Assembly (NCBI GenBank): GCA_002311745.1
Contig: DBZL01000014.1
Span: 124,001-188,000 of the forward strand
Source: Phycisphaerales bacterium UBA1161
Lineage (GTDB): Bacteria > Planctomycetota > Phycisphaerae > Tepidisphaerales > Tepidisphaeraceae
Direction of reading: 5' to 3'
DNA length: 64,000 nt
The notes under the pieces: model-generated
What the model saw: only the letters and a program-made list of their open reading frames with translations
The model's database searches: none
Told to the model about the DNA's origin: nothing
Shown here: positions 1 to 64,000 of the stretch, one piece after another
Numbering within the stretch: position 1 is the first letter of the stretch
Layout of the letters: each line of letters begins with the position of its first letter
Made by a program: the position numbers and the translations under genes

Positions 1-1058
1 GGCACGTCCACCGCCTGGTTGCCGTCCACCGTCAGCTCCGAGGTTTGCATCTCCAATGCGATCTCGCGCTGGTCCGACTCCGCCTGCTCATTGAGCACCG
101 TGGCCCGCGCCGTTAGCACCTGGTCCTTGTTCTGCGGTTGGACGATCGCGCCGAAATACAAGCTGGTCGCCCCCACCCACAGGAGCTTGTATCCCTTGCT
201 GCTGCGCGACAGGTCACGCACTTCGCCGGTTTTGAATTCCGCCGGCGCCAGCCGCGTCACGTCCACCGCCTGATCGCCCCGGTCGTAGCCGGCGACGATC
301 TGTCGATCGTCCCCGCGTTCGGTTTCCCGCGGCGGCATCGCGGGACCGTCAAAATCAATCCGCACGCGCTCGGCGCCGCCCGTCAAATTCCGCAGGCGAT
401 ACGTCACCGATACCCCGTACCCCGCCGAGGTGTTGTCCCGATTTTTCCTTGGCCCCCGCGGTTCGACTTGATAGGTCTGGCTCAGGTGCAAGAGCGCCTT
501 GCCGCCTATGGAAAGAATATCGATCCCATACGTTGCGGATGTGCCGTTGGATGATTCCAGCGTCCAATTCACGTCGGTCAGATCGACGCTTTGTCCGTCG
601 ACGCTGACGCGGCGCGTCGCCAGCGCCCGCCAGTGAAAATCGGGCTCCTGAAACGTGTACTCGTGGATCGCGTCGACCGCCTTGGTTTCGTTGATGATGA
701 CCGAATCAAGCCCGGCGCCATCCGGTGAAATGCGCACGCCCAGGGCGTATTCGGGATCTTTTACCTTGTCCGATCCGATGAACGCCGGTGTGCCGGGGCC
801 GCTTGCGCCGACGGCTTTGAGCGCCGCCGCGCCGCCCGGCGGGGCTTGGGCCGGCTGCGTCGCGGCGGCCGCGATCGAAGGCGCGGTCGGCGACGGCCCC
901 GTGGCCGGCCCCTGTTCCGGCGAAACGGTCGGCTGAGGGCGCCGGCCGCTCGTGTCCCACTCCGGGTGCCGCGGATAAACGTAATTCACCAGAAATGCGT
1001 AGTAGCCCATGACCACCAGCATGAGCAGCCCCGCAGTGATGTACATCCGCTTATCCAT
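1..1058 (-). CDS. yidC: Membrane protein insertase YidC, N-terminal part (cut by window edge)
   Basis: The frame is open on the minus strand from an ATG at 1058 to the window edge, giving about 352 residues. The protein starts MDKRMYITAGLLMLVVMGYY, one membrane segment of the YidC type. An Ala/Pro/Thr-rich linker follows, then a large beta-rich periplasmic domain containing YRLRNLTGGAERVRIDF and YKLLWVGATSLYFGAIVQP, like the P1 domain of YidC. YidC inserts inner-membrane proteins with or after the Sec translocon. The conserved multi-span insertase core would lie beyond the window, so the call rests on the N-terminal anchor and P1-like domain. A different membrane-anchored beta protein is possible but less likely. 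Confidence 0.75.
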   Translation of the reverse strand, partial: MDKRMYITAGLLMLVVMGYYAFLVNYVYPRHPEWDTSGRRPQPTVSPEQGPATGPSPTAPSIAAAATQPAQAPPGGAAALKAVGASGPGTPAFIGSDKVKDPEYALGVRISPDGAGLDSVIINETKAVDAIHEYTFQEPDFHWRALATRRVSVDGQSVDLTDVNWTLESSNGTSATYGIDILSIGGKALLHLSQTYQVEPRGPRKNRDNTSAGYGVSVTYRLRNLTGGAERVRIDFDGPAMPPRETERGDDRQIVAGYDRGDQAVDVTRLAPAEFKTGEVRDLSRSSKGYKLLWVGATSLYFGAIVQPQNKDQVLTARATVLNEQAESDQREIALEMQTSELTVDGNQAVDV

Positions 1059-1090
1059 TCAATTTGACCCTTTACCCCCAAGACGCGCTC

Positions 1091-1840
1091 TCATCGCCCG
1101 TCCAGCAGCCGCGTGCCCAGGAAGTTGTCCAATTCCTCGACGGCCTCCACCTTTTTGACCGTGGTTTCCACGTCGTAGACCAGGCGGACGAACTCGATGT
1201 ACGTGTCGGTCACGATCACGAAACTGGTGCGCGGATCGCGGTCGCGCGGCTGGCCCACCGAGCCGACGTTGATGATCGCCTTCTCATCCGTCAGCTCGAA
1301 CTTGTAATCCAGCTCATCGGGGCTGTAAAAATCCGGCCCTTCCAGAAAGACCCCCGGAACGTGCGTGTGCCCGACGAAACACAGGCGGTCAAACCGCTCG
1401 AAGATGCTCACGAACTTGCCCGGATTGGTGTAGATGTCATCCGGGAAGATGTACTCGTTGATCGGCCGCCGCGGCGACGCGTGCACCGCCACAAAGTCGT
1501 TGGTGCGCAAGCGCACGGGCAGATTTCCCAGGAATCTCCACCGGTTGGCCCGCCGCGGCACGTCCAGGTCCTCTTCAAAGCAGCGCCGCGTCCAGTAGCA
1601 CGCCGCCTCCGCCCCCTGGTTGAAGTTGTACGGCTCATAAAAAACCGCGAAATCGTGGTTCCCCATCAGCGACGCCCGGCATCGCGCCGCCACCAGATCG
1701 ATGCACTCCATCGGATTGGGCCCGTACCCGACGATGTCCCCCAGGCACACGATGTGCTGAATCCCGCGCCGATCGATCTCGGCCAAGACCGTGGTGAACG
1801 CCTCGAGATTTCCGTGAATATCGCTGACGATGGCGAACAT
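1091..1840 (-). CDS. Metallophosphoesterase (calcineurin-like, YfcE/MJ0936-type)
   Basis: A 249-residue protein with the ordered metal-binding blocks of the calcineurin-like fold: SDIHGN (D7, H9), GDIVGYGP (D35), GNHD (60-63), VAVHAS and GHTH. The end motif GSVGQPRD is typical of the small bacterial branch related to MJ0936, which hydrolyses phosphodiesters using two metal ions. The ATG at 1840 was chosen because the fold starts directly with MFAIVSDIHGN; the longer open frame up to 2008 carries no recognisable extra domain. It is a soluble cytoplasmic protein downstream of, and divergent from, hom. The natural substrate cannot be read from sequence. Confidence 0.85.
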   Translation of the reverse strand: MFAIVSDIHGNLEAFTTVLAEIDRRGIQHIVCLGDIVGYGPNPMECIDLVAARCRASLMGNHDFAVFYEPYNFNQGAEAACYWTRRCFEEDLDVPRRANRWRFLGNLPVRLRTNDFVAVHASPRRPINEYIFPDDIYTNPGKFVSIFERFDRLCFVGHTHVPGVFLEGPDFYSPDELDYKFELTDEKAIINVGSVGQPRDRDPRTSFVIVTDTYIEFVRLVYDVETTVKKVEAVEELDNFLGTRLLDGR

Positions 1841-1995
1841 GCGGGTGCGTTCCTGGCCCGGCAACTGCCGGAGCCGGGTGATGGTAAGGACGACCGCAAA
1901 GCGCGTCAAACACGCGACTTGCCGCCGGGACCGCTCGGCTTGATTCGCCGCCGCGCGGTCCGTACAGTCAGCCCCACGGATATGAGGCTGATCGC

Positions 1996-3306
1996 ATGAG
2001 CGAACCATCCATCGGAATCTGCTTACTGGGCTGTGGTGTCGTGGGCAGCGGCGTCGTCCGCATCCTTCAGCAGCAGGCCGATCTCATCCGCCGGCGCACC
2101 GCCCTGGATTTGAAAATCCAACACGTGGTCGTGAGGCAAAACGATCGACCGGGGATTGACGTCCCGTATCACCACGATGCCGAGCGGGCCATAGACGATC
2201 CCCATACGCAAATTGTCGTCGAACTCATCGGCGGCCTCGAGCCGGCCGGCACTTTCATCCAGCGGGCGCTGAAGCTGGGCAAATCGGTCGTCACCGCCAA
2301 CAAAAGCCTCCTGGCCGCCCGCGGCGCGGAGCTCTTTTCCCTGGCGCGCAAACACAATGCCTGCATCGCCTTCGAAGCCAGCTGCGCCGGCGGCATTCCC
2401 ATCATCAACGCCCTTCTGCACGGCCTGGTGGCCAATCGCATCGATGCCCTGGTCGGCATCGTCAACGGAACCTGCAATTTCATCCTCACCCGCATGACGC
2501 GCAACGGCTGGTCGTACACCAATGCCCTGGCCGAAGCCCAAAAAGCCGGATTCGCCGAGGCCAACCCCACCATGGACGTTTCCGGGCGCGACGCAGCCCA
2601 GAAACTTTCCATCCTCGCGGGCCTCGCGTTCAACGTCGCGGTCAACGAGGCCGATATCCACACCGAGGGAATCGAAAACCTCCAGGAAACCGACATCCAG
2701 TTCGCCCGCGAGCTGGGTTACGTGATCAAGCTGCTGGCCATTGCCCGGCGGCACGGAGAAAAAATCTCCCTGTGCGTTCATCCGACGCTGGTTCATGAGG
2801 ACGACCTGCTCGCGGATGTGAGCGGCAGCTTCAACGCCATCAGCGTCTATGGCCATGCGCTGGGCCACGCCCTTTTCTACGGCCGCGGCGCGGGACAGAT
2901 GCCCACCGCCAGCGCGGTTGTCGCGGACCTGATCAACATCGCCCTGGGCACCACGCCCCTGGCCTTCAAGCAGCTTCACATGCTGGCCGACCAGGTCCCG
3001 CCCGCATCGGTGCTGCCGCACCAGGAATTAACCAGCCGATACTATCTTCGGCTGATGGCCCGCGACGAGCCGGGCGTTCTCGCCCAAGTCACCAAAATCC
3101 TCGGCGACAAACGGATCAGTCTTTCGGCCATCTTGCAGCACGAAGCGAACGACGGCCAGCACGTGCCCGTCGTCATCACCACGCACCAGGCCCGCGAGGG
3201 TTCCGTCCAAGCGGCCCTGAAGGACATCGACGCTCTTTCTTCCATCCAGCCGCCCACGGTCTGCCTGCGGATCATCGATCAACCCAAGGAATTCTCGACG
3301 CAGTGA
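1996..3306 (+). CDS. hom: Homoserine dehydrogenase
   Basis: 436 residues, the usual length for the ACT-containing form. It has an N-terminal Rossmann motif (LGCGVVGSGVV), the substrate-domain signature VGIVNGTCNFIL and a C-terminal ACT domain from about residue 350 (YYLRLMARDEPGVLAQVTKI). It reduces aspartate semialdehyde to homoserine, the branch point to threonine and methionine; the ACT domain implies amino-acid feedback, classically by threonine. It is followed after 17 nt by an ApgM-family gene, with lysC about 3.9 kb downstream on the same strand. The start is the ATG at 1996. Confidence 0.96.
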   Translation: MSEPSIGICLLGCGVVGSGVVRILQQQADLIRRRTALDLKIQHVVVRQNDRPGIDVPYHHDAERAIDDPHTQIVVELIGGLEPAGTFIQRALKLGKSVVTANKSLLAARGAELFSLARKHNACIAFEASCAGGIPIINALLHGLVANRIDALVGIVNGTCNFILTRMTRNGWSYTNALAEAQKAGFAEANPTMDVSGRDAAQKLSILAGLAFNVAVNEADIHTEGIENLQETDIQFARELGYVIKLLAIARRHGEKISLCVHPTLVHEDDLLADVSGSFNAISVYGHALGHALFYGRGAGQMPTASAVVADLINIALGTTPLAFKQLHMLADQVPPASVLPHQELTSRYYLRLMARDEPGVLAQVTKILGDKRISLSAILQHEANDGQHVPVVITTHQAREGSVQAALKDIDALSSIQPPTVCLRIIDQPKEFSTQ

Positions 3307-3323
3307 GAATCGCGGCAGTGGGC

Positions 3324-4511
3324 ATGAAATACGCCATCATCATTCCGGACGGAGCGGCCGATGAGCCGCTGGCAGAGCTGGGCGGACGCACGCCCTTGGA
3401 AGCGGCCAACATCCCCAACATGGATCGCGTCGCTATGCAGGGCCGACAGGGCCTGGTCCGCACCGTGCCCGAGGGTTTTGAAAGCGGCAGCGACGTCGCC
3501 ACGATGTGCCTGCTGGGCTATGACCCCAAGGTCTACCACACCGGCCGAGCACCCCTGGAAGCCGCCGCCCAGCGCATCGCCCTGGCCCCCACCGACTGGG
3601 TATTTCGCTGCAACCTGGTCACGGTCATCGACGGCATCATGAAAGACCACTCCGCCGGCGGCATCAGCAACGCCGATGCCCGGCGATTGCTGGCGGATTT
3701 GGCCCATGATCTGAAGCTCCCGGGGTTTGAGTTTTTCCCCGGTGTCAGCTACCGCAACCTCCTGGTCTATCGCGGCAGCGAGACTTTCAACGTCACCACC
3801 AAACCGCCGCACGACATCCCCGAGCAGCCGATCGCCGGGTATCTGCCGGCCGGCCAGGGCAGCGAGATTTTGCGGAGGATCATGGATCGGTCGCGCCAGC
3901 TCTTTGCGGATCATCCGGTGACGCGATCGCGCACCGGACGCAATCCCGCGACGCAGGTGTGGCTCTGGGGCCAGGGCAAGGCCCCGAGTCTGCCGAAATT
4001 CAAAGACCGCTTCGGCATCGCCAGCGGCTGCATGATCAGCGGGGTGGATTTATTGCGCGGCCTGGCGAACCTGATGGGCTGGGACGTGCACGAAGTCGAA
4101 GGCATGACCAGCTTTCACGACACCAATTACGCCGGCCAGGGCCGCGAGACCGCGGCCATGCTGGACAAATACGATCTGGTCTTCAGCCACATCGAAGCCC
4201 CCGATGAAGCCAGCCACCAAGCCGATTGGAAAACCAAGATCGCCGCCATCGAGCACATCGACAAGCACATCGTCGGCCCGGTTCTGGCCAAGCTGCGAAC
4301 CTTCCCGCAGTGGCGAATCCTGGTGATGCCCGATCATCCCACCAACATCGCCACGCGCAAGCACGGCTACGCCCCCACGCTGTTCGCGATTTGCGGCAGT
4401 GGCGTATCCAATCCCACCCCCGCCCGCTACAGCGAGAAGAACGCCGCCGCCAGCGGCCACGTCATCGAGCACGGACATGAGCTGATGGAATTTTTCCTCC
4501 ACGGTGCTTGA
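3324..4511 (+). CDS. ApgM-family phosphotransferase, probable homoserine kinase / cofactor-independent phosphoglycerate mutase
   Basis: 395 residues of the archaeal-type cofactor-independent phosphoglycerate mutase (ApgM) family in the alkaline phosphatase superfamily. Visible motifs are IIPDGAADEP with the metal-binding Asp near the N-terminus, GSDVATMCLLGYDP with the nucleophilic Ser, HSAGGISNADA, and the late metal site VMPDHPTN. A clade of this family was proposed to be the homoserine kinase of organisms lacking ThrB, because its genes cluster with threonine biosynthesis genes. Here it lies 17 nt behind hom, which favours that role (inference). The GTG at 3303 would overlap the hom stop; the ATG at 3324 begins exactly at the conserved MKYAIIIPDG and is preferred. 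Confidence 0.82.
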   Translation: MKYAIIIPDGAADEPLAELGGRTPLEAANIPNMDRVAMQGRQGLVRTVPEGFESGSDVATMCLLGYDPKVYHTGRAPLEAAAQRIALAPTDWVFRCNLVTVIDGIMKDHSAGGISNADARRLLADLAHDLKLPGFEFFPGVSYRNLLVYRGSETFNVTTKPPHDIPEQPIAGYLPAGQGSEILRRIMDRSRQLFADHPVTRSRTGRNPATQVWLWGQGKAPSLPKFKDRFGIASGCMISGVDLLRGLANLMGWDVHEVEGMTSFHDTNYAGQGRETAAMLDKYDLVFSHIEAPDEASHQADWKTKIAAIEHIDKHIVGPVLAKLRTFPQWRILVMPDHPTNIATRKHGYAPTLFAICGSGVSNPTPARYSEKNAAASGHVIEHGHELMEFFLHGA

Positions 4512-4537
4512 CCGCGAAAATGCGAAAAACGGTTTTC

Positions 4538-4668
4538 ACCACGGAGACACGGAGGCGCTCTAGTTCATCTGAGCATCAAAGCGTTTGATCGTCCAAACTC
4601 CAAGATGAGAAAACAAGCGAATGGATTTATAAGAAAAGTTGGCCTCCGTGCCTCCGTGCCTCCGTGGT
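4538..4668. repeat. Interspersed inverted-repeat element with CACGGAGG arms
   Basis: Two 19-nt arms, 4538-4556 and 4650-4668, are inverted copies with 18 of 19 positions matching (core CCACGGAG-CACGGAGGC). The right arm contains three consecutive copies of CCTCCGTG at 4643-4666. The arms enclose about 93 nt that are poorer in GC than the flanking genes and contain no ORF. The element sits between the convergent ends of the ApgM-like gene and the small secreted protein gene. CACGGAGG-type repeats are familiar to me as dispersed intergenic elements in planctomycete and other genomes; function is unknown. Confidence 0.7.
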
Positions 4669-4689
4669 AAATAACAATCCGGCGACGGC

Positions 4690-5091
4690 CTACTTCGGCT
4701 GCGTCGCTGCCGTGAGGGACGTCACGGCGATTTGGTCGACGTTTACGGTGCCTTCGACGGTCACGCGGAGGTTTTTATCCAAAGGGGTCTTGGCCAGGAA
4801 ATCCTTGGCCAGCGTGTTGCCGTTGTCGTCAAACTTGAACATCTTATTGACGCTGATGACGGTATAACCGGAGGCGGCACAGGCCTCGGCGGTGGCGCAC
4901 GCCTTGGTGTGGTCGACGGCGGCGGCTTCGGGGTTGTCCTTAAACAACAACTGTTCACCGCAACGCTGGTCGATCAAAATGCCGGTGATCGACTGCTTGG
5001 CGGCGGCACCCTTCTGGTCGTCGGCGACGGTGAATTTGGCCACCAGGCCAAGGGCCAACATGACCGTCAATGCGCAGAAAAGCGTCCTCAT
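4690..5091 (-). CDS. Small secreted cysteine-containing protein, tandem copy A
   Basis: 133 residues with a signal peptide (MRTLFCALTVMLALGLVAKF, cleavage probably after TVA) and a small mature domain containing ITGILIDQRCG, a central Cys/His/Ala region and a C-terminal RVTVEGTV strand. It is clearly paralogous to the protein at 5328-5735, differing most in the middle: copy A has KACATAEACAAS where copy B has KSCCTAEACAAS. The signal predicts export. I do not recognise a named family; the cysteines could bind metal or form disulfides. AGGAGG lies six bases before the ATG. Confidence 0.8.
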   Translation of the reverse strand: MRTLFCALTVMLALGLVAKFTVADDQKGAAAKQSITGILIDQRCGEQLLFKDNPEAAAVDHTKACATAEACAASGYTVISVNKMFKFDDNGNTLAKDFLAKTPLDKNLRVTVEGTVNVDQIAVTSLTAATQPK

Positions 5092-5190
5092 TGAAACCTC
5101 CTCGCGTTAGACGATGGGCAATTCCACGCGCTTACGTTAGAACAGCAGGGCAAACATAGTCAACGGCCAATCTCTCCAGGGCAGAGTCGG
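5092..5190 (-). promoter_or_regulatory. Conserved upstream block of copy A
   Basis: The region directly upstream of the small secreted protein A, including the AGGAGG ribosome site, is strongly similar to 5736-5832 upstream of copy B. Shared words include TTAGACGAT, TTACGTTAG and AGTCAACGGCCAAT (plus strand). Conservation across non-coding DNA shows either a recent duplication or a shared promoter/regulatory region. No transcription start was mapped. Confidence 0.45.
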
Positions 5191-5327
5191 GAGCGGACAG
5201 TAGGCGCGGATTTGACTGCAATCGCCGGGTTCGGCGGACATTTAGCCTGTGGTGCGGGTCGATCCATATGTGCGGCGGCGGGATCGCCGTCGGCTAATAG
5301 GCAAAGACCCATTGGTTGGCAAATGCG

Positions 5328-5735
5328 TTAGGGCTGGGTCGTCGGGGGCGCGGCCGTGAGGGACGTCACGGCGATTTTGTCGTCGGTAACGGTGCCTTCG
5401 ACGGTCACGCGGAGGTTCTTCTCCATGTCGGTCTTGGCTAGGAAATCCTTGGCCAGCTTGTTGCCGTTGTCGTCAAACTTGAGCATCTGTTTGCCGCTGA
5501 TGACGGAATAACCGGAGGCGGCACAGGCTTCCGCGGTGCAGCACGACTTGGGGTGGTCGGCGGCGGCGGCTTCGGGGTCGTCCTTGCTCATCATCATTTC
5601 GCCGCAATGCTGGTCGATCAAAATGCCGGTAATCGACTGTTTGGCAGCGGCGTCCTTCTGTTCGTCGGCGACGGTGAATTTGGCCACCAGGCCAACGGCC
5701 AACATGGCCATAAGTGCACACAAAAGCGTCCTCAT
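5328..5735 (-). CDS. Small secreted cysteine-containing protein, tandem copy B
   Basis: 135 residues, paralogue of the protein at 4690-5091, lying 644 nt away in the same orientation. It has a signal peptide (MRTLLCALMAMLAVGLVAKF) and a mature domain with ITGILIDQHCG, DHPKSCCTAEACAASGY and a C-terminal RVTVEGTV strand. The Cys-Cys pair and the extra His distinguish it from copy A, so ligands may differ. The tail ends in a short Pro/Thr stretch. AGGAGG precedes the ATG. Function is unknown; a small periplasmic metal-binding or redox protein is one possibility suggested only by the Cys/His content. Confidence 0.8.
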   Translation of the reverse strand: MRTLLCALMAMLAVGLVAKFTVADEQKDAAAKQSITGILIDQHCGEMMMSKDDPEAAAADHPKSCCTAEACAASGYSVISGKQMLKFDDNGNKLAKDFLAKTDMEKNLRVTVEGTVTDDKIAVTSLTAAPPTTQP

Positions 5736-5832
5736 GGAAACCTCCTCGGGTTAGACGATAGGCAAATCCACGTGCTTACGTTAGGACAGTAGCTCAATCG
5801 CAGTCAACGGCCAATTTCTCCGGGGCAGCGTC
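5736..5832 (-). promoter_or_regulatory. Conserved upstream block of copy B
   Basis: Matches the upstream block of copy A (5092-5190) over roughly 90 nt, including TTAGACGAT, TTACGTTAG and AGTCAACGGCCAAT. It probably holds the promoter and leader shared by the two paralogues. Confidence 0.45.
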
Positions 5833-5909
5833 AGGGGCTGGACGGCCGGGCGGATTTCGGCGGCCGGGGGCACTTGATCGCCGGTTAGTAAAGATTAATT
5901 TATCTGGGC

Positions 5910-7106
5910 ATGGGGCCGGTGGACATAGCTGCCTGGCGGCGGGTTATTCTGCGGGTAATGCTGGGTTGTTTGGCCGCCTCGGCAGCGATGGCGGTTGTGG
6001 CGCTGCTCACGCCTTGGGGTGTCGAAAGCTATCGACTCGTCGGCACGACCGTGGCGGCAAGCATTACTTGCGCGCTGATGCTGGGCGCGGCACGAGTCCT
6101 GGATTCGGATAAGAACCGCCAGACCTTTCTGTTCACGATGGGGCTGCTGCTGGCGGAATTCGTGCTGGTTCTGCTGGCGCTGTGGGATCCGCTGGGGATG
6201 ATATTCGGGCACCGACGCGAAGAGGAGTTCGCCTTTACGGCGCTGGCGTTTGGCGGCGTGGGCGTGCCGGCGGCCGTGCTGATGCACGTGCGGCAGCGCA
6301 GCGCCGGGCGGTGGGCCGGCGGCGCGGGGCTCGTCCTTTGCGCTGCATCGCTGGCGTTTTTCCTGGCGGCCATCTGGTCGACCGCATCCCATCGGTGGAA
6401 CGCATCGTATCAATTGATAGACAATCTGTTGGGAACAGGCTGGCTGCTGTTGTTGCTGGCGCTCGTGGGAGCGGTGTCGCTGGGGGGCGTCGGCGTGGAC
6501 CGGTGGCATTGGCGATGGATCGGCGTCGGGGCGGCCGCCGCGGCATTCGCGCTGGCCATGCGCGACGTCTGGGGCAAGCCCATACAAGGGGCGGATCGTC
6601 CGCTGATCCTGACGGCCACGGCGGCGTTTCTGTGTGCGCATGCCAATATGCTTTGGCTGTGTGATCTCACGCCCGGCCAGCGCTGGCTGCGATGGTGCAC
6701 GATTGCGTTTGCCTTCGCGGCCGGCGCCATGTACGACTACGCGACGCTTACGGATCGATACGGTCAGTGGGACAACCTGCAAAGGCAGATCAGCGCTGCG
6801 GGGGTTTGCGCCGCGTGCGGCACGGTGGCGATCGCGCTCCTGGCTGCGTTTAACCGTCGGGCCGCGCCCCTTTCAGCAGCCATCGAATTCACGCAAATCG
6901 TCATCGTCTGCCCGATGTGCCACAAGAAGCAAACCGCGCCGGCGGGCGAGAGCGTCTGCACCTGCGGCATGCGGTTTTCCATTCAGCTTCTGGTCCCGCG
7001 CTGCGCGCAATGCGGTTACACGCTGCTGATGTTGCAGAGCGACCGCTGCCCGGAATGCGGGATGCCGATCCAAGCGCCGACGGTTGGCGTCAGTCCGGCG
7101 GTTTGA
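5910..7106 (+). CDS. Multi-pass membrane protein with C-terminal double zinc ribbon
   Basis: 398 residues. Residues 1 to about 325 contain around nine hydrophobic segments with short polar loops. The last 75 residues are soluble and carry two CxxC-CxxC ribbons: CPMC followed by CTCG, then CAQC followed by CPEC. Membrane proteins with such ribbons are common in Planctomycetota; the ribbon may bind zinc and mediate protein contacts, but no function is established. The gene is 57 nt upstream of lysC on the same strand. The start at 5910 is the first ATG before the hydrophobic core, and an internal start nearby is possible. Confidence 0.7.
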   Translation: MGPVDIAAWRRVILRVMLGCLAASAAMAVVALLTPWGVESYRLVGTTVAASITCALMLGAARVLDSDKNRQTFLFTMGLLLAEFVLVLLALWDPLGMIFGHRREEEFAFTALAFGGVGVPAAVLMHVRQRSAGRWAGGAGLVLCAASLAFFLAAIWSTASHRWNASYQLIDNLLGTGWLLLLLALVGAVSLGGVGVDRWHWRWIGVGAAAAAFALAMRDVWGKPIQGADRPLILTATAAFLCAHANMLWLCDLTPGQRWLRWCTIAFAFAAGAMYDYATLTDRYGQWDNLQRQISAAGVCAACGTVAIALLAAFNRRAAPLSAAIEFTQIVIVCPMCHKKQTAPAGESVCTCGMRFSIQLLVPRCAQCGYTLLMLQSDRCPECGMPIQAPTVGVSPAV

Positions 7107-7163
7107 GTCTTTGGCGAGCACCTTTATAATTCGCGGCTCGTTGGCGGAAGGCGAAAGCGGCGG

Positions 7164-8387
7164 ATGGGTCTGATCGTCCAGAAATTCGGCGGCTCGAGCG
7201 TGGCGGATGCGGAAAAAATCCATCGTGCCGCCCGGCGGGCCATCGCCACCAAGGAAAAGGGGAATCAGGTTTGCGTGGTCGTGTCGGCCATGGGGGACGC
7301 GACCGACGAACTGCTGGCCTTGGCCAAAAAGGTGTGTGAGAACCCGCCCAAGCGGGAGATGGATCAGCTTCTGGCCACGGGCGAGCAGGTGACCATCGCC
7401 CTGATGGCCATGGCCATCCACGCGCAGGGTCATGAGGCGATCAGCTTCACCGGCGGGCAGATCGGGCTGGTGACCGATGGGGCGTTCACCAAGGCGCGGA
7501 TTCAGTCGATCAACAAGCAGCGGATTTTCGAGCAGCTTGCCAAGGGGAAGATCGTGATCGTGGCGGGGTTTCAGGGCGTGACGCCGGAGGGGGATTACAC
7601 GACCCTGGGACGCGGGGGCAGCAACGCGACGCTGGTGGCGTTGGGGGCGGTGCTGGAGGCGGATGTCTGCGAGAACTACACGGACGTGGACGGCATTTTC
7701 ACGGCCGACCCGCGCATCGTGAAGGGCGCGCGCAAGATCGAGCGGATCAGCTACGATGAGATGCTGGAGCTCTCCGGTCTGGGGGCCAGCGTCTTGCAGA
7801 CGCGGGCGGTGGAGTTTGCCAAGAAGTACAATGTGCCGATCCACGTCCGCAACAGTCAGAACGAGAGCGAAGGCACGTGGATCGTCGCGGAGACAGCGAA
7901 CATGGAACACATCGTGGTATCGGGAGCGGCGCTGAAACAGGACCTGATTCGCGTGACGATCAAGAACGTGCCGGACCGGCCGGGCGTGGCGGCAAAGATG
8001 TTCGGGGACATCGCCGGGGCCAACATCGTCGTGGATGACATCATCCAGACGGTCTCGGACGACAACACCGCCAACGTGAGCTTCACGGTGGAGCACGGCG
8101 ACGTGCACGACATCAAGCCGGTGGTGCAGCGGCTGGTCAAGGAACTGGGGGAGAGAACCTCGGCGATCTATCAGGAGGGTTTGGCCAAGGTGAGCGTGGT
8201 GGGCGTGGGGATGCGCGTGCACACGGGGGTGGCGCAGCGCATGTTCAAGGCCCTGGCCGACGGCAAGATCAACATTCAGAACATCACCACCAGCGAGATC
8301 AAGATCAGCTGCATCATCAACAAGGACGAGGGTCCGCGGGCGCTGCAGATCGTGCACGAGGCGTTTGCGCTGGGCGCGGGCAAGTAA
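7164..8387 (+). CDS. lysC: Aspartate kinase
   Basis: 407 residues. The N-terminal kinase signature KFGGSSV is at residues 6-12, followed by GRGGSNATLVALG and YTDVDGIFTADPR, and two C-terminal ACT domains (RVTIKNVPDRPGVAAKMF and KVSVVGVGMRVHTGVAQRMF). The length and domain order match the monofunctional LysC type with lysine and/or threonine feedback. It phosphorylates aspartate, the first step of lysine, threonine and methionine synthesis, and so feeds hom upstream. The ATG at 7164 begins at the conserved MGLIVQKFGG. Confidence 0.96.
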   Translation: MGLIVQKFGGSSVADAEKIHRAARRAIATKEKGNQVCVVVSAMGDATDELLALAKKVCENPPKREMDQLLATGEQVTIALMAMAIHAQGHEAISFTGGQIGLVTDGAFTKARIQSINKQRIFEQLAKGKIVIVAGFQGVTPEGDYTTLGRGGSNATLVALGAVLEADVCENYTDVDGIFTADPRIVKGARKIERISYDEMLELSGLGASVLQTRAVEFAKKYNVPIHVRNSQNESEGTWIVAETANMEHIVVSGAALKQDLIRVTIKNVPDRPGVAAKMFGDIAGANIVVDDIIQTVSDDNTANVSFTVEHGDVHDIKPVVQRLVKELGERTSAIYQEGLAKVSVVGVGMRVHTGVAQRMFKALADGKINIQNITTSEIKISCIINKDEGPRALQIVHEAFALGAGK

Positions 8388-8460
8388 CGGAGCGTTGGAC
8401 TCCCCGCGTGCGGGAGGCCCGGTGGAAGGACCAAAGACTTCATCCTGGAACGCCCAAACG

Positions 8461-9000
8461 ATGGCCGCGCGGTTGCGGCGGCGGCGGTGGATTGGGCTGG
8501 CCAGAGCCGCGGTCCTGTGCGCGGCGGTTTCCATTCTGCTGGATCACGTTCGGGCCGCCAATCGGCATGGGGATGACTGGTCGCGGTTTGATCGGCGAGA
8601 AGTGCAATTCGTGGCTGCGCATGACGGTCAGTCGATCGACGTGCGCCGCAGCGAGGGCGAGGCGGCGACGGCGGTGCATCTGCTCGGCGTGGCAGCGGCG
8701 GGCGATCCGGTGTGGGATCAAATCGCGGCGCAGCAGCTTGCGCTCATGCTGAGCGGAAAACCCATCCTGCTGCAACTGGAGCCGACGCAGACGCGGGATG
8801 ATCGCGGCCGGCTGCTGGCGTACGCGTTCGTCGACGAGCGTCAGCCGATCAACGCCCAGATCGTGCGTCAGGGATGGGCGCGGGCGGATCCGCAAATGAA
8901 GTGCGCATTGCAGGGGATGGTGCAGCAAGCCCAGAAGGAAGCGAGCAAGAAGCAAATCGGAATCTGGTCCAAGTCAGCGGGGGATGGACGCGGGAAATAA
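8461..9000 (+). CDS. Staphylococcal-nuclease-fold protein, probably inactive, secreted or anchored
   Basis: 179 residues with an Arg-rich N-terminus followed by one hydrophobic segment (about residues 10-28, signal or anchor). The SNase-like OB fold is recognisable from the order of AHDGQSIDVRR, VHLLGVAAAGD, RDDRGRLLAYAFVD and IVRQGWARAD. In active nucleases the second block reads like RLLLVDTPE and supplies Arg35, Asp40 and Glu43; here the equivalent is VHLLGVAAAGD, lacking the Arg and acidic residues, while the Arg87-like residue in RGRLLAY is kept. I infer loss of catalysis. An upstream in-frame start at 8365 would overlap lysC and is not preferred. Confidence 0.7.
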   Translation: MAARLRRRRWIGLARAAVLCAAVSILLDHVRAANRHGDDWSRFDRREVQFVAAHDGQSIDVRRSEGEAATAVHLLGVAAAGDPVWDQIAAQQLALMLSGKPILLQLEPTQTRDDRGRLLAYAFVDERQPINAQIVRQGWARADPQMKCALQGMVQQAQKEASKKQIGIWSKSAGDGRGK

Positions 9001-9004
9001 AGAA

Positions 9005-9026
9005 GCCCCGCATGTACATGCGGGGC
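9005..9026 (-). terminator. Perfect palindromic hairpin 3' of the recombinase gene
   Basis: GCCCCGCATG and its exact reverse complement flank a two-base centre, giving a ten-base-pair stem. Read on the minus strand it is followed by a T-rich run (CTTCTTTATTT), as in an intrinsic terminator for the recombinase gene ending at 9062. It may also shield the convergent nuclease-like gene. Confidence 0.7.
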
Positions 9027-9061
9027 TCCGGTAATCCATCGCAGAAAGGGCCGCGGCGACG

Positions 9062-10129
9062 CTACGCCGTCTTAGCCGGGTACATGGTGCGCACCTGGGA
9101 CGCCGGGTGCGGGATGGTTCCGCCCTGGGCACGCGGGTGGCTTGTGTCGTAGACCTCTTTCATGCGCTGGGTCGTCAGGTGCGTGTAGATCTGCGTGGTG
9201 CTGAGGCTTTGGTGGCCCAGCAACTCCTGGACGCTGCGCAGGTCGGCGCCGTTGTTGAGCAGGTGGGTGGCGAAGCTGTGGCGCAGGGTGTGGGGGCTGA
9301 TGCCAGGGTCCAGACCGGCCGAGAGGAGATACTTGTCCAGCTTGCGGCGGACCGAGCGTGTGCTGAGGGGCTGACCATGCTTGTTGAGGAAGACGCGGTG
9401 AGCGTGGCTGCCCTGGCTCTTGGTGTCCATGGCGCGCAGCTCGAAGTAGCGCTGCAGGGCCTTGATGGCCTGGCTGCCGATGGGGGTGAGGCGGTCCTTG
9501 CGACCCTTGCCGCGTACGCGCAGAACGCCTTCCTGCAAATCCATGTCGCCCATTTCCAGTTCGACCAACTCGCTGACGCGGATGCCGCTGCTATAGAGCA
9601 CCTCGAGCATGGCCTTATCGCGGGAGCTGAGCAGGTCGGCGTCGCCGGGGGCATCCAGGAGGCGCTGCACCTGATCCAGGTCGAGGCACTTGGGCAGGCG
9701 TTTTTCCTGCTTGGGGGTGCGGATGGTGGCTAGGGGATTGATGGCAATCAGCTCGCGGCGGATGAGGAACTTGTAGAAGCTGCGCAGCGTGGCCAGCTTT
9801 CGCGCGGTGGTGCTCTTGGTGTAGTTCTGGCCGTAGAGGTAGTTGAGGAATTCGCGGATGGTCAGCGGATCACAGGCGATGTGGCGCTGATCCAGCGCCG
9901 GGCCGTCGAGGGGCGCCGAAGGCTGGTCGGTTGGGCCGCGTCCGATCTCGCCGCCGAGGAATTGGCCGAACTGAATCAGGTCGGCACCGTAGCTTTTGAC
10001 GGTGTAATCGCTGAAGTGTTTTTCGAACTTGAGATAATCCAGGAACTGGCGGACGAGGGGGGAGAAGTGTTTGTCGGCCAGTGGTTTTTCGCCGGACGCC
10101 GAGGGGGCGGGCAAAGTGGTGAGATTCAT
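9062..10129 (-). CDS. Tyrosine recombinase XerC/XerD
   Basis: 355 residues. The SAM-like N-terminal DNA-binding domain spans about residues 22-125, with a family-atypical insertion of roughly 25 residues around 62-88. The catalytic domain holds the full set: R184 in SSGIRVSEL, K208 in RGKGRKDRL, H280 and R283 in HTLRHSF, H306 in LLGHQS and nucleophile Y315 in TQIYTHL. This is the pattern of XerC/D enzymes that resolve chromosome dimers at dif; XerC versus XerD cannot be decided by eye. The C-terminal tail after Y315 is about 40 residues, longer than usual. The ATG at 10129 was taken because upstream codons add only Arg/Pro residues. Confidence 0.9.
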   Translation of the reverse strand: MNLTTLPAPSASGEKPLADKHFSPLVRQFLDYLKFEKHFSDYTVKSYGADLIQFGQFLGGEIGRGPTDQPSAPLDGPALDQRHIACDPLTIREFLNYLYGQNYTKSTTARKLATLRSFYKFLIRRELIAINPLATIRTPKQEKRLPKCLDLDQVQRLLDAPGDADLLSSRDKAMLEVLYSSGIRVSELVELEMGDMDLQEGVLRVRGKGRKDRLTPIGSQAIKALQRYFELRAMDTKSQGSHAHRVFLNKHGQPLSTRSVRRKLDKYLLSAGLDPGISPHTLRHSFATHLLNNGADLRSVQELLGHQSLSTTQIYTHLTTQRMKEVYDTSHPRAQGGTIPHPASQVRTMYPAKTA

Positions 10130-10279
10130 AACCGGTCGCCTGGGGCGAGGAGTCACGAGATATCTGCCACCGGCCGGCGTTTCCCGGTGGCCCGCTGGTG
10201 AGACGGTCCCCGTCTCACAATGGGCCGTCCAGCAGCCCAGCCTCTTTTATCGGCCGAACGGTGGACAACCCGATAATCC

Positions 10280-10495
10280 TTATGCAGCTTTTTTCGGCAA
10301 AAACGCCTTCAATTCTTTTGCCAAATGCTGGCCAAGCTGGTGGGAAAGGACGGCGGCGTCAAACCAGTCGAAGGAAAGCTCCCGCCGACGCACCATATCC
10401 ACCAGGGCCTCCAGGACCTTTGCTTCCTGTCCAACCTCGTATCGGAAGCAGAAATGATGGCGGCCTTTGACCAAGCTAAGGGTCTTCATGCTCAT
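10280..10495 (-). CDS. Small conserved-looking cytoplasmic protein
   Basis: 71 residues, MSMKTLSLVKGRHHFCFRYE at the start, then a predicted helical region rich in Ala/Leu and an AFLPKKAA tail. An AGGAGAG ribosome site sits five bases before the ATG. Codon usage and the clear ribosome site argue that it is real despite its size. No signal or membrane segment. It is nine nucleotides downstream of the lipoprotein gene on the same strand, so probably co-transcribed. I do not know its function. Confidence 0.65.
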   Translation of the reverse strand: MSMKTLSLVKGRHHFCFRYEVGQEAKVLEALVDMVRRRELSFDWFDAAVLSHQLGQHLAKELKAFLPKKAA

Positions 10496-10504
10496 AATCT
10501 CTCC

Positions 10505-11233
10505 TCACGGCGGCAGTTGATTGGCCGCCAATTCTTCCAATAGCCGCGTCAACAGCTCGTGATAGGCAAAGCCGCAGAAGCGGTCCATATCCAGGTAGAT
10601 GGCCCGATAACCCATGGGGGCGTTGGGGTCCATACGGCCGGCCACATAGGCGGCGGCACGATCACGGACGGTGCCGTCGGCGGCGTCGAACATCCCCACC
10701 ACCTGGACCATATCCCGCGGCAGGGCCATGGCCTGCTGGGGCATCGGGCTGGGGCTGCGCTGCAGCTCGTGCGGATTGATCAGGGGCGAGCGGCCGACGG
10801 TCCCCGGCTTGGCGAACAGTTGCAAGCTGGCGCCCAATTTGGGCGGATCGTACGGGTCGAACATCGTCACCGTGGGGACCACCAGAGCGTCGCAGCCGAG
10901 CAGATCGCACACCGTTGCCGCCTCCTGTTCCGATTGCACTTTGTCGATCCGCAGGCTGAAGTAGACTTCGGCGACGCGGTTCACGGGAATCACGGTCACG
11001 CCGTGCACCTGCTGCAGTTGGTTAAAGACCAAATCGCTTTGGAGCAAGGGATCGACGCGCGACTCGCCGCTGAGGTTCACCGTCGGCGCCACGGCCCAGA
11101 CCAAGTGCCGCGCGCCGGGCAAAAACAACTGACGCTCTTGGCCATAGGGTTTGGGATGGCTGCCACAGCCCGCGCTGGCCACGGCGAGCCAAGCAACCCA
11201 CAACACGCTGGCGATCCTCGTGATTCGTTTCAT
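10505..11233 (-). CDS. Lipoprotein of unknown function
   Basis: 242 residues with a type II signal: charged MKRITR, a hydrophobic stretch and a lipobox ending ASAGC, so it should be lipidated at Cys23. The mature part has an alpha/beta look (VTVIPVNRVAEVYFSLR, CDALVVPTVTMFDPYDPP) reminiscent of periplasmic TolB-N/CsgG-like modules, but the match is only suggestive. It is flanked by a small protein gene downstream and the TolB-like propeller lipoprotein gene upstream, all on the minus strand, suggesting a cell-envelope cluster. Confidence 0.7.
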   Translation of the reverse strand: MKRITRIASVLWVAWLAVASAGCGSHPKPYGQERQLFLPGARHLVWAVAPTVNLSGESRVDPLLQSDLVFNQLQQVHGVTVIPVNRVAEVYFSLRIDKVQSEQEAATVCDLLGCDALVVPTVTMFDPYDPPKLGASLQLFAKPGTVGRSPLINPHELQRSPSPMPQQAMALPRDMVQVVGMFDAADGTVRDRAAAYVAGRMDPNAPMGYRAIYLDMDRFCGFAYHELLTRLLEELAANQLPP

Positions 11234-11280
11234 CGCTTCTTCCTTGAAGCTTTGCCCAGGTTCGACGTTTGACCGACGGA

Positions 11281-12447
11281 TCAGTTGGCGTCTCCGAGGG
11301 TTTGTCCGGTGGTTTTTTGCGCGACCTTGTCCTTGGAGCCGGCGCCCTCAAGCTTCACCGACCAGATGCACTCCGAGCCGCAGCGATCGCTGATGAAATA
11401 GACCCGGCCGTCGCTCGACCAGGCGGGGCCCAGGTTCATGCCGATGCCATCGGTCAATCGGCGGCGGTTGGTCCCGTCGGCGTTGACGGCCCAGATATCC
11501 TGCTGACCAGCGGGCTTGATGCCCGTGGTGGCGGTGGGCTCGGCGATGGTGGCGAAGGCCAGCTGCTTGCCATCGTTGCTCCAAGTCGGGGAGACGATGG
11601 CGGAGTTGGTGCTGACGGCGATTTCGGTCACGCGGTGGGCTTCGCCGTCGGCCAAGTCCAGGGTCCAGAGGCTGAACCACCGGCTGCCGCGCTGCCGGGC
11701 CCGTTGGAACGCGATGCGGTCGACGCCCTTGGCGGGCGACCAGCTCGGGAACAGGCCAAAGCCGATCATCCGCTTCTCACCGGAGTTCAAGTCGACCGTC
11801 CACAGTTCCCATTGGCCGCTCTTGGACCCGAGGCTGCTGTAAACCAGCCTTGTGCCGTCGGGGCTGAAGCTGGGATGCACGTGCTGCATCGGGCCGCTGG
11901 TGACCTGGACGATGTTTTTGCCGTCGATGTCCATCAGGTAAATGTCCCAGTTTCCGCCGCGAGTGGAGCTGAAGGCGATCTGCCGGCCATCGGGGCTGAA
12001 CGTGGGATAGGCATAGTCCGCTTCGTCGTTGCTCAACTGGATCACCGACATGCCATCCACGCGTTGCAGATAGAGGTTGGGATGTTCGCTGTGGCGGGTG
12101 CTGGTGAAGACCATCCACTTGCCGGTGGGATCGATGTTGACGTCGCTGTCGTAGCCTTCCTCGAGGAAGGTGTGTTGCTGGAACCCGGCGTCGCCGTAAG
12201 CGTGGGCCAGGGTGCGCTGCACGCCGTCGAATTCACCAAAGACGTTGACGGGCGTGGCTTTGGCATCGGCCGAATCGGGCGCTGCATCGGGAGCCGCCAT
12301 GGGTCGATCCGCGCCCGCGGTGGCGCCGCCGGACAGGGCCGCAAAATCGGACGAGCCTCGCGGCGAAGAGTGTCCCGAGCATCCCCAGATGAACAGTGGC
12401 GCAACACACAGAACCAGCCGCGCGAAATTCCCGTGATGGAGCTTCAT
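11281..12447 (-). CDS. TolB-like beta-propeller lipoprotein
   Basis: 388 residues, lipobox FIWGC near residue 23, then a Ser/Ala-rich linker and WD40-like PD40 repeats: DIDPTGKWMVFTSTR style blades such as YPTFSPDGRQIAFSST, HPSFSPDGTRLVYSS, SPTWSNDGKQLAFAT and GPAWSSDGRVYFIS. These are the blades of the TolB C-terminal propeller. There is no TolB N-terminal domain, so it is not the canonical Tol-Pal TolB. It is probably an envelope lipoprotein that binds other proteins. The start at 12447 gives a normal signal peptide; the extra ten residues from 12477 would not. Confidence 0.82.
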   Translation of the reverse strand: MKLHHGNFARLVLCVAPLFIWGCSGHSSPRGSSDFAALSGGATAGADRPMAAPDAAPDSADAKATPVNVFGEFDGVQRTLAHAYGDAGFQQHTFLEEGYDSDVNIDPTGKWMVFTSTRHSEHPNLYLQRVDGMSVIQLSNDEADYAYPTFSPDGRQIAFSSTRGGNWDIYLMDIDGKNIVQVTSGPMQHVHPSFSPDGTRLVYSSLGSKSGQWELWTVDLNSGEKRMIGFGLFPSWSPAKGVDRIAFQRARQRGSRWFSLWTLDLADGEAHRVTEIAVSTNSAIVSPTWSNDGKQLAFATIAEPTATTGIKPAGQQDIWAVNADGTNRRRLTDGIGMNLGPAWSSDGRVYFISDRCGSECIWSVKLEGAGSKDKVAQKTTGQTLGDAN

Positions 12448-12601
12448 TATAAACCTCACCGAACGTACCGGCGGCATAATCGCCCCTGGGGCGTATCGGC
12501 AGGATCGTGCTTACGGGTGAGACACCGGCGGCGTGTCCCCTATCAGGGGATTATCGGACGAACTACCGCAACAGCTTGAAGTTACTGCGACGACAAGGCC
12601 G

Positions 12602-13378
12602 CTAGCGCGGCGGCCTGGAGGTTTCCCGGTCCTCGGAGAACATCATGGGAAGCTCGTCGATTCTCCACCCCGCGCTGCTGCGCCGAAACAGCGCGGGCTG
12701 GCGATCGTCCTGGTCCGATCCCTTGTAGTGGATCCGGATCATGGTCAGGGCGGTCTGTGACCCCTCTTGGTCGCTCTGGAACCGGACGCGTCCGTTCCAG
12801 GCGATGGCATCCATCGGCGGCACAACATCCCCCCGCTGCAGCGCCGTAAGGTGAATCTTGAACGGATTCAACGCCACGCGCTTTTGGAATTGGGGGCTGA
12901 ACAGTTCGTAGGCCTGATCGAATTGCTGCTGCGCCACAAGCTGGCCGAACTTCTGACAAAGGGCGGCGATTTGCTGCTGATCGGCGTGGTAATGGATGGC
13001 CTCGATGCCGCGGTACCCAATCACCGCAGCGCTGATCCCCCCGGACAGGATCAGTCCCGCCAGCGCCAACCCCCTGCCGGTCTGGGTGCCGTTGCTGTCG
13101 CGGATTTGCGCCAGAGCCACCAGTGCCAGGATGATCCCCACCAAGGGAATGATCAGCAGCACGTACCCCAGGGCGGCCAGGACGCTGGCCAAGCCGAAGA
13201 GCACCGCCACGACGGCGGTGACGTTGACGGCGACGTAATCGCCGCTTCCCAGCCCCGCCGTAACGGACATCTTGTGCAGATGCAGAAGCGGCTCGGTATC
13301 GGCTGCAGCATTGGCGTGCTGGGGCGGCTGGGAATTCGTTGGCCCCGTCCGGCCGGGACCTGGGTGGGCTTGAGTCAT
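12602..13378 (-). CDS. DUF4190-like membrane protein
   Basis: 258 residues. A polar Pro/Gln/Ala N-terminus of about 50 residues precedes three hydrophobic segments (VAVNVTAVVAVLFGLASVLA, YVLLIIPLVGIILALVALAQ and GLALAGLILSGGISAAVIG). The order membrane helix, IRDSNGTQTGRGLALAGLI, membrane helix is the DUF4190 pattern. The C-terminal half is soluble and looks like an NTF2-like/DUF4878-type domain (QQQIAALCQKFGQLVAQQQF through WRIDELPMMF). Function unknown; proteins of this layout are frequent in Gram-positives and Planctomycetota. Confidence 0.75.
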   Translation of the reverse strand: MTQAHPGPGRTGPTNSQPPQHANAAADTEPLLHLHKMSVTAGLGSGDYVAVNVTAVVAVLFGLASVLAALGYVLLIIPLVGIILALVALAQIRDSNGTQTGRGLALAGLILSGGISAAVIGYRGIEAIHYHADQQQIAALCQKFGQLVAQQQFDQAYELFSPQFQKRVALNPFKIHLTALQRGDVVPPMDAIAWNGRVRFQSDQEGSQTALTMIRIHYKGSDQDDRQPALFRRSSAGWRIDELPMMFSEDRETSRPPR

Positions 13379-13493
13379 ATTCGGCGCGCCTATGGCAACC
13401 AGAGGTTCAAGTTAAACCGCAAAATGATCCGATTCCTTTTAGAACCGCGGGTTTTTGGGACCAATAGTCAACCGCCAGGGAAGGTAATCCGCC

Positions 13494-13679
13494 ATGAGCA
13501 AACGTCAACTGATCGAGCAGATCCAACAGTTCAACGCCACGGCTTCGGCCGAGTTTCTGGACCAATTTAACGAGTCGGCGTTGCAGCAATACCTCGAGCG
13601 GCTCCAAGACGCCCAGCAGCGAAAACCGCACATCGCCTCCTGGTCGCGGCCGGCTCGAAAGCGGCGGATGGTTGGCTGA
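13494..13679 (+). CDS. Small planctomycete-type protein (MSKRQLIEQI)
   Basis: 61 residues, starting MSKRQLIEQIQQFNATASAE and continuing with a helical segment FLDQFNESALQQYLERLQ and a basic tail. I recall very similar short proteins beginning MSKR-LI-QI in planctomycete genomes, though I cannot verify this here. GGAAGG precedes the ATG by eight bases and a strong hairpin (13709-13741) follows the stop, which together argue for a real, independently expressed gene. Function unknown. Confidence 0.7.
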   Translation: MSKRQLIEQIQQFNATASAEFLDQFNESALQQYLERLQDAQQRKPHIASWSRPARKRRMVG

Positions 13680-13708
13680 GCCGCCGCCAGCGCCGCCAAA
13701 GCACAAAC

Positions 13709-13741
13709 GGCTCCGCCCTGAGCCAACCTTGGGGCGGAGCC
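13709..13741 (+). terminator. Hairpin terminator after the 61-residue gene
   Basis: GGCTCCGCCC at 13709-13718 pairs perfectly with GGGCGGAGCC at 13732-13741 around a 13-nt loop. It begins 30 nt after the stop codon. The downstream run is only mildly T-rich (GATGTTTCTAACC), so it may also act as a bidirectional barrier to the convergent gene ending at 13795. Confidence 0.6.
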
Positions 13742-13794
13742 GCCGATGTTTCTAACCCTTCCTGCGCCGATCGCCTACGCTGCGTGCGATTGCT

Positions 13795-14007
13795 TCAAAA
13801 GTTGTGCAGAACGTTCCAGTAGGTCATGTGGGTTGCCGGCCGGAGCAGCAGGGCCTCGTCAATGTCGTCGTTCATCGACTTGACGTTGAATTCCTGCGAT
13901 CTCTCAATCACCCGAATTCGCTCGCTCCCGGAATAAACCGGAGTTTCCAGACAGCCGCCAACGCTCATCATCATCGCCAAAAACGCCACGCAAAAAAGCA
14001 GCTTCAT
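13795..14007 (-). CDS. Small lipoprotein
   Basis: 70 residues with a lipoprotein signal (MKLLFCVAFLAMMMSVGGC, lipidated Cys at residue 19) and a short mature part of about 50 residues, ending THMTYWNVLHNF. No domain recognised. AAGGTAGGCGAC precedes the ATG. The mature peptide is acidic in the middle and could be a small outer-membrane or periplasmic lipoprotein. Confidence 0.65.
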   Translation of the reverse strand: MKLLFCVAFLAMMMSVGGCLETPVYSGSERIRVIERSQEFNVKSMNDDIDEALLLRPATHMTYWNVLHNF

Positions 14008-14129
14008 AACGTCGCCTACCTTCTTGAAGGTACGAAACTTACCGTCGGCGATTCATCTGCCAAGTTTAACATTTCCACCGCACCCCTGTCAAAGCGATTC
14101 GGCATTTTGCACCTGCCGGCCCAGCGATT

Positions 14130-14939
14130 TTATTGCTGCGGCTTGCGTTCCGCGGTGGCGTGGGTTTTTTGGGCGCGGCGCGGGCGTTTGCCGTAGCGCG
14201 TGCCTTCACCGGTGGAGGTCGAGCCGGCGCCGGACATCGGGCCCTTGGCCCGGTCGTCCACGTGCATCGCGTCAAGCAATTGCTGGTCCTGCGGCTGCCA
14301 CCAGCGTCGCCGCTCGCTCTCCACCACCAGGGCGACGGCTTCCTTGGGTGCGTCCACCACGCGGAAGATGTCGACGTCCTCGGGATCGACAAAACGGGGA
14401 ATCAGTTGCCGCCGCATCCATTCCACCAAGCCGCTCCAGTACGGCGTGCCGAACAGGATCACGGGAAACGCCGGGATCTTCAGCGTCTGCGTCAGAGTCA
14501 GGGTTTCAAAGAACTCATCGAGCGTGCCAAAGCCGCCGGGAAAACAGATGAACGCCGAGGCGTATTTCACGAACATCACCTTGCGGGCGTAGAAGTAGTG
14601 GAAATCGAGGCTGATGGTGTGATAGCGATTGGATTCCTGTTCCTGGGGCAAGGTGATGTTCAAGCCGACGCTTTGGCCGCCGGCCTCGAAGGCGCCTTTG
14701 TTGCCGGCCTCCATGATGCCGGGTCCGCCGCCGGTGATCACGCCGTAGCCGGCCCGCACCAGAAGGCGGGCGGTCTGCTCGGCGGCCTTGTAGTACGGAT
14801 CGTTGGGCTTGGCCCGCGCGCTGCCGAAGATGGTCACCGCCTTGCCCACCGAGGCCATGGTCTCGAACCCCTCGACGAATTCCGCCATGATGCGGAAGAT
14901 CCGCCAACCATCCTGCGAATCGGGTCCTTCGATCGGCAT
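14130..14939 (-). CDS. LOG family protein (nucleoside 5'-monophosphate phosphoribohydrolase)
   Basis: 269 residues. The LOG/TIGR00730 hallmarks are present: VTIFGSARAKPND, GYGVITGGGPGIMEAGNKGA, FVKYASAFICFPGGFGTLDE with the PGGxGTxxE catalytic motif, and the downstream TLTQTLKIPAFPVILF. Members hydrolyse nucleoside monophosphates (including cytokinin nucleotides) to base plus ribose phosphate. The last 50 residues are a basic, low-complexity tail not typical of the family. The ATG at 14939 lies one base after the thyX stop, so the pair is probably translated from one message. Confidence 0.9.
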   Translation of the reverse strand: MPIEGPDSQDGWRIFRIMAEFVEGFETMASVGKAVTIFGSARAKPNDPYYKAAEQTARLLVRAGYGVITGGGPGIMEAGNKGAFEAGGQSVGLNITLPQEQESNRYHTISLDFHYFYARKVMFVKYASAFICFPGGFGTLDEFFETLTLTQTLKIPAFPVILFGTPYWSGLVEWMRRQLIPRFVDPEDVDIFRVVDAPKEAVALVVESERRRWWQPQDQQLLDAMHVDDRAKGPMSGAGSTSTGEGTRYGKRPRRAQKTHATAERKPQQ

Positions 14940-14940
14940 G

Positions 14941-15828
14941 TCAAACTCCCATGGACTTCTTCTTCTGCTCCCACTCCGCCTGCTCGCGTTTGTTCGAGGA
15001 GGCCAGCGGTTGGCCCGTCCGCAACGCTTCCACCTCCAGGCGCGACAAATGCACACCGCCCAATTGATAATCGGCAAATGCCTCGGCGGCGATTGGAACA
15101 ATCGGCTGGATCAAGGCGAACATCGCCGTGGCGTAATCCCGGATCTCCTGCTGGGCGTGGGCGTCCATGCGCAGGGACAAGAAGTGAAAGATATTGTGCA
15201 GATCGCACTTCCAATACCACTCGGTGTAGATGTTCAGGGGCAGGCCGATCCGGGCCAACTCGCGAGAAACGCCCTTTTCCAGCAGCTTTTCATATTCGCC
15301 GTAGATCGCCTCGGCACGATCCAAATACTCCAGGAACTGGCGCGCGGTCATTGGGTCGATGGGTTCTTCGCCCCCCTGGCGGTTGAGCGTGCTCTGCTTG
15401 CGCACGTTCTGCGGGGTGGGGCGATAGAAGCGATCGGGCACGACCGAATAGCGCGCGGAGTATTCGTTGACGTTGGCCGTGCGATGGCGGATCCATTGAC
15501 GGGCGACGAAGATCGGCATCACGTGATGGAACTTGAATTCCACCATTTCAAACGGGGTGGTGTGGCGCTGCCGGGCCAGGTACCGGATGAGTCCGCGGTC
15601 CTCGCTGACCTGTTTGGTGCCCTGTCCGTAGGAGACGCGTGCGGCCTGGACGATGGCGAAGTCGGCGGTCTTTCCGGCAGGAACCAGACGCGGCATGACG
15701 TCGCACAGGGCGACCAGCCCGTGATCGTGGACCTTGACTTCCCAGCGTGCCGCCCCGCCCATGACATCCACCATTTCCCCCTCGGGGGGTTTTTTCTCGA
15801 TGTTCACCGGTGGCAAGGCTTGGTTCAT
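14941..15828 (-). CDS. thyX: Flavin-dependent thymidylate synthase
   Basis: 295 residues. The ThyX signature RHR-x7-S is at residues 114-124 (RHRTANVNEYS), preceded by TPFEMVEFKFHHVMPIFVARQ. ThyX makes dTMP from dUMP using methylene-tetrahydrofolate, FAD and NADPH. There is no thyA in the window. The N-terminal 30 residues are longer than in minimal ThyX proteins, and the C-terminus is a charged Glu/Lys tail. It is directly upstream of LOG, which also acts on nucleotides. Confidence 0.96.
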   Translation of the reverse strand: MNQALPPVNIEKKPPEGEMVDVMGGAARWEVKVHDHGLVALCDVMPRLVPAGKTADFAIVQAARVSYGQGTKQVSEDRGLIRYLARQRHTTPFEMVEFKFHHVMPIFVARQWIRHRTANVNEYSARYSVVPDRFYRPTPQNVRKQSTLNRQGGEEPIDPMTARQFLEYLDRAEAIYGEYEKLLEKGVSRELARIGLPLNIYTEWYWKCDLHNIFHFLSLRMDAHAQQEIRDYATAMFALIQPIVPIAAEAFADYQLGGVHLSRLEVEALRTGQPLASSNKREQAEWEQKKKSMGV

Positions 15829-15880
15829 AGTTTGATCCTACGACGGCGCCGCCCGATTTTCGATCCGGCCGGCGCATCGG

Positions 15881-16888
15881 TCACATGCGCGTGTCGGCCA
15901 CGACTTCCATCAGCACATAGGCCACGTAAAGCCCCACAAGGGTGATGCCTTCGGAGCGGCCCAGCCGCCATCGGCCCAGCGCCGGCGGCAATAGAATGAA
16001 CCCCAGCAGCACCAACACCACGTTGTCCACCCGCCAGGTTACCAGGGAAAAGACCATCGGCGTCACACCGCCGAGGGCATCCATCCTCAAACGCAGCGGC
16101 GCGGTCGGATCGTAGTGCAGCGCGCTGATCGGATACCACAGGAGCACGACGGCCGGTAGCAGCAGGCAAAGGTTCAGCAAAACCAGGCCGACGCTGGTGG
16201 TGGTGGCGATGGCGGCTTGCTTCTGGCGCGCCAGCCCCGCCGCTCCGAACAGCATCGGCGCCGCCAGCAGCGGGCCCAGAATCAGCACGATCACCACGTT
16301 GGCCGACGGCCAAGCCATCGGCCGCGACATCGCCACCGCGCCGCGCATCGCGATCGCCGCGCCGACCAACGCCATCATCACCGACAAGAGCCACAGAGCT
16401 GTCTTGCGGGACGACGGCTGCGGCTGCGGCTGCGGCTGGACGGGGACGTCCTGGCGATTCAAGTCCATCCACACCGCCAGAAGCACCGCGCCCTCACCCA
16501 GAAAGATCAGGGCATGCATCCAGGTCAGTCGCCCGGCGAATCCGGCCAACAGCGCCATCAGGGCCGTCACCAAAGCAAAGGGCCACACCCGCCGCAGGTC
16601 CGGCGGCGCCTCATCGCGCGGCGCCATCAGGACGATGGTCCCCTGCACCAGGGAGAGGCTGGCCACGCTGGTGCAGAAGATGATGCAAAGCGCCAGATCG
16701 GCGCGTCGCACCAACAGGGCCGCGATCGCCGCGACGGCCACGGGCATCCAATGCGCCAGCGCCGTTTTCCCGGGCGAGCGCGTTTTTCCCGCCAGCGCTT
16801 CGGCGGCAGTGCGGGATGCCGTGTACAGCAACACCGCGCCTATCAACAATCTCGCCCGCCCCGACTCGTCCCATGCCAATGCGTTCAT
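15881..16888 (-). CDS. Integral membrane protein, degenerate CaCA exchanger-like
   Basis: 335 residues with about ten hydrophobic segments in two halves separated by a polar, Pro/Gln-rich loop near residues 147-163. The C-terminal segment VLLGFILLPPALGRWRLGRSEGITLVGLYVAYV resembles the last part of sodium/calcium exchanger (CaCA) proteins, and the two-half layout fits. However, the acidic alpha-repeat motifs of active CaCA proteins are not visible, so ion exchange is doubtful. Alternative: an unrelated membrane protein. Confidence 0.55.
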   Translation of the reverse strand: MNALAWDESGRARLLIGAVLLYTASRTAAEALAGKTRSPGKTALAHWMPVAVAAIAALLVRRADLALCIIFCTSVASLSLVQGTIVLMAPRDEAPPDLRRVWPFALVTALMALLAGFAGRLTWMHALIFLGEGAVLLAVWMDLNRQDVPVQPQPQPQPSSRKTALWLLSVMMALVGAAIAMRGAVAMSRPMAWPSANVVIVLILGPLLAAPMLFGAAGLARQKQAAIATTTSVGLVLLNLCLLLPAVVLLWYPISALHYDPTAPLRLRMDALGGVTPMVFSLVTWRVDNVVLVLLGFILLPPALGRWRLGRSEGITLVGLYVAYVLMEVVADTRM

Positions 16889-16946
16889 CGGGCGTCAAAG
16901 TGTGGGGCAGAAGCGGGCGAATGTAAAGGTGGAAGACAACCGCGCC

Positions 16947-18098
16947 TCAGACTCCCACGGGCAGAACCTGGCGCAGTTTCTCGATCGCCGCGGGGAGCAC
17001 CTCCAGGGCCCGATCGATCTCCGCCTCCGTCGTGTAGCGACTGAGGCTGAAGCGCACGGCGCCGTGGGCGATCTTGGGGTCGATGCCCATCGCCAAGAGC
17101 ACGTGCGAGGGCTCCAGGCTGCCGCTGCTGCAGGCGGCGCCGGCGCTGGCGCAGATGCCTCGCTCGCTGAGCAGAAGCAAAATCGCCTCGGCCTCCAGGC
17201 GGGCAAAGGAGATGTTGGTGGTGTTGGACACGCGATGGGTCATCGAGCCGTTGACGCTCGTGCCGGCGATGCGCTGCAGGATTTCGCCCTGGAGGCGGTC
17301 GCGCTGGGCGGCGACGCGCGGCATGCGGGGCAGGAATTCGCGGGCCAATTCGGCGGCCTTGCCCATGCCGACGATTCCGGGGACGTTTTCGGTGCCGCCG
17401 CGGCGGCCGTGCTCCTGCGGGCCGCCGATGTGCAGCGGACGCATCCTCACGCCGCGGCGAATGTACAGCCCCCCAACGCCCTTGGGTCCGTGGAACTTGT
17501 GGGCGGCAAAACTCATCGCATCCACGGCCACGTCGCAGACCTCGACGGGAATCTTGCCGACCGCCTGCGTGGCATCGGTGTGAAACGGGACGCGCACATT
17601 GCGGCATAGGGTCCCGATCTGATCGACCGGGAAAATCACGCCCGTCTCGTTGTTCACCCATAACATCGAAACCAGGGCCACGTCCTCGTCCAGCGCCTTG
17701 GACAGGGCATCCAGGTCCGGCATGCCCTGGCCGTCCACCCGGATGGTGACAATCTCCGCACCCTCCTTGTGGAGTTGGGCGCACAGTTGCCGCGTGGCGG
17801 AGTGCTCGACCGTGCTGGTGATGATGCGCTTGCGGGGCGAGCGGGCGGCCAAAATGCCTCGCAGCGCGGTGTTCACGCCCTCCGTGCCGCTGCCGGTGAA
17901 ATTCAACTCGGCCTCCGTGCAGCCGATGAGCTTGGCCACCGATGCGCGTGCATCTTCCACGGCCTTGCGAGCCCGCTGGCCGAAGAAGTGGACGCTGGAG
18001 GGGTTGCCCCAGCAGTCCTGCAAATAGGGGAGCATGGCCTGCACGACTTCCGGGGCAGGGCGCGTGGTGGCGTTGTTATCGAGATAAACGACGTCCAT
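16947..18098 (-). CDS. Cysteine desulfurase (NifS/IscS family)
   Basis: 383 residues, class V aminotransferase fold. It starts MDVVYLDNNATTRPAPEVV and contains EHSA (H99), HTDATQAVGK, the PLP-binding K201 in SFAAHKFHGPKG and the long class I active-site loop with C323 in ASAGAACSSGS. It removes sulfur from cysteine for Fe-S and tRNA thiolation. No IscU or other Fe-S assembly gene is adjacent, so NifS-like versus IscS is not settled. The ATG at 18098 is chosen over 18107 because family members begin at this point. The much longer open frame to 18869 is read-through within the M50 gene. Confidence 0.94.
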   Translation of the reverse strand: MDVVYLDNNATTRPAPEVVQAMLPYLQDCWGNPSSVHFFGQRARKAVEDARASVAKLIGCTEAELNFTGSGTEGVNTALRGILAARSPRKRIITSTVEHSATRQLCAQLHKEGAEIVTIRVDGQGMPDLDALSKALDEDVALVSMLWVNNETGVIFPVDQIGTLCRNVRVPFHTDATQAVGKIPVEVCDVAVDAMSFAAHKFHGPKGVGGLYIRRGVRMRPLHIGGPQEHGRRGGTENVPGIVGMGKAAELAREFLPRMPRVAAQRDRLQGEILQRIAGTSVNGSMTHRVSNTTNISFARLEAEAILLLLSERGICASAGAACSSGSLEPSHVLLAMGIDPKIAHGAVRFSLSRYTTEAEIDRALEVLPAAIEKLRQVLPVGV

Positions 18099-18127
18099 GC
18101 CGCGCATTATAGCGGTGGTCGGCGGGA

Positions 18128-19165
18128 TCAAACGATGCGCGACAGTTCCAGGTCGCGTTTTCGCTGCCGCTCGGTGGCTTTTCGCAAGGCTCGGCGCTCG
18201 AACCAGTTTAGGCTGTGCATGCCATGGGCTGAGACTTTTGCCAGGATGGCGTCGATGCGTTGGCGTTCGGCCTTTTCCTGGTTGGCGATTTTGCGTGCGC
18301 GCCTGACGGCGCGGCGGCCCAGTCGGCGGCGTCGCGGCGGCTCGGGGGCGGCGTACAGCCCGCCGTAGTCGGATGCGTACGCCCATTCGTCGCCGGTCTC
18401 GCGCAGCACCAGCCGCTGGCGGTAGGAGGTGTAAAACAACCACGCGGCCATGATGGCCAGCCACCAGTCGCCGTGGGCCAGCATCAGAATGCCGAAAAGC
18501 ACCGAGCCCACCATGCCGGTGGTCGTGGCGATGAGCATGGAGCGGTAATGGCCGACGATCGGCCATAGCGCCGCCTGCGTCATCTGGCCGCCATCCAACG
18601 GAAAAATCGGCAGCAGATTGAACAGCAGCAGCACGTAGCTGATGATGTAAATCCACCACAGATGGAAAGCCAGTTGGCCCCAAAGAAAACTTTGGGGGGG
18701 AAGGGGATGGAACGGATTGAGCGGCACCCAACTGGCCGTCAGAACGCGGATGCCGACGGCGCACAGGACGCAGATCAGCACGTTGACCGCCGGGCCGGCC
18801 GCGGAGGTCAAAAACGAGGGCAACGGCCGGTGCGGCGGATCGGCAAAGGCCAGGCCCCCCAGCGGCCACATCAGGACCTCATCCGCCGTCCCACCCAGCC
18901 ACCGCGCCATGAAACAGTGACCAAATTCGTGCAAAACCAAGACGGCCATGAGTATGCCCATGCTCAAGGCGCGGGTCTGGATCGGATAACCCCGCGCCGA
19001 ATCGAATAGAATCGTCCCAGCTATGTACACCAGCAGCCAAGCGTGCGCGCGCACCCGGATGCCCAGGAAGGTGAACATCGGCACCGAGCCGCTCAGCAGC
19101 CACCACAGCGGGTTCATCGCCGCGCCGCTGCGTTCACGATAATAGGGCCGATCTTCCCATCCCAT
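18128..19165 (-). CDS. Site-2-type membrane metalloprotease (M50)
   Basis: 345 residues. HEFGH at 79-83 supplies two zinc ligands and the catalytic Glu, and the third ligand D191 is in NLLPIFPLDGGQ. Five or six hydrophobic segments surround these motifs. After the core there is a soluble basic tail of about 110 residues, rich in Arg/Lys and coiled-coil-like (RRRRLGRRAVRRARKIANQE), with no PDZ or CBS domain. Such proteases cleave membrane proteins, often anti-sigma factors; the substrate is unknown. The ATG at 19165 with AAGGA seven bases upstream is preferred to the GTG at 19180 that overlaps the NUDIX stop. Confidence 0.88.
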   Translation of the reverse strand: MGWEDRPYYRERSGAAMNPLWWLLSGSVPMFTFLGIRVRAHAWLLVYIAGTILFDSARGYPIQTRALSMGILMAVLVLHEFGHCFMARWLGGTADEVLMWPLGGLAFADPPHRPLPSFLTSAAGPAVNVLICVLCAVGIRVLTASWVPLNPFHPLPPQSFLWGQLAFHLWWIYIISYVLLLFNLLPIFPLDGGQMTQAALWPIVGHYRSMLIATTTGMVGSVLFGILMLAHGDWWLAIMAAWLFYTSYRQRLVLRETGDEWAYASDYGGLYAAPEPPRRRRLGRRAVRRARKIANQEKAERQRIDAILAKVSAHGMHSLNWFERRALRKATERQRKRDLELSRIV

Positions 19166-19176
19166 GGTTGAATCCT

Positions 19177-19713
19177 TCACCTCCGTGCGCGGTGGAATCG
19201 GTCGAACATCAGAAGCGTGGCGATCGTCTTGGCATCGGCGATCTCGCCGCCGGCGATCATGTCCAGCGCCTCTTCAAACCGTACCGGCATCACTTCGATC
19301 TCCTCTCCCTCTTCCAGAGCCGCCTCAACTTTCTCCAGATCGTAGGCAGCAAACGCGTGCAGCTTCTCGCTCAGAACACCCGGGGAAGAAAAAAAACTTC
19401 CGATCGGCACCAGCCGCCTGGCCAGATAACCGGTTTCCTCCTGCAATTCCCGGCCGGCGCAGTTCATCGGATCCTCGCCTTTCTCCAGCGTGCCGGCGGG
19501 CAACTCCACCAGCACCTGGCCCACCGCATAGCGCCGATTGCGAATCAGCACCACCCGCCCATCCGGCAAAAAGGGCAGGATCACCACCGCACCGTTGTGG
19601 ACGCAAACCTCGCGTTTAACGACCCGTCCGTCCGGATCTTCCAGCCGATGGACCTCCAGGGTGATTTTGTTGCCTGAGTAAATAACCTGCTTTTCAATGA
19701 GGCGATGCGACAT
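19177..19713 (-). CDS. NUDIX hydrolase, ADP-ribose pyrophosphatase type
   Basis: 178 residues. The NUDIX box spans residues 74-96 (GTLEKGEDP, then GRELQEETGY), and the preceding VVLIRNRRYAVGQVLVELPA is the ADP-ribose pyrophosphatase pattern. It should split ADP-ribose or related nucleotide sugars to AMP and a phosphosugar. Its stop codon lies 12 nt before the M50 start, indicating co-transcription. An RNA pyrophosphohydrolase or ADP-glucose activity cannot be excluded. Confidence 0.9.
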   Translation of the reverse strand: MSHRLIEKQVIYSGNKITLEVHRLEDPDGRVVKREVCVHNGAVVILPFLPDGRVVLIRNRRYAVGQVLVELPAGTLEKGEDPMNCAGRELQEETGYLARRLVPIGSFFSSPGVLSEKLHAFAAYDLEKVEAALEEGEEIEVMPVRFEEALDMIAGGEIADAKTIATLLMFDRFHRARR

Positions 19714-20096
19714 TTAGCCGGCTCCTTGGGCGGATTATAGCCTGTCGCATGGGCTGCTTAGCCAAGGTGCAAATCGCGAACCAAACGGCGTGGAAGTGGG
19801 GCGGCGCCGGTTTGGCATGGTCAGCGGCGCGCGATCGTGTTACGGTTTTTTCGGGAAAGGGAGCCGCGATGCGCCTGGGCCTGAACCGAGTCCCGTAGGC
19901 TATGGACAAAGAGGCCCGGAAGTGGATTGGGGCAGCCGTGGCGGCCATGCCCCCGCAATCCGGGACGACCCAATACTTTGGGGTAGCTTCGCCCCCAAGC
20001 CCAATGTATGGTGTTAAAAACCGGTTGAAAAGATGAAATGAATTTGCATCGGACGGGGAACTTGCTACGGTGCGGTGCAGCGGCGATGGTGAGGTC
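19714..20096. other. Intergenic region between divergent NUDIX and Cof-phosphatase genes
   Basis: 383 nt without a convincing gene. A 75-codon plus-strand frame at 19790-20017 has no ribosome site and an unlikely composition. The last 80 nt become AT-richer (GTTAAAAACCGGTTGAAAAGATGAAATG around 20011-20038) and probably hold the promoter of the downstream plus-strand gene. No riboswitch or RNA gene was recognised. Confidence 0.5.
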
Positions 20097-20975
20097 ATGA
20101 AGTACAAGATGATCGCCATCGACATCGATGGAACGCTGCTGTCACCCCTGGGCGATGTGACCCCGCGGACCCGTGCAGCGGTGCACAAAGCCCTGGAGGC
20201 CGGCCTGCTGGTCTGCTTCGCGACCGGCAGAAACTTCACCGAGAGCCGAGCCGTGCTGGAAGCGATCGGGCATTACGATTCGGCGGTGTTCGTCGGCGGC
20301 GCCATGGTCATCGACACCAAGTTGGGTGCGACCCTGCACCGCACGCTGATGGACGGCGAGTTGGCTCGCCGACTCTGCGACTTTTTTGAATCCCGCGGTC
20401 ACGCCGTGCTGGCCATGCAGGATACCGGCCACGCAGGCGTGGATTACCTGATCAGCCGGGGAATGCCGCTCAACGACGCCACGCAGCGATGGATGAGCGT
20501 CACCGCGGCGGCCATTCACCGGGAGGACGATCTGTCCCATCATTCGCACCAGCACACCATGCGCGTCAGCATCGTCGCCCCGCCTGAGTTGATCGAGGCG
20601 GCACAGCGCCAGCTTTTGGAAGTTTTCGGCACGAGCATCGTCAGCCATCGGCTGGTCGTGCCCGCCTACGGCGTGGAAGTGCTGGAGGTCTTCGACCAGG
20701 CGGTGAACAAGTGGGAAGGCATCCTGCACGTGGCCCGGCGGCACGGGATCGAGCCGCGGGAGATCATCGCCATCGGCGATGACATCAACGACATGCCCAT
20801 GATCAAGAACGCCGGGCTGGGCGTGGCCATGGGCAACGCCAATCCCCAGTTGCAGGCCGCGGCGGATCAAGTGATCGGCCACAACCGCGACGACGGTGTG
20901 GCCGTGTTCCTGGAGGAACTCATCGACCATCACATGGTGGAAAGAATTGATTTGAACGAGCAACCGAGCCATTGA
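20097..20975 (+). CDS. Cof-type HAD phosphatase
   Basis: 292 residues. HAD motif I is AIDIDGTLL (D9, D11), motif II ATGR, then a C2B cap, the Lys in VNKWEGILHV and motif IV IGDDINDMPMI followed by the family-typical GVAMGNANPQ. Cof proteins dephosphorylate sugar phosphates, pyridoxal phosphate or related metabolites. The ATG at 20097 (MKYKMIAIDIDG) is preferred over the upstream codon at 20070. It is followed by a strong terminator hairpin. Confidence 0.92.
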   Translation: MKYKMIAIDIDGTLLSPLGDVTPRTRAAVHKALEAGLLVCFATGRNFTESRAVLEAIGHYDSAVFVGGAMVIDTKLGATLHRTLMDGELARRLCDFFESRGHAVLAMQDTGHAGVDYLISRGMPLNDATQRWMSVTAAAIHREDDLSHHSHQHTMRVSIVAPPELIEAAQRQLLEVFGTSIVSHRLVVPAYGVEVLEVFDQAVNKWEGILHVARRHGIEPREIIAIGDDINDMPMIKNAGLGVAMGNANPQLQAAADQVIGHNRDDGVAVFLEELIDHHMVERIDLNEQPSH

Positions 20976-21011
20976 CGAATCACGGAAGATGCGAAAGGAG
21001 TCGCACCCTGA

Positions 21012-21046
21012 AAACGGCCGGCATGTGGGATGCGTGCCGGCCGTTT
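21012..21046. terminator. Bidirectional hairpin terminator
   Basis: AAACGGCCGGCA at 21012-21023 pairs perfectly with TGCCGGCCGTTT at 21035-21046 around an 11-nt loop, giving 12 base pairs with A/T ends on both sides. It lies between the convergent Cof-phosphatase and small lipoprotein genes and can serve both. Confidence 0.85.
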
Positions 21047-21050
21047 CGCG

Positions 21051-21329
21051 TCATTTATCCTCCAGCAGTTCCCCGCTGGACGAATAAGTCGCCTGGCCCG
21101 TGGTGCCGTCGGGTCGCGTGTAGGGAACGACGTAGTCCGAGGCGCCATTGGCGTTACTGCGGACGCTGGGATGATTCATCTTGGCGTAGGGGTGCTCGGC
21201 GTCGAAGGCCGCTTGAACCCCGGCGGGCACCTGGTTGTTGCTGATCGACTTGGTGTCAGAAGAACACGCCGCCAGCACCCCCAGCATCACCGCCCCGCCG
21301 CCTATCGCCGCCCAACGCCATCGCCACAT
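21051..21329 (-). CDS. Small lipoprotein
   Basis: 92 residues. The signal (MWRWRWAAIGGGAVMLGVLA) ends in lipobox LAAC, lipidated Cys at about residue 22. The mature part includes FDAEHPYAKMNHPSVRSN and a C-terminal strand pattern YTRPDGTTGQATYSSSGELL, which looks like a degenerate PepSY/BLIP-type small beta domain. AAGGAGACGGCG precedes the ATG. It sits 22 nt downstream of lpdA... that is, upstream in coordinates, on the other side of the lpdA stop, with both genes on the minus strand. Function unknown. Confidence 0.7.
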   Translation of the reverse strand: MWRWRWAAIGGGAVMLGVLAACSSDTKSISNNQVPAGVQAAFDAEHPYAKMNHPSVRSNANGASDYVVPYTRPDGTTGQATYSSSGELLEDK

Positions 21330-21351
21330 CGCCGTCTCCTTGTTTACGGGT

Positions 21352-22821
21352 TTACAGGTGAATCGAGCGGCCATCGGCCACGCCGGCGGCTTCCATCACC
21401 GCCTCGCTGAAGGTCGGATGCGGATGGATCGCCTCGATGATCTCATCCTCCGTCGCCTCCAGCCGTTTGGCCATGACCAATTCGGCCAGCATGTCCGTGA
21501 CGTTCTCGCCGACCATGTGCACGCCCAGCAGTTCGCCATACTCGGCGTCGAAGATCAATTTCACGAATCCGTCCGGCTCGCCCATGGCCAGGGCGCGCCC
21601 ACTGGCGCTGAACGGGAATTTGCCGACCTTGAGCTTGGGATACGATTGGCGAGCGGCGCGCTCGGTCAGACCAAGGCTGGCCACCTGCGGATGCGTATAG
21701 GTGCAGCCGGGGATGGCGCGATAGTCGATGGAGTGTTCGGCCAAGCCCAGGATGTGCTCGACGCACAGGACCGCCTCGTGGTGGGCCACGTGGGCCAAGT
21801 CCGGGTGCCGCATTCCCTCCATGCCCGAGCCGGCAGGCCACTGCACGCTGACGCAGTCCCCCACCGCCCAGACGTTGGGCAGGCTGGTTTGGTAGTGCGG
21901 ATCGATCCTCACGCGGTTGTGGATCAGCTCCAACCCGGCCTCGGGGGGGGCCAGGTTCTCCACGTTGCCGCTCACGCCGATGGCCACGAGCACCACCTCC
22001 GCCTCCACCACGCCGGCCTTGGCGCCGGACAGAGTCAGTTTCACCCCGCCGTCGCTCACCTCCACCTTTTCGGTCTTGGTCTTGATGCGCACGTCGATGT
22101 CCCGCTTGGCAAAGACGCGCTCCATCAGGATCGAGACGTCCTCATCCTCATTGGGCAGCAGGTGGTCGAGCATTTCAATGAGGATCACCTCGGTGCCGAC
22201 GGCGTTGTAAAAGTCGGTGAACTCGCAGCCGATGGCGCCGGCGCCGACGATCGCCATCCTTTTGGGCTGCTGCGGCAGGGTCATCGCCTCGCGCGAGGTG
22301 ATCACTTTTTTGCCGTCGAAGGCGACGCCCGGCAGGGGCGTGGCCCGCGCCCCCGTGGCCAGGATGATGTGGTCGGCCGTCACCTGCTTTTCGCCGCTGG
22401 CTCCTGTGATCTTCACCCGATGCGGCGCCAAAAGCTGCCCGAAGCCGTTTTCGCGCTTCACCTCGTACTTGCGGAACAGATGCTCGATTCCCTTGCTGAG
22501 CTTGTCGGCGATGGCGCGGCTGCGGCCGATGAGCTTGGAGAAATCGACGGTCAAATCCTTGTAGCTAACCCCGTGCTCGGCAGAGTGCAGGCGCAATTTG
22601 CGGATGAACGCCCCATCGTCCAGAAGGGCTTTGGTCGGAATGCAGCCCCAGTTCAGGCACGTGCCGCCCAGGATTTCCCTTTCGATGCACAGCACGCGCT
22701 GTTTGAGTTGTCCCGCGCGGATGGCGGCGGCGTACCCCGCCGGCCCCCCGCCGATCACCACGATGTCATAGTCGTATCTCGCCTTAGGCGAGGCGGTCGT
22801 TGCTTTGGTTTCCACCGTCAT
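21352..22821 (-). CDS. lpdA: Dihydrolipoyl dehydrogenase
   Basis: 489 residues. The FAD site IVVIGGGPAGYAAAIRAGQL, redox disulfide C55 and C60 in GGTCLNWGCIPTK, the NAD site AIVGAGAIGCEF, a second FAD motif WAVGDC, and the C-terminal HPHPTFSEAV dyad region are all present. It reoxidises dihydrolipoamide in pyruvate or 2-oxoglutarate dehydrogenase or in glycine cleavage. No E1 or E2 genes are adjacent, so which complex it serves is unknown. ATGs at 22821 and 22830 are both possible; only three residues differ. Confidence 0.96.
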   Translation of the reverse strand: MTVETKATTASPKARYDYDIVVIGGGPAGYAAAIRAGQLKQRVLCIEREILGGTCLNWGCIPTKALLDDGAFIRKLRLHSAEHGVSYKDLTVDFSKLIGRSRAIADKLSKGIEHLFRKYEVKRENGFGQLLAPHRVKITGASGEKQVTADHIILATGARATPLPGVAFDGKKVITSREAMTLPQQPKRMAIVGAGAIGCEFTDFYNAVGTEVILIEMLDHLLPNEDEDVSILMERVFAKRDIDVRIKTKTEKVEVSDGGVKLTLSGAKAGVVEAEVVLVAIGVSGNVENLAPPEAGLELIHNRVRIDPHYQTSLPNVWAVGDCVSVQWPAGSGMEGMRHPDLAHVAHHEAVLCVEHILGLAEHSIDYRAIPGCTYTHPQVASLGLTERAARQSYPKLKVGKFPFSASGRALAMGEPDGFVKLIFDAEYGELLGVHMVGENVTDMLAELVMAKRLEATEDEIIEAIHPHPTFSEAVMEAAGVADGRSIHL

Positions 22822-22918
22822 GCCGCGCATCTCCGCTGAAGCATTTTGCGCGGAAAATCATAGGACAAATGGCAAGGCTTGTCACCAACGCGAGGGGGGC
22901 AGGGTGAGGGCGGGGGAA

Positions 22919-23065
22919 ATGACGAAATTCGAATGACGAATGACGAATCAATGAACGAATGACCGAATGACGAAAAAGCCCACGATCATTCGGACATTGG
23001 GTCATTGATTCGTCATTCGTCATTCGTCATTCCCCATTCGTCATTCGTCATTCGAATTTCGTCAT
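22919..23065. repeat. Long inverted repeat built of ATTCGTC units
   Basis: The 30 bases at 22919-22948 are the perfect reverse complement of 23036-23065. Inside lie further short direct and inverted copies of the words ATGACGA and ATTCGTC, including an additional inverted segment around 23003-23026. The whole can fold into a long, imperfect cruciform or RNA hairpin. It is in the 326-nt gap 22831-23156 between lpdA and the GH28 gene; nothing else was seen there. Such ATTCGTCATTCG repeats recur in planctomycete and related genomes as dispersed elements. Confidence 0.8.
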
Positions 23066-23156
23066 TCGGCATCACCGCAGACCCCTCACCCCCACCCTCT
23101 GGCCATGAGTCCATGGGGCGAGGGGGCGGAGGCTGCGCGCGCAGCGATGAACCTCT

Positions 23157-24497
23157 CTAGTGCTGCCAGGTCACCTGCGCGTCGACGGTGGTCAGGGGCG
23201 GGCCGACGTGGATGTCAAGCTGCACCTTGTCCAGTACGACATTGGCGGCATCCTGAACGAACAAGCCGTCATCCGCCTCGATGGTGACGTCGCTGAGCGT
23301 GATGTCGCCGGCCTTCTTTTCCGGCAGGCCCAAAATCCGGCCGGCGTGCACGGCGTGGGTGATTTTCACGCGCTCGATGCGCACGTCGCGCACTTCCGGA
23401 ATCCGTTCGCTGGGCCCCGTCGTCGGCGCGGCACGCGGGCCGACATCCGACTTGACGTTGGCGTTGCCGTTGTAAAGCAGATTGATGTCGATGGCCCGGT
23501 TGACGTTTTTCATGACCAGATCGGAATAGCGGATGTCGTCGACCAGACCACCGCGACCGCGATAGGACTTGATGCGAATGCCGTTGTCGCCTCCGTCGAA
23601 GGTGCATCGGCGGACGATGACGTGGTGCACGCCGCCCGCGGTCGGGCTGCCGATGGAGATGCCGTGGCCGTGCAGGCAGGTGCAGTCCTCGACGATGCAG
23701 TCTTCGGTGCCGCCTTGAGTGCCGTTGAACGCGACGTTGTCATCGCCGATGTCCAGCTCGCACTTGCGGATCACGATCCGGTGTCCGGAGGGATCGATCG
23801 CATCGGTGTTGGGGGCGTCGCTGGGGGCGAAGATGCGGATGTTTTCAATCAGCACGTCCTGGCATTGGCCGGTCGCCAGGTGGAACGTCGGGGAATTGGT
23901 CAGGGTCACGCCGTCGACGTGAATGCGCTGGCATTGCCTGAAAACGACGAGGCGCGGGCGCGGATAGATCAGCCGGCCCGCCGGATAGCGCCGCGCCGCC
24001 TTGTCCGACCAGATCCACCAAATGGCGCCCGATCCGTCGATGGTGCCGCCTCCGGTGATGGCGATGTCGGTGGCGTGCATGGCTGAGATCAGCGGGCTTA
24101 CCTCCTCGCGGGCGTCATCCACCTGGTCCTGCGTCGCCTTGGCGGGATCGGGCAAACCCCAATCGGTCAACTTCTCCGGCGCCTTGATCGTCGCGCCGGC
24201 TTCCAGGTGCAGGTCCATGTGGCTGGTCAGGACAAACGGCAACGTGAAATAAACACCGGCCGGAACAATCAGGCGTCCGCCGCCGGCCTGCTTGATCGCG
24301 TCAACGGCCTTGGCGAAGGCCGCCGTGTTCAGCGTCGCCCCGTCGCCGACGCCGCCGAAGTCCTTCAAATTAAAATCATGCTGCGGAATCACCGGCGGCG
24401 CGGGGTTTACTTCTTCCTGCGGCGCTTCCGCCGTTGCCCCATAGGCCGCCAACCCCCAGAAAAGCACCGCCACAGACACGATCACGACGCGCACCAT
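23157..24497 (-). CDS. GH28 polygalacturonase-like glycoside hydrolase, secreted
   Basis: 446 residues with a signal peptide (MVRVVIVSVAVLFWGLAAYG). A right-handed beta-helix starts near DFGGVGDGATLNTAAF. All GH28 catalytic blocks are seen in order: NTDAID (D232), GDDN (D252, D253), GHGISIGS (H278) and RIK (R308, K310). The enzyme should hydrolyse alpha-1,4-galacturonan or a related pectic chain outside the cytoplasm. AGGAGAG lies before the ATG at 24497; the longer open frame has no signal peptide. No PEP-CTERM or other anchor is present, unlike the two GH28 proteins at 50-54 kb. Confidence 0.9.
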   Translation of the reverse strand: MVRVVIVSVAVLFWGLAAYGATAEAPQEEVNPAPPVIPQHDFNLKDFGGVGDGATLNTAAFAKAVDAIKQAGGGRLIVPAGVYFTLPFVLTSHMDLHLEAGATIKAPEKLTDWGLPDPAKATQDQVDDAREEVSPLISAMHATDIAITGGGTIDGSGAIWWIWSDKAARRYPAGRLIYPRPRLVVFRQCQRIHVDGVTLTNSPTFHLATGQCQDVLIENIRIFAPSDAPNTDAIDPSGHRIVIRKCELDIGDDNVAFNGTQGGTEDCIVEDCTCLHGHGISIGSPTAGGVHHVIVRRCTFDGGDNGIRIKSYRGRGGLVDDIRYSDLVMKNVNRAIDINLLYNGNANVKSDVGPRAAPTTGPSERIPEVRDVRIERVKITHAVHAGRILGLPEKKAGDITLSDVTIEADDGLFVQDAANVVLDKVQLDIHVGPPLTTVDAQVTWQH

Positions 24498-24732
24498 ATC
24501 TCTCCTCGTTTTGCACCAGGACAGCAAAGAAAAGCTTATCGACAGGGCCTGCCGACAAGCCATGGAAGCCGCACAGTTTACACGTCGGCCCGCCTTTGCC
24601 AAGAAATTTGCAGCTTTTCGCCTGTGGCCCGGGACGACCCGAGATGGCAAACGGTGATTCTTCTTGCCACCGGCCAACCGAGCCGGGAAAATATCGCGGC
24701 GTTGGGCGGGCATCTCAGCGGGAAGGCACGAC

Positions 24733-25986
24733 ATGTCTGAGGCGGTTGTAGGATTCTCCTGCGAGGGTTGTGGGCGAACGTACGCGTGGAAGGAGCCGCT
24801 GGCCGGCAAGCGCGTCAAGTGCAAGTGCGGGCAAGTGATAGTTGTTCCCGCCCAGCCGACCCAGCCGCCGCAGCCGCCGCAGGAGCAACCCAGCGAAGAC
24901 GATCTTTATGCTTTGGCAGGCGGCGCCGGCGCCGCGGCCAGGGCGGTGCCAGCGCCGGTCATGGCGACCGCTGCTTCCCCGGCCGCCCGAGCCGCCATCC
25001 CTCTGGGCTACCAGCGCGGCCCCACCGCCCGCGAAATCGAACGATCTTCTTCCAGGGTGCTGATCGATCCACGCCGCGATTATCAGGTTCCCATCGCGCT
25101 ATTGGCGATCGGCGCGATACTCTACATCGGCTACTACGCGATCCACTACAGCCTGAGCCCGCTGGGGATCATGTCGACCGGCATCGGCTTGGCGGTGATG
25201 ACCGTGTTCGAGATGGCGGCGCTGATCGGATTCGCCTTCTTCATCGCCGGGCCGCTGGGCGTCAGTTTCGGCGGCGTGGGCACGGCCATGCTGAAATTGG
25301 CCGCCATCGCCGTCTTCTGCGACGGACTGACCACCTGGGTCGATGGCTTCGTGGCCAAATACTCCGGCGGCTTTGGCGCAGGCATCTTTGGCTACGGCGT
25401 CCTCGGTTTCCCCATCGCCTTAGGCGTTTACTGGAGCCTGCTGATCTACTTGTTCGATATGGACCCCGGCGACTCCTGGATGGTCGTAGTCATTCTGGCC
25501 GTGTTCTACCGAATCCTGCGCATCGTTTTGCTGCTGTTGCTGCTGAAACTGATTCTGAGCCTGGGCGGCGTGGCCGCCTCGACCGTCAGCCTCCCATCCG
25601 CCACCAGCACGCCGGCCGACGAGGAGGTCTCTCTGGCCGAGGAAATCAATGATGCCAAGGAACACGGCATGTTGTGCGAAGCGCGGCAATTCATCCAGGA
25701 CACCGGTCGCGGGCAGGATAGCCCCAGCGTGGAGAAATGGTACGCGGCAGGCTGCAAAAACGTTTGGTACCGCGTCACCAACGATGCCGATCAGAAAGCC
25801 GTGGTGTATGAACTCGTGATGGAACTTCCGACGGATAAAGACGCACGGGCCAAGTGCTACGAGATCGCCAAGGAGTGGTACGACCAGTTTAAGATTTTTC
25901 ACCTTCCGGAAGCGGTTAAGGATAAGGGGAAGCCGTATCTGGAGGTTCCCCTGTCCAGTCCTGCGTCTGCGTATCGCCGCCACTGA
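24733..25986 (+). CDS. Membrane protein with N-terminal zinc ribbon
   Basis: 417 residues. The N-terminus carries a ribbon: CEGC followed about 19 residues later by CKCG. A Pro/Gln-rich linker follows, then about six hydrophobic segments (residues 115-280, Yip1-like in spacing) and a soluble C-terminal domain of about 130 residues. GGAAGG precedes the ATG. The ribbon plus membrane architecture parallels the protein at 5910-7106, where the ribbons are C-terminal. Function unknown. It is convergent with the radical SAM operon, separated by 32 nt. Confidence 0.72.
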   Translation: MSEAVVGFSCEGCGRTYAWKEPLAGKRVKCKCGQVIVVPAQPTQPPQPPQEQPSEDDLYALAGGAGAAARAVPAPVMATAASPAARAAIPLGYQRGPTAREIERSSSRVLIDPRRDYQVPIALLAIGAILYIGYYAIHYSLSPLGIMSTGIGLAVMTVFEMAALIGFAFFIAGPLGVSFGGVGTAMLKLAAIAVFCDGLTTWVDGFVAKYSGGFGAGIFGYGVLGFPIALGVYWSLLIYLFDMDPGDSWMVVVILAVFYRILRIVLLLLLLKLILSLGGVAASTVSLPSATSTPADEEVSLAEEINDAKEHGMLCEARQFIQDTGRGQDSPSVEKWYAAGCKNVWYRVTNDADQKAVVYELVMELPTDKDARAKCYEIAKEWYDQFKIFHLPEAVKDKGKPYLEVPLSSPASAYRRH

Positions 25987-26018
25987 GCGTCAAGCGATTG
26001 CGGTGGGGCCAAGCGTCG

Positions 26019-26921
26019 TCAACCCCCCAGCCGCATCATCTGCAATGCCTGTGCGAGCGCGGATGGTTTGAGCGCAAGCAGTTGCGATACCTCAACCGCG
26101 CCGGCGTAGCCGCAGGTTTCGCATACCGCCGGATGTTCGACGTCCCGGCAGCAAGAAAAGCTGCGAAGGCTGGTGATGACTTCGACCTGTTCGATCGGCC
26201 GCTTCCAGCGATTCTCGCGCAACGCACGGTACGCCGCATGGGAAAGCGCAATCGGGTAGCCCGATCGCTTCAATCGCCACAGGTCGTCGAGCACTTGGGC
26301 CCGCTGCTTCGGGGAAAAGCCGTATTGGCCAGCGAACTCGGGCCGGTGCGTCAGCAAGTTGCATGCAATCCCGCGGAAAAGCCCCAGCGACGTGATTTCT
26401 TTGACGAATTCTTCGAGATGCCGCGCGTTGGCCTGGCTCAAGGTGATAGATGCGTAGACGCTGCGGCGGCGGGCTTGCTCGACGTTGCGCATGATCAAGT
26501 CCCATGTGCCGCCGCGAATGGCGTCGTGGATGCGCTTGGGTCCGTCGATGGTGATCACATAGCCGCAATGGTCGATGTCCAGCGGAGCCGTGCCGTTGGT
26601 GTAAACGAAAACGCTGAAGAACCCGGTCTGATGCGCGCAATCCACCACGTCGGCAAGTTGATGCAAGCCGTCGCGCCAGAGCGTCGGCTCGCCGCCGGTG
26701 ATGTACAGGAAGCGGTGGCCGCGCCGATAGGCGTCGGCGATCGTGCGCTGCGCCTGCTCAAAGGTGAAATGCGACTGCCCCAGATTTTTGGTCCGACAGT
26801 AGAAGCAGTCCAGGTTGCAGGCATCCGTCATGACCAGCCCGACGAAGAACGGCAATTTCTGCCGCAGTACCAGCAGCCGAAACCCGTAGACGGCGGCGGC
26901 CGCCCATTGTCGAGCGTTCAC
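26019..26921 (-). CDS. Radical SAM protein with C-terminal cysteine cluster
   Basis: 300 residues. The radical SAM site is CNLDCFYC (C35, C39, C42), followed by YITGGEPTLWRDG, which resembles the MoaA/PqqE branch. The C-terminal region has C257, C258, C267 and C270 (SFSCCRDVEHPAVCETCGY), a compact cluster that could hold an auxiliary Fe-S centre as in SPASM or twitch domains, though the spacing is not canonical. The GTG start at 26921 overlaps the preceding gene's TGA as GTGA and has AGGAGG seven bases upstream, so translation is coupled. It is the last gene of the four-gene operon. SPASM-type enzymes often modify peptides, but no precursor peptide gene is visible. Confidence 0.85.
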   Translation of the reverse strand: MNARQWAAAAVYGFRLLVLRQKLPFFVGLVMTDACNLDCFYCRTKNLGQSHFTFEQAQRTIADAYRRGHRFLYITGGEPTLWRDGLHQLADVVDCAHQTGFFSVFVYTNGTAPLDIDHCGYVITIDGPKRIHDAIRGGTWDLIMRNVEQARRRSVYASITLSQANARHLEEFVKEITSLGLFRGIACNLLTHRPEFAGQYGFSPKQRAQVLDDLWRLKRSGYPIALSHAAYRALRENRWKRPIEQVEVITSLRSFSCCRDVEHPAVCETCGYAGAVEVSQLLALKPSALAQALQMMRLGG

Positions 26922-28249
26922 AGCACCACCTCCTGCGGCCAGGCGCTCGATCGGCAGCGGCCCCAGAGATGATCGATGTAGCTCAGAGTGCACAGATTCT
27001 GAAGCCGATGGATCCAATAGGCGCCGCGGTGGGTGATCCGATACCCATCCCTCGTCCGCTTCATCAAGCCCGCCGCTTGCAGCGGAGCGAACGACGGCCC
27101 AAATAGTCTTACCAGCGATTGGTTGGTCCCAAACATTCCACGGAATTCGGCATCGCTTATGAACAACTCGTAGGCGCGCCAGTACACCCAGTACGCCATT
27201 TCCATGCGACGACCCATCGGCATGACCAGCGCGATGGGCCGGCGCCCGGGCAACGCGGATGCATAGGCATCGACATCGAACGTGTTCACGTAGAAATGCG
27301 AGCCGATCATGGACGATGCGCTGGGGCCAAATCCAATGTAATGGTGGCGCGAGACCGAGCTGAATTTTTTATGCGGCGCTTCGATCCAGCTCCACACCGC
27401 GCAGCGGTGCAGGCCGCGCTGTCGGGCGATGCCATCCGTATCGTCGAGCATGGCGCGGATGGATCGGGCCGGCGGCTGCCGGACCCGGGCCAGCCGTTGC
27501 CGACGCCCGAAATCAGAATACGGGAACGAAAACAGCGGGTACGTGCTGAGCTGATGCGCGCCGGCATCCAACACGCGGACAACATCCGCCCTCCACTGTC
27601 GCGGCGTCTGCGTCGGCAAGGCAAACAGCAGGTCGGCATTGACCGTTTCAAATCCCTGCGACCGAGCGCGACGCACGGCATCCAACGCGGTTTGGGCATT
27701 GTGCGTACGGCCGATGAATTGCAGCATCCGATCCGAAGTCGATTCCACACCGATCGAAACCATGTTCACGCCCAGTTCGCGCAGGGCCGCCAAGCAGTGC
27801 GTGTCCATGAAACCGGGATGCAGTTCGACGCAAATATCCCCAATGGGCCCCACCTGGCTCTTGAGACGTCGCAGGATGCGCACCAGGCCGGCCAAGTCCA
27901 CGGTCGGCGTCCCCCCGCCGATGTACAACGAGGATATTGGGGTTCCATTCAGATACGGGGCATACAGTTCGATCTCCCCACACACCGCGCGCTCGTATGC
28001 CTCAAAGAGGGACTGGCTGTAAACGAAGCGGTTGTACGGACAGTACGGACAAAGCTTGCGGCAGAAGGGAACGTGAAGATAAAGGCCCAATGGCCCGAGA
28101 TTGACCGGAAAAGGAACGTCGATCGCAGGGGCCATTTTCAAGCGCCCCCACCGCCCTACAATGGCTCGGCGAACAATCGGCTCCCAAAGCGACGCCCCGA
28201 GCATCGCCCCCATCATACCGCCGGAGACCGGGCCCAACATGACTGCCAC
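26918..28249 (-). CDS. HemN/HemW-like radical SAM protein
   Basis: 443 residues. LYLHVPFCRKLCPYCPYN carries the CxxxCxxC site (C63, C67, C70), followed by SLYIGGGTPT and ELHPG, with GVNMVSIGVES, NADLLFALPTQT and YPLFSFPYS further on: the HemN/HemW order. The C-terminal third is helical and could be the HemW-type domain. True HemN makes protoporphyrinogen; HemW inserts heme; this paralogue is divergent, and its neighbours are not heme genes. The start is uncertain: GTG at 28249 is 4 nt after the preceding stop, ATG at 28240 is also possible. The first 40 residues are not conserved-looking. Confidence 0.82.
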   Translation of the reverse strand: MAVMLGPVSGGMMGAMLGASLWEPIVRRAIVGRWGRLKMAPAIDVPFPVNLGPLGLYLHVPFCRKLCPYCPYNRFVYSQSLFEAYERAVCGEIELYAPYLNGTPISSLYIGGGTPTVDLAGLVRILRRLKSQVGPIGDICVELHPGFMDTHCLAALRELGVNMVSIGVESTSDRMLQFIGRTHNAQTALDAVRRARSQGFETVNADLLFALPTQTPRQWRADVVRVLDAGAHQLSTYPLFSFPYSDFGRRQRLARVRQPPARSIRAMLDDTDGIARQRGLHRCAVWSWIEAPHKKFSSVSRHHYIGFGPSASSMIGSHFYVNTFDVDAYASALPGRRPIALVMPMGRRMEMAYWVYWRAYELFISDAEFRGMFGTNQSLVRLFGPSFAPLQAAGLMKRTRDGYRITHRGAYWIHRLQNLCTLSYIDHLWGRCRSSAWPQEVVL

Positions 28250-28253
28250 ATCG

Positions 28254-30035
28254 TCAGACGCCGGCGGAGGTCGAAGCCACGCGGCGGACGAGTTCGAAAT
28301 TGCATTGGTGGGTTTCGATCTCGCCGCTGCCCGTTCGTTTCATTGCTCCACCGGGGATGAAAGAAAGCAGGATGTGGTTCAGGTCCGGGTTGAGGTCTTC
28401 GTAGCCGGCTTGGAGGAGCATGCGATGGTGCCCGTCGATGATCCGGCTTAGCTCCTCCGACGTGAGCAGGCCCTGTTCATCGGCCTGGCCGGCGCCGATG
28501 GGGCTCCACAGGGCGTCGCTGTTGGGGGCATCCACGTCTTCCAGGCCGCGGAAATATCCCCAGATCGTAACATAGTCGGGGCCGTTGCGCAGCGCGGGGG
28601 TTCCATCGGGCGCCAGAACGCTTTGGAAACGATCGAATCGGCGGCGGTCGGCCGGCGCTGGACGGGCTTCGGCGGAATGGCTCGTCACGTAGATCGCCCT
28701 GGGGTAAACGGTGCCAATCCCCTGCCTCTGCATCTCCAGGGCGAGGGCGAATTTTTCAAACGGGCTGTTGTAGCCATGGCCGATCATGGCCTTGGCCGCT
28801 TCATCGGAGGCGTCGGGCGCGGGAACATCGCCGACGCGCGAAACCTTCCAGACCAGGTGGACGTTGTCCTTGGCTCGCGTGTACCACGTTCGCCCGGAAG
28901 CGGACAGAGGCATGTGTTTGCTTCGCCAGCGCTCGGGGAGGAAAAATTCGAAAAGCCGCGGATCTCTGCCGACGACCCAGAGGGTTCCACCGGTGCTTTC
29001 GGTCTGGCCCCAGATATAGTCAACGCCCAGGACGTTGGTCTGCACGAGATGCGGGGGAAGGTCGGGGACCCGTTTGGGATGGAAGCGATCGCGCTGCAGC
29101 GAAAGATATTTGTTGCGGGAGGCGCTGGTGACGGTGCGTTCATGCTCCGGCGTGCGCGCCAGCAGCTCATAATCGACGATGGCATAAGCCAGTTGTCCGT
29201 TTTTTCGCGACAGCAGGCCGCCGTGAGAAACTCGGAGAATCGCGTGCGCGGGCTTGTGATCGATAACGGTAAAGCCTTTCTGGTTCAATTCCTCGAGCAC
29301 CCGTGTGGTCAACGCCGACAGCGAATGCTCCGAGCTGGGGCCCGCAAACAGGTTGCGTTTATGGGCTTCCACGGCGTCGATCCCTTCGATCCAGCCATAC
29401 AACATGATGTAGGACCGCAGAATGTCGATCTCGACGCTGGCGTAGCGCTTGACTTTGCTGAGGATCTTGTGGCGTGAGCGGCCGGTCTGCCAGAGCTGCA
29501 TGCGCTCGGGGGGCACGTAAATGGCCAGCGGCTTCTGCGTGAAGATTTTGATCCGGCGCGGCCCGAAGGCGCCGGCCCGCAATTCCTCGAGCAGCGAGAA
29601 TTCCTCGAAAGGCGTGTTGAAGTCGGCCTTGATGGCATGGCTGAGGGTGAAGGTGTCGATCGGAACATCCTGCCCAACGCGGGACCACTTGACGACCAGC
29701 TTGATGCTGGAACGAGGCCGGCGCCCAATGGGTCGGGTGGCCAGCAGATAAACGGTGCCGGTGCCCAGGAGGGGAATGCGGTTTTTGGCGAACCACTCGG
29801 CCTCATACCAGTTTTCCGGCTTGAGATGTTCCAGGAAAGGGATGCCATGCTCGGTGACATAGAGGTCGCCGCCGTCGTCGGTGCGCAGGCGGAGATAGTT
29901 GACCCCCATCAGGCGCAGGAAGGTGGCGCGCGATGGCAGAAGTCCAGTTGCGGGGCGGCCGGCAATGGCCCGCTGCGGCGGCGTGTCGACGGCCGCCGAA
30001 GTCCCCCCGCCACGGGCGAGGTTTTCTTCCTCCAT
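28254..30035 (-). CDS. Uncharacterised protein with two tandem protein-kinase-like domains
   Basis: 593 residues, no signal or membrane segment. Two halves align by eye. Half 1: LYVTEHGIPFLEHLKPENW (58-76), IKLVVKWSRVG (K116), FNTPFEEFSLLEEL (139-152), YIMLYGWIEG, DHKPAHAIL (259-267), AIVDYELL (D288). Half 2: LWVVGRDPRLFEFFLPERW, NVHLVWKVSRVG (K397), YNSPFEKFALALEM, YVTIWGYFRG, DLNPDLNHILL (547-557), QCNFELV. The Lys, Glu, Asp-x-x-x-x-His/Asn and Asp-Tyr-Glu order resembles the kinase beta3 Lys, helix C Glu, catalytic loop and DFG region. In half 2 the DFG-like Asp is replaced by Asn, suggesting a pseudokinase half. This kinase reading is my inference. It is second in the operon, 9 nt after the GT87 gene. 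Confidence 0.6.
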   Translation of the reverse strand: MEEENLARGGGTSAAVDTPPQRAIAGRPATGLLPSRATFLRLMGVNYLRLRTDDGGDLYVTEHGIPFLEHLKPENWYEAEWFAKNRIPLLGTGTVYLLATRPIGRRPRSSIKLVVKWSRVGQDVPIDTFTLSHAIKADFNTPFEEFSLLEELRAGAFGPRRIKIFTQKPLAIYVPPERMQLWQTGRSRHKILSKVKRYASVEIDILRSYIMLYGWIEGIDAVEAHKRNLFAGPSSEHSLSALTTRVLEELNQKGFTVIDHKPAHAILRVSHGGLLSRKNGQLAYAIVDYELLARTPEHERTVTSASRNKYLSLQRDRFHPKRVPDLPPHLVQTNVLGVDYIWGQTESTGGTLWVVGRDPRLFEFFLPERWRSKHMPLSASGRTWYTRAKDNVHLVWKVSRVGDVPAPDASDEAAKAMIGHGYNSPFEKFALALEMQRQGIGTVYPRAIYVTSHSAEARPAPADRRRFDRFQSVLAPDGTPALRNGPDYVTIWGYFRGLEDVDAPNSDALWSPIGAGQADEQGLLTSEELSRIIDGHHRMLLQAGYEDLNPDLNHILLSFIPGGAMKRTGSGEIETHQCNFELVRRVASTSAGV

Positions 30036-30044
30036 GAGCGCAGC

Positions 30045-31331
30045 CTAGAACGGCCCATCGCCCTCGTCAAATGCAATCTCCCGGGGCGCCGAGGTGGAGC
30101 TTGGCGAGCGCCGTAGCCGGGCGGGGGGATCTGCCGGGTGAGAAAATTGCAATTTAATGAGCAGCGCCATGAGCACCACGGTCGCCGCCGGCTGGGGGCC
30201 GAGGCCGCGAAACAGCGTACCGAAGCGAAACCACAGGGATGCTTCCGTGGCCGCGAAGAATGCCGCCAGCGTCAGGGCGCCCATCCGCCACGCCCGGCCA
30301 TGCGATTGCCACAGCGCATCCACCACCAGCCACGCCACGGCCGGGGCCAGCATGATATAGGTCACGCCTTCAGTGGCCGGGCCAAACGCCATCATCCATC
30401 CCGCAGCCAAACCGTACAGAATCCCCAGCCGAAGCCGCCAATCGCTGGCGCCGCGCCGCAGCCCGGCAACCACCGCCGCGATCAATCCCGCCGCGACCAG
30501 TTGCACAATAAGGTAAGCCTTGGAAGAAACGTAAATCCCCAGGACGCCCAAGGGCAGGCGAACGTCACGATACCATTTGCCCAGCGGCAAATACTGCTTG
30601 GCCATCGCCAAATGCTGACGATCGTTAAGGGTCATCAGGTGAAACCATCGAGGGTATTGGTGCCACACGTAACTGGGATTCTGCATGACCAGCGGCGCCG
30701 CCAAGCCCACCAATAGCGCCACCGCGCAGCGCCACGCCAGCTTCCGCGGCCACATCAGAATGCACAAAAGCATCAATGCGATCGGATAGATTTTTAGTAG
30801 CACTGCCCCCGCCAGGCATATTGCGGCGAAATTCCATCGCGACTGAGGCAGCGCCGCGACGGCCAGCAGCATCAAACCCGTCACCAGAGCGTTGACCTGA
30901 AGATCGAACAAACCGCTCCACGTCAACGCCGCCAACACGAGCCAGTAGATCGCCGCAGCGCGGGATTCCCGCCGCACCAAGACCACTCGATCCAGAAAGG
31001 CGAACGCCCCCGCCATGAGCACCACGACATTGACACCGCGAACCAGGAAGCTGCCCAATATTTCCGGGAGCTTAGCCAGCGGCGTCAGGCCCGCCGCGAT
31101 CAGCGGCGCATACCGAAAGCCGTCGATGCTGTCCCAGGCGAAATACAGATTGCTGCCCGCCACCCAGTTCCGGCCGGCCTGTGCATAAATGTCGTAAAGC
31201 CCCCGATGTCGCGGCCAATGCACCAGGGCCGCGCGCCCCAGCGCGATGCCCACCATGGCATACCAGACCACGCGGGCCGCGAACGTAAGCGCTGGCGAAT
31301 CGGTAGTTGAGGCCAATCGATTCGAATGCAA
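30045..31331 (-). CDS. GT87-like polyprenyl-phosphate-dependent membrane glycosyltransferase
   Basis: 428 residues with about ten to twelve membrane segments. The first periplasmic loop has HRGLYDIYAQAGRNW, with the acidic residue expected of GT-C enzymes, followed by FRYAPLIAAG, the DUF2029/GT87 pattern (Y-P-P/Y-A-P then L). Such enzymes transfer a sugar from a lipid carrier on the outer face of the membrane. The reading frame opens with a TTG at 31331, with AAGGGGG upstream; no better ATG is near, so the start is uncertain. First gene of the four-gene operon, 9 nt before the kinase-like gene. Confidence 0.75.
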   Translation of the reverse strand: MHSNRLASTTDSPALTFAARVVWYAMVGIALGRAALVHWPRHRGLYDIYAQAGRNWVAGSNLYFAWDSIDGFRYAPLIAAGLTPLAKLPEILGSFLVRGVNVVVLMAGAFAFLDRVVLVRRESRAAAIYWLVLAALTWSGLFDLQVNALVTGLMLLAVAALPQSRWNFAAICLAGAVLLKIYPIALMLLCILMWPRKLAWRCAVALLVGLAAPLVMQNPSYVWHQYPRWFHLMTLNDRQHLAMAKQYLPLGKWYRDVRLPLGVLGIYVSSKAYLIVQLVAAGLIAAVVAGLRRGASDWRLRLGILYGLAAGWMMAFGPATEGVTYIMLAPAVAWLVVDALWQSHGRAWRMGALTLAAFFAATEASLWFRFGTLFRGLGPQPAATVVLMALLIKLQFSHPADPPARLRRSPSSTSAPREIAFDEGDGPF

Positions 31332-31785
31332 GATGCGCCCCCTTACCCGTTGTGCTGATTTTGGTTGCGATCAAAACCAGCGATTTTCGAAAAGCAAACG
31401 ATGCCGCCCAAGCACCAAGCTGGCGATGAAGTATAAGTTCTGATCCCGTATTTACCTGTGCGACGCAGCGGAGATTGCTGCTAAGTGCACAGTAACTTGA
31501 TAAATAGCCGCATCGTTCGCGCCTGTCACGCGTTGCGCTGCGAATGCCCGCAATTTTCACAAAACATTTTTCCCCCATGTCCGGAAACAGACTGGGATTA
31601 GGGGAGGTCTGCTTCGCATAACTATATTGAGGAAAAGAGATTGCGCGCCGAGGTAACCGCCGGAAATGGGCCTAATTTTGCGTAAGCTGTTGGCTGGATT
31701 TGGGTTAGGAGAAAAATTTGGGAAACCTTCACCCCCCGCACCCTATGTAGGGGAAGCTGCATTGGGCCTAAAAATGGGAGGAATC
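31332..31785. other. Intergenic region before the unknown gene pair
   Basis: 454 nt. It must hold the promoter of the minus-strand operon starting at 31331 and of the plus-strand gene starting near 31786. It is lower in GC than its surroundings at several places (for example AACATTTTTCCCCC near 31561 and ATATTGAGGAAAAGAG near 31624). An upstream in-frame extension of the plus-strand gene from 31666 has no convincing codon usage. No RNA gene was recognised. Confidence 0.45.
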
Positions 31786-32454
31786 GTGACCAATACCGAG
31801 CAAGACGAATTGGCGCCGGTGGCGGAGCCGAGGGTGCCAAGCACGCCGACGACGCTGCAACTTTACAAGAACATGATGGAGTTTGTGCTCAAGCCGGACA
31901 ACCCGGTGCGGGATGCTTGCTTCCAGGAGGCGCAGCGCATGCTCAGCGATTTCGCACCGCGCGACGCGGTGGAGGAGATGCTGGCCGCCCAACTGCTGTG
32001 GACCCACGGCCGCCTGGCCCACCTGAGTTTCTACTCCGTCGTCCAGACCAAAAGTAGGAAGAACATCCAACTATTCCATGAGCTGGCCAACAAGACGCTG
32101 AACGCCTCGCGTCGGCTGATCGAGACGCTGATCTTGTATCGCCATCCGCACGGCAGGCGTTTCGTTGCCGTGCGACAAGCCAACATCGCCCAGCACCAAG
32201 TCGTGCAAGGCGCGGGTCGCGGCAAGAAGAAAAGTCCTCGGCTAAGTGGCGCATCGAAACGGCGGCTCAAGGAGAATCATGTCCAGCGTATTGAAGCGAC
32301 TGTATCCGCGGGGGCGGCGGCGCCGGGTTTACCGACTCTCGCCGCAGGGCCTGGCCTCCCTGCGCCGGCACATCCGCCGGAACAGGCCGTGGCAGAAGAG
32401 CACCGGCCCCAAGACGATTCTGGGGAAGTGTGTTTGCAGCCAAAACTCGGTTAA
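31786..32454 (+). CDS. Uncharacterised helical protein, first of an overlapping pair
   Basis: About 222 residues from the GTG at 31786, which has GGGAGG five bases before it; an ATG at 31774 is also possible. The central part (LQLYKNMMEFV, PRDAVEEMLAAQLLWTHGRL, ANKTLNASRRLIETLIL, then RRFVAVRQANI) resembles a family of short proteins that I recall as having LAAQM-V-H, then NK--R-F--LLEAL and a beta tail RVTVQHV. Function unknown. The downstream part from about residue 165 is low-complexity and overlaps the next gene in another frame, so the native end may be earlier or the frame disrupted. Confidence 0.5.
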   Translation: MTNTEQDELAPVAEPRVPSTPTTLQLYKNMMEFVLKPDNPVRDACFQEAQRMLSDFAPRDAVEEMLAAQLLWTHGRLAHLSFYSVVQTKSRKNIQLFHELANKTLNASRRLIETLILYRHPHGRRFVAVRQANIAQHQVVQGAGRGKKKSPRLSGASKRRLKENHVQRIEATVSAGAAAPGLPTLAAGPGLPAPAHPPEQAVAEEHRPQDDSGEVCLQPKLG

Positions 32455-32542
32455 GCACGGCTTTTTCACGAAGGATTTTGCGGATATGCGCACGGCGTAC
32501 GAGTCCGTGCAGCGCTGGGTGCGGCGACAAACATCGCCGTGA
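32279..32542 (+). CDS. Small basic protein with GPKT/NSVKHG motif, second of the pair
   Basis: 87 residues from the ATG at 32279 (the frame is open from 32246). The sequence is very basic (LYPRGRRRRVYRLSPQG) and then has RPWQKSTGPKTILGKCVCSQ and NSVKHGFFTKDF. This STGPKT-x-GK-x(5)-N-x-x-HG pattern is a recurring motif of small bacterial proteins, often encoded after the preceding type. It overlaps the first gene by 176 nt in a different frame. No enzymatic function is known to me. It may bind nucleic acid given its charge (inference). Confidence 0.6.
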   Translation: MSSVLKRLYPRGRRRRVYRLSPQGLASLRRHIRRNRPWQKSTGPKTILGKCVCSQNSVKHGFFTKDFADMRTAYESVQRWVRRQTSP

Positions 32543-32590
32543 GGTCCCCCCCTGCCCCTTATGTCAACAATGGGGTGATGTCGCCCTTCC

Positions 32591-33109
32591 TCATTCAGCG
32601 AAACGCCGTTCGGTGGCGGTGAATCCGAGGCGAATGATTCCGAGAATGGCGAGGATGACTCCGCAGCCGACCGCCGTCTGGCCAACGGCCAACCGTTCCC
32701 GGGCGCTGTGGTATCGCTCCAATTCCGGGTTGGGCGCCGGTGGATGAGGCGGCCGACGGTCGCCGTGCTCTGCGAGCAGCGGCGGCGCGGGTTCGGGGGT
32801 CGGGGCGACGGCGGTGGAAACGCTTGCCGTCGGGAAAGCAACGCCCGACCCAAGCCACCACGCGCCGGAACCGGAAACGAGCAACCCCATGCCCAGGGCG
32901 AGGATGGACAGGGCCTGCCGACGGGACGCCAGCCACAGCGGCGGGCCCTTGGGCAGCGGTGCGCCGCTCTCCAGCGCGCGTCGCATCAGTTCGTATCGCT
33001 GACGGTTTTTCTGCCAACTCAAGGCAATTGATCCGCCGATCAGCAGTAGGGCTGCTACAATTCCGAATGAACCCAGAAGAAAGTTTACGATATGTGGGGC
33101 CACGTTCAT
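32591..33109 (-). CDS. Membrane protein divergent from the ECF sigma gene
   Basis: 172 residues from the ATG at 33109. An N-terminal membrane segment (IVNFLLGSFGIVAALLLIGG) is followed by SWQKNRQRYELMRRALESGAPLP, a pattern seen in DUF6249-like proteins encoded near ECF sigma factors; then a second hydrophobic segment, a Pro/Ala/Thr-rich stretch and a final hydrophobic segment. It starts 114 nt away from the sigma gene in the opposite direction, so the two share a control region. A TTG start at 33172 is possible but less likely. Confidence 0.7.
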   Translation of the reverse strand: MNVAPHIVNFLLGSFGIVAALLLIGGSIALSWQKNRQRYELMRRALESGAPLPKGPPLWLASRRQALSILALGMGLLVSGSGAWWLGSGVAFPTASVSTAVAPTPEPAPPLLAEHGDRRPPHPPAPNPELERYHSARERLAVGQTAVGCGVILAILGIIRLGFTATERRFAE

Positions 33110-33223
33110 TTCCTTTGTTTGGTCCGCTGCGTGAGTGGAGGGTACGATCGCCGGGGTTTCATCTTTTTTCAAAAATGATTTTGTGAAACCCTACGCGTTC
33201 GAGAGCCCACTTACGGTTTGCCC

Positions 33224-33790
33224 ATGCGTGCAGAGGCGCTATCAGACGATGCGGTGCCGACACTCGATCGTCTGCGCGCCCAGGAGGAACAGGCGTTTAC
33301 GTGGCTCGTGAAGCGGACGCAGAGAATAGTCCTGGGACTGGGACAGTCGCTGGGACTTCGCGGCCCAGACCTGGATGATGCATCCGCGGAAACTTTTCTG
33401 GCGGTCTACGAAGCGCTGCCCTCATTCGAAGGGCGATCGGCCGTTACGACTTGGGCCTATCAGATCGCTTGTCGGACGCTCAATCGCTTTCGAACACGGC
33501 TGGCAAAGACGAAAACCGCACCATGGAAGGAGGATGTTCATCCTGAGCGTCATGCTGCGTCGGCGGAGTCGATCCTGGAAGAAAGCGAGTTGAACAAAAC
33601 GATCTGGGCGACGGTCGCGTCGCTCGATCCACGCAGCGCGATGGCGGTGGAGCTACACTATCGCAGAGGGATGGCCATTGCGGACGTGGCCGAAGCGCTT
33701 GACTGTCCACTTGGGACGGTGAAGACATTGATGTTCCGAGCAAGAGCGGAGCTGCGGAAGCGGTTGATTCAAGCGGAGGTGCAACCATGA
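33224..33790 (+). CDS. RNA polymerase ECF-type sigma factor
   Basis: 188 residues. The sigma region 2 includes DDASAETFLAVYEALPSFEGRS followed by TWAYQIACRTLNRFR, and region 4 has LDPRSAMAVELHYRRGMAIADVAEALDCPLGTVK with the helix-turn-helix. This is the group IV sigma layout. It directs RNA polymerase to specific promoters, usually under control of an anti-sigma factor encoded next to it. The downstream gene overlaps by ATGA. The ATG at 33224 was taken over a TTG at 33218. The divergent membrane gene may be in the same regulon. Confidence 0.92.
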   Translation: MRAEALSDDAVPTLDRLRAQEEQAFTWLVKRTQRIVLGLGQSLGLRGPDLDDASAETFLAVYEALPSFEGRSAVTTWAYQIACRTLNRFRTRLAKTKTAPWKEDVHPERHAASAESILEESELNKTIWATVASLDPRSAMAVELHYRRGMAIADVAEALDCPLGTVKTLMFRARAELRKRLIQAEVQP

Positions 33791-34290
33791 ACGAATCACG
33801 AGCGCGTGATGATGCTGAACTGGATGCGCTGATCCGCTCGGCGATGGCTCAACGACCGGAACCCGCGGAAGATATGAATTTGGCACGGCGTGTCATCGTG
33901 ATGGCGAACGACAAAGCGCGCGTTCGCTTGCCCGCTGGCGATCATGCCCGACAGCGGGTGCGGCGGGTCGCATCGTGCCTGGCGATGGTCGCCATCGCGA
34001 TTATTTTGGCTAGTGGTTTGCGTCGACTAGCGGCGATTGATGCCGTCAGTGGGGTCGAGGAAACGTCAATCTCGCTGTCGACGTCAACCTCATCCAGCGA
34101 TGAGGTCAGCCCGATTCTCTTTGTCGGCTGTGTCGCGCTCGTGGCCACGCTGGTCTATCTAGCCGTCCGAGGGTCAATCGAATCGGACGAAGGCATGCTT
34201 TGGCGCTGGGATGTGGAGTATCTTCCGGCCCGAAAAGGCCGCACAACTCGACCCCATCGAATCGCTGGCTTGGGATTAGAAACGTCATGA
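33787..34290 (+). CDS. Putative anti-sigma factor (two-span membrane protein)
   Basis: 167 residues, overlapping the sigma gene stop as ATGA. The N-terminal 75 residues are cytoplasmic and helical (DDAELDALIRSAMAQRPEP, MNLARRVIVMAN). Two hydrophobic segments follow (about residues 60-80 and 102-120) separated by a Ser/Thr-rich loop. Position and architecture are those of anti-sigma factors, but no zinc-binding HxxxCxxC motif is present. The functional call is by context only. Confidence 0.6.
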   Translation: MNESRARDDAELDALIRSAMAQRPEPAEDMNLARRVIVMANDKARVRLPAGDHARQRVRRVASCLAMVAIAIILASGLRRLAAIDAVSGVEETSISLSTSTSSSDEVSPILFVGCVALVATLVYLAVRGSIESDEGMLWRWDVEYLPARKGRTTRPHRIAGLGLETS

Positions 34291-34332
34291 GTCCCCCTGG
34301 TCCAAGTGAGGCCCTGGTTTCAAGACTTATTT

Positions 34333-34737
34333 ATGAGATCAAAGATCATCAGCCGCGTGAAAGCTTTTCGCTGGCAACAGTGGCTGGTCTTGGCGGTGTT
34401 TCTGCTTACCGCTGGATTCACCGCGTACAAGGCCGTGCATATGGCACGCGATGTGATCTACTGGCGGGCTCACCGTGACGAACCGATTCGTGGATGGATG
34501 AATGTCGGCTACATCGCGCATTCGTATCGCGTTCCGCCGCATGTGTTGTATCTGGCATTGGGCCTCCCTCACAAGCCGCCGGACAAGCGACCGTTGCGCG
34601 AAATTGCTGAAGTGCAGCATCGTTCGATGGACGAAATCAGAGCGATCCTGCAAAACACGATCATTCACGCGCGTCCGCCGTATCCGCCGCCCCCACCGCC
34701 GTCCGATCAAAGCCCCGCTCAAGGGGCGTCGCCATGA
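34333..34737 (+). CDS. Small single-span membrane protein of the DedA operon
   Basis: 134 residues from the ATG at 34333; GTG at 34306 is an alternative and neither has a strong ribosome site. One membrane segment (WLVLAVFLLTAGFTAYKAVH), then a conserved-looking stretch GYIAHSYRVPPHVLYLALGLP that resembles the helix-turn-helix of a MerR- or LysM-like fold but is undefined, a helical segment and a proline-rich tail (YPPPPPPSDQSP). The stop overlaps the DedA start by ATGA, so it is translationally coupled. Function unknown, probably linked to DedA. Confidence 0.65.
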   Translation: MRSKIISRVKAFRWQQWLVLAVFLLTAGFTAYKAVHMARDVIYWRAHRDEPIRGWMNVGYIAHSYRVPPHVLYLALGLPHKPPDKRPLREIAEVQHRSMDEIRAILQNTIIHARPPYPPPPPPSDQSPAQGASP

Positions 34738-35351
34738 ATCTCGCGGATCAAGTCCTGGCGGCGCTGTTGGTCTATGGTTTGCCGGCGCTTTTCGGCGTGA
34801 ACGTGATCGCCGCCATCGGCGCCCCGTTGCCGGTCAACTTGATGCTCGTAGCGGCCGGTTCATTTGTCGAACAGGGCGAGATGAAGCTGTGGCGAGTGAT
34901 CATCGTGGCGAGCACGGCCGCCGTGTTGGGCGATCAAATCGGGTATAGTTTGGCTCGCTGGGGCGGTCGTCGTTGGGTCGCACGGATCAGCCGTAAAGTA
35001 GGCTGTGAAGCCAAAATCCAGAAAGCAGAAACACTCGCCAAGCGATGGGGCGGGCTGGGCATTTTCTTCAGTCGCTGGTTGGTGACGACGCTGGCGCCGT
35101 GGCTCAATGTGACGAGCGGGATCGCTGACTATCCCTGGCGTCGTTTCATCCTCTGGGACGTGCTGGGCGAAGTGCTCTGGGTGGTCTTGTACGTGATGTT
35201 GGGCTACATCTTCAGCGATCGCGTTCAAGCTATTGCAGAGATCTTGGGCAATCTCGCCTGGGTTATCCTCGGTTTCATTGTCGCGGTCATCCTGGGCTGG
35301 AAGATAGTGCAATACCTGCGCTGGCAAAAACTCAGTCAACGCGAAGCATGA
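34734..35351 (+). CDS. DedA/Tvp38 family membrane protein
   Basis: 205 residues with five or six hydrophobic segments. DedA features are a re-entrant loop region with PLPVNLMLVAAGSF, then GDQIGYSLARWGGRRWV, FFSRWLVTTLAPWLNVTSGI and WDVLGEVLWVVLYVMLGY. DedA proteins act as flippases of phospholipids or undecaprenyl phosphate, with roles in membrane homeostasis. It ends the sigma/anti-sigma operon, which suggests that this operon responds to envelope stress (inference). Confidence 0.9.
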   Translation: MNLADQVLAALLVYGLPALFGVNVIAAIGAPLPVNLMLVAAGSFVEQGEMKLWRVIIVASTAAVLGDQIGYSLARWGGRRWVARISRKVGCEAKIQKAETLAKRWGGLGIFFSRWLVTTLAPWLNVTSGIADYPWRRFILWDVLGEVLWVVLYVMLGYIFSDRVQAIAEILGNLAWVILGFIVAVILGWKIVQYLRWQKLSQREA

Positions 35352-35449
35352 GGTGCCTACCAGGAAGCCGGAAGGGGCCGCGCTGCGCGAGAAAGTAGAG
35401 CGGTGGATCAGTAGAACAGTAGAGCCCCGGCGCGCCGGGGGGGCGGCCA

Positions 35450-38400
35450 TCATCTGGGCCGCAAATAGGGTTTTCTCGGTCTGCCGATGTTCGAGATGAT
35501 CTGAACCAAGTCATCGTAATCCAGTTCGTTCGGCCGCACCGGTTGCAGCAACTCATCCTCGATACGATCCCGGACATCGACGGAAAGGTCTGAATCCGCC
35601 ACCATCCGCAGCACGTTCCTCAACTGCTTGAGTCGATTCAATGTCCGTACCGCCCCGCGATCGGTCGAAGTTTCCAGGAAGTACTCGAACGACTCCGGGT
35701 CAACTAACTCACCGTGGCCGGCCGCGCGATAGGCGTCCAGTGCCTGACTAAAGTCTTGCCGGATCAACTCGGTCTTCTGAGGATCGATGACGTTGGAATA
35801 AGTCGGCCGCCCATTGGCGTCGATGTCGACCACTTGGCAGAACATGGACTGCAATTCCTCAGTGATAGTTGCTGTAGTGGCCTTAGACAGGCCGGTGATT
35901 TCTCCCGACCTTCCCTGCAACAGGTCAAAGGCGTTGCTGAGGCTGACCGCGCCGCCCGGTGCATACAGATGGGTCGCGCCCGCTACGGGCGGCTGTGGCT
36001 GTGGCAGCGATATTTCCAGCGGCTGGGGAATGTACGACTTCGCTTCCAGGTCCAGAGGCGTGAAGTCGGAGGTGACCAGCGTCGTGCCAAACGCCGGCGC
36101 ATACAGCGACACCGTGTAGCCGGGCACCGTGCCCGTCCCGAAGAGGGTCGCAAAGCGCGGATTCGATCCCGTGCCTTGCACGGTGATGCGGCTGGTGTCG
36201 AACGTCATGTTGGAACCCAACGTAACAACGTCGACACCCTCCGGCGGATTCCCCGGGGAGGAAACCAGCTCGCTGTTCAGGGCGCCCGACGCCGTCAGCA
36301 ATTGACCGCTGGGCCGGAGTAGAAATACGACCGTCCCGGCTGTCACGGTCAGATTCCCGCCGGTGTTGATGTCCCCCAGCGTCGCCGTTCCGGAACCGAC
36401 GTTGATGCTCAGGTTTCCCAAAACCGTGATCTTTTCCTCATGGCCGACGGTCAATCCCTTCGCCTGGATCGTCACGCTGTTTCCGCCCTGGGGGTTGTCC
36501 GCGATCGTGGCGACGACGGGCACCGATTGCCGGCCCGCCAGCGCCAGATCGATCACGCCCGCCGTCGACGTCAGATTGCCTCCCAAAACGATCACGCCGG
36601 TTGGCTCATAGTCGCCGGCCCCTAAGCTCCCCAGAGTCACCCCGCTGTTGGGCTGCAACGAGAGTAATCCTGTCGTCGTAATATCGGAGGCAAAGATACT
36701 GGTGCCGCTGGTCACGGTGAGTGTATTCACCCTGGTGGGTCCGCCGAAGAACACGCTGCCGCTGCCGGAACTGGTGTCGAGGGTCAGAGCGAATAACCCG
36801 GAGGTTGCGCCAGCCAGATCGATGTAGCCACCGGTGCTTTGGAAAACGGTGTCCGTCTTCAGCACGACCGGAGTGTCGAAGGTCAGATTTCCCGTCGTTT
36901 TTACGCTGGGACTTGCGGTCCCAACGATGTCCAAAATGGTCTTTCCTTGCGAACCGCTGCCCTTGGGAGTGGACGTGGTCGTTAATGTGGCCAATGCGGT
37001 CGTGGAGCCGACATAGTCCGCACCCCCGCTGCCGAACGTAATGTTGCCGCCCGAAGCATTGGTCAGTGCGCCGGTGCCGGCAAAAGTGTAGGAAGCGTCG
37101 ATGCTGACGTCCACGCCGTCGCCGTCCACGGTCGAGTTGAACGTGACCGAGCCCGGGCCCGTCGCATTGCCCGTGGCGACCAACTGCGTAGCGTCCGCGA
37201 AGCTCACGGGGTTGTTGTACGTCTGCGCCAGCGTCGTCGTCATGGCGGGAGAGTTGGTGTCGCTCATGGCGAAATACGTGGTGCCGTCGGCCGATGTGCC
37301 GGTCGCCGTGGTGGTCACGCTTCGCAATGGGTGCACCGAACCGACATAGGCCGCGGTGGTATTTCCGAAGATGATGTTCCCCGGGCCGCCGCTAAATGAC
37401 GTGTCGACCCACAGGTTCCACGGACCGTTGCCGTCGCCGTCCACCGTCCCGGCAAAGCCGACGGTTCCGCCGGCCGTGGTCGTCAATTGCGTGTCGGCCT
37501 TGAGCACAACAGCATTGAAGTACGTCTGGTTGCCTGCGGTCTGCACGGCCGGCTGGCCGGGACCGCTGCCGGAAATATCGAAGATCGTCTCGCCTGCTTT
37601 GGCCGAGCTGCTGTCGGCGGTGGTGGTGAGACTGGCCAGGGCGTTGACGCCGCCCACAACAGCGGCCCCGCCATTTCCGAACTGGATATTGCCCGCGTTG
37701 CTTGCGGTGGACGAGGTGTCGATAGTGAGGTTCCAGGGCCCGTTGCCATCGCCGTTCACCGTCGAATAGAACGTCACGCTCCCACCGTCGTTGGCCGTCA
37801 ATTGGGTGTCCGCGCCGAGCACGACCGCATTGTTGTACGTTTGACTGCCGGTCGTCGTCACCGACGGGGTGGACGACGAACCGGTCGCCGTGAATTGCGT
37901 TGTGCCGCCGCTGATGCCGGACGCCGGATCGTTGATGGTCAGGGCCGTCAGCGCCGTGGAACTGCCCACCAAACCGGCGAATGCCGTTGGCCCAGCGGTG
38001 TCGACGGTCAGAGCAAAGGAGCCGTCGATCGTCGCATTGAATGTGATGGCGCCCGCGCTGGTGGAGGTAAAAACGGTATTGGCGCCCAGAGTCACGTCGG
38101 TGTTGTAGGTCTGTACACCGGTGCTTAGCACCGAAGGAGCGATGCTTGTCCCCGCCGCTTTCATTTCGAGGGTGCCGCCATTGATGAGCGTGGCCGGTTC
38201 ATCGGTCATCACGCTGGCCAGGGGAGTCGTGCCCCCTAACAAGGCTGCGAAGGTTATGGATCCCGTCGTGTTGATCGACAGTGCGAAGCCGCCGTTGATG
38301 GTTGAATTGAAGGTAATGGCGCCGCCGCCGACGTCGTCGAAGGCGGTCTCGTTATTCAGGACGATCGGAGTGTTGTAGGTCTGTCCCGCAGTGGTCAATA

Positions 38401-40855
38401 TGGTCGGATGGGTGGCGATCCCCGCAAAGTTGCATTGCACCGGCCCGCCGACGATGCCCGAGGCGGGATCATCGATGGTCAGGGTGGTGAGCTGGACGTT
38501 TTGTCCCACATCGTCGACAAACGTCGTTGCCCCGGCGGTATTCACGGTCAAGGCAAAAGCGCCGTCGACGGTTGATTTGAACGTGATGGGGCCGCCGCCG
38601 GTGTCGGCCAGAGTCGTATTGGCGCCCAGCATGATCGCGTTGTTGTAGGTCTGTCCGGCGGTGGTCACCACGGACGGACTGGCCGTTGTCCCCGCGGCGT
38701 TGAACTGGACTCGTCCGCCGCTGATGCCCGACGCCGGATCGTTGATCGTCAAACTCGTCAACGGCGTCGTGCCCCCGACCAAACCGCCGAACACCGCGTT
38801 CCCGCCCGTATTCACCGTCAGAGCGAAGGCCCCGTCCACGGTCGAATTGAAGGTGATGTCGCCGCCGCCGCTGTCGGTCAGGGCCGTGTCCGCGGCAAGC
38901 GTCACCGGATCGCTGTAGGTCTGATAGCCGCTGGTGCTGACCGCGGGGCTGGCCGAACTGGATGAGACCGCCAAGACGATTTTGTGGCTGCTTGTGCTGG
39001 AAATCGCCACACCGCCGCTGCCCGCATGGAGCGCCGCGCCGATCGTCACGACGCCGCTGTGGTTGATGGTCATATCGGCGGAGGATGTGATCGCCCCGCC
39101 GATGTTGTCGAAATTCACCCCAGTGCTGGTGAACGGCCCGCCGTTGACCGGGCCGACGATGTCCACGTCCCCGGCGGAATTGCTCAGTTGCACGCTGCCG
39201 GTGGTCGTCAAATTCGCCGCCGTCAGCGATCCGGAACTGCCCAGCGTGCCGACGCTCAGCGTGATCTGTCCGCTGCCGGCGTTGATGCTGTTCGAGCCGT
39301 CCATCGAAATTACCGCGGCGCCGCTGTCGCGATTGGCGGCGGTGGCCGTGTTGTCGTTGGCGCTGAGCGTCACATCTCCGTCGGTGGTGGTGATGCTCCT
39401 GCCCGATGCGAAGACGATGCTCCGCCCCGCCTGCATGGTCAGCGACACGCCGGACGTGGAGAGGTTGATCGACTGGTTGATGTCGATGTCGGTGTTGGCC
39501 TGAAGAACGACGTTGGCGCTGGCGCTGTTGATCGCGGAGGCGTCGATGGTTTCATCGGCCGTGTTGCTGAAGCTGCTGACGTCGCCCAGCGCGGCGGTGC
39601 CGCCGCTGGCGATGGTGATGGTGTGCGGGTCCAGCAGCAACGTTCCCAGTTTTCCGTGAGGAGCGGCCGCATCCACGGCGCCGGCGAACGCCAGCGCTTG
39701 GGCGCTGGAGACTTCCGACCAACCCCCGTTGCCCCATGCCGCTCCGCCGCGAACGGAGATGGCGCCGTCGAATACCGTTTGCGCGTCCGACCAGACGACC
39801 ACCGTCCCGCCATCGCCGCCGGCCAGGGCGTCAGCATGGATGCTCGACTTGTTGTCCACGAGGGTGATCGAGGCGGTTGAATCCGTTCCAGACCCGTGCG
39901 GGCCGCCGCCCACCCACACCGTCCCGCCGCCGGAGCTGCCGGAGGCATCGATCGTCGCGTCGCTTAGCGCCACCCGCCCGCCCAGCACCCGCACGGTCCC
40001 GCCCTTGCCGCCCGGGTTTGACGCGTCGAGCGTTCCCGACACTTGCACGGTCCCCTCGCCGTCGAGGGTGATACTGGCGGCCTTGGTCTGACCGGTATGG
40101 CGAATCGCGATGGAATATAGATCCCCGGCGGACATGTCGACCGCCTGTGCCGCGACGTTGCCGCCGTTCTGGACGCCCACGCCGCCAGAGGCCGCGGAAT
40201 TCGCCCCCGCGTCCACTTTCACCATGAGCCCGCCCCCCCGGTCCCCCAGGTAAACGTCATCGTCCGCGACCATCGCCACCGTACCTGAACCGGCGATGAT
40301 GGAGCCCCCGTTGACGACGTGCAGGCCGACCAGATATACATCGGCCGCCGTGATCTTGCCCTGGTTGACGACCGATCCCTGGCTGGCCGTGAAGTGGTTG
40401 ATGCCGGCCAGGGCGTCCTGATCCGACAGATGCGCCGCGGCGGCATAAAGCTGGCCAACATTGATGATCGAGTTGGCGCCGAACATGACGCCCGCCGGAT
40501 TCACCAGATAAACGGTTCCGTTGGCCGTCAGCGTCCCGTCGATGTGCGACGGCGAGGCCTTGATGATGCGATTCAGCACCCAACTTTCTGAACCCGGTTG
40601 AACGAATCGCACCGACGTCCCGGCTGCGACGTTGAATTGGGTGTAGTCGATGATCGTGCGGTTGGCCGCGTGGATGATCGTGCTCGTCCCGGATTGGGTG
40701 AACTGCGCCGATCCGCTCACCACGTGATCGACCTGCAAATTCCCGCCCAGCGCCGCTCGCGCCCCCGCCAAAACTGCCGACGAAATCAGCATCAAGGCCG
40801 TCACCCGGCGCCGATGACGCGGCTTGCTCCCAACTTCACGCAATTCAGCGGCCAT
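35450..40855 (-). CDS. Large two-partner-secretion exoprotein (TpsA, filamentous haemagglutinin-like)
   Basis: 1801 residues. A long signal peptide (MAAELREVGSKPRHRRRVTA then LMLISSAVLAGARAALG) is followed by the haemagglutination-activity TPS domain, recognisable from NRIIKASPSHIDGTLTANG, VYLVNPAGVMFGANSIINVG and the N-terminal strands. A long beta-helix follows, rich in Gly, Ser, Thr, Ala and Asn. From about residue 645 to 1010 it is made of 90-residue tandem repeats (DNA period 270 nt), and longer related repeats continue to about 1250. The last 150 residues are different: helical, charged, ending in RKPYLRPR. It should be exported by the partner TpsB 32 nt upstream, as adhesin, toxin or surface fibre. 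No recognisable toxin domain. Confidence 0.9.
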   Translation of the reverse strand: MAAELREVGSKPRHRRRVTALMLISSAVLAGARAALGGNLQVDHVVSGSAQFTQSGTSTIIHAANRTIIDYTQFNVAAGTSVRFVQPGSESWVLNRIIKASPSHIDGTLTANGTVYLVNPAGVMFGANSIINVGQLYAAAAHLSDQDALAGINHFTASQGSVVNQGKITAADVYLVGLHVVNGGSIIAGSGTVAMVADDDVYLGDRGGGLMVKVDAGANSAASGGVGVQNGGNVAAQAVDMSAGDLYSIAIRHTGQTKAASITLDGEGTVQVSGTLDASNPGGKGGTVRVLGGRVALSDATIDASGSSGGGTVWVGGGPHGSGTDSTASITLVDNKSSIHADALAGGDGGTVVVWSDAQTVFDGAISVRGGAAWGNGGWSEVSSAQALAFAGAVDAAAPHGKLGTLLLDPHTITIASGGTAALGDVSSFSNTADETIDASAINSASANVVLQANTDIDINQSINLSTSGVSLTMQAGRSIVFASGRSITTTDGDVTLSANDNTATAANRDSGAAVISMDGSNSINAGSGQITLSVGTLGSSGSLTAANLTTTGSVQLSNSAGDVDIVGPVNGGPFTSTGVNFDNIGGAITSSADMTINHSGVVTIGAALHAGSGGVAISSTSSHKIVLAVSSSSASPAVSTSGYQTYSDPVTLAADTALTDSGGGDITFNSTVDGAFALTVNTGGNAVFGGLVGGTTPLTSLTINDPASGISGGRVQFNAAGTTASPSVVTTAGQTYNNAIMLGANTTLADTGGGPITFKSTVDGAFALTVNTAGATTFVDDVGQNVQLTTLTIDDPASGIVGGPVQCNFAGIATHPTILTTAGQTYNTPIVLNNETAFDDVGGGAITFNSTINGGFALSINTTGSITFAALLGGTTPLASVMTDEPATLINGGTLEMKAAGTSIAPSVLSTGVQTYNTDVTLGANTVFTSTSAGAITFNATIDGSFALTVDTAGPTAFAGLVGSSTALTALTINDPASGISGGTTQFTATGSSSTPSVTTTGSQTYNNAVVLGADTQLTANDGGSVTFYSTVNGDGNGPWNLTIDTSSTASNAGNIQFGNGGAAVVGGVNALASLTTTADSSSAKAGETIFDISGSGPGQPAVQTAGNQTYFNAVVLKADTQLTTTAGGTVGFAGTVDGDGNGPWNLWVDTSFSGGPGNIIFGNTTAAYVGSVHPLRSVTTTATGTSADGTTYFAMSDTNSPAMTTTLAQTYNNPVSFADATQLVATGNATGPGSVTFNSTVDGDGVDVSIDASYTFAGTGALTNASGGNITFGSGGADYVGSTTALATLTTTSTPKGSGSQGKTILDIVGTASPSVKTTGNLTFDTPVVLKTDTVFQSTGGYIDLAGATSGLFALTLDTSSGSGSVFFGGPTRVNTLTVTSGTSIFASDITTTGLLSLQPNSGVTLGSLGAGDYEPTGVIVLGGNLTSTAGVIDLALAGRQSVPVVATIADNPQGGNSVTIQAKGLTVGHEEKITVLGNLSINVGSGTATLGDINTGGNLTVTAGTVVFLLRPSGQLLTASGALNSELVSSPGNPPEGVDVVTLGSNMTFDTSRITVQGTGSNPRFATLFGTGTVPGYTVSLYAPAFGTTLVTSDFTPLDLEAKSYIPQPLEISLPQPQPPVAGATHLYAPGGAVSLSNAFDLLQGRSGEITGLSKATTATITEELQSMFCQVVDIDANGRPTYSNVIDPQKTELIRQDFSQALDAYRAAGHGELVDPESFEYFLETSTDRGAVRTLNRLKQLRNVLRMVADSDLSVDVRDRIEDELLQPVRPNELDYDDLVQIISNIGRPRKPYLRPR
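37831..38920 (-). repeat. 270-nt tandem repeats inside tpsA
   Basis: The anchor words TGTTGTAGGT or close variants occur at 37831, 38101, 38371, 38641 and 38911, exactly 270 nt apart. Each unit codes for 90 residues with the pattern ITFNSTVDGAFALTVNT, LTINDPASGISGG and TTAGQTYN. Units beyond 37831 in the direction of the stop codon are longer (about 300-315 nt), reaching near 37100. Exact period with diverged sequence shows old duplication under length constraint, as expected for a beta-helix repeat. Confidence 0.9.
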
Positions 40856-40887
40856 GATTCGCCACCTCCCAACTCAGCGCCGGCGGC

Positions 40888-42894
40888 TCAATACTTCAAA
40901 GTGAGCACGACACTCACGTGGCTGCTTCCGCGGCCGACCAGCGTATCGCCGGTCTGAGCATCCGTCACCGAATTAAACGCCCTGCCCACGTCCGCGCGAA
41001 GGTCCACGTTGTCCCTAAATTGCAGATCGACGCCCACGCCGGCCCCGATGAGCGTGGCGTTGGTCTCGAACGATTCCCTACGGCTGTTATACACCTGGCC
41101 CGCGTCCAGGAATGCTCGGAATATGCAGTCCCAGTCCGGCCGTCCGTAGGTCTCTTGCGGCGCCCAGCGGAACGGCTGGCCGAGCAAATGGTCCGGCTGC
41201 GGCTGGACGGTAAATATACGCGGCAAGTGAAAGCGGTATTCCACGGAGCCGATGGCCGCCGAATCTCCCGCCGTGATCGATTCCGGATACCCGCGCACCG
41301 TATACAGCCCGCCGGCGACGTATTCCTCTTCCGCGATCAAACGCTGGAACGTGTACTGCCCCTTCACGGAAAACGCCAATTCGTTGGCCAACGTGCTCCG
41401 CCCCGCCTCAAAACCGTGTGGGTCCAACAGCGGCTCAAGAAAGACCGATAGGCCGTAGTTCCCCTGGAGAATCACCGCGTTCTGGCCGGAGTCCATCCGC
41501 CCCAGGGCGTCACGCGTCGCCTGGCTGCTGTCCGTCAAACTCCCCAGCAACGTCAGGTCACCCGACATCGAAGTGCACTGCGCGGTCCGCTCGAGGTGCA
41601 GCCCCACATACGGCAACAGGAAATTGCCTCTTCCCCCGATTTCGCTGGTCGAATTGTTGACATGAATGCCCTCGAAGCGGACGCCGGCCACCACGTCCAG
41701 GAAAAACGCGTGATGCTGGTAAACGTTTTGAATGACCTCGCCGCCGAGCAGGACCGTGTCGCCCGTAAAGTGAATCAGCGAGTCGCCAAGGTCGGATGAG
41801 TCGAACGACTGATAGCCCGCGTAAACTCGGCCCCGGGTGCGAGGCAGATCGAACATCGGCTTGTCATAAGACACGTTGATCGAATTCTCGTTGTTGAACG
41901 CCGCCGTCGAATAGTCGATGCTCAGAGTGTCGTCGTGCCCCGTCAACTGGTTGTTGATGAAGCCGAACCTCTCCAGCCACTGGTTGGTTTGGCGCGTTCC
42001 GGTGTTGGAAACCTGGGTATAGATCTGCCACGGCCTGCTGCGCGTGATCAAATAGTCCAGCGACACCGAGTCCGGTCCCTCGGCGGAATTGACCGCGGCA
42101 TCCACCCGTCGGCCCGGCTGTCGATTCAACCATTGCACGTAATCGTCCACCTCCCCTTTGCGCAACAGATCCTGGCCGCCAAGTTCCAACGGGGAATGCT
42201 CGATGATGCGTTGGTCGGCCTGGTTGTTGATCTTGCCGTTCCCTTGGTCGTCCGTGGGCGGGACGTGATCGCCCACTTCTATCGTGCGTACTTGCCGTAC
42301 GACGGCGACATGAACGTCGAAATGGAGAACCACCGGCGCGTGGCCCGCGGTTGCCGCCGCGGCCTCCGCCATCTTGACATCTCCCGCATCCGGTTCGACC
42401 CAGACCCCGGCAAAGCCGCGGGAGGTCATAAACGATGTAATCTGCTCGGAAATGCTCCGGACCGCGCTGGCCGCGAACCGATGCCCCGGCAACTCGGCCA
42501 GGCCACTCAGTTTCGTTTGGGTGATCGCGCTTTCGGGCAGGTCCGTCCGGCCTATGGCCTTGACGTACACGGTCCCGCCGCCCCGCGCGATGGTGCCCAA
42601 CTCGATCGTTGTCTGGGCCACTTCGTCGATCGGCGGCAAAAGATCGCTTCGCACCGCCGCCCCGGCAACGTATCGAACCTCCACCCGTGAAATCCCCAGC
42701 AGCGGACCCTTGGCGTCCTGCTCCGCGTCGGAGGAAACCGCCGAACTGCGCAAGCTCGGACCGTCCCCTCGCGCCAACGCGCACAGGCCAAGGATTCCCA
42801 ACGCCGCCAACACCAATGCGCTTGGCAGGCGCTCATGGCACTTCTTGATGCGACAGCCGGAAGCGCCGCAACGCAGGCGATAAGGCAACGCCAT
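40888..42894 (-). CDS. Two-partner-secretion outer membrane transporter (TpsB, FhaC/ShlB-like)
   Basis: 668 residues. An extended N-terminus with a signal peptide (around residues 24-43) precedes POTRA-like domains (HFDVHVAVVRQVRTIEVGD, LRKGEVDDYVQWLNRQPGR) and a C-terminal 16-strand-type beta-barrel. The diagnostic VRGY motif of Omp85/TpsB proteins is in GGLYTVRGYPES, and the protein ends with an aromatic residue (VVLTLKY) as in outer membrane barrels. It secretes the TpsA protein encoded 32 nt downstream. Its presence implies a Gram-negative-style outer membrane. Confidence 0.88.
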   Translation of the reverse strand: MALPYRLRCGASGCRIKKCHERLPSALVLAALGILGLCALARGDGPSLRSSAVSSDAEQDAKGPLLGISRVEVRYVAGAAVRSDLLPPIDEVAQTTIELGTIARGGGTVYVKAIGRTDLPESAITQTKLSGLAELPGHRFAASAVRSISEQITSFMTSRGFAGVWVEPDAGDVKMAEAAAATAGHAPVVLHFDVHVAVVRQVRTIEVGDHVPPTDDQGNGKINNQADQRIIEHSPLELGGQDLLRKGEVDDYVQWLNRQPGRRVDAAVNSAEGPDSVSLDYLITRSRPWQIYTQVSNTGTRQTNQWLERFGFINNQLTGHDDTLSIDYSTAAFNNENSINVSYDKPMFDLPRTRGRVYAGYQSFDSSDLGDSLIHFTGDTVLLGGEVIQNVYQHHAFFLDVVAGVRFEGIHVNNSTSEIGGRGNFLLPYVGLHLERTAQCTSMSGDLTLLGSLTDSSQATRDALGRMDSGQNAVILQGNYGLSVFLEPLLDPHGFEAGRSTLANELAFSVKGQYTFQRLIAEEEYVAGGLYTVRGYPESITAGDSAAIGSVEYRFHLPRIFTVQPQPDHLLGQPFRWAPQETYGRPDWDCIFRAFLDAGQVYNSRRESFETNATLIGAGVGVDLQFRDNVDLRADVGRAFNSVTDAQTGDTLVGRGSSHVSVVLTLKY

Positions 42895-43094
42895 TTCTTT
42901 CTTTCTCAGTTTCCCGAGGATTCAACACGGGAAATCGCTTTCCCGTGTATGAATCACCGCCGGACGATCCGACATTGCCGCTTCCCGGCAATTCAAAAAT
43001 CACGTTAAAGGTGACTACTTCCATTGTCAAGGAATCGAGCAATCCACTCCAACTCCTTGACGTTTGTCATGTGCGAGCGAGCGCAACGATGCAA

Positions 43095-43168
43095 CGTTCC
43101 CGGCGGGAGTCGAACCCGCAACCTTCGGCTCCGGAGGCCGACGCTCTGTCCAATTGAGCTACAGGAAC
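43095..43168 (-). tRNA. tRNA-Arg (CCG)
   Basis: 74 nt folding into a full cloverleaf: acceptor GTTCCTG paired with CGGGAAC (one G-U), D arm GCTC-AATTGGACA-GAGC, anticodon arm TCGGC-CTCCGGA-GCCGA with anticodon CCG, five-base variable loop AGGTT and T arm GCGGG-TTCGACT-CCCGC. Discriminator G at 43095; CCA is not encoded (the next bases are TTG). It reads CGG arginine codons, frequent in high-GC genomes. Confidence 0.97.
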
Positions 43169-43233
43169 TCACGCCCGCCGCGTTTGCCGCGGCGGCGCCA
43201 ACCATCGCAGGATATTCCCGGCGATTCCCAGCG

Positions 43234-44709
43234 TCAATTCTGGGCGGACCAGCGGTCCACGGCGTGCACGATCCGCTCCTGCAATACCTTGGCCCCGCTG
43301 TTGGTCCCCTCGGGAATGCCGTTGAACATGATGCTGAAGCAATACCAGCGATCATCCTTGGCGTGCAGATAGCCGCTCAGGCAGCTCACGCCGTTGACGA
43401 AGCCGCTCTTGGCGATCACGCGGCCGCGCAGGTCCGTGCCGCGGAAACGCTCGGCCAGCGTCCCCTCCTCCCCCGCAACGGCCAGACAACCGAGCCACAC
43501 CTTCGCCTGCGGACTGAAAAAATCGTGCGTCAGCACGCTCACCATCACGTGGGCGCTGACGGCGTTCTCTTTGGACAATCCGCAGCCGTCATCCAGGTGA
43601 TATTCCTTGGGCGGCAAATGCAGCGACTCCAGGAATCGGCCCATCTGGGCCGTGCCCGCTTCCCAGGTTCCGGCCCCGCCGGCGGCAAAACCCAGGCGCT
43701 TGCAGAGGCACTCGGCATACAGGTTCATGCTGTCCTTGTTGGCCCGCGCGATCACTTCCGCCAGGGGCGTTTCGTGCACCGCCAAGAGCGCCCAGCCGTT
43801 GGGGTCCTTGGCATAGGCGGCCCGGGCCGTGCGGTCGCGCACGACGGCGCCGGTCATGGCGATGCCGGCGTTTTTGAACGTTTCGGCCAACACCGTGCCG
43901 GCGTACATCGGCGGATCGTGCACGGTGACGGAGATCGGCACGTCATTGGCCGCGCGGGCCGTGCCGCGCAGGATCAGCTCGTTGCCCCCCGGCTGGCGCG
44001 ACAGCCACACCGCGTTGTCCCCGCCGCCGACGCAGGTGTTCTTGATGGTCACAAACGCCGTGACCGGATCGGTGGTGAACTCGACCGTTCTGCCGCGGGC
44101 GATCGGCCGAACGTACACGTCGATGCAATTGGCGTTGAGATTCAATCCCGCGATCTCCGCCACGTAGCGCTTCTGCGTCTGATCCGCCGGCCAATTCGGA
44201 TGCAAAAATTCCTGGTCGAACACGCTGTCATCCACCAGCAGATCGTGCACGCTCCGCAGGTTCCGCTTGAGCAGCCCGTCGGCCCACGTTTTGAAGACGG
44301 TGTTGACATCCCAGCCGACTTTCTTGAGCAGCTCCGCATCCCCCAGAGTCGGATCGCCGTCGCCGATCAACACCAGGTTGCCCTCGTGAAGGAGAAGCAG
44401 CGTGCGGAAGTGAAAATCCGGCCCGAGCATTTCCATGGCCGCCGAGGTGGTGACGACTTTGAGATTGCTCGCCGGCACCATCGGCGACGTGGCATTCATC
44501 TGATACAGCCGGCTGACCTCGCCAGGCCCGTTGCCCAGGCGCACGATCTCGATGGCCACATCCGCGCGGGCCAGTAATTTGTCTTCAAGAACCGGCGCGA
44601 TCTCTCCCGCCAGGTCGGCGCGGGCGGCAGCCGGGCCCAGCAGCAGAAGCAAAGCAAAGAAGATGCGTCCGATCCGCCGCGTCCGTGCCGTGTGGTGTGA
44701 AGAATCCAT
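43234..44709 (-). CDS. dacB: D-alanyl-D-alanine carboxypeptidase/endopeptidase (PBP4 type, S13)
   Basis: 491 residues. A signal peptide (IFFALLLLLGPAAARA) is followed by the S13 motifs: SNLK (S81, K84) as SxxK, DGCGLSKEN matching the usual DGSGLSR-N, and K434-S-G in place of KTG followed by GVSCLSGYL. The inserted domain of about 150 residues between SxxK and the second motif is PBP4-like. It trims or cleaves peptidoglycan in the periplasm, which implies that this planctomycete makes a peptidoglycan wall. KSG for KTG is a known conservative variant. Confidence 0.92.
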   Translation of the reverse strand: MDSSHHTARTRRIGRIFFALLLLLGPAAARADLAGEIAPVLEDKLLARADVAIEIVRLGNGPGEVSRLYQMNATSPMVPASNLKVVTTSAAMEMLGPDFHFRTLLLLHEGNLVLIGDGDPTLGDAELLKKVGWDVNTVFKTWADGLLKRNLRSVHDLLVDDSVFDQEFLHPNWPADQTQKRYVAEIAGLNLNANCIDVYVRPIARGRTVEFTTDPVTAFVTIKNTCVGGGDNAVWLSRQPGGNELILRGTARAANDVPISVTVHDPPMYAGTVLAETFKNAGIAMTGAVVRDRTARAAYAKDPNGWALLAVHETPLAEVIARANKDSMNLYAECLCKRLGFAAGGAGTWEAGTAQMGRFLESLHLPPKEYHLDDGCGLSKENAVSAHVMVSVLTHDFFSPQAKVWLGCLAVAGEEGTLAERFRGTDLRGRVIAKSGFVNGVSCLSGYLHAKDDRWYCFSIMFNGIPEGTNSGAKVLQERIVHAVDRWSAQN

Positions 44710-44762
44710 TCCACCGCCTAACTTAGCGTGCGATTGGGGCGTGGCAAGTCGGGGCGCCCCCC

Positions 44763-45011
44763 TTACGCGACTTGCGTCCTTGACGTGATCTTCTCGTACA
44801 GCGCGTCGGGGGCCAGGTCTGCGCCATTCGGCCAGCAGACCGCGCCAAATTCATCCACGCGCACCTGCGCAAAGACGCTCGGATCCTTCAGGGGCTCGAA
44901 GACGGGTCCGAACAGACGATCCTTGATCGAGACGGTCCCCCGCGTCCCGTCGGAGAAGACGATCTCCAAGTTCCAGTCCGGCTTCGCTTTGACAGACAGC
45001 ACGCGATGCAT
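44763..45011 (-). CDS. DUF2442 protein
   Basis: 82 residues matching the DUF2442 pattern: MHRVLSVKAKPDWNLEIVFS, DGTRGTVSIKDRL, VFAQVRVDEFGAVCWPNGAD and LAPDALYEKI. Such genes commonly sit next to a DUF4160 gene, and the pair has been discussed as toxin-antitoxin-like; here no DUF4160 partner is visible, only an HTH gene in the opposite orientation 106 nt away. It could be a remnant of a pair or act alone. Confidence 0.85.
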   Translation of the reverse strand: MHRVLSVKAKPDWNLEIVFSDGTRGTVSIKDRLFGPVFEPLKDPSVFAQVRVDEFGAVCWPNGADLAPDALYEKITSRTQVA

Positions 45012-45056
45012 GGCATTACTCCAACGGCTCGATCGATTTCAGCGGCAGGCGCGCTT

Positions 45057-45117
45057 GGGCGCCTTTGCTACTTATAGGCTGTCGCCTTTGCCATGGGGAT
45101 GCCTCAGAATAGCAGGT
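45057..45117 (+). promoter_or_regulatory. Candidate operator/promoter of the restriction-modification controller
   Basis: Upstream of the controller gene the word CGCCTTTGC occurs at 45060-45068 and 45083-45091, 23 nt apart, on either side of CTACTTATAGGC. The central ACTTATAG resembles the ACTTATAGTC half-sites bound by C proteins of several restriction-modification systems. The exact dyad is not clear, so this is a suggestion only. Confidence 0.35.
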
Positions 45118-45360
45118 ATGTCGCGACGGAGAACCAACGATGTCCAGCACTCGTTATTGATTCTCGGCCAAGCAATCCGCCTCCGTCGCGAGGATATCGG
45201 CCTATCCCAGGATGATTTGGGACACCTAAGCGGTTTGCATCGCACGTACGTCGGAGGAGTCGAACGCGGGGAACGCAATTTGACGCTGGGATCCTTGCTG
45301 ACACTATGTCACGCCCTGCAACTCACGCCTCATGAACTGCTCGAACGAGCCCGGTTGTGA
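45118..45360 (+). CDS. XRE-family controller (C) protein of the restriction-modification system
   Basis: 80 residues, a compact HTH_3 domain: LGQAIRLRREDIGLSQDDLGHLSGLHRTYVGGVE, then RGERNLTLGSLLTLCHALQL. Small single-domain XRE proteins directly upstream of a restriction gene are C proteins that delay endonuclease expression and regulate themselves. The stop codon (45358-45360) is two bases before the ATG of the endonuclease gene. The ATG at 45118 is preferred because it leaves the HTH with a normal short N-terminal arm. Confidence 0.85.
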   Translation: MSRRRTNDVQHSLLILGQAIRLRREDIGLSQDDLGHLSGLHRTYVGGVERGERNLTLGSLLTLCHALQLTPHELLERARL

Positions 45361-45362
45361 CG

Positions 45363-45959
45363 ATGAAAGACCCGTATCCACGAGATCCCTCGAAGTGGCC
45401 GGCGACGACGGAGATTCTCCTGGCCAAATTCCCGCTCCAGATGCCCAAACTGGTGGAGACCGTTCTGGCGTCCTGGGAAGACATCTTTCACAGCAGAATT
45501 GGAGCCAAGGGATTTCAAATTGGTCGAGAGGTGTGGCCCGAACCTCAAATTCTGGGATTCTTGTTGCATGAGCTCATCCCGTTGAATCTTGCGGCAACCT
45601 ACCCCGGGCAATGGCAACGTGGCGGACCAGGAGAATGCGATGTGGTCCACCGGCTTCAAGATGGGTGGTCCTTCGAGATTAAGACGTCAAGTTCTGCCAG
45701 GGGTATCTTCGGAAATCGCAGCTACGCCCATATCAGCCCGCTAGCTCGCAAGCGAAGAGGTTCATTCTTCCTTGCCGTGAACTTTGAGAAGTTTGCACAT
45801 GAAACGTCGGCACGGCCGGAGATCCGTCTGGTTCGTTTTGGCTGGCTCAGTTCGACAGACTGGATTGGCCAGCGAGCTCCATCGGGACAACAGGCGCGGC
45901 TGACCAAGGAAGCCAAGGCCTACAAACTCCGAATAATCTACGATCAATCACGCAAATAG
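45363..45959 (+). CDS. ScaI-like type II restriction endonuclease
   Basis: 198 residues. A central PD-(D/E)xK-type core is seen: GECDVVHRL with the Asp, then WSFEIKTSSSARGIFGNRSY with E and K, followed by a basic segment. The EIKTSS followed by IFGNRSY is what I recall of the ScaI family (recognition AGTACT). Specificity cannot be confirmed here. It lies between its controller and the convergent methyltransferase, with which it overlaps by 12 nt at the 3' end. It would cut unmodified DNA; ATG at 45363 follows the controller stop. Confidence 0.75.
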   Translation: MKDPYPRDPSKWPATTEILLAKFPLQMPKLVETVLASWEDIFHSRIGAKGFQIGREVWPEPQILGFLLHELIPLNLAATYPGQWQRGGPGECDVVHRLQDGWSFEIKTSSSARGIFGNRSYAHISPLARKRRGSFFLAVNFEKFAHETSARPEIRLVRFGWLSSTDWIGQRAPSGQQARLTKEAKAYKLRIIYDQSRK

Positions 45960-46739
45960 GGCAAGTTCAACGTGGCGCTCCCGCGCCGCACGAATGCGAC
46001 GTTCCGCGATCGCGCAATAGTCTGCACGCACTTCCAACCCGATCGATCTTCTCTTAGCCATGATGCTGGCGACTAACGTCGACCCAGATCCCGCAAAGGG
46101 ATCCAAAATGAGATCGCCCTCATGGCTGCAGGCTCTAATAATCCGAGTCACGACTGCCAACGGAAATTGCGCCGGGTGGCGTGTGCGTTCCCAAGATGCG
46201 CGCCCGGATCCGGATGTCACCTTGGGAATAATCCAAACGTCGCCAGGATTCTTTCCCAACGGATTGCATTTCAACTTTCCGTTCTTCTTTTGATTTGGAT
46301 ATTTCACATTCGGATCGCGAACCGCATCCAAGTTAAAAACGTAGTTTGAGGGATCTTTGACGAGCCAAAGCCACTTTTCATTGCGTGGCGAAAAACCCCG
46401 CCGTGCCGCCACACCGGCACCATAATGCCAAACAATTTCCTGAAGAAAATAGAACGGAGATTTGTCCCAAAGCAGGTAAGTCAACGGGACCGCGCGACCC
46501 TTTTTGGAAACTTCGATGTAACCGAGGTTCAACCACAAGGCTCCACCCGGCTTGGTAACACGAAATATCTCAGCCAACCACGCCTCACACCAGTTCAGGT
46601 ACTCGGACAAAACAAGCGGCTTCTCGTATTCCTTGCCGATGTTGTAGGGTGGAGATGTGATGGTGAGATCTACGGTATTCTCCGACCATCCCCGCAAGAC
46701 CTCGCAACAATCAGCGCAAATTAGTTGACAATCCGTCAT
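45948..46739 (-). CDS. DNA methyltransferase, beta class (cognate modification enzyme)
   Basis: 263 residues from the ATG at 46739. Motif IV comes first (DLTITSPPYNIGKEYE) and the SAM motif I near the end (LILDPFAGSGSTLVASI), the beta-class order. SPPY favours N4-cytosine methylation, although N6-adenine enzymes also occur with this motif. The target recognition region lies between, with basic stretches (NGKLKCNPLGKNPGD). The upstream extension of the frame overlaps the htpX gene and is read-through. Base composition is clearly lower in GC: 46261-46320 has 23 G+C in 60. Convergent with the endonuclease gene. Confidence 0.88.
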   Translation of the reverse strand: MTDCQLICADCCEVLRGWSENTVDLTITSPPYNIGKEYEKPLVLSEYLNWCEAWLAEIFRVTKPGGALWLNLGYIEVSKKGRAVPLTYLLWDKSPFYFLQEIVWHYGAGVAARRGFSPRNEKWLWLVKDPSNYVFNLDAVRDPNVKYPNQKKNGKLKCNPLGKNPGDVWIIPKVTSGSGRASWERTRHPAQFPLAVVTRIIRACSHEGDLILDPFAGSGSTLVASIMAKRRSIGLEVRADYCAIAERRIRAARERHVELALFA

Positions 46740-46846
46740 TTTGAATCCGATCCAAGTGCTACGTATAGTCATCAAGACGGTCTGTGTCAAGTCGTTCGCA
46801 TGCAGCCGACAGGGATCCCTCAAATGACTGCTGATTGCCCACAGCG

Positions 46847-47722
46847 TCACGCCGCGTGCAGGAATTGGCCGGTGCTGGGGCGGCCGATGAGGTTCATCAG
46901 GCGCGCTTCCAGGGGCGGATGGGTTTGGAAAAGTCCGCCCACGGCGCCGATGGCGTTGAGCGGCTCGGCGATGTACATGCTGTTGAATGCGGGGTTCACG
47001 TCCATGGGAATGCGCTGATTGGCATAGTGGATTTTTTCCAGGGCGGTGGCGAGCCACATGGGATTGCCGCAGATTTGGGCGCCGCCGCTGTCGGCGTTGA
47101 ACTCGCGCGACCGGCTGAGGGCGGCCTGGATCAATCCCGCGGCCAGCGGACCCAGGAGCATAAACAGCAATGCCATCAGCACGTTTCCCTGATCGCGGCC
47201 GCGGCGGCCGCCGCCCCAGCCGCCGCCCCACATGAACATGTAGCCCAGGTAGCCAATGGCGCCGGCAATGGTCGCGGCGACGGATTGGATCAGGATGTCG
47301 CGATGCAGCACGTGGGCCAGCTCGTGGCCGAGCACGCCGGAGATTTCATTCTCGTCGAGCATGTCCAGCAGGCCCTGGGTGGCGCAGACGGCGGCGTGGC
47401 GCGGTCCGCGGCCGGTGGCAAAGGCGTTGGGCGCTGGCTGGGGCGAGACGTAAACGCGCGGCATGGGCAGACCGGCGCGCTGGGCCAGCCGGGCCACGAT
47501 GCCGTAGAGCGGATGATCCGGGCCGACTTCTTCGGCGCCGGCGGAGGCCAGGGCGATCTGCTCGCTGAAGAAGAAGCCGAAGAAATTCATGATGCCGGCC
47601 AGGACCAAGGCGACGACCAGGCCCTGGCGTCCGCCGATCAGATCGCCGCCCATCAGGATCAGGGCGGTCAATAGGCCCATCAGCAAGACGGTCTTGACGT
47701 TGTTGTAGAACTGTCCGTACAT
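46847..47722 (-). CDS. htpX: Membrane zinc protease HtpX (M48)
   Basis: 291 residues from the ATG at 47722, which has AAAGG five bases upstream; the ATG at 47737 adds only five residues. Two N-terminal membrane segments are followed by the HtpX motif PNAFATGRGPRHAAVCAT, then HELAH as the zinc site (HExxH), two further hydrophobic segments and a third ligand Glu in SREFNADSGGA. HtpX degrades misfolded membrane proteins with FtsH. The glycine-rich loop GGGWGGGRRGRD after the third segment is longer than usual. Confidence 0.93.
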   Translation of the reverse strand: MYGQFYNNVKTVLLMGLLTALILMGGDLIGGRQGLVVALVLAGIMNFFGFFFSEQIALASAGAEEVGPDHPLYGIVARLAQRAGLPMPRVYVSPQPAPNAFATGRGPRHAAVCATQGLLDMLDENEISGVLGHELAHVLHRDILIQSVAATIAGAIGYLGYMFMWGGGWGGGRRGRDQGNVLMALLFMLLGPLAAGLIQAALSRSREFNADSGGAQICGNPMWLATALEKIHYANQRIPMDVNPAFNSMYIAEPLNAIGAVGGLFQTHPPLEARLMNLIGRPSTGQFLHAA

Positions 47723-47823
47723 GATGACCTTTTGCATATAGTACGCCGCTCCGTTGTCAATCGTCCTTAGAATCGGCCGGGCGATTTGGAATCAGCCAGA
47801 AGAATATCGGGTATAATTGCAGG

Positions 47824-48156
47824 ATGAGGCGCGCATTTCTTACGATCCTTTGCGTGGGGACGATGTTGGCATCAACCGCTTGGGCCAGTGGGCCGACGAC
47901 GCGCCAATCGGCAAGCGCAGGCCCTCCGCCAACGATTGTACTTTACGGCCCGACCATTCCGGGGCCGTCGCGGTATTTTGACGGCAACCTGGTCGCGACC
48001 TTGGCGGTCAAGCCGCAGTTCCAAAACGAGGCGGATCGTTACAACTATCATCCGACGCCATGGGTGTGCTACCAGTGGTACGGATATCCGGGTTACGGGT
48101 GGGGCTGCAGCAGCATTCTCTGGGGCGGGCCGGTCACGCCGATTTCGGGGTGGTGA
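47824..48156 (+). CDS. Small secreted protein of unknown function
   Basis: 110 residues with a signal peptide (MRRAFLTILCVGTMLASTAWA) and a mature region rich in Pro, Tyr, Trp and Gly: RYNYHPTPWVCYQWYGYPGY and two cysteines. No domain recognised. It starts about 100 nt from htpX in the opposite direction and 47 nt before pyrE. The AGGATG context gives only a weak ribosome site. Confidence 0.6.
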   Translation: MRRAFLTILCVGTMLASTAWASGPTTRQSASAGPPPTIVLYGPTIPGPSRYFDGNLVATLAVKPQFQNEADRYNYHPTPWVCYQWYGYPGYGWGCSSILWGGPVTPISGW

Positions 48157-48203
48157 GGCGATCGTGATTTGACGGGCGGGGATGGCGATCCGATAGTGTC
48201 GCC

Positions 48204-48728
48204 ATGACCCGGGAGCAACTGGCCCAGCGGATCGCGGAGGTTTCACTTCTTCGCGGCGAGTTCACGCTTCGCAGCGGGCGCAAGAGCAATTATTACCTGG
48301 ACAAGTACCGCTTCGAGACGCAGCCGGAGGTCCTGGCGGAGTTGGGCAAACTATTTGCCGCCAAGGTTTCGCCGCGGGTGGATCGCATCGCCGGCGCCGA
48401 GCTTGGCGCGGTGGCGCTGGCGGCGGCCACGTCATTGGCCTGCGGCAAGCCGTTCGTGATCGTGCGCAATCAGAAAAAAGATTACGGCACAGCCACGCTG
48501 ATTGAGGGCATTTTGAATCCGGGCGAGACGGTGGTCATCGTCGAAGACGTTCTGACCACGGGCGGGCAGGTGTTGGAGGCGGCCAAGACGCTCAAAGACG
48601 CCGGCGCGAGGATCGACCGCATCATCGCCGTGATCGACCGCCAAGAAGGCGCCCGCGCCAACATCGAATCGGCCGGGTATGTTTTCGAATCTCTGTTCAC
48701 CACAGCCGATCTGGGCGTGACCAAGTAG
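48204..48728 (+). CDS. pyrE: Orotate phosphoribosyltransferase
   Basis: 174 residues. It has LRSGRKSNYYLDKYRFETQP (the OPRT-type loop with Ser-Gly-x-Lys-Ser), VDRIAGAELGAVALAAA and the PRPP-binding motif VVIVEDVLTTGGQVLEAA. It makes orotidine monophosphate from orotate and PRPP in pyrimidine synthesis. The length is shorter than E. coli PyrE but normal for other bacteria. ATG at 48204. No other pyrimidine gene is nearby. Confidence 0.94.
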   Translation: MTREQLAQRIAEVSLLRGEFTLRSGRKSNYYLDKYRFETQPEVLAELGKLFAAKVSPRVDRIAGAELGAVALAAATSLACGKPFVIVRNQKKDYGTATLIEGILNPGETVVIVEDVLTTGGQVLEAAKTLKDAGARIDRIIAVIDRQEGARANIESAGYVFESLFTTADLGVTK

Positions 48729-48776
48729 CGCGGGATTGCTTGCCTTGGGGCTCGGCGGCCGCTTATCCTTCCCGCC

Positions 48777-50312
48777 GTGTCGGATGCAGCGCCGCTTTCG
48801 CCGCCCTCCACTTCGTCAGCACAAAAATGGTTCATCGCCTTTGTTTGCATTGGCATCGGTCTGCGCCTGCTGCGCTACCTGGTGGATATGCCGCTGTGGG
48901 GCGATGAGGCCTTTGTCGGCCTGAACATCCTCAATCGCTCTTACGGGGATTTGCTCAAGCCCCTGGATTACGCCCAGGTGGCGCCTTTGGGGTTTTTGTT
49001 TTCGCAGCGCGCGGCGTATGGCGCGCTGGGGATGTCGGAATACGCGATGCGCCTGTTGCCGATGCTGGCCGGCGTCGGCGGGTTTGTGCTGTTCGCGTAT
49101 TGGGCGCGGCTCCTGGCGACGCCGGCGGCCGCGGCCATCGCCGTCGGCGTCATGGCGGTGTCGAATTATTCCATCCGCTACGCCGTCGAACTCAAGCCTT
49201 ACGGTTACGATTTTTTCGCCAGTCTGATCCTGCTGGTCCCGGCAACGCTCTTTCTTCTGACCAACCGGCGTCGATGGCTGGCGCTGCTGATCGCCATCGT
49301 GCCGATGGCGCTGAGCCTGTCTTTCCCAGCCGTGTTCATTGCCGGCGGAATCGCGCTGGCGCTGTTGGCATCTGTGGGCCGCGCTCGGCCGGCAACGGTG
49401 ATTTTGACCGTGCTGTACGGCGTCGTTCTGGTCGGATGCTTCGCGGCTTTGATGAAACTGACCACGGCGGGACAGTACCAGCTCAACCAGGCGAACATGA
49501 CGCAGTATTGGAAGGACGCCTTTCCGCCGGCCAATCCGCTACGGCTGCTCTTGTGGCTCCTGCAAGTGCACACGGGAAACATGTTCGCCTATCCGTTTGG
49601 GGCAAAGAACGGACTGAGCGCGATCAATTTTCTCGTTTTTCTGGTGGGACTAAGGCAATGGATCAAGACGCGCCGCGGCGATTGGGCCGTGCTGCTTGTG
49701 GCGCCGTTTGCTCTGACGTTTGTGGCCGCGGTGTTTCGGCGCTATCCCTACGGCGACAGCGCGCGCATCGAGCAGCACCTGGCGCCGGCGATCGTCCTGC
49801 TGATCGGCGTGGGAGCCGCCTGGCTTATCGAGAATCTGCCCAAGCAGCAGCAGAGCAAACGCCTTTGCGCGTTGATTCTCTGCTGCGGTCTGCTCGCCTT
49901 GGGCGGCTACTTCGCCGGCTACTATTGCTTTCACCCCTATCAGACATGGCCTGACGCCCAGGCCAGAAAACTGGTGCGGGGTTTCTTGCGTCAGGCGACG
50001 CCGCAGGCGCTGATCGTCGTGCTGGAGCCACGGCGGGACACGCAGCCGAATTTTCAGTGGTATTTGCGCGAGCGCCAGTCGCAGATCACGTGGGATGGGG
50101 AGCACGATCGCGCCTGGCAGAGCCAATCGCGGCCCTTGGTGGTGGCCAGCACCGTCGTGCGGCCTGGACTCGAGGAGCAATGGCTCAGGCAACTGGGCCG
50201 AAAGCCCAGCGCCCACGTGTCGCAATACGTGCACCTGGGTCCTAAACAGGCTCCGCCCGATTACTTCGAAGCTTTTGCGTTCCCCGCCGTCGAAGCGACC
50301 TCGCCGCCCTGA
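48777..50312 (+). CDS. GT39/ArnT-like membrane glycosyltransferase
   Basis: 511 residues with about ten membrane segments and a soluble C-terminal domain. The first extracytoplasmic loop has MPLWGDEAFVGLNILNRSYG with the Asp-Glu pair of GT-C enzymes (family DUF/PMT-2). It should transfer a sugar from a polyprenyl-phosphate donor on the outside of the membrane. The start is a GTG at 48777 followed directly by a polar stretch and the first membrane helix. Donor and acceptor are unknown. It is next to the GH28 PEP-CTERM genes, so glycosylation of exported proteins is one possibility. Confidence 0.75.
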   Translation: MSDAAPLSPPSTSSAQKWFIAFVCIGIGLRLLRYLVDMPLWGDEAFVGLNILNRSYGDLLKPLDYAQVAPLGFLFSQRAAYGALGMSEYAMRLLPMLAGVGGFVLFAYWARLLATPAAAAIAVGVMAVSNYSIRYAVELKPYGYDFFASLILLVPATLFLLTNRRRWLALLIAIVPMALSLSFPAVFIAGGIALALLASVGRARPATVILTVLYGVVLVGCFAALMKLTTAGQYQLNQANMTQYWKDAFPPANPLRLLLWLLQVHTGNMFAYPFGAKNGLSAINFLVFLVGLRQWIKTRRGDWAVLLVAPFALTFVAAVFRRYPYGDSARIEQHLAPAIVLLIGVGAAWLIENLPKQQQSKRLCALILCCGLLALGGYFAGYYCFHPYQTWPDAQARKLVRGFLRQATPQALIVVLEPRRDTQPNFQWYLRERQSQITWDGEHDRAWQSQSRPLVVASTVVRPGLEEQWLRQLGRKPSAHVSQYVHLGPKQAPPDYFEAFAFPAVEATSPP

Positions 50313-50552
50313 GCTGAATTTCGCATTGTTTTGACATCTTTGCCAAGTCTTGTGCATTTTCTGCCGATGCGACCCGCCTGCCTTGAGCTAACCCTTGCAG
50401 TTTCACCAAATTACGCGTCCATGGGAACAATTCCTATGACACCACGGCAATTGTATTGATCCAGGCTGGAATTGGGTGTAAATTTGCGACAACGCTGTCC
50501 TGATTTGCGTCAGTTCCGCGTCGGGGCCGGTTGTTGGAGCGGAGGATTTGTA

Positions 50553-52034
50553 ATGCGTATTTTGTGCCCCCGCCGCGGGCGATCACGGCAGGTCCGGTCT
50601 CTATCCCTTGGTTCCGCGATATTTCTTGCCTCGCCATTTGTTGCGTGCGGCGTCGCTCTGGCCGACCCCACGCTGCCGACCATCGGCTCGACGGTCTACA
50701 ACCTCACGGTGTCCAACTCGAACATCGACAACGGAGTCACGATCGGTACCGGCGCATCGGCCTCGACCAACGCGGCGGTGATCAATGCCGCCATCACCTA
50801 CGCTTCGGCCAACGGCGGCGGAACGGTGGAAATCCCCTCGTCCGCCGGCGCCTATTTGACCACCGCGATCACGCTCAAAAGCAACGTCAACCTCCAGGTG
50901 GACACGGGCGCCACGCTGCAGAACAGCGCTACCACAAGCACGTTTATCACCACCTCGGGCACGACGCACGACATCGAGATCAGCGGCGGCGGGATCCTCG
51001 ACAACCACGCCACGACGACGTCCTCCAACAACATGATATCGCTGCAGCACATCACCAACTTGTGGGTGAGGAACGTCACCATCGAAAACGCGTCGCACGA
51101 GCACCTGGTGCCAGAGGCCGACACCAACGTCACCCTTGACAACGTCAACATCAATGACGCGTACACGCTTTCCAAAAAGGGAGGAGTCTACCTGTCGAAT
51201 ACGGATGGGATCGACTATTCCGGCAGCAATTTCCTGATCGAGAACTGCAATGTCAGCGACGGCGACGACAACATCGTCGCCAAGCCGGGATCCACGGCGT
51301 GCAGCAATATCACCATCAAGAATTGCACGATCGGAGCCGGGCACGGGATTTCAGTCGGCGGGCAGACCAACCTGGGACTGAACGGCATGACGGTCACCAA
51401 CTGCACGTTCAACGGGACGCAAAACGGTTTTCGTCTCAAGGCGGGAACCCCCAACGGCGGGGTCGTGCAAAACGTCAGTTTCAGCAACTGCACGATGACC
51501 AACGTCATCCAACCGATCATCATCAACAGTTGGTATAACGGCCAGGACCATTACGGCAGCCAGGAGCTTACCCCATCCGCTTACAATGAAGTGTCCAATC
51601 CAGGGGATCCCACCCTGACGGTTGACCAAACCAATAACACCGCCGCCTACCCGTTCTTCGACAACATTTCCTACAGCAACATCACCGTCAACGGCACGGG
51701 CGGAGGCGATCCCTGCGTGCTCATTTACGGCCTGAACAGCATTCCGGCCAATGCCACCAATCAACCGGCTCGCAACATCGACACCGTTACGTTCAGCAAC
51801 GTGAATATTCTCAACGCCGCTTACGGGGCGGATATTTATTATGTATCCAACCTGAACATTTCCGGGTTGAACATCACGGCGCAGAACGGCAACAGCGAGT
51901 ATCTTTACGGCGATAGTTTAGTCGCGGTGCCCGAGCCGGCCAGCGGCGTGTTGGCGCTGGGCGCGCTGGCGGGGATGGCGTTACGCCGTCCACGCAAGCG
52001 CCGCAGCCAAGCCGGCCCGCCCCCGCCGGCGTGA
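50553..52034 (+). CDS. PEP-CTERM-anchored GH28 protein, copy 1
   Basis: 493 residues. A signal peptide ends near VALADPTLP. The GH28 blocks are NTDGID (D218), DGDDN (D238, D239), GHGISVGG (H264) and FRLKAG (R294, K296), within a right-handed beta-helix of clear NxT-rich rungs. The C-terminus is a PEP-CTERM: VPEPASGVLALGALAGMAL followed by RRPRKRR. Exosortase-type enzymes recognise this and sort the protein to the surface or EPS. GGAGG lies seven bases before the ATG at 50553. Likely pectin-active. It is a tandem paralogue of the next gene. Confidence 0.88.
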   Translation: MRILCPRRGRSRQVRSLSLGSAIFLASPFVACGVALADPTLPTIGSTVYNLTVSNSNIDNGVTIGTGASASTNAAVINAAITYASANGGGTVEIPSSAGAYLTTAITLKSNVNLQVDTGATLQNSATTSTFITTSGTTHDIEISGGGILDNHATTTSSNNMISLQHITNLWVRNVTIENASHEHLVPEADTNVTLDNVNINDAYTLSKKGGVYLSNTDGIDYSGSNFLIENCNVSDGDDNIVAKPGSTACSNITIKNCTIGAGHGISVGGQTNLGLNGMTVTNCTFNGTQNGFRLKAGTPNGGVVQNVSFSNCTMTNVIQPIIINSWYNGQDHYGSQELTPSAYNEVSNPGDPTLTVDQTNNTAAYPFFDNISYSNITVNGTGGGDPCVLIYGLNSIPANATNQPARNIDTVTFSNVNILNAAYGADIYYVSNLNISGLNITAQNGNSEYLYGDSLVAVPEPASGVLALGALAGMALRRPRKRRSQAGPPPPA

Positions 52035-52260
52035 GACGCTGTCTGTCTGTCATTGCGTTTGGATCCGCCTCCTGATTGACTTGGTCACACCGGGCCAGAA
52101 GCTCCATTTTCCCTAAATTACCGAACTTGCCGCGAACGTCAGTTGGACCATCTTGAATTAGATTGACGCGGCCCGCTGGACCCGGTACATATACGATGAA
52201 AAGGGGACAAAATTTGTATTCGGCCGCCTCTCGGCCGATTTGCGGAGTGGAGCGCTTCCC

Positions 52261-53724
52261 ATGACTAATTCGTTCTTTGGCCGCGAGCGATTGCGGCAAG
52301 TCCGGCCTGTGTCGTTCAGTCCGGTGATTTTTCTTGCCCCGCCGCTGGCCATTTGCGGCGCGGCGATGGCCGATCCCACGCTGCCGACCATCGGCTCGAC
52401 GGTCTACAACGTGACGGCGTCGAACGCGAGCATCGACGGCGGACTCACGGCCAGTACCGGCGCAACGGCCGCCAGCAACGCGGCGGTGATCAACGCGTTC
52501 ATCACCTACGCTTCCAGCCATGGTGGCGGAACGGTGGAAATCCCTACGGCCGCCAGCGCCTACCTGTGCAACCAGCTCACCCTTGCCAGCAGCGTCAACC
52601 TCCAGGTGGACACGGGCGCCACGCTGCAGAATGGCACGCCCTCGAGCACCTTAATCACCACCTCCGGCACGACGCACGACATCGAGATCAGCGGTGGCGG
52701 GACTCTCGACGACCATGCTACCTCGACGTCCTCCAACAACATGCTGTCGTTGCAGAATATCACCAATTTGTGGGTGAGGAACGTCACCATCGAAAACTCA
52801 TCGCACGAACACCTGGTGCCCGAGAAAGACACCAACGTCACCATCGACGGCGTCACGATCCAAGACCCGCTGGGGTATCTGTCGAATGCGGACGGGATCG
52901 ACTATTCCGGCAGCCACTTCCTGATTGAGAACTGCAACATCGCCGACGGCGACGACAACATCGTCGCCAAGGCGGGACCCACTTTCTGCAGCGATATCAC
53001 GATCAAAAATTGCGTGATCGGCGCCGGGCATGGGATTTCCGTCGGCGGGCAGACCAACTCGGGGCTGAACGGCATGACGGTCACCAATTGTACCTTTAAC
53101 GGGACCGACAACGGTTTTCGCCTCAAGGCCGGCATCCCCAACGGCGGCATCGTCCAAAACGTCAGCTTCAGCAACTCCACGATGACCAACGTGAAGAACC
53201 CGATCATCATCAACAGTTGGTATAACGGCCAAGACCATTACGGGAGCGGCGAGATTCCGGGTACTTCTCTGGAAGGGAATGACCCGCAACATGCTTTCAA
53301 CCCCGCCAATCCCGGCGATCCTCCCGTCACGGTTGACGAAGTCAATAACTCCGCCGCATATCCGTTCTTCGATAATATCTCTTACAGCAACATCAACGCG
53401 ACGGGCGCCGCCAACAACGTTTTGATCATTTACGGTCTGAACAGCAACCCCGCAAATGCCGCCAACCAACCGGCTCGTAACATCGACAGTATTTCATTCA
53501 GCAACGTGAACCTCAGCGGCGCTTGGGGGGCGGATATTTACTACGTGTCCAACTTGGACATCTCGGGCCTGAACGTCACGGCTACCAACAGTCCCAACGA
53601 GAATCTCTACGGCGATACCGCCGTGCCCGAGCCGGCCGGCGGCATGCTGGCCCTGGGCGCGCTGGCGGGGATCTCCATGCGCCGCAAAAGCCGCCGCTCA
53701 TCTGAACCCCCTTCGACGGCGTGA
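52261..53724 (+). CDS. PEP-CTERM-anchored GH28 protein, copy 2
   Basis: 487 residues, strongly similar to the preceding protein from DPTLPTIGSTVYN to the PEP-CTERM (VPEPAGGMLALGALAG followed by RRKSRRS). Catalytic positions: NADGID (N209, A210, D211), DGDDN (D231, D232), GHGISVGG (H257) and FRLKAG. The Thr of NTD is Ala here, while the acid residues are kept, so activity is probable. Its two unshared parts lie near residues 320-360 (an insertion EIPGTSLEGNDPQHAF). The ATG at 52261 is preceded by GGAGTGGAGCG. Confidence 0.88.
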   Translation: MTNSFFGRERLRQVRPVSFSPVIFLAPPLAICGAAMADPTLPTIGSTVYNVTASNASIDGGLTASTGATAASNAAVINAFITYASSHGGGTVEIPTAASAYLCNQLTLASSVNLQVDTGATLQNGTPSSTLITTSGTTHDIEISGGGTLDDHATSTSSNNMLSLQNITNLWVRNVTIENSSHEHLVPEKDTNVTIDGVTIQDPLGYLSNADGIDYSGSHFLIENCNIADGDDNIVAKAGPTFCSDITIKNCVIGAGHGISVGGQTNSGLNGMTVTNCTFNGTDNGFRLKAGIPNGGIVQNVSFSNSTMTNVKNPIIINSWYNGQDHYGSGEIPGTSLEGNDPQHAFNPANPGDPPVTVDEVNNSAAYPFFDNISYSNINATGAANNVLIIYGLNSNPANAANQPARNIDSISFSNVNLSGAWGADIYYVSNLDISGLNVTATNSPNENLYGDTAVPEPAGGMLALGALAGISMRRKSRRSSEPPSTA

Positions 53725-53736
53725 TGCCGGGCCGAT

Positions 53737-54483
53737 CTACTCGTCGTGTTTGTCTACTTCCTCAGCGATTTCGCCGATGACCTGCTCCACCGCGCTGGCG
53801 TCGAAAACGCCCAGTTCCTGCAGCGCCAGTAGGGCTGCCTTCTGCTCGGCCATCTTTTTGTTCGGACCCCAGGCGCTGGGAAACCGCCGCCCATCGATCG
53901 ACACGCAGACCTCGAAACACTTGCTGTGATCCGGGCCTTTTTCGTCCAGGAGCTGGTAGATCGGCGTGGCCCCCAGGCTCTTTTGGGCAAACTGCTGGAG
54001 CACCGCCTTGTAATTCTGCTGGTGCGTGTTGGAGGCGATGGCGTCGATCTTGGCCGACATCGTCCGCAGCACGTACTGCTTGACCACGTCGAAGCCGGCG
54101 TCGAGATAAATCGCGGCGACGATGGACTCGTAGACCGCCGCGGCCAGCGAGCTGGGCATCTCCTCGCGGTTGCTGATCCCCTTGCCGATGATCAGCAGAT
54201 CGATCAGCCCCGTCTCGTTGGAGACCTCGGCGCAAGTTCGGCGCGAAACGACGGCGGACTTGACTTTGGTCAGGTCGCCTTCCAGGTATTCGGGGAATTT
54301 CTTGTAAAGCGCCTCGCAGATGATCAGGTCGAGCACGGCGTCGCCGAGGAATTCCATGCGCTCGTTGCTGTTCAGGCGTTTGTCGGCGACGGAGGCGTGG
54401 GTGAGAGCCTCCTTGAGCAGGTCAGGGTGGTTGAAGGTGTGGCCCAGGAGTTTTTCGGCGCGTTGGCGGGTTTCGGTGTTCAC
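53737..54483 (-). CDS. rnc: Ribonuclease III
   Basis: 248 residues. The nuclease signature NERMEFLGDAVLDL has E41 and D48; the second block is SSLAAAVYESIVAAIYLDAG, with E119; a double-stranded RNA-binding domain follows (NYKAVLQQFAQK to AEQKAALLALQEL). It processes rRNA and other duplex RNAs. The Asp that usually sits three residues before the last Glu (Asp114 in E. coli) is Ala116 here, which is unusual. The start at 54483 precedes the normal helix MNTETRQRAEKLLG. Confidence 0.93.
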   Translation of the reverse strand: MNTETRQRAEKLLGHTFNHPDLLKEALTHASVADKRLNSNERMEFLGDAVLDLIICEALYKKFPEYLEGDLTKVKSAVVSRRTCAEVSNETGLIDLLIIGKGISNREEMPSSLAAAVYESIVAAIYLDAGFDVVKQYVLRTMSAKIDAIASNTHQQNYKAVLQQFAQKSLGATPIYQLLDEKGPDHSKCFEVCVSIDGRRFPSAWGPNKKMAEQKAALLALQELGVFDASAVEQVIGEIAEEVDKHDE

Positions 54484-54679
54484 GCTGAACGACTCGTGCT
54501 AATGAAGGCGCCAGCCGCGGATGCAAACGACCGTCCGTGTTGCGCCGATGTGACGATAAATCCGGGGCCCCAAGGTGTCAATCGGATGTCCCGTGCAAGG
54601 GTGCCGGCGAAGCGAGGCTTTGCTTGCGAGCGACCTTGGGCCAACCTACGATGCTGGGGCTGAATCTGTTGAGGCGGTT

Positions 54680-56674
54680 ATGTTGGGCAAAATCGCCGTT
54701 ATGGTGTTCGCTTTGGCATCGCTGGCCGGAGGCGTTGTGCGGGCCGATTCCCTGCCGCGCACGACGCTGTTCGATCCAGCGCGGCACATGCACGTCTCGG
54801 AAGTCAAGCCGGGCATGAAGGGCTACGGCATGACGGTGTTCCAGGGAACGCGCATCGAGAAATTCGACGTGGAAGTCATCGGCGTCGTCAAGAATTTCAA
54901 CCCCAAGTACGACGTGGTGCTGATCCGCTGCAAAGGGGATTTTCTGGAGCACACCGGGGCGATTGAGGGGATGAGCGGGTCGCCGATATTTCTGTACGAC
55001 GAGGGGGGCCGGGCCCGCATGATCGGGGCCTTCGCCTACGGCTGGCCGCTGTGCAAGGATCCCCTGGCCGGCGTGCAGCCGATCGAATACATGCTGTCGC
55101 TGCCGACCAACGAGCCCGGGGCGGGGGCCGAGGCGGCATCACCAAACGCGCCGGCGGGTGACGGTTCGCAGGCCGCCGGGCGGGTGGCGCCGCCGCGTTG
55201 GTCATTGGACGACCTGCCGGCTCCATGGGGCCATGGCCCAGGGCAAAAGCCGGCGGCGGACGGGGCATCCTACCGATCGCCGTGGACGGGCCAGGAGATC
55301 CGGCTTCAGCCGCTGGCCACGCCCCTGATGGCCGGAAAAATCAGCGCCGCCGCGCTTGCGCGGATCGCGCCGACGCTTAGCGGCTTGGGCTTTTTCCCGG
55401 TGCAGGCGGGAGTCGGCGGCGGACAAGGCACGGCCAATGATCCGCCTCCGCCGCTGGAGCCCGGATCGGTCCTGGCCGTGCCGATTCTCACCGGCGACCT
55501 GGAATTGACCGCCATCGGCACGTGCACGGAACGCATCGGCGATCGCATCTTCGGCTTTGGACATCCCTTCCTGAGCGAGGGGCGAGTTGCCCTGCCGATG
55601 GGCAGCGGCTCCATCGCGGCCACCGTGGCCAACCTGGAAACCAGTTTCAAGCTGGGGTTTCTAAGCAAGGCGACGGGCACGCTCACGGCCGACCAGACGG
55701 TGGGCGTCAGCGGGCGCGTCGGACCCCCGGCACCGATGGTGCCGGTTGAGATTCACGTCGTGTACGCCGACCGCTCGATTGACCAAACGTACCATTTTTC
55801 CGCGGCGGTCCATCCGAAGCTGACGCCCGTGATTGCCTCGGCCGCCGTGGCGGTGGCGATGACCGGTGACAAATCCCTGCCGGAATTTCACACGGTCGAT
55901 TACGAGCTGACCCTGGATTTTGAGAACGGCCAATCGGTTCATATCGCCAACACCAGCGTCAACGAAGGGCCCGAGGCGGTGGTCAACGACGTGCTGATGA
56001 CGCTGACCGCGACAACGGACAACCCGTTCCAGGAGGTGCCGCTGAGAAGGCTGTTGGGCACGGTGCGCGTGACGGCCGATGCGCGGGAGGCGCAGATTAT
56101 TTCCGTGATGGTGCCGCGATCCAAATACGAGCCGGGCGAGACGGTCAAGGGGTACGTTTCCTACCAGCCGTTCCGGGCGCAGGAATCGATTTTGCCCCTG
56201 GAGTTGAAACTGCCGCGCGACTTGGCCAACGGCGATTATCAGTTCACGGTGTCGGATTGGAGCCATTACCTGGACGATGAGCGTGCGGCCAGCCCGTTTG
56301 AATTCACGGCCAACAACGTCGGCGAGATGTTCGCGGTTTTGAAGGACGTGGCATCGATCCATCGCAACGCGCTGTACCTGCGGCTGGTGCGGCGCGCCGA
56401 CGGCATGGCGGTGGGCCGCACCGCGATGCCGCGACTGCCCTCCAGCCAGCGGCAGGTCCTGATGGGCTCCGGCCGCAGCGACATCACTCCGTTTGTCAGC
56501 TCCACGGTGCTCGTCGTCCCCACGGATCTGGTGATGAACGGATCGGCCGATTTCACTCTGACCATCGAGAAACACGGCAAGGTGGAAGTGGCGGCGCCGC
56601 GGAAACAGGAGAATCCCGCCCCCGCGGCGGGCAAAGAAGAAAATCCCAAATCGGGCGCATCGGCGACGAAATGA
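54680..56674 (+). CDS. SpoIVB-type (S55) peptidase-domain secreted protein
   Basis: 664 residues from the ATG at 54680, with a signal peptide (MLGKIAVMVFALASLAGGVV). The S55 blocks are EVKPGMKGYGMTVFQGTRIE, HTGAIEGMSGSPIF (H91, S99/S101) and later FGFGHPFLSEG. A Pro/Ala/Gly-rich insertion is near residues 145-200. The C-terminal half is beta-rich and of unknown type. In Bacillus SpoIVB acts in sporulation; in non-sporulating bacteria such proteins have unknown roles in the envelope. It is followed after 22 nt by the propeller protein, suggesting an operon. An upstream in-frame start at 54575 gives no signal and is rejected. Confidence 0.8.
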   Translation: MLGKIAVMVFALASLAGGVVRADSLPRTTLFDPARHMHVSEVKPGMKGYGMTVFQGTRIEKFDVEVIGVVKNFNPKYDVVLIRCKGDFLEHTGAIEGMSGSPIFLYDEGGRARMIGAFAYGWPLCKDPLAGVQPIEYMLSLPTNEPGAGAEAASPNAPAGDGSQAAGRVAPPRWSLDDLPAPWGHGPGQKPAADGASYRSPWTGQEIRLQPLATPLMAGKISAAALARIAPTLSGLGFFPVQAGVGGGQGTANDPPPPLEPGSVLAVPILTGDLELTAIGTCTERIGDRIFGFGHPFLSEGRVALPMGSGSIAATVANLETSFKLGFLSKATGTLTADQTVGVSGRVGPPAPMVPVEIHVVYADRSIDQTYHFSAAVHPKLTPVIASAAVAVAMTGDKSLPEFHTVDYELTLDFENGQSVHIANTSVNEGPEAVVNDVLMTLTATTDNPFQEVPLRRLLGTVRVTADAREAQIISVMVPRSKYEPGETVKGYVSYQPFRAQESILPLELKLPRDLANGDYQFTVSDWSHYLDDERAASPFEFTANNVGEMFAVLKDVASIHRNALYLRLVRRADGMAVGRTAMPRLPSSQRQVLMGSGRSDITPFVSSTVLVVPTDLVMNGSADFTLTIEKHGKVEVAAPRKQENPAPAAGKEENPKSGASATK

Positions 56675-56696
56675 AACGCTGCAGAGGTGAATCCGC

Positions 56697-59120
56697 ATGA
56701 ACAAGGTATTGGCTTGTCTGATGGCGTGCTGCTGCGGGGCCTGGGCCGCCGTGGCGATGGGCGTCTCCACGTCGCATTGGACGCAGGGCAACGAGGCCGA
56801 CTTCGACGCCGGAACGCTGCACAACGTCGTCGTGACCAACCTGGGCGACGTCAAGCTCTCGCGGGCCGTGCAGATCATCGCGCAGGAGGATCCCAAGGTG
56901 ACGTCGGTGAACGCGCTGGCCAGCGTCCCCGACGGAACCCTCTACGCGGGCACCGGAACCAAAGGCGTTTTGCTGGCGGTGAAGGATGACAAGGTCTCGG
57001 TGGCGGCCACGATTGGGGATGCGGTCAATATTCTGTGCCTGGCGGCGGACCAGCGGGGCGGGCTGCTCATCGGCACGGGAGGCGCCAAAGGGAAGGTGTA
57101 CCGGATCGACAAGCCCGGGGATTCGCCGCGCGATATTTTTTCCGCCGATGGCGTGCAGTACGTCTGGGCCGTGGCCCAGACGCCCGACGGCGAAATCTAC
57201 GCCGGCACCGGACCCAACGGCCAGGTTTTCCAGATCGATCCGGACGGTTCCCACACCGAGCTGTACAAGAGCGATCAGAACAACGTCATCAGCCTGATCA
57301 GCGATGGCAAGGACCTGCTGTACCTGGGAACCGACCCGGACGGGCTGGTCATTCGGCTCGATCGCAAGACCAAGCAGCCGTTCATACTGTACAACGCCGC
57401 GGAAGCGGAGATCACGGCGTTGGCGCTGGACGATGCGGGCAATCTGTTTGCGGCGACGGGCGAGGTGGTCGAGAGGCAGCAACCGCCGGAGAACCCGGCG
57501 AACAAGGAGAATTCGGGCCGGCCGGAAAACGACGCGACGGGGGCGCCGATCCCGCCGAATCCTTCGCCGCAGCCGCCCAAGCCGCCGGAGCTTCCCAATC
57601 CCAATCCGGGCGAGCCTAAGCCGATTCCCAAATCGCATTCGCAGCTTGGGGTCGGGGCGATGGAGCCGAAGATGATGGATGATGAGCCGGGCGGCCCGGG
57701 GGACAACCCCGGCGCACCCGGCGGCGGCGAGGGCCCCCCGTCGGCGCCGCTGGCGACAACCGCCCCACGCCCCGGCACCCACCAGCCCCCCACTCCGCCG
57801 ACCAATCCCGCCGAGCAGCGGCCGCCAGGCAACGCCGTCTACAAAATCGACAAGGACGGCTTCGTTACCGAAATCTTCCGCCAGGATGTGGTCATCTATT
57901 GCATGCTGGTGCAGGGCCAAGTGCTGTTGGTCGGAACCGGTCCCGAGGGAAAAATTTTCCAGTTGGATCCCGCGGGCGAAGAGACGCAGGTGCTGGCCAA
58001 GGCGGATGCCAAGCAGGTGATGTGTCTGCTGGCCGTCAAAGACGGACGCATTTGCATGGGCCTGGCCAACACCGGCGGCATTTGCGCCATGACCAGCGGA
58101 TACGCTTCGGAGGGAACGTACATCAGCCCCGTTCTGGATGCGACGCAATCGAGCCGATTCGGCAATATGCAGCTTCACGGCCAACTTCCGGACGGCACGA
58201 CATTGAAAGTCTCCTGGCGCAGCGGCAACGTGAAGGATGCGGAGGCGGCCGGATGGTCCTCTTGGTCGCCGGAGGCGGATGCCGCCCAGTACGTGAAGGT
58301 GGCGGCACCGTCGGCGCGGTTCCTGCAATATCGGCTCACCTTCGCCACGACCGACCCGACCAAGACGCCGCTGGTGAATCACGTGGATGTCGGCTACCAG
58401 ATGCCCAACCTGGCACCGGTCATCAAGTCGGTGAAGATCGGGACAGAGAGCGACGTCACCGGCCCCGGCGGCGCTGGCCCAGCGGGCGGCGCTGCTGCCG
58501 GTGGTGCGGCCCTGGTCGCCCCGCCGGTGCACGCCGCCGACGCCGCCAAGAGCGCCGGCGGCAGCGGCGTTCAAACCATCACCTGGGATGCTTCCGATCC
58601 CAACGGCGACAGCCTCACCTACACGCTGTATTTCCGCCTGGAGCGCAACGGGCCGTGGATTTTGCTTAAGGACAAGCTCAAGGACACCAGTTTCGACTGG
58701 GACACGCGCAGCGTTGCCGACGGACGTTACCAAATCAAGGTGGTCGCCTCGGACGCTGCCAGCAATCCACCCGGGCAGGCCAAGACCGCCAGCCGCCTCA
58801 GCAATTCTTTTGTCGTCGACAACACGCCGCCGACCATCGGCGACCTGGTCTTTAAGGTTTCGGGCAAGGATGTCCAGATCGACTTGCGGGTTCAGGACCG
58901 CACCAGCGTCATCGCCAACGTCGAATACACCGTCGATTCGGCCGAGGATTGGCAGGCGGTGCTTCCGGTCGATGGCATCTTCGACAGCCCCGACGAGAGC
59001 GTCACCTTCACCGTCAAAGGCTTGACGCCCGGGGCGCACCAGATCACCATCCGTGCCACCGATGGCAAGGGCAATCAGGCACTGCAGACCATCGCGGTGA
59101 AGATCGAATCGGGCAGTTAG
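56697..59120 (+). CDS. Large secreted beta-propeller and Ig-like protein
   Basis: 807 residues with a signal peptide (MNKVLACLMACCCGAWAAVA). At least seven blade-like repeats contain GTLYAGTG, GGLLIGTGG, GEIYAGTGPNGQVFQI, LLYLGTDPDG, NLFAATGEV, VLLVGTGPEGKIFQL and RICMGLANTG. A long Pro/Gly/Ala linker interrupts them between about residues 260 and 380. After the propeller come a discoidin-like segment (LHGQLPDGTTLKVSWRSGN) and two Ig/FN3-like domains (ITWDASDPNGDSLTYTLYFR, VTFTVKGLTPGAHQITIRA). Operon partner of the S55 protein. Role unknown, perhaps ligand binding at the surface. Confidence 0.75.
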   Translation: MNKVLACLMACCCGAWAAVAMGVSTSHWTQGNEADFDAGTLHNVVVTNLGDVKLSRAVQIIAQEDPKVTSVNALASVPDGTLYAGTGTKGVLLAVKDDKVSVAATIGDAVNILCLAADQRGGLLIGTGGAKGKVYRIDKPGDSPRDIFSADGVQYVWAVAQTPDGEIYAGTGPNGQVFQIDPDGSHTELYKSDQNNVISLISDGKDLLYLGTDPDGLVIRLDRKTKQPFILYNAAEAEITALALDDAGNLFAATGEVVERQQPPENPANKENSGRPENDATGAPIPPNPSPQPPKPPELPNPNPGEPKPIPKSHSQLGVGAMEPKMMDDEPGGPGDNPGAPGGGEGPPSAPLATTAPRPGTHQPPTPPTNPAEQRPPGNAVYKIDKDGFVTEIFRQDVVIYCMLVQGQVLLVGTGPEGKIFQLDPAGEETQVLAKADAKQVMCLLAVKDGRICMGLANTGGICAMTSGYASEGTYISPVLDATQSSRFGNMQLHGQLPDGTTLKVSWRSGNVKDAEAAGWSSWSPEADAAQYVKVAAPSARFLQYRLTFATTDPTKTPLVNHVDVGYQMPNLAPVIKSVKIGTESDVTGPGGAGPAGGAAAGGAALVAPPVHAADAAKSAGGSGVQTITWDASDPNGDSLTYTLYFRLERNGPWILLKDKLKDTSFDWDTRSVADGRYQIKVVASDAASNPPGQAKTASRLSNSFVVDNTPPTIGDLVFKVSGKDVQIDLRVQDRTSVIANVEYTVDSAEDWQAVLPVDGIFDSPDESVTFTVKGLTPGAHQITIRATDGKGNQALQTIAVKIESGS

Positions 59121-59146
59121 CGCTTCGTGAATCGAGGATTGGGACC

Positions 59147-59281
59147 ATGCATTACCCGCACAAGACCAGCAACATCAAGCGTGCCCGAAACATCGGGTTT
59201 CGCGCGCGGATGAGAACCAAGAAGGGCCGGCAGATGATCAACCGAAAACGGCGTGTCGGCCGGCGCGTCCAAGTGCTGTAA
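59147..59281 (+). CDS. rpmH: Ribosomal protein bL34
   Basis: 44 residues: MHYPHKTSNIKRARNIGFRA, then RMRTKKGRQMINRKRRVGRR. The core GFRARMRTKKGRQMINRKR is the unmistakable bL34 signature, and the length is standard. The N-terminus differs from the usual MKRTFQPS. In most bacteria rpmH lies beside rnpA and yidC near dnaA; here it is 27 nt after the propeller gene and followed by a TPR-glycosyltransferase gene, with no rnpA next to it. Confidence 0.95.
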   Translation: MHYPHKTSNIKRARNIGFRARMRTKKGRQMINRKRRVGRRVQVL

Positions 59282-59356
59282 TCGCCGCACCGCATCCATT
59301 CTGCTCGACCGTCCTCTGCAGCGAGTTGCCGCCCCCGTAGGGTGCCGGTGGTCGCC

Positions 59357-61300
59357 ATGATTCAACAGTGGCTGGAATCGGCCCGCCAGCACCATCAGGC
59401 CGGACGCTTGGACCAGGCCCAGAACCTCTACCGCCAAATCCTCGCCCACCAGAGCGACCATCCCGAAGCCCTGCACTTGTCCGGACTGATCGCTTTGCAG
59501 ACCGGACGGCTCGACGAAGCCCTGGGCCTGGTCCGCAAAGCCGCCAGCCTCGATCCCAAGAGAGCCGATTACCATTGCAATCTCGGCCTGGTCCTGGCAG
59601 CGATGAATCTGCACGAGCAAGCCATCGCTGCCTATCGCCAGGCCCTGGCCCTGCGACCCGATTACCCCCAGGCCTACAACAACCTGGGCAACTCGCTGCG
59701 GCATAGCGGACAATTCGACCAGGCCATTGAGGCCTTCGGGCGTGCCCTGCTCCTGCGGCCGGACTACTTCGAGGCCCAGAACAACCTGGGCAACGTCCTG
59801 GCGGCCCAGCGGCAGTGGGATCAGGCCATCGAGGCCTTCCGGCGAGCCTTGGCGTTGCATCCCACGCCCGAGATTTACAACAACCTGGGCACGGCGTTGA
59901 AGGACAGCGGTCAGATCGATCCGGCCATCGAGGCCTTCGGTCAAGCCCTGGCCCTTGGGCCGGATTCCGCGGCGGACATTTACCTCGCCCTGGGCAACGC
60001 TCTGAAGGATGCGGGTCAGATCGATCCGGCCATCGCCGCCTACCGCCAAGCCGTGCGGATCAAGCCCGATTCCTCCGCCGCTCACAGCAACATCATCTGC
60101 TCGGTCTACTTCCACCCCGATTACGATTCGGCCGCGATTTTCCAGGAACTGCGCCAATGGGATCGGCAACACGCTCAAGGGCTCAGGGCGTCCATCAAAC
60201 CGCATGAAAACGACCGCACGCCGGATCGGCGATTGCGCATCGGTTACGTCTCGCCCGATTTCCGCGCTCAGGCCGAGGCGCATTTCGTCGCCCCGCTGTT
60301 GCAATCGCACGATCATCGGCAATTCGAGATTCACTGCTACGCCAGCGTCAAAAACCCGGACGCGGTAACGGATCAGATGCGCGGCTTTGCCGACGCCTGG
60401 CACGATGTTCTGGCATTGTCCGACGCGGACCTGGCTGGGCGCATCCGCGATGACCGCATCGACATCCTGCTCGACCTCACGATGCACATGTGCGACAACC
60501 GCCTTTTGACTTTCGCCCGCAAACCCGCGCCGATTCAGGTCACCTGGCTGGCCTACCCGGGCAGCACGGGTCTGCAAACCATGGACTACCGCTTCACCGA
60601 TCCGCTTCTGGAACCGCCGGCGGGAAACACGCCGTTCTATAGCGAGCAGTCGATCGTGCTTCGGCCCTGCTGGTGCTGCTATTCTCCGCTGCACGATCTG
60701 CCGCTGCAGAGCGTTCGCCAGCCGGGTCCGATCCGATTCGGATCATTGAACAACCCCTGCAAGCTCAACGACGGCGTGCTGCGGCTGTGGGCCCAGGTTC
60801 TGCAATCGGTGCCCGAGTCGCGCTTGATCCTGCTGGCCAACGCCCAGTCACAGCAACAGCACATCCGCGATCTCATGCATGAACACGGCGTCGATGCGGG
60901 CCGGTTGGAATTCGTCTCTCGATTGCGGCGCGACGATTATTTGAAGACCTACGACCGCATCGACATCGCGATCGATCCGCTTCCGTACAACGGCATCACG
61001 ACGACGTGCGACGCGCTGTGGATGGGCGCGGCGGTGGTGAGCCTGACGGGCGTCACCGCCGCCGGCCGCGCGGGCCTGAGCCTTCTGTCGACCGTCGGCT
61101 TAAGTGAATGGGTCGCGGAACATCCGCAGGATTTTGTGCGTCTGGCCCGCGACCTGGCCGGCGACGCGCCCCGTCTTGCCGAGCTGCGACGCTCGCTGCG
61201 TGATCGAATGGTCGCCTCGCCGCTGATGGATGCCGCGGCCTTCGCCGCCGCCGTGGAAGCCGCCTATCGCCGGATGTGGCGGCAATGGTGCGCTGTTTAG
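59357..61300 (+). CDS. TPR-containing O-GlcNAc-transferase-like protein (GT41)
   Basis: 647 residues from the ATG at 59357. Six or seven TPR repeats (residues about 1-240) have the pattern YNNLGNSLRHSGQFDQAIEAF and repeated DPAIEAF or DQAIEAF. The C-terminal half has the GT41/SPINDLY blocks: IGYVSPDFRAQAEAHFVAPLL with the His, WLAYPGSTGLQTMDYRFTD, FGSLNNPCKLNDGVLRLWAQ and DPLPYNGITTTCDALWMG. Bacterial relatives glycosylate proteins in the cytoplasm, typically on Ser or Thr, or act on flagellin. A GTG at 59342 is an alternative start. Confidence 0.9.
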   Translation: MIQQWLESARQHHQAGRLDQAQNLYRQILAHQSDHPEALHLSGLIALQTGRLDEALGLVRKAASLDPKRADYHCNLGLVLAAMNLHEQAIAAYRQALALRPDYPQAYNNLGNSLRHSGQFDQAIEAFGRALLLRPDYFEAQNNLGNVLAAQRQWDQAIEAFRRALALHPTPEIYNNLGTALKDSGQIDPAIEAFGQALALGPDSAADIYLALGNALKDAGQIDPAIAAYRQAVRIKPDSSAAHSNIICSVYFHPDYDSAAIFQELRQWDRQHAQGLRASIKPHENDRTPDRRLRIGYVSPDFRAQAEAHFVAPLLQSHDHRQFEIHCYASVKNPDAVTDQMRGFADAWHDVLALSDADLAGRIRDDRIDILLDLTMHMCDNRLLTFARKPAPIQVTWLAYPGSTGLQTMDYRFTDPLLEPPAGNTPFYSEQSIVLRPCWCCYSPLHDLPLQSVRQPGPIRFGSLNNPCKLNDGVLRLWAQVLQSVPESRLILLANAQSQQQHIRDLMHEHGVDAGRLEFVSRLRRDDYLKTYDRIDIAIDPLPYNGITTTCDALWMGAAVVSLTGVTAAGRAGLSLLSTVGLSEWVAEHPQDFVRLARDLAGDAPRLAELRRSLRDRMVASPLMDAAAFAAAVEAAYRRMWRQWCAV

Positions 61301-61722
61301 AACGAGATGGGCAAATCCAGCAGGCCGCCTAAGTCGAATCCGGCCGATGACGTGCCGGACGGCGCCATGCTCGACGCCGTCGCGGGAGACTTTCTTCCCC
61401 TCAGTCGGGGCAGAGCATCGATCAATTGCGTCTGGATGCCCTGGCGGCTATCGGGATCGCCCAGGAACTTGAGTTGATCGGCCATGCCCGCATCCAGAAT
61501 TCGCAGCACCAGCGCCGCGTGATTGGGCACGTCCGCCATGGTCCAATGGCGGGCATCCACGTACGTTTCAAAAACGCCCAGCCGCGCCTTGGGGATCACC
61601 AGGAGCTTGGATTTTTTCGGATCGTTGGGATCAGGAGTGCGGACGACGTGCAGAGACAGCGCGGCAACGGCCCACCCGCTGATCAGGATGGCCACGCCGA
61701 GTAAGCGAATGATCGATTTCAC
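61297..61722 (-). CDS. Small single-span or secreted protein
   Basis: 141 residues. The N-terminal segment RLLGVAILISGWAVAALSLHV is a signal or anchor. The mature part has VRTPDPNDPKKSKLLVIPKAR, a helical segment and a Ser/Ala/Gly-rich C-terminus ending DLPISF. The stop codon overlaps the stop of the convergent GT41 gene by two bases (TAA at 61297-61299, TAG at 61298-61300). Unknown function; the pattern does not match a family I know. Confidence 0.6.
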   Translation of the reverse strand: MKSIIRLLGVAILISGWAVAALSLHVVRTPDPNDPKKSKLLVIPKARLGVFETYVDARHWTMADVPNHAALVLRILDAGMADQLKFLGDPDSRQGIQTQLIDALPRLRGRKSPATASSMAPSGTSSAGFDLGGLLDLPISF

Positions 61723-61909
61723 TCCCGCTCCTTGCCGGATATGCCGGCTTCGCCGTTCATTTCAGCGATGCCGACGTTGATGCATCGGCCGGCAATAGCG
61801 TTTGATCCAGCGGTTGTGCGACCGATAACCCAAGGCACCACCGGATCGCGGTCCGTTTAATCGGAAGGTAACGATATCGCGGAGTGTGAGAACTGGCACG
61901 CGCTGCGGA

Positions 61910-62536
61910 TTACTGCTGAGGCAAGGTCTCGTCGTCTTCAACGAACATGCGCGAAGCCTCGTCGGCCTCACCGTCCTCAGCCGGCGCCTCCGGTCCCTGG
62001 GCGACACCCTCCGAGCCGTCGTCGCCGGCGGCATCGGCGGCGGTCTCGTCGCCGAAGGCATCCGCGCCGTCGGCTTCGTCCGAGCCGGTAAGCTCTTGCT
62101 GCTGGCCCTGGATCGGGATGGCATCGGGCGATTCGGCCGCGGCTTCGCCCTGGCTCTCTTCCACCACCGTTGCGGTCGTCGTACGCTGCGGCGGCATCCG
62201 CAGAAAACTGGTGTAAAAGCCGACCGCAAACAATCCCTGCTGCTGCTGATAAGGGAAATTGATCAATTCGCAAAATTCACGCACCAGCGCCTGGGCCGTC
62301 GGGTCGCTTCGCTCCGCGGCCTGCACCGCCAATTGGTGCTTGCGGTCCCGGAACCGCATGATCTGCACGAAACGCCCGGTGGTTTCCCCCGTATTCCAAT
62401 TGGTGCCCACCTGCTCGAATACCTCAAAGTGGTCGCACCCCAGACGCAGCAGGGTCTGGCGAAAACGCCTCAGAAGGCGGGCGTGTTCCATCCGGCGATC
62501 ACGCGGAACGATGTAACTGTTCGTTTGCAGCAGCAT
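61910..62536 (-). CDS. Uncharacterised protein with acidic tail
   Basis: 208 residues from the ATG at 62536 (ATG at 62581 is also in frame). The first 110 residues are alpha/beta: MLLQTNSYIVPRDRRMEHAR, LLRLGCDHFEVFEQVGTNW and FVQIMRFRDRKHQLAVQ, a pattern like a dimeric ferredoxin-like (ABM/NIPSNAP-type) fold. The remaining 90 residues are acidic and low-complexity (Ala, Glu, Asp, Gly, Pro). No enzyme motif is seen. The low-complexity tail is typical of high-GC planctomycete proteins. Confidence 0.65.
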   Translation of the reverse strand: MLLQTNSYIVPRDRRMEHARLLRRFRQTLLRLGCDHFEVFEQVGTNWNTGETTGRFVQIMRFRDRKHQLAVQAAERSDPTAQALVREFCELINFPYQQQQGLFAVGFYTSFLRMPPQRTTTATVVEESQGEAAAESPDAIPIQGQQQELTGSDEADGADAFGDETAADAAGDDGSEGVAQGPEAPAEDGEADEASRMFVEDDETLPQQ

Positions 62537-62814
62537 GGGGTGAAGGGTTCCTTGCTTACCAGAAGGTTTAGCTCCTGGCATTGTGCCATAAGGACCGCCG
62601 GCATTCAAACGCCATTTTGTCCAAGCATAGGCTCTGTTGCACTATCGGAGGGATGAGCGGCACGGTTGGGCTGCCCCGGCGCGCTCCAAGGTCCGGTAAT
62701 GCGGGGGGTTGCGATAAACCCCGGAAACCGGCCCTCTTGCCCATTCCTCGCCTCCAAAACCCTCAAACCGCGGCTCGCGTGGCTTTGCAGCCACCCCAAG
62801 CAAGCAAGCCCGTT

Positions 62815-63258
62815 TCAGATGCTCAGGAATGGGCTGGCCAGTTGGCCCAATTCGGTCGCGATAATCTGCTCGGCAACGATGGTCTGATCCGCTCCGCGGC
62901 GCATCGCTTCCAGGCCGCAAGAGGTGTAGGCACAGCGGGCGATGATGTGGACCCGCGGATTCAGGAGTCGCGCATTGGACACCCCGCGAAGCACTGCCTG
63001 ATCATCGGGCATCATCAGCACCACGAGGTTGGCGCGCGCGGCCCCGGCATCGCGCAGGGTTTCCAAGTCCGCGGCGTCTCCGGCCATGATGTTCACGCCG
63101 CCGGCCGCCACGCGGTGGCACATCTCGCGATTCAGTTCGATTACCTGGTAGTCGATCCGCCGCTGGCGGAGCATCTCCACCAGCGAACGCCCTGGCAGGC
63201 CATAGCCCCCCACCACCACGAAGGCCGGTCCGCTCGATGGAAAACCGCCATCACCCAT
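62815..63258 (-). CDS. TrkA-N (RCK) NAD-binding domain protein
   Basis: 147 residues. A single Rossmann domain of the TrkA-N/RCK type: FVVVGGYGLPGRSLVEMLRQ with GxGxxG, VIELNREMCHRVAAGGVNIM, AGDAADLETLRDAG and ANLVVLMMPDDQAVL. Such domains sense NAD or ATP and gate potassium channels or transporters, normally fused to or encoded with a membrane subunit. No transporter is visible in the window, so the partner may be elsewhere. The ATG at 63258 removes a low-complexity extension. Confidence 0.82.
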   Translation of the reverse strand: MGDGGFPSSGPAFVVVGGYGLPGRSLVEMLRQRRIDYQVIELNREMCHRVAAGGVNIMAGDAADLETLRDAGAARANLVVLMMPDDQAVLRGVSNARLLNPRVHIIARCAYTSCGLEAMRRGADQTIVAEQIIATELGQLASPFLSI

Positions 63259-63357
63259 ATCTTGTGTCCCAGCCGCCAACGCTCGACCTCTGTGCAAGCC
63301 CCCGAAGGGGCCGATTGTAGCGCCACGCACAGTCCTTTGCCAAGATCGGCGGATGCT

Positions 63358-64000
63358 TTACTCGAGCATCACTTCATCCCCGACGTGCAAAGCGAGCACG
63401 GCCGCGGCTGAGCCGTCGCGCACCGCGATTTCCAGAAGATCGGCGCTGGCGATCAGGGCCAAGGGCGTTCCCGAGGGCACCTGGGCATAGGTGCCGGCGA
63501 TTCGCAGCCGCCGCTTGCCCACCCGAACGGTCCGCTTACCGGCCATCGCCTGGCGCGGGATATTGGTCATCGCGTTGCCGAAATGATCGATGTGAATGAT
63601 CCGCCCGCGGCGCGCATTGCACCGGGCCAGATGGACGTTGAGCAATAAGGGCGTGTCGATGGGCCGGGCGATTTGGCTTATGGGCCGCCCCGCCGCCAGC
63701 ATGCCGGCGGCCGGCGCCATGATGTCGCGGCCGTGGAACGTGCGGCTTATGCGGCGCGGCCGCCAGGTCAGCTCGTGCGCTTTGCCCCGGCCCAGTCGCC
63801 GCCACGCCCAGGTGATCAAGCCGTTGTCCGGGCAGACCACCATCTGCCGGTGGATTTGCACCACCAGAATTCGCCGGCTCGTCCCCACGCCCGGATCGAC
63901 CACGGACAGGTGCACGCATCCCGGCCCGAACGCGGCCACCGCCCGCTCCAGAACGATCGAGCCGCCCAGCACGTCGCCGGGCGAAACGTGGTGAGTGACG
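63358..64000 (-). CDS. SAM hydroxide adenosyltransferase (DUF62), 5' end cut off
   Basis: About 214 residues visible; the start lies beyond the window. The reverse complement of the last bases reads VTHHVSPGDVLGG, followed by LSVVDPGVGTSRRILVVQ, CPDNGLITWAW, TFHGRDIMAPAAG and IHIDHFGNAMTNIP, the conserved blocks of the DUF62 (fluorinase superfamily) fold. Members hydrolyse S-adenosylmethionine to adenosine and methionine. The truncated gene still covers the typical C-terminal domain (GTYAQVPSGTPLALIASADLLEI). Confidence 0.9.
   Translation of the reverse strand, partial: VTHHVSPGDVLGGSIVLERAVAAFGPGCVHLSVVDPGVGTSRRILVVQIHRQMVVCPDNGLITWAWRRLGRGKAHELTWRPRRISRTFHGRDIMAPAAGMLAAGRPISQIARPIDTPLLLNVHLARCNARRGRIIHIDHFGNAMTNIPRQAMAGKRTVRVGKRRLRIAGTYAQVPSGTPLALIASADLLEIAVRDGSAAAVLALHVGDEVMLE

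What the first reader, a model, noticed from the sequence alone, without database searches (positions are those of the whole stretch)
26019..31331. Four-gene operon joining a GT87-like glycosyltransferase, a double kinase-like protein and two radical SAM proteins
The genes are packed in one orientation: 9 nt separate the first two, 4 nt the next two, and the last two overlap by GTGA with an AGGAGG site in front. Translation is therefore almost certainly coupled. The combination (membrane glycosyltransferase, kinase-like protein, HemN-like and PqqE/MoaA-like radical SAM proteins) does not match a pathway I know. It could build or modify a cofactor, peptide or lipid-linked glycan. It is the strongest candidate for an undescribed system in the window.
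Basis: partly seen in the sequence, partly recalled or inferred. Interest (0 to 1): 0.8.

Follow-up and report, generated by a model that had tools for sequence, protein, structure and literature searches.

The report
Radical-enzyme pair beside PEPCK-linked kinase-like gene
Four tightly packed bacterial genes that look like one new pathway turn out to be separate pieces, but one of them belongs to a large unnamed family of double kinase-like proteins that elsewhere travels with a central-metabolism enzyme, PEP carboxykinase, and may be its regulator.

Summary
The four-gene run (26019-31331, minus strand) is real, but it is not a conserved system. None of 80 loci of the second gene (KIN) carries the other three nearby. 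Of 41 relatives, only the own genome holds both KIN and the GT87 gene.

The parts: (1) A HemN-like (HEMN) and a MoaA/SkfB-like (RSAM2) radical SAM gene form a sparse pair: HEMN lies beside RSAM2 in 5 of 5 genomes with a close RSAM2, and in none of 3 with a distant one. (2) KIN is a tandem protein-kinase-like protein. Domain 1 keeps kinase-type residues; domain 2 is degenerate.

Elsewhere KIN sits with GTP-dependent PEP carboxykinase (PckG). In 240 Nitrospirota genomes all 31 with KIN have PckG, against 6 of 209 without; both share contig and strand in 30 of 31. One-domain relatives lie beside argJ in 4 of 4. Against this: KIN is adjacent to PckG in 0 of 17 sampled Verrucomicrobiota, and in this genome it is near neither PckG.

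Best reading: KIN regulates the PEP-oxaloacetate node (inferred, untested); the radical SAM pair's substrate is unknown.

The parts
30045..31331 (-). GT87-like membrane glycosyltransferase gene (TTG start as listed)
   Evidence: PF09594 38.8 bits, cut-off 25; relatives in 5 of 40 other related genomes, 35-40% identity
28254..30035 (-). KIN: 593-aa tandem protein-kinase-like protein
   Evidence: no Pfam/NCBIfam family at E 1, no PDB sequence match; at least 1982 homologues; AlphaFold2 pLDDT 78.6, pTM 0.73
29136..29921 (-). KIN domain 1 (about residues 39-300), kinase-like with K116, E144/E145, D259-x-K261-P262-x-H264, D288
28275..28943 (-). KIN domain 2 (about residues 365-587), degenerate kinase-like repeat
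   Evidence: hhalign of domain 1 against domain 2: probability 99.6, E 4.2e-24; Asn opposite D288 and no DxKP
26918..28249 (-). HEMN: HemN-like radical SAM gene; start more likely at 28204 than 28249
   Evidence: PF04055 76.9 bits; alignment of 20 sequences; start check
28040..28063 (-). HEMN CX3CX2C radical SAM motif (residues 63-70)
   Evidence: invariant; LYxHxPFCxxxCxxC in 117 of 120 homologues
26019..26921 (-). RSAM2: MoaA/SkfB-like radical SAM gene (GTG start)
   Evidence: PF04055 57.1 bits; AlphaFold2 pLDDT 89.4; nearest BlsE, SkfB, SuiB, viperin
26112..26153 (-). RSAM2 C-terminal CC-x8-CxxC, putative extra Fe-S cluster site (residues 257-270)
   Evidence: C257, C258, C267, C270 invariant in 25 sequences; CCR...CxxCG pattern in 119 of 120 homologues
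26918..26921 (-). GTGA overlap of HEMN stop and RSAM2 start
   Evidence: sequence; a 4-nt overlap also in Nitrospirota locus L116
26929..26934 (-). AGGAGG ribosome-binding-site-like hexamer before RSAM2
   Evidence: sequence

Best explanation
The packed run is an assembly of independent pieces specific to this lineage, not one conserved pathway. (A) HEMN and RSAM2 are a coupled two-enzyme radical SAM unit found sparsely in several phyla. HEMN probably does HemN-like (class-C-type) radical chemistry and RSAM2, with a likely extra Fe-S cluster, a second step on the same unknown small-molecule or lipid substrate (inferred). (B) KIN is a tandem kinase/pseudokinase-like protein whose family partner, above all in Nitrospirota, is GTP-dependent PEP carboxykinase (PckG). 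Most likely mechanism: domain 1 binds a nucleotide and modifies PckG (phosphorylation first choice) or controls it by binding, and domain 2 is a regulatory pseudokinase; the result is control of flux between PEP and oxaloacetate. (C) GT87 is a separate glycosyltransferase. Shown here: the module structure, fold resemblance, internal repeat, residue conservation and PckG linkage. Inferred: catalytic activity, target, direction of control, and that the window's KIN keeps this role although it is not beside PckG.
For: Modules: 0 of 80 KIN loci with the other three genes; KIN in 6 and GT87 in 6 of 41 relatives; only the own genome in both; RSAM2 in 4 of 343 Planctomycetota incl. own; RSAM2 in 4 of 46 KIN genomes, the two close ones on other contigs than KIN; shared contig lengths HEMN x RSAM2 10, KIN x HEMN 0, KIN x RSAM2 1 = own. 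Pair: HEMN upstream on the same strand in 5 of 5 genomes with close RSAM2. KIN fold and repeat; residues: (DxKPxHx[IV] in 119 of 120 homologues). PckG: 15 of 81 loci, 31 of 31 KIN genomes among 240 Nitrospirota against 6 of 209 without KIN, 30 of 31 on one contig and strand, 22 within 200 nt; both gene orders occur; pyruvate carboxylase B, malate dehydrogenase and malic enzyme neighbour KIN in one further locus each. One-domain relatives beside argJ in 4 of 4.
Confidence: 0.5

Rival explanations
1. The four genes are one functional pathway newly assembled in this lineage: KIN activates a substrate, the radical SAM pair modifies it, and GT87 glycosylates it at the membrane.
For: Tight co-directional packing. 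Nearest metagenomic relatives could not be read as contigs, so a recent local origin is not excluded.
Against: No second genome with the set. Contigs of close HEMN/RSAM2 homologues do not recur in the KIN list (listed hits only).
Confidence: 0.1
2. KIN has the kinase fold but is not a protein kinase: it could transfer AMP, phosphorylate a small metabolite, or only sense a nucleotide (GTP/ATP ratio) for PckG.
For: His in place of the usual Asn of the catalytic loop (H264 invariant); no sequence match to described kinase families at E 1; kinase-fold non-protein-kinases are among the structural matches (WaaP, APH-like, IucC/DesD).
Against: Most top structural matches are protein kinases; partners differ between the two forms (PckG, ArgJ), which fits a protein target better than one fixed metabolite.
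Confidence: 0.35
3. The KIN-PckG linkage is a neighbourhood inherited by descent, without functional meaning.
For: Most linked cases are one Nitrospirota clade in the tree, and the tree's label count does not rule out a single origin with losses. No adjacency in the 17 sampled Verrucomicrobiota.
Against: In the 240-genome sample KIN is never found without PckG. Both gene orders and five phylum-level groups (Nitrospirota, Latescibacterota, Raymondiibacteriota, two Verrucomicrobiota loci) counting names given by the records; three other loci neighbour related carbon-node enzymes.
Confidence: 0.15
4. HEMN (with RSAM2) is a menaquinone-type methylase of the MenK/MqnK class.
For: Best NCBIfam match PRK08629 (157.6 bits), which I equate from memory with the Cj0363c type placed in the MenK clade in PMC10320005 (section read); NxFxxxxY in 119 of 120 and GxxFxxxYxGGGT in 62 of 120 homologues.
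Against: 157.6 bits is far under the cut-off of 355. Of the six motifs, YFxxxRxE, RxSxGxQxFxxxxL and QxTxYPLx are in 0 of 120 and the first is never matched in full. No quinone gene recognised by eye beside the pair in the loci read.
Confidence: 0.15

Closest known systems
HemN-like radical SAM subgroups (HemN, HemW, HutW/ChuW, MenK/MqnK, NosN/NocN)
   Same: HEMN matches HemN (1olt, E 2.4e-41) and NocN (E 1.3e-27) in sequence and PRK08629, HutW and HemW models below their cut-offs.
   Different: No fourth cysteine (0 of 120), no HemN GPRxTSYPT (0 of 120), no HemW HNxxYW (0 of 120), three of six methylase motifs absent; paired with a second radical SAM gene.
SkfB / BlsE / SuiB / viperin-type radical SAM enzymes
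   Different: About 300 aa, own C-terminal CC-x8-CxxC, and all NCBIfam models far below cut-off.
Ser/Thr protein kinases and tandem kinase-pseudokinase proteins (e.g. JAK)
   Same: Both KIN halves align to kinase structures; best VIA row is a JAK dimer chain over both halves, but with rmsd 16.6.
   Different: No sequence match to kinase families or PDB kinases; active-type domain first, degenerate domain second; DxKPxH in place of the usual DxKPxN (recalled).
AceK-type control of a carbon branch point (isocitrate dehydrogenase kinase/phosphatase; recalled, not compared here)
   Same: Would work alike: a kinase-fold regulator encoded beside a central-metabolism gene.
   Different: No comparison was run; here the partner gene is GTP-PEP carboxykinase and the protein is a tandem repeat.

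Membership tests
Protein kinase fold (KIN) | Kinase-like three-dimensional fold | tested here: met
Protein kinase fold (KIN) | Lys, Glu, catalytic Asp and metal-binding Asp in domain 1 | tested here: met
   K116, E144/E145, D259, K261, D288 invariant in 27 sequences; DxKPxHx[IV] in 119 of 120. Their equation with the kinase residues is my reading.
Protein kinase fold (KIN) | Sequence match to a described kinase family | tested here: not met
   No Pfam or NCBIfam family at E 1; no PDB chain at E 1 with the profile.
Protein kinase fold (KIN) | Phosphotransfer activity | not testable with these tools
   needs biochemistry
Radical SAM superfamily (HEMN, RSAM2) | CX3CX2C motif and PF04055 above cut-off | tested here: met
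   76.9 and 57.1 bits against 29.5; motif invariant.
HemN coproporphyrinogen dehydrogenase | CX3CX2CXC and GPRxTSYPT | tested here: not met
   0 of 120 homologues for each (motifs from PMC10320005).
HemW | HNxxYW | tested here: not met
   0 of 120.
MenK/MqnK menaquinone methylases | Six signature motifs | tested here: not met
   YFxxxRxE, RxSxGxQxFxxxxL, QxTxYPLx 0 of 120; full LYxHxPFCxxxCxxCxF 0 of 120; GxxFxxxYxGGGT 62 of 120; NxFxxxxY 119 of 120.
SPASM/twitch-type radical SAM enzymes (RSAM2) | Auxiliary Fe-S cluster cysteines at the C-terminus | tested here: inconclusive
   Four invariant Cys (CC-x8-CxxC) but no SPASM family match above cut-off; cluster not shown.
RiPP maturation cluster | Adjacent precursor-peptide gene | tested here: inconclusive
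   No recurring small neighbour in five loci, but ORFs under 60 aa not examined.
GT87 | PF09594 above the curated cut-off | tested here: met
   38.8 bits against 25.

The most novel reading that the evidence does not exclude
KIN belongs to an unnamed superfamily of enzyme-dedicated kinase-fold regulators in bacteria. The two-domain form (active kinase plus pseudokinase) controls GTP-PEP carboxykinase and so the flux between PEP and oxaloacetate; the one-domain form controls ArgJ in arginine synthesis. Each is typically encoded beside its target, and some lineages, the window's among them, keep the regulator without the linkage.
Probability: 0.35. Interest if true: 0.8.

Novelty: new variant of a known kind. 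Interest (0 to 1): 0.57.

Why it matters
A dedicated kinase-fold regulator of bacterial PEP carboxykinase would be a new layer of control at the junction of glycolysis, gluconeogenesis and the TCA cycle. The family is large (at least 1982 homologues), reaches many poorly cultured phyla and had no Pfam domain in any of the 120 listed hits, so naming it would annotate many 'hypothetical proteins'. The PckG and argJ neighbourhoods give ready-made pairs for testing. The HEMN-RSAM2 pair adds an uncharacterised radical SAM unit that fails the signature tests of the described HemN-like groups tried here.

Tried and rejected
Four-gene system: rejected as a conserved unit. HemN, HemW and MenK as names for HEMN: signature tests failed. 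RiPP cluster: no recurring precursor candidate seen, but ORFs under 60 aa not examined. Viral contigs with the HEMN alignment: 29 pattern matches, none a relative. Promoters and terminators: 1 found against a shuffled mean of 2.2, and 6 against 6.6. KIN-PckG adjacency as a general rule: not supported in Verrucomicrobiota.

In the titles and abstract starts listed I saw no PckG-linked kinase-like family. PMC12599244 (bacterial pseudokinases): a term search found no mention of carboxykinase, tandem, Planctomyc-, Verrucomicrob-, Nitrospir- or metabolic enzyme; the text was not read. PMC10320005: passages and one section read. PMC13386864: passages only. The library holds open-access papers only, so this does not show that nothing is in print.

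Not done: PHROGs and PADLOC libraries were not searched; complexes were not predicted; genomes of the metagenomic HEMN/RSAM2 relatives were not readable.
Full report
What is there. The window lies in a Phycisphaerae draft genome (G000:C26; 79 contigs, 79.5% complete; the class is inferred from its nearest named KIN relatives). Four minus-strand genes follow one another: GT87 31331-30045, KIN 30035-28254, HEMN 28249-26918 and RSAM2 26921-26019. GT87 and both radical SAM genes pass Pfam cut-offs; KIN has no Pfam, NCBIfam or PDB sequence match. The 9-nt gap, the GTGA overlap and the AGGAGG are as stated. The KIN-HEMN gap is probably 49 nt rather than 4, because HEMN homologues in the alignment mostly begin near residue 16 or later of the listed ORF. 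Promoter- and terminator-like sites are not above shuffles.

Is it a system? A scan of genome contigs with a KIN alignment found 216 relatives and kept the best 80, with up to 10 kb on each side, many cut by contig ends. None of the 80 has a relative of GT87, HEMN or RSAM2 at E 1e-5. Of 41 related genomes, KIN is in 6 and a GT87 relative in 6; the own genome is the only one in both lists. RSAM2's best match in the other 40 is E 1.2e-9. HEMN has matches in 36 of 41, but the best outside the own genome is 35% identical and has no RSAM2, KIN or GT87 within the 19 kb read (L109). Of 343 Planctomycetota genomes only 4, the own one included, hold RSAM2 at E 1e-25. Of 46 KIN-bearing genomes (46 of the 80 loci were given) 4 hold an RSAM2 relative at E 1e-25, and in the two close cases it lies on another contig than KIN. 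Among listed hits of the protein searches, HEMN and RSAM2 share 10 contig lengths, KIN and HEMN none, and KIN and RSAM2 only the own record (120, 120 and 82 of 120 rows compared). No genome searched other than the own one was seen to hold the four-gene unit.

The radical SAM pair. In the five genomes with close RSAM2 relatives (own, G244, G160, G403, G419) HEMN lies upstream on the same strand, with a 4-nt overlap again in the Nitrospirota locus L116 and a gap of 0.6-1.1 kb in L106. Three more distant RSAM2 relatives (G072, G418, G383; 28-35% identity) have no HEMN in the stretch held. HEMN is HemN-like (1olt E 2.4e-41, NocN E 1.3e-27). Across 120 homologues it lacks the fourth cysteine, a HemN and a HemW signature, and three of six menaquinone-methylase motifs, with the first never complete (motifs from PMC10320005). 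RSAM2 models well (pLDDT 89.4) as a radical SAM enzyme nearest BlsE, SkfB, SuiB and viperin, with an invariant C-terminal CC-x8-CxxC that I infer to hold an extra cluster. No other neighbour is shared among the five loci compared. The substrate is unknown.

KIN. The AlphaFold2 model (27 sequences, pLDDT 78.6, pTM 0.73) resembles protein kinases in both halves, with middling scores. The two halves are homologous (hhalign probability 99.6, E 4.2e-24). Domain 1 has invariant K116, E144/E145, D259-x-K261-P262-x-H264 and D288, which I read as the kinase Lys, Glu, catalytic loop and metal-binding Asp. Domain 2 has no DxKP and has Asn opposite D288. The window's KIN groups with five other Planctomycetota KINs at full support, so it looks like a resident gene.

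KIN and PEP carboxykinase. In 81 KIN loci (80 plus L006) PckG lies next to KIN on the same strand in 15, three of them cut by contig ends (L037, L053, L067), and in one (L078) with a nucleoside-diphosphate-kinase-like gene between. PckG is upstream in Nitrospirota and Latescibacterota and downstream in Raymondiibacteriota and two Verrucomicrobiota loci. Its identity was checked against NCBIfam or Pfam in five of the 15; the others rest on BLAST to a PckG of L063. Three further loci have pyruvate carboxylase B (L073), malate dehydrogenase (L012, divergent) or malic enzyme (L061, divergent) next to KIN. On the tree the PckG-linked rows lie in several parts, but the label count, made against the other labelled rows only, does not exclude one origin with losses. 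In one sample of 240 Nitrospirota genomes PckG is in 37 and KIN in 31: both 31, PckG alone 6, KIN alone 0, neither 203. In 30 of the 31 both are on one contig and strand, 22 within 200 nt and 26 within 1 kb, measured between match ends; in G609 they are on different contigs. The Fisher p of 2e-33 ignores kinship.

Results against this. In 308 Verrucomicrobiota genomes KIN is in 22 (4 of them one-domain forms) and PckG in 271; all 22 have PckG, which is not significant (p 0.09), and in the 17 whose PckG place was listed none is adjacent (5 of 22 had no listed place). In the 41 relatives all 6 KIN genomes have PckG, but so do 30 of the 35 others. The own genome has two PckG genes, on contigs C33 and C46, while KIN is on C26. 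In 66 of the 81 loci no PckG neighbour was seen.

One-domain relatives. Four of the 22 Verrucomicrobiota hits match domain 1 only (ORFs of 306-356 aa), and all four lie directly upstream of, or overlap, an ArgJ gene. That the family attaches to different metabolic enzymes favours a regulatory role over one fixed enzymatic step; this is inference.

Verdict. The valuable part is KIN: an unnamed, widespread tandem kinase-like family tied to GTP-PEP carboxykinase in Nitrospirota and in scattered loci elsewhere. Regulation of PckG by KIN is my best mechanism, with a non-kinase activity of the same fold as the chief rival.

Noticed in passing
L132 3551-4393 (-), L133 3815-4762 (+), L134 3913-4848 (-), L135 3844-4761 (-): One-domain relatives of KIN, each directly upstream of or overlapping an ArgJ gene in Verrucomicrobiota.
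   Followed up: partly
L078 5218-5955: A nucleoside-diphosphate-kinase-like gene stands between PckG and KIN in a Nitrospirota locus, which fits a link to GTP supply.
   Followed up: no
L072 10001-13530: Two KIN genes in tandem in a Fibrobacter-type genome.
   Followed up: no
G000:C33:20751-21821 (-) and G000:C46:37470-38540 (+): The window's own genome has two GTP-PEP carboxykinase genes; an Rrf2-like regulator ORF (recognised by eye) lies beside the first.
   Followed up: no
window 35450-40855 (-): 1801-aa protein with a two-partner-secretion (TPS) domain, a likely filamentous-haemagglutinin-type surface protein.
   Followed up: no
window 33218-34290 (+): A sigma-70-type (ECF-like) factor gene followed at once by a small membrane-protein-like ORF without a Pfam match, perhaps an anti-sigma factor.
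   Followed up: no
window 23157-24824 (-): GH28 pectinase-like gene downstream of the run, on the same strand beyond a convergent unknown gene at 24664-25986.
   Followed up: no
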